DNA of 24,279 nt from a virus: the IMG/VR virus record IMGVR_UViG_3300037961_001587, positions 1 through 24,279 of that record, one strand, 5' to 3'. Shown here in pieces: positions 1 through 24,279 of this stretch (position 1 is its first letter; each line of letters opens with the position of its first letter). The notes below the pieces were generated by a model. It searched no databases, was not told the origin of the DNA, and saw only the letters and a program-made list of their open reading frames with translations. The translations under genes were made by a program, and so were the position numbers.

Positions 1-3000
1 GAAACGCCAGGGTTCTCGATAACGAATCCGTCAATCTGTGCAGACTCGAATTTAGTAGTATTTTCGACCTCAATATCCACCCTGGACTCAGTAGAGACCG
101 TTGGGAAGTAATCATAGATCTGCAATGCCGCTTCTTCGGTCATTGCTTGTAGAGTTGCAATTTCGAGAGGACTGATGATGCCATCACCGTCCATATCTTC
201 AATTTCAAAGATAATTACGTCACCTTCGCGCTCAGTGACGAGTTCGTCAGATCTTTGGTTGGGTTGACGGTCAATATCGATGTCAACGTTGGCATAGGGG
301 TCTCTGAAACGAGAAACATCGAGAGGAATGTTCTCTTGGGTTGCAGATTGACTCAGGTTCCAAGTATCAACAACAGAGTTGAATTGAGAACCAACAATAT
401 AAGGGAATACAGGAAGACCAGCGTCAGATTCGTCAATAGTTACGAAATAAGCGTAAGTACCAGCAGGATAGTCAGGAGTCTTACAGAAACGACCGTTATA
501 GGGGTCTAGGTCGCCTCTCTGGAAGTCATATTCGTAATCATTGATGAAAGTACCAGCAGGATAGGTTGAAAGCAGCGGACCATCCGTTCTGGAAGGAGTT
601 GGGTTAGTATCAATGTTATATACAACCTCATCTTTCAGTTTGTAAGAAGAACGCATTCTTCTAAGACCACTGTTTTGATCAGTCGGGTCAATATAACCGT
701 AAGGACCGTAAATCGGGTTACCATCAAACGCCCAACCAATAATTGGAGAGTGTGCTTCGTTCTGACCAATCTCACGGAAGTTCTGAGTCTGAGGGTCAAG
801 AACTACGTTGTCACCAACCACATAACGGAGTTCTTTGGGGTCAGAGACGTGTGCATATTCACCACCATACTGGTTGTTGAAACCAGTGAATACATAACCA
901 CGAGCAAAGTCATATTTGGAGTTAAGTTCATATTCAAGGTTCTTGTTCCACTTGAATACAGTTGCTTCAAAGGTTGCAAGTTGACCAACTGCTTCCAATC
1001 GTACAGTTGTCATTCCTTGGGTATATCCAACACCTTTATTGGTGATTTGGACAGAAATAACCTTACCTTTGTCTTCACCAAGGGTTCCGATGACAGCAGT
1101 TGCCTGAGCACCAAATCCATCACCGTTAATGTATACAGTAGGAGCGGTAGTATAGTTTTCGCCAGAGTTAATGATAGCGATCGACACAATACGACCGTTA
1201 ATCACAATAGGTTGTGCCAGAGCACCTTCACCAGAGTTTAGTTTGATCTCAGGAGTAGAAGTATATCCAGATCCAGCAGAAGTCAGTGCAACACCAGAAA
1301 TAGGACCACGAACTTGTGCAGTAGCAAGAGCACCAGCACCGCCACCACCAGTAATAGAGATAGTAGGTTGAGAAGTATAACCAGTACCAGCATTCTCTAC
1401 CAGAATACGAGTTACACGACCATTAGTCACAACTGCCTGAGCAGTTGCACCAGAACCACCGCCACCAACGATAGAGATCAGAGGTTGAGCAGTATACCCA
1501 GAACCCTGATCGGTAACATCGATAGAGAACAGTGAACCGTTAACAGTAACGCTGGCCGCGGCACCAGTACCACCGCCACCAGAAATTTGAAGTGCAGGTT
1601 TGTTACCAGCATCATAATCGATACCATTGTTGGTGATAGCGATTGCAGTCAAAGGACCAAAGGTCACATAGTCCTTAGATTTGTAAGACCAGGCAGCAAC
1701 ACCGTTTACCCAAGAACCAACGGGGTTATTAGGTTGAATAGTAGTTCTAGTAGAAACCGTAGATACAGTTCTAGGGAATCTAAGCAGTTTACGCTGGTTA
1801 CCAGGAATTAGAGCAGAACCTTGGAAAGGACCGATCTTATAGTTGGGTAGACCAGAGGCAGCAACGTAAACGTAGTTATTATTGAAGAAACTATTCTGAA
1901 TGTTTGAAGTGAACAGAGATACTACTTCGTTAATAGAGTTAACAGTAGACTTACCTCTATTCAGGTCAACAGACAAGAGAATGTTACCCTGAGGAGTGAT
2001 CTGAGTCGGTACAGGGATAGCATAAGTGAAGGTAAAGTCGTCAAGACGAGAAGTTACTTCATAAGTTCCGTTATAGACAGCAGGGTTTGCACCATAAATG
2101 GTAACCTTGTCTTCTACAAGCAATCCGTGCGGGTTATCACAAACGACGGTAGCAGTTTGGTTATTCGATCCCCCAGGAGTAATGCTTGTAACCTTGATGA
2201 GTTTCTTAACGTTATACAACCAGGATTGAAGGCGTTCATCAGTGTCAGTGCCACCCAAAGCAGCCACATTAAGCTTATCGCCTGGTAGATAGTAAGAACC
2301 AGTGTCTTCAAGAACGGTAGTACCTGCTTCTGCAATACCAAGAACACGAAGTTTGACTTCGTTGCTCTGTCCTTTGTTAACCCAGACAAAAATGTCTGAG
2401 TGAATCGTCGTGCCAGGGTCCCAGTCCTCAACTACACCGTTTTTAGAACGAGTACACTCAATAAACTGGTTCAGTGACTTTTCTTTGTACTGAACAACCT
2501 CTTGATCATCAATAATGATCGTACCGTTCTTCTCTGGCCACCCAATAGTTGAGTCAACGGTAATTATGTTACCATCGGTGGTCAAAGGTTCAACAAGAGT
2601 CGTTTTATAAGGAATCTTGAAGGTTCCACTCAGAGTTTCCTCTGAAATTGCCAATTCGTAAATTACGTCAGTGCCCTCAATGATCGAAATCACGTTTTCG
2701 ATCAAAACAGAGGCATCTTTGATATTTTGGTCAACAGGATCCTCAATTTGGATCAACTGTGCGTTCGGTAGATCAGCAGGGTCACCAGAAATCAGTTGAG
2801 CACGAAGAATCGTGTCAACAACCCAGGATGCTGCCGAAGGAGTGACCAGTTCGTCTCTTGGGTAGTAAACATCAACTTCCTCACCGAACAAAATCTTGAA
2901 TAGGTACTGTGCAGCAGTTTTCGTACCCTTCGAGATGTAGAAATCCTTGATCGTCTTGATAACTTGCACAGGATTGACCCGTGCATAGTCAATGTTGATC

Positions 3001-5063
3001 GTAGGCATGTATTGATCACGGAATTTATCAAATACACGTCTAATAATCTGAGCGTCCAAGTTATGAACAACAGATCCAACAGTATGGTTGGTTTGTGCAA
3101 GTTGATCTTCCTTAGCGTAGACCTGATTGCCAAAATTATCAAATTGGACAACATCAGATACACCACGAGCACAACCACGCAGTGAAGAAGGTTCATAATT
3201 TTCACCAGAAGACCTAATAAGGCAACCAGTTACCTCACCGAATCCAACATCGCAAGATGCTTGTGCAGCAAGTGGTTCAGCGATGTAAACCTTAGGAGGA
3301 TTCTCAGTAGAATACCCGTCACCGAAGTTGGTGATGTTAATATCAGTAATTTCACCGTTAAAGATGGTTGCTGCTGCCATTGCACCAGTACCGCCAATAG
3401 ATTCACCCAGAGGACCCTTACGATCGTCTACAATGTATACAGAAGGAGCATCGGTATAACCAGAACCACCTGTCAGCAGGTTGATATTGGTAACACTACC
3501 GTTTGCAACAGTAACATCAAGAACCTGAGCACCAACAGGTTGTACAACTCTTGCTCTTGGTGCTGTCTGGTAACCACGACCTCTATTAGTGATAGTTACA
3601 GACACAACTTGCCCGTCAGGAGACACAGAGCAAGTTGCTTCGGCGTCAATACCGTCTTCGGGGGCAGGATCAATGTAGATAGTAGGAGGATTACTATAAC
3701 CAAGACCAAACTTAGTTACAGTGATAGATCCATCAACCAGACGACCCTCAGAATCGATTGTAGGGTCACTACACTCAGCACCACCAGGGTTGATAAAGGT
3801 AATTGCAGGAATAAAGTCGTAACCAGAACCAGAGTTGGTGATCTCGATACCAGAGACTTGTCCTGTTGTATCATCAACAGTAATTTCAGCAGCAGCACGA
3901 GAACCATTGATCAGATCGCTAGGTTCAGTGATACGAACAACAGGAGGGTTGTATGAAGTGTAACCCTGACCACCGTTGATCAGTTTAACGTTCTTAATAC
4001 CGTTGACCAAAGACCTGGCCGCGGCACCAGTTCCCTTTCCAGTAGAAGAGAAGATGGATACCTTGGGTGCAAAGTTCAGTCTATAACCACTACCACCATT
4101 CTTGATAGTAATTGCGTCAATTTCACCATTAGAACCAACACGGGTCACTGCCTCAGCGCCAATTCCAACCGAAGGAGACACATATTCGATCGAACGGATA
4201 TGGAATGAGTCTTGTCCAGAGATGTTAACAAAGAACTTGATTCTAGTGTTGTTATCAGTCAACACATAATCATCGAATGGGCGTTGCAGCACACCATTAC
4301 GATTGATAATCAGACCAATCTCAGCAATAGGAGCATATGGGAGATTATCATATTGAACCACCATGGAATCTCCACCAATGAGACTCTCGATAGGAGGATA
4401 AACCAGTTCTTTAATTACAGAATCAGCAAAACCGATGTAGTAAAGAATCTGAGTCAGTTCTACTTGATCATTACCAGTTCTAGCACGGGGTGCAGTGGTA
4501 AATACAATCTGAGAACCCGTAATAGTGTAATCAACCTCAGGAATCAACAGATCACCATATACAGTAACTGCAAGGTGTGCTGCTGAGACAGGTGAGACAG
4601 GGGTGCCAAGGAATTTTAGATCGAAGGTAGTTCTAGTACCATCAAAGTCAGTCCAAGGAGATTCTAGTGCTTGTCTCTTTTTATTAAATTCTTGTAGAGA
4701 GATACCTGGGGTCAGGATTACGTCAGGACCACGAACAGTCTGAGCATAATAGATAACCTCATTATCAATCATTACAGATCCATCCTGAGGGATGAATCCA
4801 TCAATCTGTTCTACTTCAATCGTACTAACAACGGCATCAACATCCTTGATCACCGTCGTGCTAGAAGTCAGCAGTTTGGGATCGTAGGCATCAAGATCAA
4901 GATACCTAAGCAAATTGTTCAGGATGTTATAAGAACGTCCTGTCTTCTCTTGTGACTTGTAATATTCAAAGAGAAATTGTACGAACTGCTGATCTTCTTC
5001 CCGAATAAATTCAGGGAGTTGGTCAGCAACTCTGTCCGAGATGTTAATTCTGTCTGCAAACAT
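1..5063 (-). CDS. Giant baseplate-region structural protein, GxGY repeats and YHYH-type segment (partial, gp7 position)
   Basis: The frame is open from an ATG at 5063 to the window edge, giving at least 1687 residues; the C-terminus lies outside. The N-terminus (LPEFIREEDQQFVQFLFEYY, about residues 16-35) resembles the start of large baseplate proteins of cyanomyoviruses. Seven GxGY-type beta repeats occupy about residues 310-590 and six more about 1140-1350, with spacing of roughly 30-60 residues. Between them, near residues 669-755, is a segment with the core KDFYISKGTKTAAQYLFKIL, also familiar from this class. Around 1437-1460 the segment SPIIGWAFDGNPIYGPYGY matches YHYH-type domains. An EF-hand-like loop lies at 1623-1634. 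It starts 5 nt after gp6. In T4, gp7 follows gp6, so I infer a wedge or peripheral baseplate role by position; I see no direct similarity to T4 gp7. Confidence 0.88.
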   Translation of the reverse strand, partial: MFADRINISDRVADQLPEFIREEDQQFVQFLFEYYKSQEKTGRSYNILNNLLRYLDLDAYDPKLLTSSTTVIKDVDAVVSTIEVEQIDGFIPQDGSVMIDNEVIYYAQTVRGPDVILTPGISLQEFNKKRQALESPWTDFDGTRTTFDLKFLGTPVSPVSAAHLAVTVYGDLLIPEVDYTITGSQIVFTTAPRARTGNDQVELTQILYYIGFADSVIKELVYPPIESLIGGDSMVVQYDNLPYAPIAEIGLIINRNGVLQRPFDDYVLTDNNTRIKFFVNISGQDSFHIRSIEYVSPSVGIGAEAVTRVGSNGEIDAITIKNGGSGYRLNFAPKVSIFSSTGKGTGAAARSLVNGIKNVKLINGGQGYTSYNPPVVRITEPSDLINGSRAAAEITVDDTTGQVSGIEITNSGSGYDFIPAITFINPGGAECSDPTIDSEGRLVDGSITVTKFGLGYSNPPTIYIDPAPEDGIDAEATCSVSPDGQVVSVTITNRGRGYQTAPRARVVQPVGAQVLDVTVANGSVTNINLLTGGSGYTDAPSVYIVDDRKGPLGESIGGTGAMAAATIFNGEITDINITNFGDGYSTENPPKVYIAEPLAAQASCDVGFGEVTGCLIRSSGENYEPSSLRGCARGVSDVVQFDNFGNQVYAKEDQLAQTNHTVGSVVHNLDAQIIRRVFDKFRDQYMPTINIDYARVNPVQVIKTIKDFYISKGTKTAAQYLFKILFGEEVDVYYPRDELVTPSAASWVVDTILRAQLISGDPADLPNAQLIQIEDPVDQNIKDASVLIENVISIIEGTDVIYELAISEETLSGTFKIPYKTTLVEPLTTDGNIITVDSTIGWPEKNGTIIIDDQEVVQYKEKSLNQFIECTRSKNGVVEDWDPGTTIHSDIFVWVNKGQSNEVKLRVLGIAEAGTTVLEDTGSYYLPGDKLNVAALGGTDTDERLQSWLYNVKKLIKVTSITPGGSNNQTATVVCDNPHGLLVEDKVTIYGANPAVYNGTYEVTSRLDDFTFTYAIPVPTQITPQGNILLSVDLNRGKSTVNSINEVVSLFTSNIQNSFFNNNYVYVAASGLPNYKIGPFQGSALIPGNQRKLLRFPRTVSTVSTRTTIQPNNPVGSWVNGVAAWSYKSKDYVTFGPLTAIAITNNGIDYDAGNKPALQISGGGGTGAAASVTVNGSLFSIDVTDQGSGYTAQPLISIVGGGGSGATAQAVVTNGRVTRILVENAGTGYTSQPTISITGGGGAGALATAQVRGPISGVALTSAGSGYTSTPEIKLNSGEGALAQPIVINGRIVSIAIINSGENYTTAPTVYINGDGFGAQATAVIGTLGEDKGKVISVQITNKGVGYTQGMTTVRLEAVGQLATFEATVFKWNKNLEYELNSKYDFARGYVFTGFNNQYGGEYAHVSDPKELRYVVGDNVVLDPQTQNFREIGQNEAHSPIIGWAFDGNPIYGPYGYIDPTDQNSGLRRMRSSYKLKDEVVYNIDTNPTPSRTDGPLLSTYPAGTFINDYEYDFQRGDLDPYNGRFCKTPDYPAGTYAYFVTIDESDAGLPVFPYIVGSQFNSVVDTWNLSQSATQENIPLDVSRFRDPYANVDIDIDRQPNQRSDELVTEREGDVIIFEIEDMDGDGIISPLEIATLQAMTEEAALQIYDYFPTVSTESRVDIEVENTTKFESAQIDGFVIENPGV
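1552..1568. repeat. 17-bp direct repeat, copy 1
   Basis: The 17-mer CTGGCCGCGGCACCAGT occurs here and again at 4015-4031 on the same strand. Both copies encode the same Thr-Gly-Ala-Ala-Ala turn of the GxGY repeat blocks. They mark exact nucleotide identity between the two blocks of the giant baseplate protein, consistent with domain duplication or recent exchange between the blocks. Confidence 0.75.
4015..4031. repeat. 17-bp direct repeat, copy 2
   Basis: Second copy of the 17-mer found at 1552-1568, lying in the N-terminal GxGY repeat block of the giant baseplate protein. The flanking sequence diverges quickly on both sides. Confidence 0.75.
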
Positions 5064-5068
5064 TTATC

Positions 5069-7231
5069 TTAGAAACAGGAGTCGATGTCGGGATACTCGA
5101 AAGCATCAATCGGGTAGTTAATCGTATTTATGTTGCCCCCACCATAGTTCCAACCAGCAAAGTTGAAGGGGTCAAAGTTAGGAATGTCACTGGGGTTAGT
5201 GACAAAATCAATCGGGTAAACTTCGGGGTTGAAGATGGTTGGGTCAACACCTGGCGGGATGGTAAGACCGTTACCATCAGGGAGAACCACAACGGGAACT
5301 CTCGTGTTGCCATCAGGGGTATCAGCAATATTTAGGGGTCCGACACAGACCTTTCCTGTATCATAATCTACCGTTCCAACAGACTGATTCAAGACAACTT
5401 CTTTTTCATTTCTATTAGTTACCATGATCAATCCGCCATTACCATCGTCTCTGATGTTAACGGGGACAAGTGTTGAAGTTGTGATTTCATCTGAACTGAA
5501 AATCGCCTCTTCCAGAGCAGATGCAAAACCTGCCTGCTCGCCAGCAGTTTGTACCAACGAACCTGCCGCTTCACCAGCAGCAATCTGGTCTGCTACATCT
5601 TCGGTATAACCAGTTGCATAGAACGAACCAGTTTTAACGGAAGAAAACTTAGGATTACAGTTGCCACCACTACCATCACCACCGTCGCCGCCAGTTCCAT
5701 CACCATCTCCATTGCCGCCAGGTCCACCGTAGTCGCCTGGGTCAACAATAGGATTATTAAAGTCAAGACACTGAGTAAAGATATTACCAAACGTGAATTG
5801 GTCAAGGTTTTGACCAATAGTCATCTGACTGGTAGTACCAGCAATAGCATTATCAGAAGAGTCAATCACAGCATTGAATTTGGACATTTCAAGACGACCA
5901 CCGAAGCGATCATCTCTATTCTGTGAGTTAAACTTATCAATAGATTTAAGAATCTCAGATGCCAACTCGTTTGAAGATCTGGATGTCTTGTTTCCGTCGT
6001 AGGAAGGGTAAACCTTCGGAGACAGATAGTAAATTCTTGGGTCAACAACGATCGGTTGGATCGATGCCATAGAATAATCAAGCAGTTGGTTTTGAATACG
6101 TTTCTTAGTCGTAGTGTTGAGGTTCACACCAGACTTAGAACGAACTGCGATGAATACCTTGCCATATTCAGGAGGTGATAGTTTCTCACCACCATAAGCA
6201 GTAACTGCTGCTGCCTGAGGGAAGATATCCTTTACAATGTGAGCATAGTCGTTTTCTGTAACTGCTCTGTTTTGGGTCGAGAACGCCCTTGGAGCACGAA
6301 ACTTGACTGATAGGGCAGATTCCCTGTCTTCGCCTGCCTGAGACCCGTCTATGGTCGCCAGAGACATCGATGAGGGCAGAATAGGACGACCAGTGTTATC
6401 AATAGCACGTCCAATGAAATTAAACTTGGTTGCGCCGTTAGCACTAGGTCCGTCAGTGGCAATATAGGTCAGTACAATAAATTCATTATCAATCAACTTA
6501 CGTCCAAGAACACCATCACCGAAAACAACCTTATATCTAATGTCTTCGGTCTCTTCTAAGAAATAAACACGAGAAGTAGAGTCAAGTGCAGTAACGTTTC
6601 TAGAAAGAGAGTATTCGTCAATCTCAGCAGACTGTTCATTTGGTTTTACTGCTACAACTAGCAGTTCAGTATCAACACCGTCAGCAGGAATCACATATTC
6701 TTGCTTCTTAGTATCATCAACGGTGTAATTAAAGGTGAGTAGGTTGCCCTGATAGATCACCAGTTTCTCAAAACTTGCAATACCAGTATTCTGGTCCACC
6801 GCTACCTGGGTGTCCTTCATAATGGCATAGGTATATGCTTCACCGTCCACCTGAGAGATGAATACATCACCTGCTTTGATAGTAACTGAGTCAGGGTAGG
6901 CAGAACCACCAGGAAGCAGTTGAGTCTGTGCAGAGACGCGCACACACGCCTTAGACGCCTTAATAGAACGAGGCGTATAGTTGATCTGTTTGGCAATGCG
7001 AACAATGTTGTCTCTAACAGTCGCACTTTCCAGGAATGCTTCGTTCATCGACATGTTCGCCAAGAACGCAGCGTAGTGCGTATTGTAAGCAAGGATGTCG
7101 ATCAAGTAAGAGGCAGTCGATCCCTCAAAATCATAATCCGTAAATTCAGGACGAGTCCTGAGATAGGATTTGATCGATTCCTTAATCTCAAAAAAGTCAA
7201 GAGACGTTAGTTCTGAGGGTGTTGCTGGCAT
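5069..7231 (-). CDS. gp6: Baseplate wedge protein gp6 (baseplate J-like)
   Basis: This 720-residue protein is the T4 gp6 type of baseplate wedge protein, whose dimers form the inner ring of the contractile baseplate around the hub. The N-terminus (LDFFEIKESIKSYLRTRPEF, residues 11-30, then a DYDFEGSTASYLIDILAYNT segment) is characteristic of cyanophage gp6. The order gp25-gp6-large wedge protein agrees with a baseplate module. Its stop is 5 nt before the next gene and its ATG is 1 nt after the gp25 stop, so it is probably cotranscribed. T4 gp6 is 660 residues; here a Gly/Asp-rich linker at about residues 498-524 separates the gp6 core from a roughly 195-residue C-terminal extension. GAGAG lies upstream of the ATG as a possible ribosome binding site. 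Confidence 0.93.
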   Translation of the reverse strand: MPATPSELTSLDFFEIKESIKSYLRTRPEFTDYDFEGSTASYLIDILAYNTHYAAFLANMSMNEAFLESATVRDNIVRIAKQINYTPRSIKASKACVRVSAQTQLLPGGSAYPDSVTIKAGDVFISQVDGEAYTYAIMKDTQVAVDQNTGIASFEKLVIYQGNLLTFNYTVDDTKKQEYVIPADGVDTELLVVAVKPNEQSAEIDEYSLSRNVTALDSTSRVYFLEETEDIRYKVVFGDGVLGRKLIDNEFIVLTYIATDGPSANGATKFNFIGRAIDNTGRPILPSSMSLATIDGSQAGEDRESALSVKFRAPRAFSTQNRAVTENDYAHIVKDIFPQAAAVTAYGGEKLSPPEYGKVFIAVRSKSGVNLNTTTKKRIQNQLLDYSMASIQPIVVDPRIYYLSPKVYPSYDGNKTSRSSNELASEILKSIDKFNSQNRDDRFGGRLEMSKFNAVIDSSDNAIAGTTSQMTIGQNLDQFTFGNIFTQCLDFNNPIVDPGDYGGPGGNGDGDGTGGDGGDGSGGNCNPKFSSVKTGSFYATGYTEDVADQIAAGEAAGSLVQTAGEQAGFASALEEAIFSSDEITTSTLVPVNIRDDGNGGLIMVTNRNEKEVVLNQSVGTVDYDTGKVCVGPLNIADTPDGNTRVPVVVLPDGNGLTIPPGVDPTIFNPEVYPIDFVTNPSDIPNFDPFNFAGWNYGGGNINTINYPIDAFEYPDIDSCF
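5125..5131 (-). promoter_or_regulatory. Candidate internal T4-type late promoter box
   Basis: On the minus strand this reads CATAAATACG, containing the ATAAATA core of T4-type late promoters. It lies in the last codons of gp6, about 60 nt upstream of the giant baseplate gene start, a sensible place for an extra late start. It could be chance, since it is inside coding sequence. Confidence 0.38.
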
Positions 7232-7232
7232 C

Positions 7233-7646
7233 TTACGTTCTCTCTAAGAGGAATTCAACAGTTTGAGTTTGCGGTTGACCAACGATTGCATATTCAATCG
7301 CTACGTCAATACTGTAATCATCGTCAGAGAGATTCACGTCAATGTTTTCGACCTCAACACGAGGTTCTAAACGTTGTATAGTATTACTTATCTCATCTCG
7401 CAGATCTTCTGCTGAGAAAACGTCAAAGGGTTCAAATAACAACCCTTTGACTCTTGAACCAATATCAGGTTGATAGGGGCGTTCACCAAAAGCAGTCAAT
7501 ATCAGGTTTCTGATCGATTGCTTGATAGCATTTTCATTTTTCACCGTCGAGAAGTCTTCGGTATTAGGGTTTGCTTCAAATGAAACCGCTAAGTCCTTAA
7601 AACCTCGGGAGAAAAACTTTTCTGATCGAAACCTGTACGACGGCAT
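7233..7646 (-). CDS. gp25: Baseplate wedge protein gp25 (GPW/gp25 family)
   Basis: This 137-residue protein matches the gp25 wedge family in length (T4 gp25 is 132) and in its landmarks: an N-terminal basic arm, the GERPYQPDIGSRV stretch at about 54-66, LLFEPFD at about 69-75, and the EPRV motif at 94-97 that follows the amphipathic helix. gp25 sits in the core of the wedge next to gp6 and gp53 and contacts the first sheath ring. The stop codon is separated from the gp6 ATG by one base, so the two are translated from one mRNA. The ATG at 7646 follows the upstream small gene by 8 nt. Confidence 0.93.
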   Translation of the reverse strand: MPSYRFRSEKFFSRGFKDLAVSFEANPNTEDFSTVKNENAIKQSIRNLILTAFGERPYQPDIGSRVKGLLFEPFDVFSAEDLRDEISNTIQRLEPRVEVENIDVNLSDDDYSIDVAIEYAIVGQPQTQTVEFLLERT

Positions 7647-7654
7647 TGACTTAT

Positions 7655-7885
7655 TTAGTCGTTATCAGGATTATTTAGCAACTCAACGGGAGGGTTGTAT
7701 TTTAGAAACTCCCAGAATGTCATTTTCATCTCTTTTTGGGTCATGCCGCAATGTTTAGCGGCATTTGGGAGATTCATTGTGGCATGGAAGAGTGCTTCGT
7801 TCGCTTGTTGGACAAGTTCGGGTGTAGTTTTAACGGCCTTGTCCACGATAACGTTTTTTCGCTTGGTTTGATGATGTCGCGGCAT
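7655..7885 (-). CDS. Small conserved-looking protein before gp25, start uncertain
   Basis: This frame encodes up to 76 residues. The second half (AAKHCGMTQKEMKMTFWEFL, about residues 41-60) has a helical pattern resembling a small helix-turn-helix, but I cannot assign a function. The first 18 codons overlap the end of the 48-residue basic gene upstream in another frame. A start inside the overlap is possible, for example GTG at 7846 (residue 14). No good Shine-Dalgarno sequence decides between them. It lies between the PAAR-like protein and gp25, so it is probably late-expressed with the baseplate genes. Confidence 0.7.
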   Translation of the reverse strand: MPRHHQTKRKNVIVDKAVKTTPELVQQANEALFHATMNLPNAAKHCGMTQKEMKMTFWEFLKYNPPVELLNNPDND

Positions 7886-7976
7886 ATTTGGTGTGCTGTC
7901 CTCGCCCTTGGCGCGTCTTTTTGGGTTTTGATTCGATGTGACTGCTGTTCAGTCCAGTTTTTGCTCGGGTTGCCAT
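7830..7976 (-). CDS. Small basic protein, 48 residues
   Basis: An ATG at 7976 opens a 48-residue frame ending in TAA at 7830-7832. The protein is very basic and polar, with the segment SKPKKTRQGRGQHTKY (16-31) and a C-terminus reading KKRYRGQGR. It contains no hydrophobic core, so it probably binds nucleic acid or a partner in extended form. I recall similar short basic proteins in T4-like cyanophages, but none with a known role. It starts 18 nt after the PAAR-like gene, and its last 56 nt overlap the next gene in a different frame. It could be a virion-packaged or RNA-binding peptide; this is inference. Confidence 0.72.
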   Translation of the reverse strand: MATRAKTGLNSSHIESKPKKTRQGRGQHTKYAATSSNQAKKRYRGQGR

Positions 7977-7994
7977 GTCTTAATTAAAACGACT

Positions 7995-8528
7995 CTATGA
8001 TGATAGCACAGTTGGACTGCCATATGCAACCACTGAGGAACATGGATAGGACCAGAAGCGGAATCCAATGCCCAGTGGGTCTAGAACACGTCCAATAGGC
8101 AGTTTAGTTACAAATACAGTCAAACTGGTTGCCATGAGGAATCTGATATGACCTGTGCCTGCCATATCTTCAATAGTAAGAGCACTACAATAGATGGGAG
8201 TGAAAATAGGACACAACGCTTTGCCACATGGGCACATGTAGATGACGATATTGGTACAAGGTGAGATATGTTGAACAAAAACATCACCTAATGTCATCGT
8301 AGGTAACCCATTGGTCAGCACAAGTGCTTTAAGGGGGTTCAGGGCGGTGTAGGGGATCAATGGTTGAGGTGGCCACCAGCATGTCCACTCTTTGATCTTA
8401 ATTGAATATGGTACAGGTGGAGTACCACATGCCTGAACAGAGTGAACTGTACCAGGAATGCAGATACCATGCCCTGAGCAGGGCAAACCTGTGATTGGTG
8501 CTACTGGTAGTAAGAGTCCGTATGCCAT
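7995..8528 (-). CDS. PAAR-like baseplate spike-tip protein
   Basis: This is a 177-residue, Pro/Gly/Cys/His-rich protein. It shows the repeated pattern of PAAR proteins: a GHGxCxPG start (about 19-26), a VLTNGLPTMTLGD stretch (about 70-82), and a terminal GSPTVL at 170-175. PAAR proteins form the zinc-bound sharp tip on the central spike of contractile tails; T4 gp5.4 is the phage example and is encoded next to gp6, in agreement with this position. It is longer than the usual ~90-residue PAAR domain, with an inserted or distorted middle part containing several Cys residues. Its ATG overlaps the stop of the preceding 1390-residue gene (TAATG), implying coupled translation. The PAAR call rests on pattern only. 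Confidence 0.72.
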   Translation of the reverse strand: MAYGLLLPVAPITGLPCSGHGICIPGTVHSVQACGTPPVPYSIKIKEWTCWWPPQPLIPYTALNPLKALVLTNGLPTMTLGDVFVQHISPCTNIVIYMCPCGKALCPIFTPIYCSALTIEDMAGTGHIRFLMATSLTVFVTKLPIGRVLDPLGIGFRFWSYPCSSVVAYGSPTVLSS

Positions 8529-11500
8529 TATTCAGGGAACATGTTATTAGTGTCGGTCGAGAAGTTAGAAATTGCACTATCTGAGAGTTCTTCCTCGAAA
8601 TCAAATTCAGGGTCATACTCAAATGTGAGTTTACCGTCAAATTCTAGATCATTGACATCCTTGAATGCCTGTTTCTGTTTTTCGACCAGTGATCTATCTC
8701 CTGGGTCATGAGAAGACAAGTGTACTTTTCTTTGTTTGATTGGTGGGTTGGGATTGATAGCATCAACCAGGTCACCAAAGGCACCGCCGTCACATTCTTG
8801 GAAGAATGGGTTGCCCATTCCTTTGACTGCTTGACCAAATGCAATAGATGCACCAGTTGACCAGTTCTTGATATTCATTGTACCGCTGTAAGGTCCCATC
8901 CTCATACCCAACTGAGTAATAAGTTGTGGGTCAACAGCAATACTAACATCATTACAATATTCTAAGCAAGCTTGGTTATTACCTGAACCAGTCCAACCAC
9001 TACCATAGGAGTTTAGGAACATACTTTGATATGTGCAAGTAGAAAACGCACAACTGTATCCATTGTACAAATTAGTTATATCCCAGAACCCACTGCCTGA
9101 ACTTTTACCTTGTGATTGGTTATTACCTGATCCTGAGACATAGTATGCATCGTATACATCAAGTACACCATTACTATTGTTACCATGTCTAAGGTAAGTA
9201 TCCCAACATTCGTGTGCAGGCACTCCACCACTTAGACGTTCTATCTCAATAACGTAGAAAGTTTGGTTTTGTGTAAGAGAACCATACGATGTACCTGGTG
9301 AATAGTCAGGATCACCTGGTTGTCCATTGCCACCAACCGTAGTTGAAGGAACTGTCCACTGTACAGTTCTAGTATTGTAGTTAAGATTGTCTCCTAACCA
9401 CAATCCTAACTGGTCTGCTTCGTTAAAATTCTGGTGATCCCAGTCAAAAGTGTTTTCATCAAGACCAACGGGGACAAAAATGATGTCAGATCCGCCACTG
9501 GGGTCCCAATAGCAACGACCTTCGATGTCTTGACGACTACATTTCCACATTTTGCGCTTATCACCGCCATTCATGACGGGTCTGGGTCTAGTTAGAGCAG
9601 GTCTAGGCAGTCTTTGAAGGAAATTCATGAAGTCTGCGCCCTGTGGACCCGTAGTTTTGCCCTGAACAGCAAGGTTTACAGCAAAATGTGCGTTATCAGA
9701 CTTCGATCCACAGTATTTGTAGATAACCCAACCGAAATCACGACCAGTTTCCGAGTCAGTGAACGGACAAGGGAGGTCTTGGAGGCGAGTTACGTTGTAA
9801 AACCTCGGTTGAGGGATCATAACGCACGGATCTGAGTTGTTCCAACCGAAAACATTGCTCAGAGTCTTGGTTTTTGCGTCTGCTTTCTGTGCAACGTCTG
9901 CCATTTGAGGATATTGGTCCTCCATAACGGTCTTCATTGCCGCACTAGCACCAACCATACCCTCAGTTACTGCTGGTGGGAAGAGTGCATCCTCCAAAAT
10001 GTTCGGAATTTCGATGTCAATACAACCAGCAGGGACGTTAGAGCACAGTTTTGTCTTCTCAATCTCGTCTGTTCCTGAGAATCTGATGTATCCAGTAGGG
10101 TACGAGGCAGTAAAACCCTCCATCATGGTCTCAAACGACCCCATGACACCCTCATCCATGACTTTTAGCTTGGATTCCTTCGCACCAGACCTTCTTCTGA
10201 TCTCACCTTTGAGACCATCGATGGGTTCTGACGGTTTATTTTCCGTTTCTTCGGTAGTGCTCTGTGCATCAAAGTTCTCTTTGAAGCGTTTTTGCTGTTC
10301 TCTGGTGTTAGGACCACGGAATTTGTAGTCTTCTTTCTCAGTTTGAACGATCCAGACCCTAGGTTGACGGTTAGGATCGGTGTCATAACCCAATCCACGG
10401 TCCTTAATCAGGAGTTCATCGATCGCACCGTCTGGTGTGAGGGATACAATCTCGATTTTTGCCTGTCTGAACTTACCTTTCTTTCTATGTTCGGAGGAAA
10501 TTGTTCTAATTTGCTCCTTCTCAACGAATACTGTCGCGATTTCCGACTCATCTTCGTCCACATCAGTACCAGAAATGGTAATATCGCGGTTATCTGCCTC
10601 TGGAATCTTACTTTTCCGCTCTTTGAAGTCAGCTTTCATGTCTTTGCTGACTGCTTTTTGGTTTCTTTTGATCTGTTTGAAGTTCTGATTGAACTTTGTA
10701 CCGTCAGGATTGTCTAATTTGTTGGTTGGAGAGCGCAAAGTAGTGCCTTCCCACCCATCTAACTGCTCTAATTGGTGTCTAGCATGATCATTTGCACCTT
10801 TTGCAGTCAACTGTGCGGGTTCTTCGACGACGATTGATGGATTTATGTACCCTCTTCCGCCGTTGATGATCTCAACACTCTGGATTTCACCGTTTTTATT
10901 GACAACACACTCAACTTTTGCCTCATCAATCGACTGTTGGTTGACCAATGCGGTCTTATCGATCTCTACTTTGTAGTATGTGATCTTTTTAGGGAACTCA
11001 TACACACCAAAGAACCCTGCTCGGTCAGGAATTCCGTACCCAGCAAGCACATTTGCGGTTTTTCCATTCTTTCCAGGAGCAGTAATAGTCTGATTTGTGG
11101 TAAATGCGGCACCATTACCCTTCAACTCCATGTAACCGCAACGTAATTTGTTACCAAAGTACGCAACTTCGTTGATTTCCCACCCATTGATGGTGTCTCC
11201 TGCCTCAAAACTATCACCTTCACGGGTTGTATAGCGGAATAAGATGCGTTTTGTGTCAGTATCTACGTTCTTAAACGATTCATAGATGCCAGTTCCGCTA
11301 GTGTCAGTGAGTTCTAGACGTGAATTGGTCGTTTTCCAACTATCTTCACGGATCTCATAGAAGTGAGAGTGGTATTCTTGGGTAATTAAGTTCTCATCAC
11401 AGACACAAGTGTTCCTTCCAGACCCGTCACTCAGTGACATTGACTTGTTTGGACAACAGTTGCGGTTAGAAATAGAATACTGGATGGAAAAGATCGGACC

Positions 11501-12700
11501 TTTCCATGGATATGAAGTATCGTAGATGTAATAACAGAACTGAGAATCAAATAGAGTATGGAATTCTAGGTACTTTGGCACTGCTGCCTTGACAGCACCG
11601 TTCTTACCATAGATCCATTCAAAGTATGCATCAGTATTAGTGTTAGGACACTTCTGAGGATTACCCCAACCGAAGTCTGGGTGGGCATGTACAGAAGGAG
11701 TACCGAAGTATCTGTAACCTCTTCGTGTTACAGGGTCAGGATCTAGTGGTCCTGCATCAGCATCATACTGATACTCATAGTTTTTATGAGTGTAGATACC
11801 TGATCCATCAGCATTCCAGTTATACCAACCTGCCCTTGTAGCATAGTCAACAGGTGATCCATACCCCACAGGACCAATCAGACCCTGGTCACGGATTGTT
11901 TTCTTATTACCTGATCCTAGGTCTTCCTTGAATACCCATCCGACAATACCAACATAACTGTAATCCTGATCTCTGGGGTCCTTACAATCAGGTACACCAG
12001 ATACACCAGTCTGTAAGTTTACTTCTCTGGTTGGGTCGGCGGTGTAGAAGTGGTCCCTCTTTGCGTTGCTAGTAGACCTGTAATACTCATACAGAGGCAC
12101 AGCTGATTCACCAGCATCCGCGAAATCGTTTGCATTGCTTTGACTTGTGTAAATGTATCCAACAATTCCCACCTGAACATATCCACCACCATAACTGCTC
12201 TGAGTGGATAGTACAGAGTCATTACGATCATTCTCATAGTGATGATACAGTGGTTGTGTCTTACTACCCTTATCACTACGGGATATGTAGAACACAGGTC
12301 TACCACTACGAGGTTCGTGGTTATATCCCTTAGAGACATTACCACTCTCCCCTGGGAAGTCCTCAGGGAATCTTAATTCTTCTTTATTGATATATTTGTG
12401 GTCTCTATTACCTTCATCACCCGATCCACGATAGAAACGGAAGATAGGCATTCTCTCAGTGTCACACTCGCCTACACACTGTGCTTCTTGATCACCAATG
12501 TAGTATACCTTATCCTCACCAAAAATTGACGTACCAGGACCCTCATCATTGAAGGTAATTTGATAGTTCGTTCCTGGTCCGCTATGGTGGGCGTGTGATT
12601 CGTATTTGTTGTAAGACGGGCGTTCCCAAGTCTTTTCGTACTCACCCCCCGCATCGATGTTTGGGAAGGATCGCCCTGTCTCACTAATAAAAATACTCAT
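8528..12700 (-). CDS. Large virion structural protein with DUF5648-type repeats
   Basis: This protein has 1390 residues. The N-terminal third contains at least three repeats of the DUF5648 pattern: PIFRFYR...DHKYINKEE (85-141), QPLYHHYEN...VGIVGYIY (149-185), and VPLYEYYR...DHFYTADPTRE...VGIVGWVF (201-258), with a weaker fourth near 300-345. DUF5648 modules occur in secreted hydrolases and surface-binding proteins, so binding to a host surface glycan is plausible but unproven. The middle has two GxGY units like those of the giant baseplate protein (GGRGYINPSIVV and RGLGYDTDPNRQPRV), then a charged low-complexity stretch rich in Lys, Glu and Arg. The second half is rich in Tyr, Asn, Gly and Cys. 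The tail is acidic. It is linked by TAATG overlaps to both neighbours and lies beside the PAAR tip, suggesting a baseplate or tail-tip component. Confidence 0.85.
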   Translation of the reverse strand: MSIFISETGRSFPNIDAGGEYEKTWERPSYNKYESHAHHSGPGTNYQITFNDEGPGTSIFGEDKVYYIGDQEAQCVGECDTERMPIFRFYRGSGDEGNRDHKYINKEELRFPEDFPGESGNVSKGYNHEPRSGRPVFYISRSDKGSKTQPLYHHYENDRNDSVLSTQSSYGGGYVQVGIVGYIYTSQSNANDFADAGESAVPLYEYYRSTSNAKRDHFYTADPTREVNLQTGVSGVPDCKDPRDQDYSYVGIVGWVFKEDLGSGNKKTIRDQGLIGPVGYGSPVDYATRAGWYNWNADGSGIYTHKNYEYQYDADAGPLDPDPVTRRGYRYFGTPSVHAHPDFGWGNPQKCPNTNTDAYFEWIYGKNGAVKAAVPKYLEFHTLFDSQFCYYIYDTSYPWKGPIFSIQYSISNRNCCPNKSMSLSDGSGRNTCVCDENLITQEYHSHFYEIREDSWKTTNSRLELTDTSGTGIYESFKNVDTDTKRILFRYTTREGDSFEAGDTINGWEINEVAYFGNKLRCGYMELKGNGAAFTTNQTITAPGKNGKTANVLAGYGIPDRAGFFGVYEFPKKITYYKVEIDKTALVNQQSIDEAKVECVVNKNGEIQSVEIINGGRGYINPSIVVEEPAQLTAKGANDHARHQLEQLDGWEGTTLRSPTNKLDNPDGTKFNQNFKQIKRNQKAVSKDMKADFKERKSKIPEADNRDITISGTDVDEDESEIATVFVEKEQIRTISSEHRKKGKFRQAKIEIVSLTPDGAIDELLIKDRGLGYDTDPNRQPRVWIVQTEKEDYKFRGPNTREQQKRFKENFDAQSTTEETENKPSEPIDGLKGEIRRRSGAKESKLKVMDEGVMGSFETMMEGFTASYPTGYIRFSGTDEIEKTKLCSNVPAGCIDIEIPNILEDALFPPAVTEGMVGASAAMKTVMEDQYPQMADVAQKADAKTKTLSNVFGWNNSDPCVMIPQPRFYNVTRLQDLPCPFTDSETGRDFGWVIYKYCGSKSDNAHFAVNLAVQGKTTGPQGADFMNFLQRLPRPALTRPRPVMNGGDKRKMWKCSRQDIEGRCYWDPSGGSDIIFVPVGLDENTFDWDHQNFNEADQLGLWLGDNLNYNTRTVQWTVPSTTVGGNGQPGDPDYSPGTSYGSLTQNQTFYVIEIERLSGGVPAHECWDTYLRHGNNSNGVLDVYDAYYVSGSGNNQSQGKSSGSGFWDITNLYNGYSCAFSTCTYQSMFLNSYGSGWTGSGNNQACLEYCNDVSIAVDPQLITQLGMRMGPYSGTMNIKNWSTGASIAFGQAVKGMGNPFFQECDGGAFGDLVDAINPNPPIKQRKVHLSSHDPGDRSLVEKQKQAFKDVNDLEFDGKLTFEYDPEFDFEEELSDSAISNFSTDTNNMFPE

Positions 12701-12948
12701 TAAGGTTCTAGGACTTTGATGCGCTCTTCCAACATATTTAGACGCACATACAGGTCATCTAGAAGTTCCCGCATATTGAGGTAGTCTTCATACCCCTCTG
12801 GTTTGTATTTCATCATATCAGCGCCAGGAGGAGGGATTTTTGCAAGGACCCCTTCTACTGTTGCAATACGAGTCGCAAGATTCTCTAATCCCTTAGAGAT
12901 CATCTTAATATGCTCAACGTACGACTCTTCAAATGTTTTCTCAGACAT
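12700..12948 (-). CDS. Small coiled-coil protein
   Basis: This is an 82-residue protein with two helical heptad-like segments, about residues 8-37 (IKMISKGLENLATRIATVEG) and about 58-81 (MRELLDDLYVRLNMLEERIK), separated by a Pro/Gly-rich hinge. It probably forms a helical hairpin or oligomeric coiled coil, a common shape for small baseplate or assembly factors. Its stop overlaps the ATG of the 1390-residue protein (TAATG), so it may be made in step with that protein and act as its chaperone or partner; that is inference. I do not recognise the family. Confidence 0.8.
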   Translation of the reverse strand: MSEKTFEESYVEHIKMISKGLENLATRIATVEGVLAKIPPPGADMMKYKPEGYEDYLNMRELLDDLYVRLNMLEERIKVLEP

Positions 12949-12968
12949 AATAAGGTTAGACGCGGTTT

Positions 12969-13145
12969 TTACGGTTTTTCTGTACCCTCGGATTTTTTTA
13001 GAACGACAGACCCATCAGTCTCTTCGCTCCACTCTAATTCAGTCCCCTCATACCATCCAAGATCTTCCATCAATTCAGCAGGCAGAGTAATAGACATATC
13101 TCCGAAGTCGTCTACCTCCACGGGTAGCGTAAATCTTTTGCTCAT
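12969..13145 (-). CDS. AbrB/MazE-fold-like small protein
   Basis: An ATG at 13145 opens 58 codons ending in TAA at 12969-12971. The sequence follows the SpoVT/AbrB swapped-hairpin pattern: a short strand (RFTLPVEVDDFG), then MSITLPAELMEDLGW (17-31), a turn with YEGTELEW, and a closing strand DGSVVLKK (44-51). AbrB-fold proteins are DNA-binding transition-state regulators or MazE-type antitoxins. No toxin gene is adjacent: neighbours are an NlpC/P60-like hydrolase 25 nt upstream and a coiled-coil protein 20 nt downstream. It may be a late-expressed regulator of phage or host promoters, or a virion protein reusing the fold. Confidence 0.8.
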   Translation of the reverse strand: MSKRFTLPVEVDDFGDMSITLPAELMEDLGWYEGTELEWSEETDGSVVLKKSEGTEKP

Positions 13146-13170
13146 AGCACATATAGTGGCTGTGTCAAAA

Positions 13171-13716
13171 TTATATAGGAGCAGGATAATTTACAGCATG
13201 TGGAGAACGTAACACTAACTCTGTCATTCTATGATAGAAAGAGTGTACAGTCAAGTCTACAATCTTGCTTGGATCTAACCATGCATGATGTAGCATATAT
13301 CCATGTCCCAGGTAAATACCGCTATGATTGCATAATCTGTCCTGCTTACTCGAATACCCCCCTTCTAGGCGCTCTAAGTGCAGTCTCATGACCATCATGT
13401 CACCATACTGTAAGTCTGAGAAAGGTGGGGGATCACTATCACATGTACCTGTATAGACATGAATGACTCCATCCTCTAATCGCTCTGCCTGATCCTCAAT
13501 AAACGATGGATCAAACAACGCCCGCCGATGTAACTTCGGATAGTCTCGAAGTGTTAGATTAAACTGCTTCTGATAAAACTCCATACAGATGCCATAACAG
13601 TCACCTACCTTCATCTTATCTTTATACCATGGTCTATCCACCCACTCCGTCCAGACCTTGTTCATCTCCTCTAAGGTCGGGCGTGATTCCATAGTGGTAG
13701 TCATCAGTGTCTCCAT
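13171..13716 (-). CDS. NlpC/P60-like cysteine peptidase or amidase
   Basis: This frame encodes 181 residues with the NlpC/P60 arrangement: a candidate catalytic Cys40 at the head of a helix (VGDCYGICMEFY), then LQYGDMMVM (102-110), then His131 opening a strand (NHSGIYLGHGY) and His143/His144 (MLHHAW) as candidate third residue. Such enzymes cut peptide bonds in the peptidoglycan stem; in tailed phages they are often tail-tip proteins that open the wall during infection. It sits among virion genes. The first ATG gives an 83-nt overlap with the upstream gene; internal ATGs at 13701, 13692 and 13665 are alternatives that still retain Cys40. Activity is inferred from motif order only. Confidence 0.78.
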   Translation of the reverse strand: METLMTTTMESRPTLEEMNKVWTEWVDRPWYKDKMKVGDCYGICMEFYQKQFNLTLRDYPKLHRRALFDPSFIEDQAERLEDGVIHVYTGTCDSDPPPFSDLQYGDMMVMRLHLERLEGGYSSKQDRLCNHSGIYLGHGYMLHHAWLDPSKIVDLTVHSFYHRMTELVLRSPHAVNYPAPI

Positions 13717-14314
13717 AACGTGTCATGTGTCCCCTCTCCACATCATATACATTCGTACTGACTTTGAAGAATGGCATCTTTGGTTCAGTAGGTGTTAGAG
13801 AGTTATCATATACTCTCATCCTATTATTAGGATACAACGCATACTGCCCATTGTCTAACTTAATTATATTATGACTCTTATGCTCCGCTGGTGTCTCAGC
13901 AGTGCTGTAATCTATCCTATCAATGTCGTCGTGATAATTGTCCAGAGTGCCCACGTACGCCCCTGTGAGGCGTCCAAAGTCTCTCGTATATACTTCGATA
14001 TCCATTGAACCAATAAACTGTTTGTACACAGCAGTTACACCGTAATCCATACAGTTCCAGAACTGTAAGTTTTTCAGATCTAGATCAGGTGTCGGAGTCT
14101 CTGGTTTACTCACAAATGCACTGATGGGTAACTTGTCATACATCGCTGCATACTCTGGCAAATATGTCTCAAAGTAAAAAGCACGCCCAGGCATCGACTT
14201 TGCCGATACCCAGACGCCCTCCACAAACTCTCCGTGACCACTCTGAAAGTCTGTTAGATACTCCTTGCGGACCCAGACTGTCTCTGACGGCAAATTACAG
14301 ATTAACGTTGACAT
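13634..14314 (-). CDS. Conserved-looking virion-region protein, unknown function
   Basis: This is a 226-residue protein starting at ATG 14314. The N-terminus (SETVWVRKEYLTDFQSGHGE, about residues 10-29) and the segment MPGRAFYFETYLPEYAAMYD (41-60) look like a family I associate with T4-like cyanophages, but I know no function. It is rich in Tyr and Asp, has no membrane segment and no signal peptide, and ends in a Gly/Asp-rich tail that overlaps the NlpC/P60-like gene by 83 nt in another frame. As the first gene of the virion block after a non-coding stretch, it may be a minor baseplate or tail-completion protein. Confidence 0.85.
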   Translation of the reverse strand: MSTLICNLPSETVWVRKEYLTDFQSGHGEFVEGVWVSAKSMPGRAFYFETYLPEYAAMYDKLPISAFVSKPETPTPDLDLKNLQFWNCMDYGVTAVYKQFIGSMDIEVYTRDFGRLTGAYVGTLDNYHDDIDRIDYSTAETPAEHKSHNIIKLDNGQYALYPNNRMRVYDNSLTPTEPKMPFFKVSTNVYDVERGHMTRYGDTDDYHYGITPDLRGDEQGLDGVGG

Positions 14315-14541
14315 ACTATCTTAATGGTTTCTCTCAGGCACATCCAGATATATTGTAGCTCGACCCTGAGGGTGATCTTACTACCTGGGAAATTTTTTGT
14401 GGGTGAGGGTTGCGAATTCATGAATAATATATCGACCGCTCTGGGATACTGTTATAGCTTAGAAAGACGGTACTTTTTAATATAACCGCCCACGGCGGGG
14501 TCAACGAAGGGCGCAGAATAACTGTCAAATAGAGGGACAGA
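14315..14541. other. Intergenic region between the small-gene chain and the virion block
   Basis: I find no convincing gene in these 227 bases. On the minus strand it holds a GC-rich hairpin (14486-14498) followed by AT-rich sequence, and TATTAT at 14424-14429, which could be a -10 element for the downstream 226-residue gene. There is no ATAAATA late box. An A/T run (14392-14397) lies closer to the gene. Confidence 0.6.
14486..14498 (-). terminator. Short GC hairpin, possible terminator
   Basis: The minus strand reads CCGCC-GTG-GGCGG and is followed by TTATATT. It lies 43 nt past the stop of the last tiny gene. The stem is strong but short and the T-tract is interrupted, so it may be a weak terminator or an RNA-processing site. 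Confidence 0.4.
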
Positions 14542-14736
14542 TTAACTGTCCCCAGTGACTACTTCATAACAGAATCCTTCTAAGATCATGTACTCACACC
14601 ACTGTGTATATTGGTGGAGTTGTTGATACAAATCTGTGTCGATTAGGAACTGCGCTAACTCTATCTGTTCATCAGGTGGGAGTGATCCAGAGTCATAAAG
14701 ATCGAGTAGAACTTCATACTTAACTGGGATGTTCAT
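14542..14736 (-). CDS. Small phage protein, 64 residues
   Basis: This encodes a helical, acidic 64-residue protein with the segment DLYDSGSLPPDEQIELAQFL (about 12-31), a pattern I have seen in small proteins of many phages but with no known role. It is the last of four chained tiny genes: its ATG overlaps the TGA of the preceding gene (ATGA). Two Cys residues lie near the C-terminus. Expression is probably with the late transcript beginning near 15352. Confidence 0.78.
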   Translation of the reverse strand: MNIPVKYEVLLDLYDSGSLPPDEQIELAQFLIDTDLYQQLHQYTQWCEYMILEGFCYEVVTGDS

Positions 14737-14900
14737 TGTGTTGAATAGTTGAGTGAATCTTTCAGTGCTTGTTGATAAGAACTAAATGGTCCATACTTAG
14801 GACAGTTGTCGTAATCGTATCGCCAAAAGTGTTTACGTCTGTCCTCCCATATTCTAACACAAACTGGGGGAGATGTGTCTAATTGTATGGATTTACTCAT
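14733..14900 (-). CDS. Tiny protein, 55 residues
   Basis: An ATG at 14900 opens 55 codons. The protein is rich in aromatic and basic residues (RIWEDRRKHFWRYDYDNCPK, about 16-35) and ends with a predicted helix (YQQALKDSLNY). Both ends overlap neighbours in ATGA form, which supports it being a real gene read by translational coupling. I do not recognise a family. Confidence 0.72.
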   Translation of the reverse strand: MSKSIQLDTSPPVCVRIWEDRRKHFWRYDYDNCPKYGPFSSYQQALKDSLNYSTQ

Positions 14901-15028
14901 GTGCAATCCCCAGCGGATTCTTCTTCAATAGTCTCGTAATACATGTCCTCGTAAATTAGACCATCGTCCTCATCATCTGGTTCATCGAGGATGTCGTCAA
15001 TCCAGTCAAATTGGGCAAATTCATTCAT
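14897..15028 (-). CDS. Tiny very acidic protein, 43 residues
   Basis: An ATG at 15028 opens 43 codons with a strongly acidic composition (DDILDEPDDEDDGLIYED, about 11-28) and a terminal Cys. Its stop overlaps the next start (ATGA), and its start lies inside the end of the previous gene by 8 nt. Highly acidic phage peptides can mimic DNA or bind basic partners. Here the preceding gene encodes a basic protein of similar size, which suggests a charge pair, but this is inference. Confidence 0.7.
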   Translation of the reverse strand: MNEFAQFDWIDDILDEPDDEDDGLIYEDMYYETIEEESAGDCT

Positions 15029-15197
15029 AGTCAGTCTGGTCTAATCGTTGGTTCTTTTGTGTGTACTTAGTGTTGTAGTCTGTGGAAAACTCATCATCAT
15101 AGTTAGATGATTTCTTGGGGTTAAACTGTCGCTTTTCTCGGATAGATTTGGGGCGTCTGCTGTTATGCAGATCATTGCGTTTGTATGTCCGACCCAT
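15021..15197 (-). CDS. Small basic protein, 58 residues
   Basis: An ATG at 15197 opens 58 codons. The N-terminal half is basic (RRPKSIREKRQFNPKK, about residues 14-29) and the rest is polar, with Asn, Gln, Asp and Tyr. I recall similar short basic proteins from cyanomyoviruses, without function. A longer open frame on the same strand (15041-15265) exists in another register but has poor composition, so I prefer this one. It is the first gene after the late-promoter boxes at 15352 and 15377, with a ~150-nt leader that contains a hairpin. Confidence 0.72.
   Translation of the reverse strand: MGRTYKRNDLHNSRRPKSIREKRQFNPKKSSNYDDEFSTDYNTKYTQKNQRLDQTDYE
15079..15094. repeat. 16-bp direct repeat with TTTTCCACA, copy 1
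   Basis: TCTGTGGAAAACTCAT occurs here, inside the 58-residue basic gene, and again at 15425-15440 in the non-coding region. On the minus strand it contains TTTTCCACA, the form of DnaA box reported for cyanobacteria. The short distance between copies makes chance unlikely. Confidence 0.7.
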
Positions 15198-15257
15198 GGG
15201 AATTGCTCAGGCGTGTTAACTGTGTAGAACTCTGTTAATGTAGTCGATCTGGGCGAA

Positions 15258-15279
15258 ACTGTCAAGTGTTACTGACAGT
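15258..15279 (-). promoter_or_regulatory. Leader hairpin
   Basis: A perfect 7-bp inverted repeat, ACTGTCA and TGACAGT, encloses an 8-nt loop. It falls in the predicted 5' leader of the late transcript, about 60 nt before the first ATG. It has no downstream T-run, so I read it as an RNA-stability or translation-control element rather than a terminator. Confidence 0.45.
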
Positions 15280-15351
15280 GAAAAATGTGTCCTCTATGTG
15301 TTTGACAGGGCGAGCGTGATAGGTTACACTCCAAGGTGACAACAAATGTGC

Positions 15352-15359
15352 TATTTATT
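15352..15359 (-). promoter_or_regulatory. T4-type late promoter box (AATAAATA)
   Basis: The minus strand reads TTCAATAAATAGCAC. T4-like late promoters consist of a single TATAAATA-like box read by the gp55 sigma factor with the gp45 clamp. The match is seven of eight, in non-coding DNA, oriented toward the tiny genes and the virion block. Confidence 0.62.
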
Positions 15360-15376
15360 GAACTAAATGGAACACA

Positions 15377-15384
15377 CATTTATA
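15377..15384 (-). promoter_or_regulatory. Second late-promoter-like box (TATAAATG)
   Basis: TATAAATG on the minus strand lies 25 nt upstream of the first box, within the AT-rich tract. It differs from the T4 late consensus only at the last base. It might be a tandem start or simply AT-rich sequence. Confidence 0.35.
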
Positions 15385-15405
15385 TTTAATTGTATATTTA
15401 ATTAT

Positions 15406-15432
15406 TCCACAGATTTGGGTGTTATCTGTGGA
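15406..15432 (-). promoter_or_regulatory. Perfect 9-bp hairpin, possible terminator or operator
   Basis: TCCACAGAT and ATCTGTGGA pair perfectly around a 9-nt loop. It follows the oxygenase stop by 83 nt in the direction of transcription and is followed by AT-rich sequence without a clean T-run. A close relative of the whole hairpin lies at 20683-20708. Confidence 0.5.
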
Positions 15433-15440
15433 AAACTCAT
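15425..15440. repeat. 16-bp direct repeat with TTTTCCACA, copy 2
   Basis: Second copy of the 16-mer at 15079-15094, overlapping the right arm of the 15406-15432 hairpin. Confidence 0.7.
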
Positions 15441-15515
15441 GTGTGAGTTGCTGTGAAGTAACTGGGGAAATACTCGGGAGACGCTGATGCGTAAGGGATG
15501 TGAGTATTTCTTACA

Positions 15516-16145
15516 TCATACGGGAATAACGTTGAAAGTGAGTGAGATTCTATTCTCTGATGGGTTAGACTCATAACCATGTGTAAGATTAGATGGATAG
15601 ATGAGACAATCCCCCTGAGAGTAAGGAACAGTTGCTTCTTGCAAATTAAAGGCGGTCATTTGTTCAAACGGGAGCATCATCACTGGGTACATTGCACTAA
15701 CTACATTTCGTTTGAATTTCAAATAGGAGTGCGATTGTTCATTGTAGGAGATGAAGAACGTGCCCGAGAATAAACAGTTTGAATGTTCATGAGGTGCATA
15801 GATTGCGCCTTGGTGTGCTACCTCTAAGTAGCAATCTGAGATCTCAAAGTTTGAAGCATAGCACAATCCTGATTCATTGTGTTTTCTTACTGCTTCAAGT
15901 AGTGTTGCTTTAAGGGAGGGAAGATCTGCGAGAATTTGATTCGTTTCGCCAATCTGTTGGACATTGTGACATAAAACCTGACGTTCTTTGATGTCTACGA
16001 AGTCTTGATTTCTTGCCCATTTCAGAACATCATCAACATGATCTTTCATCTTATACTTTGTAACTGGGGTCATGAAAAGACCGTAAGTTTCAAAGTCGAT
16101 TGCCTCATTAAGATTAGAGGACAGATTAACAGGTTGCTGAGTCAT
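15516..16145 (-). CDS. 2OG-Fe(II) oxygenase family protein A
   Basis: This 209-residue protein has the double-stranded beta-helix signature of the phage/marine 2OG-Fe(II) oxygenase group. The first iron-ligand motif is APHEHSNCLFSGTFF (118-131, His119 and His121), the distal part is GDCLIYPSNLTHGY (178-191, His189), and Arg199 in ENRISLTFNV is the likely 2-oxoglutarate binder. Known members use O2 and 2-oxoglutarate to hydroxylate proteins, nucleic acids or small molecules; the substrate here is unknown. The usual HxD is HxH in this copy, as seen in some relatives. It is flanked by non-coding DNA on both sides, so it may have its own promoter (TATACT at 16181-16186). Confidence 0.85.
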   Translation of the reverse strand: MTQQPVNLSSNLNEAIDFETYGLFMTPVTKYKMKDHVDDVLKWARNQDFVDIKERQVLCHNVQQIGETNQILADLPSLKATLLEAVRKHNESGLCYASNFEISDCYLEVAHQGAIYAPHEHSNCLFSGTFFISYNEQSHSYLKFKRNVVSAMYPVMMLPFEQMTAFNLQEATVPYSQGDCLIYPSNLTHGYESNPSENRISLTFNVIPV

Positions 16146-16180
16146 TTTAATTGAATGATGTAATCAATGCTGTACTATGT

Positions 16181-16186
16181 AGTATA
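16181..16186 (-). promoter_or_regulatory. Candidate -10 element of oxygenase A with palindrome
   Basis: TATACT on the minus strand lies 35 nt upstream of the ATG. It overlaps a small inverted repeat (TACTA-TG-TAGTA) that could bind a repressor. I see no clear -35 hexamer. The upstream 16187-16282 contains no gene. Confidence 0.35.
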
Positions 16187-16282
16187 ACATGAAATGGGGG
16201 CATTGTAGGCGCTTGTAGGTGTCACTGAGAGCGTCAATCGTATTGTGTAGGATAGAGGGGAAATAGTTCTGACCAGTGATAA

Positions 16283-16438
16283 TTAACCGATGAACGCTGA
16301 TTGTGTTGAATCTGTGGTGTAGGGGATGTTACCTTCCTCACCGAAGAGTTCATAATAGAGGGGCGAGAAGATTGCGAAGTCGTCAGTTGCATTGTCATTC
16401 CAAACTTTGAGGATTTCGTTGTAAGTTTCTTGGTTCAT
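16283..16438 (-). CDS. Small unknown protein, 51 residues
   Basis: An ATG at 16438 opens 51 codons ending at TAA 16283-16285. The protein is acidic and aromatic (SPLYYELFGEEGNIPYTTDS, about 25-44), with a helical start (NQETYNEILKVWNDN). Codon composition looks like that of neighbouring genes. It follows the next upstream gene by 45 nt. I do not recognise it. Confidence 0.65.
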   Translation of the reverse strand: MNQETYNEILKVWNDNATDDFAIFSPLYYELFGEEGNIPYTTDSTQSAFIG

Positions 16439-16483
16439 GTTAGTAACGTTTAAGAAGAATGAATTTGATGATGTTGATGACCA

Positions 16484-16801
16484 TTAGAGCGCAATCTCCA
16501 TGCCGTTGGTGAAATCTTCGGTCTTGTTGTTGTTACACACGAACCACTCCCAATTCTTTTGGAAAACACCAACACCGTAGGCGAATTCATGAAGAATAGC
16601 GTTAAGGCGTGATTTAGTGGTGTTAGACTGCCAACCACCATCGAAAAGAATCACACTATCATTTGTGATTGTTGCGATGTGATTGCCGTGAAGTCTGACT
16701 TCGGCGGTGTTATCGGAGTTGATAGAAACAGTGGTGTTAGATGAAGAGAAAGAAGAACGATTGCGGATTGCAGTGTTCATTTGTTGTTCAATCTTACGCA
16801 T
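16484..16801 (-). CDS. Conserved-looking unknown protein, 105 residues
   Basis: This protein begins MRKIEQQMNTAIRNRSSFSS and has a predicted beta-rich middle (AEVRLHGNHIATITNDSVIL, about 34-53) followed by a helix (TKSRLNAILHEFAYGVGVFQ) and KNWEWFV. I recall this arrangement from proteins in cyanophages and other phages, but I know no function. The gene stands behind a conserved palindrome plus GTGTATTATTA element at 16828-16857, about 30 nt upstream of its ATG. Confidence 0.82.
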   Translation of the reverse strand: MRKIEQQMNTAIRNRSSFSSSNTTVSINSDNTAEVRLHGNHIATITNDSVILFDGGWQSNTTKSRLNAILHEFAYGVGVFQKNWEWFVCNNNKTEDFTNGMEIAL

Positions 16802-16830
16802 GATTTGTGTGAATTTCTTTGACTCTTTAA

Positions 16831-16845
16831 TAATACACGATTTTG
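16831..16845. repeat. 15-bp direct repeat TAATACACGATTTTG, copy 1
   Basis: This copy is non-coding and overlaps the GTGTATTA element next to the 16846-16858 hairpin. The identical 15-mer recurs at 16939-16953 inside a small gene. Confidence 0.7.
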
Positions 16846-16858
16846 GGTGCTTAGCACC
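16846..16858 (-). promoter_or_regulatory. Intercistronic palindrome with GTGCTWAGCAC core, site 1
   Basis: GGTGC-TTA-GCACC forms a perfect short hairpin, with the core GTGCTWAGCAC at 16847-16857. On the minus strand GTGTATTATTA follows after exactly 8 nt. It lies 15 nt past a stop codon and 45 nt before the next ATG. The same core, spacing and GTGTATT occur at 18299-18326. It could be an operator and -10 box or an RNA-processing hairpin. Confidence 0.55.
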
Positions 16859-16872
16859 ATGTTGTGTGCCAC

Positions 16873-16995
16873 TTATCTGACTGGCACAGGTTCGACCTCA
16901 TATCTGATGTTATTCGGATAGGTTTTCCGTGCCCAGTTTAATACACGATTTTGCTGTGATTTAATGCCCTTAGATGTCTTCGGAGTTGTGGGCAT
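16873..16995 (-). CDS. Small basic protein, 40 residues
   Basis: An ATG at 16995 opens 40 codons, overlapping the previous gene's end by 26 nt. The sequence is basic (KSQQNRVLNWARKTYPNNIR, about 12-31) and ends in RYEVEPVPVR. A longer start at 17127 would run through a less protein-like frame under two neighbours, so I choose the short one. One copy of the 15-bp repeat encodes QNRVL here. Function unknown. Confidence 0.55.
   Translation of the reverse strand: MPTTPKTSKGIKSQQNRVLNWARKTYPNNIRYEVEPVPVR
16939..16953. repeat. 15-bp direct repeat TAATACACGATTTTG, copy 2
   Basis: Coding copy of the repeat at 16831-16845, 108 bp away, lying in the 40-residue gene. Confidence 0.7.
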
Positions 16996-17149
16996 TGTTT
17001 TCGTCACTTGCATCATTGTGAACTGGTCGTACATCCGAACCAGATACATTTGCGCGGTCGTCTTCATTGTAGTAATCGTTGAATGAGTTCCAAAAATCCT
17101 CCCAATCTTTCGGGGAGTTAGTGACATCGACGATGTTCTTATTGTCCAT
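16970..17149 (-). CDS. Small acidic protein, 59 residues
   Basis: I chose the ATG at 17149, which overlaps the end of the preceding gene by 11 nt, rather than the upstream ATG at 17233, which would overlap it by 95 nt. The protein is acidic and Asn/Asp-rich, with an aromatic helix (KDWEDFWNSFNDYYNEDD, about 14-31) and a disordered tail. It resembles the many small acidic phage proteins of unknown role. Probably translated by coupling with the upstream gene. Confidence 0.62.
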   Translation of the reverse strand: MDNKNIVDVTNSPKDWEDFWNSFNDYYNEDDRANVSGSDVRPVHNDASDENNAHNSEDI

Positions 17150-17372
17150 TGAGAAAGTCATGCAATGCTTCATCGTATTCTGCTTGGGTTTGATATACTC
17201 TCCCGTGAATGTTGAGGGGGAAAGTCTTATCAACTCCTGCTGCTGCTACTGTCTCACAGTCAGCACGATCGTAACCCATTTCAATGAGGTTTTCGACGTA
17301 AGGATTAGTCACTGGTTTGTAAATAGAAAGGTTTGCTAATTCTTGGTTGAGATTGTTGAAAATGTCTTGCAT
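17139..17372 (-). CDS. Small unknown phage protein, 77 residues
   Basis: This 77-residue protein contains YVENLIEMGYDRADCETVAA (about 25-44) and ends with a YDEALHDFL helix, a type of ending I have seen in small cyanophage proteins. Its ATG overlaps the upstream stop (TAATG) and its end overlaps the next gene's start, so it sits in a translationally coupled trio. No enzyme motif is visible. Confidence 0.78.
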   Translation of the reverse strand: MQDIFNNLNQELANLSIYKPVTNPYVENLIEMGYDRADCETVAAAGVDKTFPLNIHGRVYQTQAEYDEALHDFLNGQ

Positions 17373-17608
17373 TATACGATTTGAAATGTGTTGAGGTCGT
17401 TGCGATTGTCACATGCTTCCCATGCATTATAGAAAGAATCCCATGCGACTTCGTTATCAACAAACGAGGAAATATCCAGTTGCTCACATACCCAATCATA
17501 TGCCATATCGATGTCTGCATTTGTATCATTCACAAATGCTTCGAGTTGATTGATAACATCGTCCCATGCTTCGATGTCATTGAAAGGGGAGAAAATTGGC
17601 GTTGCCAT
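17372..17608 (-). CDS. Small acidic helical protein, 78 residues
   Basis: The ATG at 17608 gives a coherent acidic protein with repeated AWD/EAF patterns (DIEAWDDVINQLEAFVNDTN, about 11-30; VAWDSFYNAWEACDN, about 55-69). A longer frame up to 17755 exists, but its extra residues are basic and cross a hairpin and the previous gene's end, so I reject that start. Stop and next ATG overlap (TAATG). No family recognised. Confidence 0.76.
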   Translation of the reverse strand: MATPIFSPFNDIEAWDDVINQLEAFVNDTNADIDMAYDWVCEQLDISSFVDNEVAWDSFYNAWEACDNRNDLNTFQIV

Positions 17609-17659
17609 GTCGTTTCGTTTGATTGATCTTAGTATTGCAGATCTGAGCGCCTGCGGTAG

Positions 17660-17683
17660 TTCACGGTGATACAAAACCGTGAA
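17660..17683 (-). promoter_or_regulatory. Perfect 8-bp intercistronic hairpin
   Basis: TTCACGGT and ACCGTGAA pair around an 8-nt loop, 11 nt after the upstream stop and about 50 nt before the next ATG. No T-run follows, so it is more likely an RNA-processing or stabilising stem than a terminator. Confidence 0.5.
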
Positions 17684-17694
17684 ATTGGGTCCAG

Positions 17695-18288
17695 TTAGAT
17701 GACTGGCACCTCGGTGAGGTTGCTCACGCTGATTTCTTGATAATCTGCCTTGCAATTCTTTCCCTTAACATCATCAATGTCAAAATATAGGTCGATGATC
17801 TTAACAACCTTGCCATATTGTACGAAGAGAACATCATCAATCTTTGTGCGACTCTTTGCACTTACAACATCATCAAAACCTGCGATTTCACCAGTTGTTT
17901 TGAATCGTGGTGCAATTCGTGGGAGTACACTAACAAACAGAATCTTCTTGCAGTTCTTAGCGAGTGGAGAATAATAGAGTCTTGCTGCCTCTCCGATGGT
18001 AGTATTTGCGTAATTCTTGATATTCTTGTTCACATTGCTGTTCATTGCCTTTGCAAGAATAGCGCACACTAATTCACCATTATCATCAAAACCTGCGATG
18101 TCGATGTCAAACGTGCCGCCGAATGCATCCTCGGGGAGTTTATACTCAAACTGCCAGTTTAGTTCAGCGAGATCAGGATTTGCGTTCAGAACCTCATTTA
18201 GGAGCACAGTGTGCAGTTCATCAGTACGCTTTGAAGAGCGAACATTTTGGAAGGAAGTTGTGAGGAAGTTTTCAAGAATCATTGCCAT
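17695..18288 (-). CDS. Unknown 197-residue protein, possible PD-(D/E)XK-like core
   Basis: This protein begins with a helical region (FQNVRSSKRTDELHTVLLNE, about 13-32), then has GGTFDIDIAGFDDNGELVCA (about 57-76) followed by ILAKAMNSNVNKNIKNYANT. The order acidic strand, turn, second strand ending in a Lys, then Asn-rich helix resembles restriction-endonuclease-like folds, in which D and (D/E)xK bind metal. Here the second motif is LAK rather than ExK, so catalysis is doubtful. It could be a degenerate nuclease, a DNA-binding relative, or unrelated. A palindrome element (18299-18330) lies directly upstream, and a hairpin directly downstream. Confidence 0.8.
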   Translation of the reverse strand: MAMILENFLTTSFQNVRSSKRTDELHTVLLNEVLNANPDLAELNWQFEYKLPEDAFGGTFDIDIAGFDDNGELVCAILAKAMNSNVNKNIKNYANTTIGEAARLYYSPLAKNCKKILFVSVLPRIAPRFKTTGEIAGFDDVVSAKSRTKIDDVLFVQYGKVVKIIDLYFDIDDVKGKNCKADYQEISVSNLTEVPVI

Positions 18289-18311
18289 TTGTTTAACTTA
18301 AATACACAATA

Positions 18312-18330
18312 AAATGTGCTAAGCACATTT
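18312..18330 (-). promoter_or_regulatory. Intercistronic palindrome with GTGCTWAGCAC core, site 2
   Basis: AAATGTGC-TAA-GCACATTT is a perfect 8-bp-stem palindrome, core at 18316-18326. On the minus strand it is followed after exactly 8 nt by GTGTATTTA (18299-18307), just before the ATG at 18288. It lies 24 nt past the upstream stop. The T-rich 3' side also fits a weak terminator. Confidence 0.6.
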
Positions 18331-18353
18331 GCAACCGCTCTTGTGACAGTTCC

Positions 18354-18767
18354 TCAATCGTCCATGGGGTTACCTGTTCGCCAGTGTGTCCCCGCGCCTT
18401 TGTAGTTTATTTGTTCTTTCGGACTCGAAAGTTTCATGATTTCTTGTGTCACTGGTTCATTGATATATGCTTCGATGAACTCTTTGCACTCACAAACTGT
18501 CTGACCAGAGTAACATTGAACATAGGAAAATGTAGGCGTCCGCGCTTTCACAATATAACGCGCATTGTCATCAATCCCTTCAATAATAAATGCGGCGAGT
18601 GGTTCACTCCATCCGCCCAATTCCGTAGGATCAGGGAAAATGACATTATCCTCACTAATCCACACATATTCAATGTATTTGTGGCGGTCGATACGCAATG
18701 TGCGCTCAATAATGAGTTGGTCAGTCATTCTTTCGAGTTCGAGAAGTTTGTGTTTAATTCTACCCAA
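18354..18767 (-). CDS. Unknown protein, 137 residues, TTG start
   Basis: The frame begins with TTG at 18767, directly after the previous TAA. GAGG lies 8 nt upstream of that TTG, whereas the first ATG (18728, residue 14) has no good Shine-Dalgarno sequence, so I favour the TTG. The protein has a charged helical start (RIKHKLLELERMTDQLIIER), a probable beta-rich body (YIEYVWISEDNVIFPD, about 32-47), and two Cys in a VCECKEFIEAYI helix (about 91-102). No catalytic pattern is evident. Function unknown. Confidence 0.72.
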   Translation of the reverse strand: MGRIKHKLLELERMTDQLIIERTLRIDRHKYIEYVWISEDNVIFPDPTELGGWSEPLAAFIIEGIDDNARYIVKARTPTFSYVQCYSGQTVCECKEFIEAYINEPVTQEIMKLSSPKEQINYKGAGTHWRTGNPMDD

Positions 18768-18977
18768 TTATCTGCCCTCGCTTAATTCATCTTCTAGCAA
18801 GTCAGGATAATACTCCTCGACTTCATTGATGAGTTCATTGACACTGTATCTTTCAAAGTTTTGCTCTAAACTATCATAAACGAACGCCCACAAGTCTTTG
18901 TGGTCCATGCCATCAATGATGCGCTCAATGTATGCATTTTGGAGTTCATCACGATCGACGATGTTATCAGTGGTCAT
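18768..18977 (-). CDS. Small acidic phage protein, 69 residues
   Basis: I chose the ATG at 18977 (MTTDNIVDRDEL) over one at 19001, because the extra residues are hydrophobic and unlike the rest. The protein is acidic and helical (QNAYIERIIDGMDHKDLWAF, about 13-32, then VYDSLEQNFERYS) and ends EEYYPDLLEDEL. I recall near relatives in many cyanomyoviruses, all of unknown function. It abuts the next gene without a gap. Confidence 0.8.
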   Translation of the reverse strand: MTTDNIVDRDELQNAYIERIIDGMDHKDLWAFVYDSLEQNFERYSVNELINEVEEYYPDLLEDELSEGR

Positions 18978-19016
18978 GAGAATAACAGAAGGAAGGAGCA
19001 TTGAAATAAGATAATA

Positions 19017-19325
19017 TCAGCAAGCGAGACACATTGCTGAGTTGAAAAGTTGTGGTTCAGTGTGCATGTCGGTTACTTCGTAACCATAACCCTCCACACG
19101 GGAGTATACTTCACGATTGAAATCTTTCTTCAACACATAACGCTTCGATTGAGATTGTCCCATGAATGTAACAGTCTTCAAAATGTAGCGGGTGCTGATC
19201 TCACCGTCAGCAAACTTGACGGGGTAGAAGTCAACAACCATGTTCCCAGATTTGGCGGTGAGTTGCATGAAATTCTCAAAATTTCTTTGACCCTTATAGA
19301 ATACATGAAAATCTGCCCAGATCAA
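19017..19325 (-). CDS. Unknown protein, about 102 residues, TTG start
   Basis: The most complete start is TTG at 19325, overlapping the oxygenase TGA (TTGA), parallel to the ATGA junctions nearby; an ATG at 19268 would remove 19 residues. The body is beta-rich and basic (GNMVVDFYPVKFADGEISTR, about 27-46; SKRYVLKKDFNREVYSRVEG, about 60-79), with two Cys at the end. It might be a single-domain beta protein. I do not recognise it. Confidence 0.7.
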   Translation of the reverse strand: MIWADFHVFYKGQRNFENFMQLTAKSGNMVVDFYPVKFADGEISTRYILKTVTFMGQSQSKRYVLKKDFNREVYSRVEGYGYEVTDMHTEPQLFNSAMCLAC

Positions 19326-19909
19326 GGATCAGTGGACAGTTCTCTTGGTGTCACATTCAAATTAAAACTTAGCGTCAATCGGTTAGTGTCATTTTTCTGC
19401 AATCTTACGCCATGACGTACAAACGAAGGGAACACAATCAGGTCGCCTTCATTGATATTGGGTTCATGAACAGGTGATTGCTCAAAAATGTGAGTATATC
19501 CGAGGATTGTATGATCCAAGTTCATATTCTCAAAATAGAATCGTCCATCCTTATCCTTATCGAACTGGATGAAGATCACACCAGAGAAGTTCACGAACTC
19601 AGGATAGTTCACATGATGATGAGGTTCTTGTGCATGTCCACTGTTATACAGATTCAACCATGAATTTACGATCTCAATGTCACAATTCGATGGAAAATAC
19701 TGATACAGATAAGGTGCTAGGACTTGTCCAAGTTCTTCGGGCGGGACGACATCTTTCTCTTCAAAATAAGTCGTGTGAACACTACAATTCCACCGACCCT
19801 CAGCATCACTAAGGAGATGCCTAGCAGACTCCAAAAGGGATCCGAATGTCTCCTTGTGATTGTGAATGTGTGCTTGGTGGTACTTGATTGGGAAGAGTGT
19901 CGTTTGCAT
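19322..19909 (-). CDS. 2OG-Fe(II) oxygenase family protein B
   Basis: This 195-residue protein shows the oxygenase pattern: WNCSVHTTYFE (40-50), SWLNLYNSGHAQEPHHH (83-99) with His97-99 supplying the first iron ligands, NFSGVIFIQF (107-116), EGDLIVFPSFVRHGV (154-168, His166), and Arg177 in NRLTLSFNL as likely 2-oxoglutarate binder. It shares the WNC and SW(L/I)NxY landmarks with oxygenase D, so the two are probably paralogues. Its first 89 nt overlap the end of the lysozyme gene in another frame. The substrate is unknown; protein hydroxylation is a possibility. Confidence 0.86.
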   Translation of the reverse strand: MQTTLFPIKYHQAHIHNHKETFGSLLESARHLLSDAEGRWNCSVHTTYFEEKDVVPPEELGQVLAPYLYQYFPSNCDIEIVNSWLNLYNSGHAQEPHHHVNYPEFVNFSGVIFIQFDKDKDGRFYFENMNLDHTILGYTHIFEQSPVHEPNINEGDLIVFPSFVRHGVRLQKNDTNRLTLSFNLNVTPRELSTDP

Positions 19910-20408
19910 CAGGCGGTGGTGTAAATTTAATCAGTTTCTTGGTGTAATCATATGCATATGTGGTACGATTGCCATGGATACCCCATCCCAACCATTCATA
20001 GGCATGATGCATATAATGCTCAACAGTTTGTCCACGTCCTTGTAAAACAAGGGAGTAACGTATCCACTGTGGTTCATTCACCATGTAGCGAAGTTGTGTC
20101 GCCAGTGTGCTCGGGTCTCCCCCGTATGCGCGGGCAAATTGGGCAAGACCGTCATATCTGCCCTGTGAGGTCCACTGAATGAGACCATATCCACCGATCA
20201 AACATGCATCGTAAGGTAGAATTGCACCGCCTTCACATACATTTGGACGGAAGTTTGATTCTTGTTTGATGTTACCCATGACTGTTGCCAGTGCATTAAC
20301 ATCATGAATCCCCCTCGATTGTAGGAATTCAAGTGTCTGATTCTCTGCTGGTGAGCAGTCTACACACTTGATAATCGGAGGGGGAGTTGGTGTTGAAGTC
20401 AATAACAT
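19821..20408 (-). CDS. Phage tail-lysozyme-type muramidase
   Basis: This 195-residue protein matches the phage tail lysozyme domain known from phi29 gp13 and relatives: VMGNIKQESNFRPN (43-56) with Glu50 as candidate catalytic acid, then GGYGLIQWTSQGRYDGL (about 72-88), then a helical part through TVEHYMHHAYEWLGWG. It would cut the glycan strands of peptidoglycan. There is no signal peptide or membrane segment, so it acts either as a virion tail enzyme or as an endolysin needing a holin; none is clear here. The C-terminus is a Pro/Ser/Gln-rich tail that overlaps oxygenase B by 89 nt. Confidence 0.85.
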   Translation of the reverse strand: MLLTSTPTPPPIIKCVDCSPAENQTLEFLQSRGIHDVNALATVMGNIKQESNFRPNVCEGGAILPYDACLIGGYGLIQWTSQGRYDGLAQFARAYGGDPSTLATQLRYMVNEPQWIRYSLVLQGRGQTVEHYMHHAYEWLGWGIHGNRTTYAYDYTKKLIKFTPPPDANDTLPNQVPPSTHSQSQGDIRIPFGVC

Positions 20409-20443
20409 AATCTAAATTCGAGAGATCAACTAATGAAAGAATG

Positions 20444-20647
20444 TCAAGATTGCTCTGTATCCAACTGGGACAACTGTGGGGATCGCAGCAACTCGTGTTG
20501 GTATTCAAGTTCATTCCACAAACTGTCAATGAGTCCATCGATATATGTACGATGGTTGAGATGTTGAGCAACTCTTTTGAGTTCTAATACCTGCTGTTTT
20601 GCAGACTCAATATGATAACATTCTCTGCTTCTTACGTCAATGCTCAT
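20444..20647 (-). CDS. Small helical protein, 67 residues
   Basis: The ATG at 20647 forms ATGA with the stop of the preceding gene, favouring it over the ATG at 20719. The protein is helical (AKQQVLELKRVAQHLNHRTY, about 16-35; LIDSLWNELEYQHELL, about 39-54) with a polar tail. It may form a coiled coil. Function unknown; it precedes the lysozyme by 35 nt. Confidence 0.74.
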   Translation of the reverse strand: MSIDVRSRECYHIESAKQQVLELKRVAQHLNHRTYIDGLIDSLWNELEYQHELLRSPQLSQLDTEQS

Positions 20648-20844
20648 GCGAAACCGCCTCCTTTTGTCTTTTGATCGATCACATCCACAGTAACACAATA
20701 CTGTGGATAGTTCCACCATGCCTCCATAACTCGCATGTAATCATCAACAATCTTCACACTACCATCGGCACAGTGTATTTTGTATCTATGCCGATCGTAA
20801 GGTTTCTCACATGTTTGCTTAAAGAAACTTGGTAAACCTGTCAT
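20644..20844 (-). CDS. Small conserved-looking protein, 66 residues
   Basis: It starts MTGLPSFFKQTCEKPYDRHR and has a two-strand hairpin (YKIHCADGSVKIVDDYMRVM, about 21-40), then WWNYPQYCVTVDVID. I recall this protein type in cyanomyoviruses without function. It is coupled at both ends by ATGA overlaps. Its YPQYCVTVD codons form a perfect hairpin at 20683-20708. Confidence 0.8.
   Translation of the reverse strand: MTGLPSFFKQTCEKPYDRHRYKIHCADGSVKIVDDYMRVMEAWWNYPQYCVTVDVIDQKTKGGGFA
20683..20708. repeat. Perfect 9-bp hairpin inside a gene, related to 15406-15432
   Basis: ATCCACAGT and ACTGTGGAT enclose an 8-nt loop. The minus strand resembles the plus strand of the 15406-15432 hairpin: both have TCCACAG, a loop containing GTGTTA, then CTGTGGA. 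Confidence 0.55.
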
Positions 20845-20993
20845 GATCGTGGATCCATGTTAGTACAGAGATCGGGATCAATCTTACAAAGACGATCCAT
20901 CTTTTGATCTTGAATTGATTGAACTTTGTTCATTGCAGTGATGCCAATGTTAGCACCAATCAAAACAATGATGAAAGCGAGGGCGATTCTCAT
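20841..20993 (-). CDS. Small single-span membrane protein, 50 residues
   Basis: The ATG at 20993 gives a 50-residue protein with one transmembrane helix (RIALAFIIVLIGANIGITAM, residues 2-21) and a polar C-terminal part with two Cys (LCKIDPDLC). The ATG at 21038 would add 15 residues without hydrophobicity and is less likely. The size and the nearby lysozyme suggest a holin or spanin-like role, but a single short span is not enough to claim it. Its stop forms ATGA with the next start. TATAAT at 21040-21045 is a plausible -10 element. Confidence 0.72.
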   Translation of the reverse strand: MRIALAFIIVLIGANIGITAMNKVQSIQDQKMDRLCKIDPDLCTNMDPRS

Positions 20994-21039
20994 GATAATA
21001 AAAGAATGAAAGAGGGGAGGTCTCGCGTCAGGAGACACA

Positions 21040-21045
21040 ATTATA
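21040..21045 (-). promoter_or_regulatory. Candidate -10 element (TATAAT)
   Basis: The minus strand reads CTATATAATTG, with a perfect TATAAT 46 nt upstream of the membrane-protein ATG. CTGAAC 18 nt further upstream is a weak -35 candidate. It lies just after the upstream gene's stop. Confidence 0.4.
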
Positions 21046-21065
21046 TAGACCCTCTATGTGATAGT

Positions 21066-21254
21066 TCAGCGTTGGAACTTGCCGTGCTTGAATGTAGCAA
21101 ATTCAGGATTGTTGACCCAACGACCCTGAGTGCAATCCCACACGATGGGCAGCGGTTCGGTCTGGGGAGTGTTCGGTGATGCCTTAGCGAGGACCTCACG
21201 GGACTGGGCAAACAGTTCGTCGAGAGTGTAGCGAGCAGGGCGGACGCCGTACAT
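21066..21254 (-). CDS. Small unknown protein, 62 residues
   Basis: This 62-residue protein starts MYGVRPARYTLDELFAQSRE, has a Pro/Thr-rich middle, and ends WDCTQGRWVNNPEFATFKHG. GGAG lies 7 nt upstream of the ATG, a good ribosome binding site. It is the first gene after a late promoter box (21310-21316) and a hairpin (21287-21301), so it is probably strongly expressed late. I recognise no family. Confidence 0.76.
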   Translation of the reverse strand: MYGVRPARYTLDELFAQSREVLAKASPNTPQTEPLPIVWDCTQGRWVNNPEFATFKHGKFQR

Positions 21255-21286
21255 GTGTTGTCTCCGTTGATTACCTAGTAATAATA

Positions 21287-21301
21287 CACGCTCAGAGCGT
21301 G
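21287..21301 (-). promoter_or_regulatory. Perfect 7-bp hairpin followed by GTGTATTATTA
   Basis: CACGCTC and GAGCGTG pair around one base, and the minus strand continues directly into TATTATTA (21279-21286). It lies 20 nt past the oxygenase C stop. A transcript starting from the 21310-21316 late box would carry this stem at its 5' end; alternatively TATTAT is a -10 box. The GTGTATTATTA matches the element at 16828-16838. Confidence 0.5.
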
Positions 21302-21309
21302 CTCACCAC

Positions 21310-21316
21310 TATTTAT
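21310..21316 (-). promoter_or_regulatory. T4-type late promoter box (ATAAATA)
   Basis: The minus strand reads CCATAAATAGTGG in non-coding DNA, 56 nt upstream of the 62-residue gene's ATG. It matches the ATAAATA core of gp55-dependent late promoters in the correct orientation and has the same trailing AG as the box at 15352. Confidence 0.65.
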
Positions 21317-21321
21317 GGACA

Positions 21322-21852
21322 CTAGGAGAACTGGACCCCAAGGTGTGGACAGATCGCACCAAGACTGATACGAATATCTTTTAGCGGTGGATCTCCATCA
21401 TGTTCTAGTCTTGAATCAAAGTAGATAATTCTACCTTGTTTGAATTCCACTTTCTCACCTGTTGCAAATGTCGTACAACCACTATCCCCATAAGCATGGT
21501 ATATAACTGACGTTGCGGCATGATTGAAATCAGTGTGGGTTTGACTAACATGCCCAGGATTTTGTGCATTGACCAATAACCTATGGACATGAGATAAAGG
21601 TAGATCTGCACATACATCTTTAATGATGCATTCATTGAAGTATGCGAAGAACCAGTACCAAGGAGTCTCCTCAGTAAATTCATTGTTTCTGATGACAGTA
21701 TTACCCCAGAATCTTGCCTTTGAATAGTCACCATATGGAGTATTATTATAGAAGAAAGGGAAGTCTGTCGAGAGATAGTTACCCACGTCCCTCACCATCC
21801 AACTGGGGAAATAGTCATCAATGACTGTTATTTTGGTATTAAGGTGTGTCAT
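21322..21852 (-). CDS. 2OG-Fe(II) oxygenase family protein C (prolyl-hydroxylase-like)
   Basis: This 176-residue protein carries the classic facial triad: HTD at 106-108 (SQTHTDFNH), His151 in FDSRLEHDGDPP, and Arg161 in DIRISLG for 2-oxoglutarate. The N-terminal part (TKITVIDDYFPSWMVRDVGN) and the strand RLLVNAQNPGH before the triad are as in prolyl-4-hydroxylase-type phage proteins. The order of motifs and the HxD set it apart from oxygenases A, B and D. Its ATG overlaps the stop of oxygenase D (ATGA). Substrate unknown. Confidence 0.88.
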   Translation of the reverse strand: MTHLNTKITVIDDYFPSWMVRDVGNYLSTDFPFFYNNTPYGDYSKARFWGNTVIRNNEFTEETPWYWFFAYFNECIIKDVCADLPLSHVHRLLVNAQNPGHVSQTHTDFNHAATSVIYHAYGDSGCTTFATGEKVEFKQGRIIYFDSRLEHDGDPPLKDIRISLGAICPHLGVQFS

Positions 21853-22460
21853 CGTTTAATCAATGGAATTTCAGTGCTCATTACAAAATTAGCAGATACA
21901 GTGATACGTTCACTATCCTCACGTTGTGTGTCTACTTGGTGATGCAAATATGATGGGAAGATGAGTATATCACCTTCCTTACATTCGGGGAACCATGTAT
22001 TAACCACTGGATAATGCTTAGAGAAGTATCCGAGGTGCATATTCTGATCTGGATTATAGAAGATGAACTTAGCATCTACCTCAGGATCATATTGTAAGAG
22101 GTATGCACAACTAAACGTGGTGTTATCTCCTCCACAATGTGTATGCACCTCCTGTGAATCACCCTTCTTATATACATTGATCCAACTTTCCTTCATTTCT
22201 ATTTGCACGTTGGGTTTACCACCCAGTTGCTCGTGCATCTCATCTAAATTAGGACGTATTGCCTTAGCAAACACGTCCCACGAGAAGTCTTCATCATTGG
22301 TATCACTCTCAAAGGAGGATTGCAGTGTGCAATTCCACTCGCTCGGTTGTGATGTATTGGCAAATGCTAATTCTGATAGAAGTAGTCCTTTGAGAAACTG
22401 GTGTGCTTCAACTTCACCATGATAGTAGAACTTAGGAAATAAACCTTGAACTTGACCCAT
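21849..22460 (-). CDS. 2OG-Fe(II) oxygenase family protein D
   Basis: This 203-residue protein has EWNCTLQSSFES (41-52), SWINVYKKGDSQEVHTH (92-108) with His106 and His108, SCAYLLQY (117-124), GDILIFPSYLHHQV (163-176, His173 or 174), and Arg185 in SERITVSANF. The layout parallels oxygenase B from end to end, suggesting duplication. As in A, the HxD position is HxH. Its ATG overlaps the helicase stop (TAATG) and its stop overlaps the start of oxygenase C, so the three are one coupled unit. Confidence 0.87.
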   Translation of the reverse strand: MGQVQGLFPKFYYHGEVEAHQFLKGLLLSELAFANTSQPSEWNCTLQSSFESDTNDEDFSWDVFAKAIRPNLDEMHEQLGGKPNVQIEMKESWINVYKKGDSQEVHTHCGGDNTTFSCAYLLQYDPEVDAKFIFYNPDQNMHLGYFSKHYPVVNTWFPECKEGDILIFPSYLHHQVDTQREDSERITVSANFVMSTEIPLIKR

Positions 22461-23704
22461 TATGCAACAAGAGAGAGGGGAGGAATGCCTTTGACGAAGA
22501 TAGCATCAACAACATTTTGTAGACGCTTGACAACGTGAGCACCGTAAGTCTTGTGGACAGGGACAGTAACGAAACCAGTTGGTTTGTTGTACAATCCCCA
22601 CTCACATGCGTTGAGTTCACCAGACTTCAAACGTGCAGCATCATCCTTATCTAGGCGGATAACACGACCGATAGTCTGTGCCATCTCAACAACATTCAAG
22701 TTGCGAAGAAGGATGCAGTGAGTGAGACCAGGGACGTTGATACCTTCGCTGAGGATAGAATAGTGGAACACGATGAACTTCTTAGAAGAATCCTTACCCC
22801 ACTCAGTGAGAGTATTGAAGAATACTTCACGAGATACTTTCACACCATCGATGATAGCACCGAACTTAGATGTGACGTGCATGACACTGTAACCACGCTC
22901 TGCAAGTTGAAGCAGGAGTGTAGTCTTAGAGATCATGTTACCTAGCACGCGACTGCTAGGGACAGCGACGAGAACTTTGCTGGCGTGAGTATCATCGAGA
23001 TTGTCAATGATGTCACGCACAGTGTCAGCATCAACGTCATGAATGTTGTGCTTTGTGCGAGTGTTGTCTGTTTCAAAGGGAACGATAGTTGGAGGGAGGA
23101 TGTGACCCTGCTCAATCAACTCAGGTGCAGGAACGTTACAAATAACAGGACCATACACATCGCTGTTGTTCATGGAACGACCATGCTTGCGAGCGATACG
23201 AGGAGTAGCAGTGAAAAAGTATGCACGATCAGAGAGATCAGAACATGCAGCAGTAGCAGCAAAGAAGTGACGAGTCACACTGTTGTGAGACTCATCAAAA
23301 TATGCAGCATTGATCTCAATACCAGCATCAACAACTTTGTTCAAAGAGTGATAGGTAGTGAAGATAATGCAAGACTCACCTGCTGCACGCGCAGTGTTAG
23401 CGAACAGTGCAATCTTGTCAGACTTGGTGCTGCTGAAATGCTGTGTCTCACCTGAGTGTGCATGACATACATGTGTCCATGTAGATGAAATAAACTGCAT
23501 GAACTCGTCACACAGTTGATTAGCGAGCAGGATACGAGGAGCAACAACAACAATAGTCTGAGGACCGTTGTTGAGCAGTTGACGAGCGTGCTCGATCATG
23601 ATGATGGTCTTGCCACCACCAGTAGGGACGATCACCTGACCCTTGTCAGCGGACTGCATAGCAGCGAGAGCGCGGGACTGGTGGGGTCGTAGTGTGATGG
23701 TCAA
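22460..23704 (-). CDS. SF2 DNA/RNA helicase (ResIII/UvsW-like)
   Basis: This 414-residue protein has the superfamily 2 motifs in order: Q-like start LRPHQSRAL (5-13), Walker A PTGGGKT (27-33), AAYFDESHN with the DESH Walker B (137-140), TATP motif III (165-168), SEGINVPGL motif V (319-327) and QTIGRVIR motif VI (343-350). It would translocate on nucleic acid using ATP. T4 UvsW, which remodels replication and recombination intermediates and R-loops, is the obvious relative, but UvsW is longer (587) and I cannot prove orthology. A TATAAT lies 24 nt upstream. It is translationally coupled to oxygenase D. Confidence 0.9.
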   Translation of the reverse strand: MTITLRPHQSRALAAMQSADKGQVIVPTGGGKTIIMIEHARQLLNNGPQTIVVVAPRILLANQLCDEFMQFISSTWTHVCHAHSGETQHFSSTKSDKIALFANTARAAGESCIIFTTYHSLNKVVDAGIEINAAYFDESHNSVTRHFFAATAACSDLSDRAYFFTATPRIARKHGRSMNNSDVYGPVICNVPAPELIEQGHILPPTIVPFETDNTRTKHNIHDVDADTVRDIIDNLDDTHASKVLVAVPSSRVLGNMISKTTLLLQLAERGYSVMHVTSKFGAIIDGVKVSREVFFNTLTEWGKDSSKKFIVFHYSILSEGINVPGLTHCILLRNLNVVEMAQTIGRVIRLDKDDAARLKSGELNACEWGLYNKPTGFVTVPVHKTYGAHVVKRLQNVVDAIFVKGIPPLSLVA

Positions 23705-23727
23705 GGCGTGTCTGTGTCAGTACATAT

Positions 23728-23733
23728 ATTATA
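23728..23733 (-). promoter_or_regulatory. Candidate -10 element of the helicase gene (TATAAT)
   Basis: The minus strand reads GATGTATAATATATG, 24 nt upstream of the helicase ATG and overlapping the end of the small gene before it. No -35 hexamer is clear, as expected if host sigma factor is assisted by a phage activator. Confidence 0.4.
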
Positions 23734-23735
23734 CA

Positions 23736-23873
23736 TCACTCCTCGTCTTCCACCACCTCTTTGTGCCACTTTCTACACTGGACCTTGTACTCATAATATG
23801 GATCAATTCTTGCCTTTCTCTCCCACTCTTCACATTTCAAAATCTCTTTATAGAGTTTTTCATCATAATACAT
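23736..23873 (-). CDS. Tiny charged protein, 45 residues
   Basis: An ATG at 23873 opens 45 codons ending in TGA at 23736-23738. The protein is helical and highly charged (KEILKCEEWERKARIDPYYE, about 9-28) with an acidic end (EVVEDEE). Its ATG overlaps the stop of the previous gene (TAATG), supporting a real coupled gene. Function unknown. Confidence 0.7.
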   Translation of the reverse strand: MYYDEKLYKEILKCEEWERKARIDPYYEYKVQCRKWHKEVVEDEE

Positions 23874-24205
23874 TAGCGTTTCTCCATTGCTGGTAACATT
23901 TCATTGCCTGGGTGGTCATTAGTCTTACCACGATATGCTTTCTTATGTTGAAAGTATGCTGGATCTAATTCTAAATCATCCCAGTCTGCTTCAAATACAA
24001 CAATACAGCATTTAATCCATGGTGTCTTTGCATGTGGATCCTCGTTAGGTTTCTTACTCACACACAGTGTGATGTATTCATCACTAACGAATTCAATAGT
24101 TCCCTCAAAATCCTGATACCTAGCAGGACACCCAGGTTGTACTGCTTTGATGATGTTCCTGATCTCGATAGGAACTGACTCGGAAATAAAGAGGGGAGTG
24201 CTCAT
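23873..24205 (-). CDS. Unknown protein, 110 residues
   Basis: This is a mostly beta protein beginning MSTPLFISESVPIEIRNIIK, with TIEFVSDEYITLCVSKKPNE (about 36-55) and TPWIKCCIVVFEADWDDLEL (about 61-80). The alternating strand pattern suggests a small OB- or SH3-like barrel, but I cannot assign one. I recall similar proteins in cyanomyoviruses without function. Its ATG overlaps the stop of the partial oxygenase (ATGA). Confidence 0.8.
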   Translation of the reverse strand: MSTPLFISESVPIEIRNIIKAVQPGCPARYQDFEGTIEFVSDEYITLCVSKKPNEDPHAKTPWIKCCIVVFEADWDDLELDPAYFQHKKAYRGKTNDHPGNEMLPAMEKR

Positions 24206-24279
24206 AGTTTTAGAAGCGAAGTTGGGTTGCCATAGTCACCTTTAACCATGACATTAAATGCTAGTGAGTAACGCCTGTT
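24202..24279 (-). CDS. 2OG-Fe(II) oxygenase family protein E (C-terminal fragment)
   Basis: The frame runs in from beyond the window edge and ends with TGA at 24202-24204, giving the last 25 residues. They read RRYSLAFNVMVKGDYGNP, then a short tail. This matches the end of the marine/phage 2OG-Fe(II) oxygenase group, where Arg in (R)xSLxFN binds 2-oxoglutarate and a VKG(x)xG segment follows; compare RISLTFNV in oxygenase A and RLTLSFNL in B. The iron-ligand motifs would lie outside the window. It is coupled to the next gene by ATGA. Confidence 0.6.
   Translation of the reverse strand, partial: NRRYSLAFNVMVKGDYGNPTSLLKL

Follow-up and report, generated by a model that had tools for sequence, protein, structure and literature searches.

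The window is a stretch of 24,279 nucleotides of DNA from a virus whose relatives infect marine cyanobacteria. Consistent with an initial annotation, it holds five genes for 2-oxoglutarate (2OG)-Fe(II) oxygenases within about 9 kb, four of them complete open reading frames and one partial, all on the minus strand. Oxygenases A, B and D are recognised by Pfam, C by its fold and motif, and E by way of a relative. The genes and their neighbours are:

15516–16145, minus strand: oxygenase A, PF13759/phrog_81, 209 aa, HEH...H...R
19322–19909, minus strand: oxygenase B, PF13759/phrog_81, 195 aa, HHH...H...R
21322–21852, minus strand: oxygenase C, phrog_274, 176 aa, H106-D108...H151...R161
21849–22460, minus strand: oxygenase D, PF13759/phrog_81, 203 aa, H106-H108...H174...R185
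22460–23704, minus strand: DNA helicase between E and D, with ResIII/DEAD and Helicase_C domains
23873–24205, minus strand: conserved 110-aa protein, phrog_8681, overlapping E by 4 nt
24202–24279, minus strand: oxygenase E, last 25 residues, the rest of the gene lying beyond the window edge

Oxygenase D shares 4 nt with C and 1 nt with the helicase gene, which serves as a marker of the locus in relatives. Oxygenase A, which represents a separate lineage, is the closest of the five to baseplate genes.

Four PF13759-type enzymes and a divergent fifth

In the profile search that the initial annotation had called for, A, B and D scored 40.1, 49.7 and 53.9 bits against PF13759 (2OG-FeII_Oxy_5; curated cut-off 27 bits), which places three of the proteins in the 2OG-Fe(II) superfamily; all three also match phrog_81. 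The 25 residues of E gave no Pfam match and, taken alone, a weak match to phrog_81 (E-value 0.056). However short, the fragment shares 24 of 25 residues and 76 of 78 nucleotides with a complete 203-aa gene in a near-identical contig (L007:9393-10004), and we accept the identity of E because this complete relative passes PF13759 with 73.5 bits.

The putative ligands of these enzymes are strongly conserved. In an alignment of A/B/D-type sequences, H106, H174 and R185 are present in 58 of 58 and H108 in 56 of 58, and three representatives from outside that alignment have HHHR as well; across 20 genomes, 94 of 105 PF13759-type sequences have HHHR and six have HHHK. The HxH...H of A, B, D and E is a candidate for a three-histidine iron site. 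Oxygenase D, the one member of this group that was modelled, yielded the double-stranded beta-helix expected of the superfamily (pLDDT 89.9), with best matches to the PF13759 structures 2RG4 and 3BVC (Z 18.1 and 17.9), bacterial proteins deposited as uncharacterised; 2RG4 has an HxH (HPH) at the same aligned place. Fe/2OG halogenases have the Asp ligand replaced by Ala or Gly. At that column C has Asp and A, B and D have His, ruling out 2OG-type halogenases among A–D, and among 176 sequences surveyed none had Ala or Gly there and one had a gap.

A tree of 123 sequences placed B and D within one clade of 20 (support 0.909) and left A and E outside, which supports the earlier proposal that B and D are paralogues. 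The split between B and D is old, since other phages have separate relatives of each. Recent tandem duplication is ruled out, as A, B, D and E each cluster with sequences from other phages.

Oxygenase C had been singled out as distinct, with a classic HTD triad, and it does fall outside PF13759. It matched no 2OG family in Pfam (just DUF1054, E 0.22) and no nuclease or glycosylase family; a sequence search of the PDB returned diabody chains alone, at E 0.45 or worse. In PHROGs, C matches phrog_274 (3.3e-26) and phrog_81 (0.0022). Two other phrog_274 proteins reach PF13640 (30.9 and 27.4 bits, cut-off 27); an S-RIM44 protein that carries the same label as C, 'DNA endonuclease V', likewise scores 30.9 bits. 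The HxD...H...R pattern is kept in 37 of 37 aligned C-type relatives and is exact in 48 of 71 C-type sequences from a wider 20-genome set in which subfamilies are mixed. The confident model of C (pLDDT 91.0) is a double-stranded beta-helix of prolyl-hydroxylase type, and VIA-align ranked prolyl hydroxylases first (Z 16.6, 2.7 Å over 156 residues, rows within 1 being tied). Prolyl 4-hydroxylases such as P. putida P4H, PHD2 and the chlorella-virus vCPH have the same fold and HxD...H...R, at about 10–17% identity to C among the matches listed. Foldseek put 3rzh, a direct DNA-repair protein and AlkB-family enzyme, in its top row (E 2.9e-6).

Judged by motif and predicted fold, C is a divergent member of the 2OG-Fe(II) superfamily. 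We rejected the PHROG and RefSeq label 'DNA endonuclease V' (T4 DenV) for C, given its prolyl-hydroxylase-like fold and lack of a glycosylase or nuclease family match. The label looks wrong for C-type (phrog_274) proteins in general, since two relatives that bear it pass PF13640, and its propagation is due for correction. Overall, the five oxygenases reflect more than chance matches, given the E-values, the predicted folds of C and D, and dN/dS ratios of 0.05–0.24 across the five genes (A 0.05–0.09 against L007/L008; B 0.14–0.15; C 0.21–0.22; D 0.18–0.24; the value for E being that between two relatives).

A tail-fibre-linked locus in related phages

The initial annotation was right that a cyanophage carries several distinct 2OG-Fe(II) oxygenases, but its reading of their density as special is not supported. 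Counts of such genes in related phages, which it had proposed, make the density typical: there are 5–7 per 9 kb in six close relatives picked by similarity, equalling or exceeding the window, and 2–5 in fourteen other Kyanoviridae. The accessible text of published reports gives up to 24 such genes per genome, the 24 being those of S-SCSM1 (PMC9602691), nine in S-SZBM1 and ten in S-CREM1; an older table of 16 genomes lists 0–5 each.

In relatives, genes on the same strand run from two Gly-rich tail-fibre adhesins (PF21722, Gly_rich_2) through one or two flavin halogenases and two PF13759 enzymes to JmjC_2 and C-type enzymes, E, the helicase, D, C and B, and some relatives have an additional oxygenase ahead of the adhesin genes. 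Most genes of the stretch that starts with the adhesins and ends with C abut or overlap; B and A come later, amid small unrelated genes. Of 25 IMG/VR loci, retrieved solely by JmjC similarity and including two on the L007 and L008 contigs, 21 show an adhesin gene and 23 a halogenase; the remainder start at or inside that part. The pre-adhesin oxygenase occurs in 7 of the 18 loci long enough to tell; in L008 it overlaps the first adhesin gene by 4 nt, and the next gaps, as far as the halogenase, are 32, 6 and 3 nt. Gains and losses also occur: three loci lack E and one has an extra oxygenase. Similar gene sets are found in S-WAM1, S-SZBM1, P-RSM6, P-TIM40, syn9 and S-CREM1, and in S-RIM44 and Sf-FP1 such a set is placed between tail fibre and neck genes. 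In the adhesin-to-oxygenase run of S-CREM1, one gene is named triphosphate nucleotidohydrolase.

The halogenase and JmjC_2 neighbours lie outside the window. Flavin halogenases are marked by an FAD motif and a WxWxIP motif, and the locus halogenase (PF04820, 317.8 bits, cut-off 21) has GGGTAG and WVWDVP, a close variant of the latter. VirX1, reportedly a marine viral flavin halogenase, likewise comes from a T4-like cyanophage; the work on it is said to differ in concerning small molecules. The JmjC_2 neighbours score 61.2 and 64.4 bits against PF08007 (cut-off 22) and have HxD and the subsequent His in all 12 sequences aligned. Full-length JmjC_2 was found in 6 of 23 genomes, just the six relatives chosen by similarity. 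A 202-aa gene of the locus has no Pfam match, and an acidic 180-aa protein has a weak PHROGs match and no Pfam match above cut-off. One P-TIM40 halogenase copy (545 aa) lacks the second motif, and a JmjC_2 gene of Syn30 lies outside any such locus.

With regard to position, the 15 kb 3' of the tail fibre gene contain 34 oxygenase genes in 14 other genomes against 8.5 expected, a number reached in 0 of 5000 rotations, uncorrected for shared ancestry and anchored in W07, W08, W11 and W20 on a very long ORF of 3693–4482 aa, possibly not a true tail-fibre orthologue. This stretch is a general accessory hotspot, where 86 of 385 non-oxygenase genes common to 2–7 genomes are located. Compared with these, the oxygenases (34 of 112, one of 113 having been dropped by an overlap filter) show no significant excess (P 0.10); set against the whole pool of flexible non-oxygenase genes, they have an odds ratio of 2.65 (P 3e-5), both values again uncorrected for shared ancestry. 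About 70% of the oxygenase genes in the 14 genomes (79 of 113) are elsewhere than 3' of the tail fibre. A random-placement test of the distances between halogenase and oxygenase genes gave weak results (single P 0.07–0.73, shared ancestry uncorrected). Outside the six relatives, halogenases and oxygenases are weakly associated: within 8 kb there are no oxygenases in S-PM2 and S-ShM2 or near the short P-TIM40 and S-SSM7 halogenases, and two or three in three other cases.

Possible roles of the oxygenases

We tentatively favour a reading, rated somewhat short of probable, in which A–E are functional Fe(II)/2OG oxygenases forming the downstream half of a virion-tailoring locus that acts mainly on adhesins. 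Virion hydroxylation is preferred because the oxygenase genes of relatives are attached to tail-fibre adhesin genes; it was one option under the 'modification system' proposed earlier. Nucleic acid, small molecules and host proteins are kept as alternatives. The gene context suggests that such viruses may chemically modify their own host-gripping proteins. The enzymes would be made late, together with virion proteins; the oxygenases would hydroxylate side chains with the help of O2, Fe(II) and 2-oxoglutarate, the halogenase would add halogen to aromatic residues, and the main targets would be the Gly-rich fibre-tip adhesins, with altered stability or receptor binding as the outcome. Each oxygenase would have a target residue or protein of its own, which fits old, divergent lineages. 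Some relatives of JmjC_2 and of prolyl 4-hydroxylases are known protein hydroxylases. We rejected collagen-like substrates as a general rule: runs of at least six Gly-X-Y triplets, surveyed in ORFs of at least 100 aa, occur in 3 of 20 genomes (W04, W10 and W18), and proline-rich runs in P-SSM2 only.

A more specific version, which we regard as doubtful, is that fibre-tip adhesins are matured by about a dozen Fe/2OG oxygenases and a flavin halogenase, with a three-histidine iron site in the PF13759 members replacing the usual two-His-one-carboxylate. If true, oxidative and halogenating tailoring of tail-fibre tips by virus enzymes would add a novel type to the post-translational modifications of phages. 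In line with the broader virion-tailoring reading, phage S-TIM4, when evolved on poor hosts, acquired mutations in tail genes and in ORF23, a 2OG gene, which the authors, in the accessible text, read as nutrient-related (PMC6224464). ORF23 lies between a tail protein gene and a tail fibre gene and is a candidate whose orthology to A–E is only putative.

That cyanophages carry multiple 2OG oxygenases is already known, and those of T4-like cyanophages (Kyanoviridae) belong to the same families as here, PF13759 and PF13640. The accessible literature on them offers counts and general metabolic, protein-modification and repair roles, with no link to adhesins, a halogenase or JmjC_2, and our search of open-access literature found neither such a link nor a published description of a locus with adhesin, halogenase, JmjC_2 and oxygenase genes. 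Linking the oxygenase set to these neighbours turns general guesses into ones testable by virion mass spectrometry.

Also possible, though we doubt it, is that the oxygenases and halogenase make or decorate a secondary metabolite or a surface polysaccharide of the infected cell. Metabolite or capsule synthesis is what the accessible text proposes for a 10-gene cluster of S-SSM6a (PMC7824862), which like the present locus has a cyanophage halogenase, several 2OG enzymes and cupin-like proteins, but which also has carbamoyl transferases, HAD phosphatases and a HemK-like methylase not found here. In S-TIM4 the Gly-rich gene and the oxygenases flank a carbamoyltransferase encoded on the opposite strand, and phrog_1787, phrog_7084 or the acidic 180-aa protein could conceal such a step. 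Against this, a scan of the L007 and L008 genes from the adhesins to C, covering all but a 64-aa ORF, found no carbamoyltransferase, glycosyltransferase or scaffold enzyme, and none is annotated in S-RIM44, Sf-FP1, syn9 and S-CREM1 between the adhesins and the point where the unbroken series of oxygenases stops.

We think it unlikely that the targets are translation factors or other proteins of the host, or that 2-oxoglutarate is drawn down to tune nitrogen signalling. Among the folds closest to C is that of the P. putida prolyl hydroxylase whose structure was determined together with EF-Tu (4j25, 4iw3), and JmjC_2 members include ribosomal oxygenases, both in keeping with host targets; a 2OG/NtcA idea is also in print, in the text accessible (PMC3037559). 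However, lowering one metabolite should need no array of divergent enzymes, and takeover genes would be unexpected beside late tail genes. It is more improbable still that unrelated auxiliary oxygenases have simply piled up in an insertion hotspot. The general enrichment of accessory genes, the divergence of the enzyme lineages and the turnover within loci fit such an origin, yet gene order is mostly kept in loci whose JmjC is 62–100% identical to the query, and the adhesin-halogenase-2OG-JmjC set survives at 33–36% JmjC identity in syn9, S-CREM1, P-TIM40, Sf-FP1 and S-RIM44. Least probable, and quite remote, is DNA repair or modification, AlkB-like or as the endonuclease label implies: the Foldseek top row for C, the helicase between E and D, a sub-cut-off Oxygenase-NA match in S-TIM4 ORF_50, and 2OG genes adjoining uvsX or uvsY in some cyanophages (accessible text of PMC2984593) and in Syn30 point that way, but the VIA-align ranking and Pfam results for C do not, and the enzymes here are placed by tail genes.

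Oxygenase genes of the window

The window, a virus record of 24,279 bases, has its best match in the phage collection in Synechococcus phage S-WAM1 (Kyanoviridae). The minus strand carries four complete ORFs and one partial ORF, spanning 8.8 kb, that the initial annotation had read as 2OG-Fe(II) oxygenases:

A, 15516-16145, minus strand, PF13759/phrog_81 type
B, 19322-19909, minus strand, PF13759/phrog_81 type
C, 21322-21852, minus strand, phrog_274 type
D, 21849-22460, minus strand, PF13759/phrog_81 type
E, 24202-24279, minus strand, C-terminal end of a PF13759-type gene

This reading held. A, B and D scored 40.1, 49.7 and 53.9 bits against PF13759 in a Pfam profile search (cut-off 27) and matched phrog_81 in a PHROG search. 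The predicted fold of D best matched the solved PF13759 structures 2RG4 (Z 18.1) and 3BVC (Z 17.9). E, with 25 residues inside the window, was placed through the near-identical contig L007, in which a complete 203-aa relative scores 73.5 bits against PF13759; its end is identical to E at 24 of 25 residues and 76 of 78 nucleotides. The proposed paralogy of B and D was supported by a tree of 123 sequences, where both fall within one 20-member clade (support 0.909) and A and E lie separately; A, B, D and E each cluster with S-WAM1 or P-RSM6 sequences.

Measured against near-identical contigs, dN/dS was 0.05-0.09 for A, 0.14-0.15 for B, 0.21-0.22 for C and 0.18-0.24 for D, and 0.21 for E between L007 and a second such contig, L008. 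Against S-WAM1 it was 0.05 for B and 0.12 for D, with A and C saturated. The values for B are less clean owing to an 89-nt overlap of its start with a lysozyme-like gene (PF18013, 19821-20408), an arrangement also present in L007 and L008. The window also encodes a MazE-antitoxin-like protein (12969-13145; PF04014, 2.3e-8) and an NlpC/P60-like protein (13171-13716) at 23.9 bits, barely over the Pfam cut-off of 23.

The first His, last His and Arg of the H-x-H...H...R motif of the A/B/D/E type were present in 58 of 58 aligned sequences, and the middle His in 56; the remaining two, both A-like (L046:19075-19719 and L016:18058-18702), have Phe and Tyr. HHHR was found in 94 of 105 PF13759-type sequences from 20 genomes, and 2RG4 has HxH in common with D. 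The middle His may be a third iron ligand, but tolerance for Phe or Tyr at this position is compatible with a two-His site too.

C itself had no 2OG family match in the Pfam profile search, and its top PHROG was phrog_274 (3.3e-26), annotated 'DNA endonuclease V', a name also borne by RefSeq records of its relatives. We do not think that this name is right, for C or for them. Two further members of phrog_274, both encoded by a near-identical phage, passed PF13640 (2OG-FeII_Oxy_3) at 30.9 and 27.4 bits (cut-off 27), as did an S-RIM44 protein named 'DNA endonuclease V' (30.9 bits) and S-TIM4 ORF_50, named 'DNA endonuclease' (42.2 bits). H106, D108, H151 and R161 are invariant among 37 aligned relatives, and the structure model of C (pLDDT 91.0, pTM 0.88) resembles 2OG oxygenases among the matches listed: those from Foldseek included the DNA-repair protein 3rzh, of the AlkB family, and many PHD2 entries, and VIA-align gave Z 16.6 (2.7 A across 156 residues) for the prolyl 4-hydroxylase of P. 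putida, with which other matches were tied.

Oxygenase density in related phages

Both the families of the oxygenases and the kind of phage that carries them are known, and the density of the genes, which the initial annotation had singled out, is ordinary for this group, as judged from counts among 20 complete genomes and from published counts. The genomes carry 4-20 such enzymes each, with 5-7 per ~9 kb in six relatives picked by similarity and 2-5 in the fourteen others; relative to uniform placement, clustering had P <=0.0075 in each of the six, and among the fourteen P ran from 0.0005 to 0.93. Published tallies of 2OG genes are 0-5 per genome in an older 16-genome table (PMC3037559), and reports on single genomes give nine (PMC9146016), ten (PMC9964418) and 24 (PMC9602691).

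A larger locus with adhesins and halogenases

L007 and L008 extend beyond the window end, past E. Upstream of E on the same strand, L007 encodes a C-type enzyme, a JmjC_2 enzyme (PF08007, 9.3e-18), a second C-type enzyme, a second JmjC_2 enzyme (8.9e-17) and two PF13759 enzymes, and further upstream a small acidic protein, a Trp_halogenase (PF04820, 1.6e-94), two Gly-rich proteins (PF21722 for both, phrog_863 for the first) and one more PF13759 enzyme. Counted down to A, the enzymes of PF13759 or C type number ten and those of JmjC_2 type two. The leading oxygenase gene of L008 shares 4 nt with the first adhesin gene, and the following gaps are 32, 6 and 3 nt.

Two proteins without assigned function flank the halogenase: a 202-aa protein (phrog_1787, L008:2804-3412) between halogenase and second adhesin, an interval for which the ORF filter chose an opposite-strand ORF in L007, and an acidic 180-aa protein (L007:4951-5493), relatives of which occur in S-SZBM1 and P-RSM6. 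Each of the two is a candidate chaperone or substrate.

Among 25 IMG/VR loci, retrieved by JmjC similarity only, an adhesin gene was present in 21 and a halogenase in 23, the remaining loci starting at or within that part. All labelled genes lie on a single strand and gene order is mostly retained, with one or two halogenases and one or two JmjC matches. E is absent from L089, L092 and L107, L108 has an additional oxygenase, and of 18 loci that extend far enough, 7 have an oxygenase ahead of the adhesins. Comparable gene sets, differently named, are annotated in S-WAM1, S-SZBM1, P-RSM6, P-TIM40, syn9 and S-CREM1; in S-RIM44 and Sf-FP1 it has tail fibre genes on one side and neck genes on the other. 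An exception is Syn30, whose JmjC_2 gene lies near replication and porphyrin genes. Because full-length JmjC_2 was found, among 23 genomes, in just the six similarity-chosen relatives (P-SSM2 has one weak match), its link to adhesins rests on the IMG/VR loci, S-RIM44 and Sf-FP1, all found through JmjC. In genomes outside the similarity-chosen set, 0-3 oxygenases lie within 8 kb of a halogenase, close to expectation. The S-PM2 halogenase match (NC_006820.1, 121316-122791) is interrupted by an in-frame stop, which leaves ORFs of 75 and 410 aa.

For proteins encoded within the oxygenase locus, the record label 'minor coat protein' (L064:7682-8473, which is phrog_1644; L064:11414-12025; L307:14102-14866) looks doubtful; against DUF6445, syn9 gp52 of this group passes (51.3 bits) and the S-RIM44 member falls below cut-off. 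The name 'ferrochelatase', taken from the record or from PHROG, is borne by proteins that recur in the locus or at its end (L307:16729-17322 and L308:18852-19445, both phrog_2954; L064:12603-13145; L305:24922-25488). Pfam gave no match at E up to 0.05 for any of these four, and the Sf-FP1 record names its copy a dioxygenase.

Likely role and proximity to tail fibres

We favour modification of virion proteins, the Gly-rich adhesins foremost, as the likeliest role. Enzyme families, ligand residues, selection, gene order and the near-zero gaps next to the adhesins are its directly supported parts; the enzymes would be expressed late and act on protein substrates, and the modification may alter receptor binding. 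The main rival is synthesis of a metabolite or capsule, as has been proposed for an S-SSM6a cluster (PMC7824862). Such synthesis predicts transferase or scaffold genes, and none was found in the adhesin-halogenase-2OG locus, though proteins without assigned function remain. The limited open-access literature searched yielded no description of an adhesin-halogenase-JmjC-2OG locus.

Proximity to the tail fibre was tested in 14 genomes outside the chosen relatives. Within 15 kb downstream of the tail fibre, used as anchor, these carry 34 oxygenase genes, at least one in every genome, with 79 of 113 lying elsewhere; rotation of gene positions gave a mean of 8.5 and reached 34 in 0 of 5000 trials (uncorrected for ancestry). 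Counter to this, the stretch also contains 143 of 1013 flexible non-oxygenase genes, a significantly smaller share than that of the oxygenases (34 of 112; P 3e-5), and 86 of 385 such non-oxygenase genes common to 2-7 genomes, over which the oxygenases are not significantly enriched (P 0.10), both values again uncorrected for ancestry.

An independent hint of a tail link comes from S-TIM4 evolved on poor hosts, for which 20 mutated genes, 14 of them particle-associated, are reported; all except two of the eight with ascribed function encode tail fibres and baseplate, and the six non-particle genes include ORF23, a 2OG gene that the authors interpret as nutrient-related (PMC6224464). ORF23 passes PF13640 at 39 bits. 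A tail protein gene lies to one side of it and a tail fibre gene to the other, and a CP12 gene separates it from one of the two.
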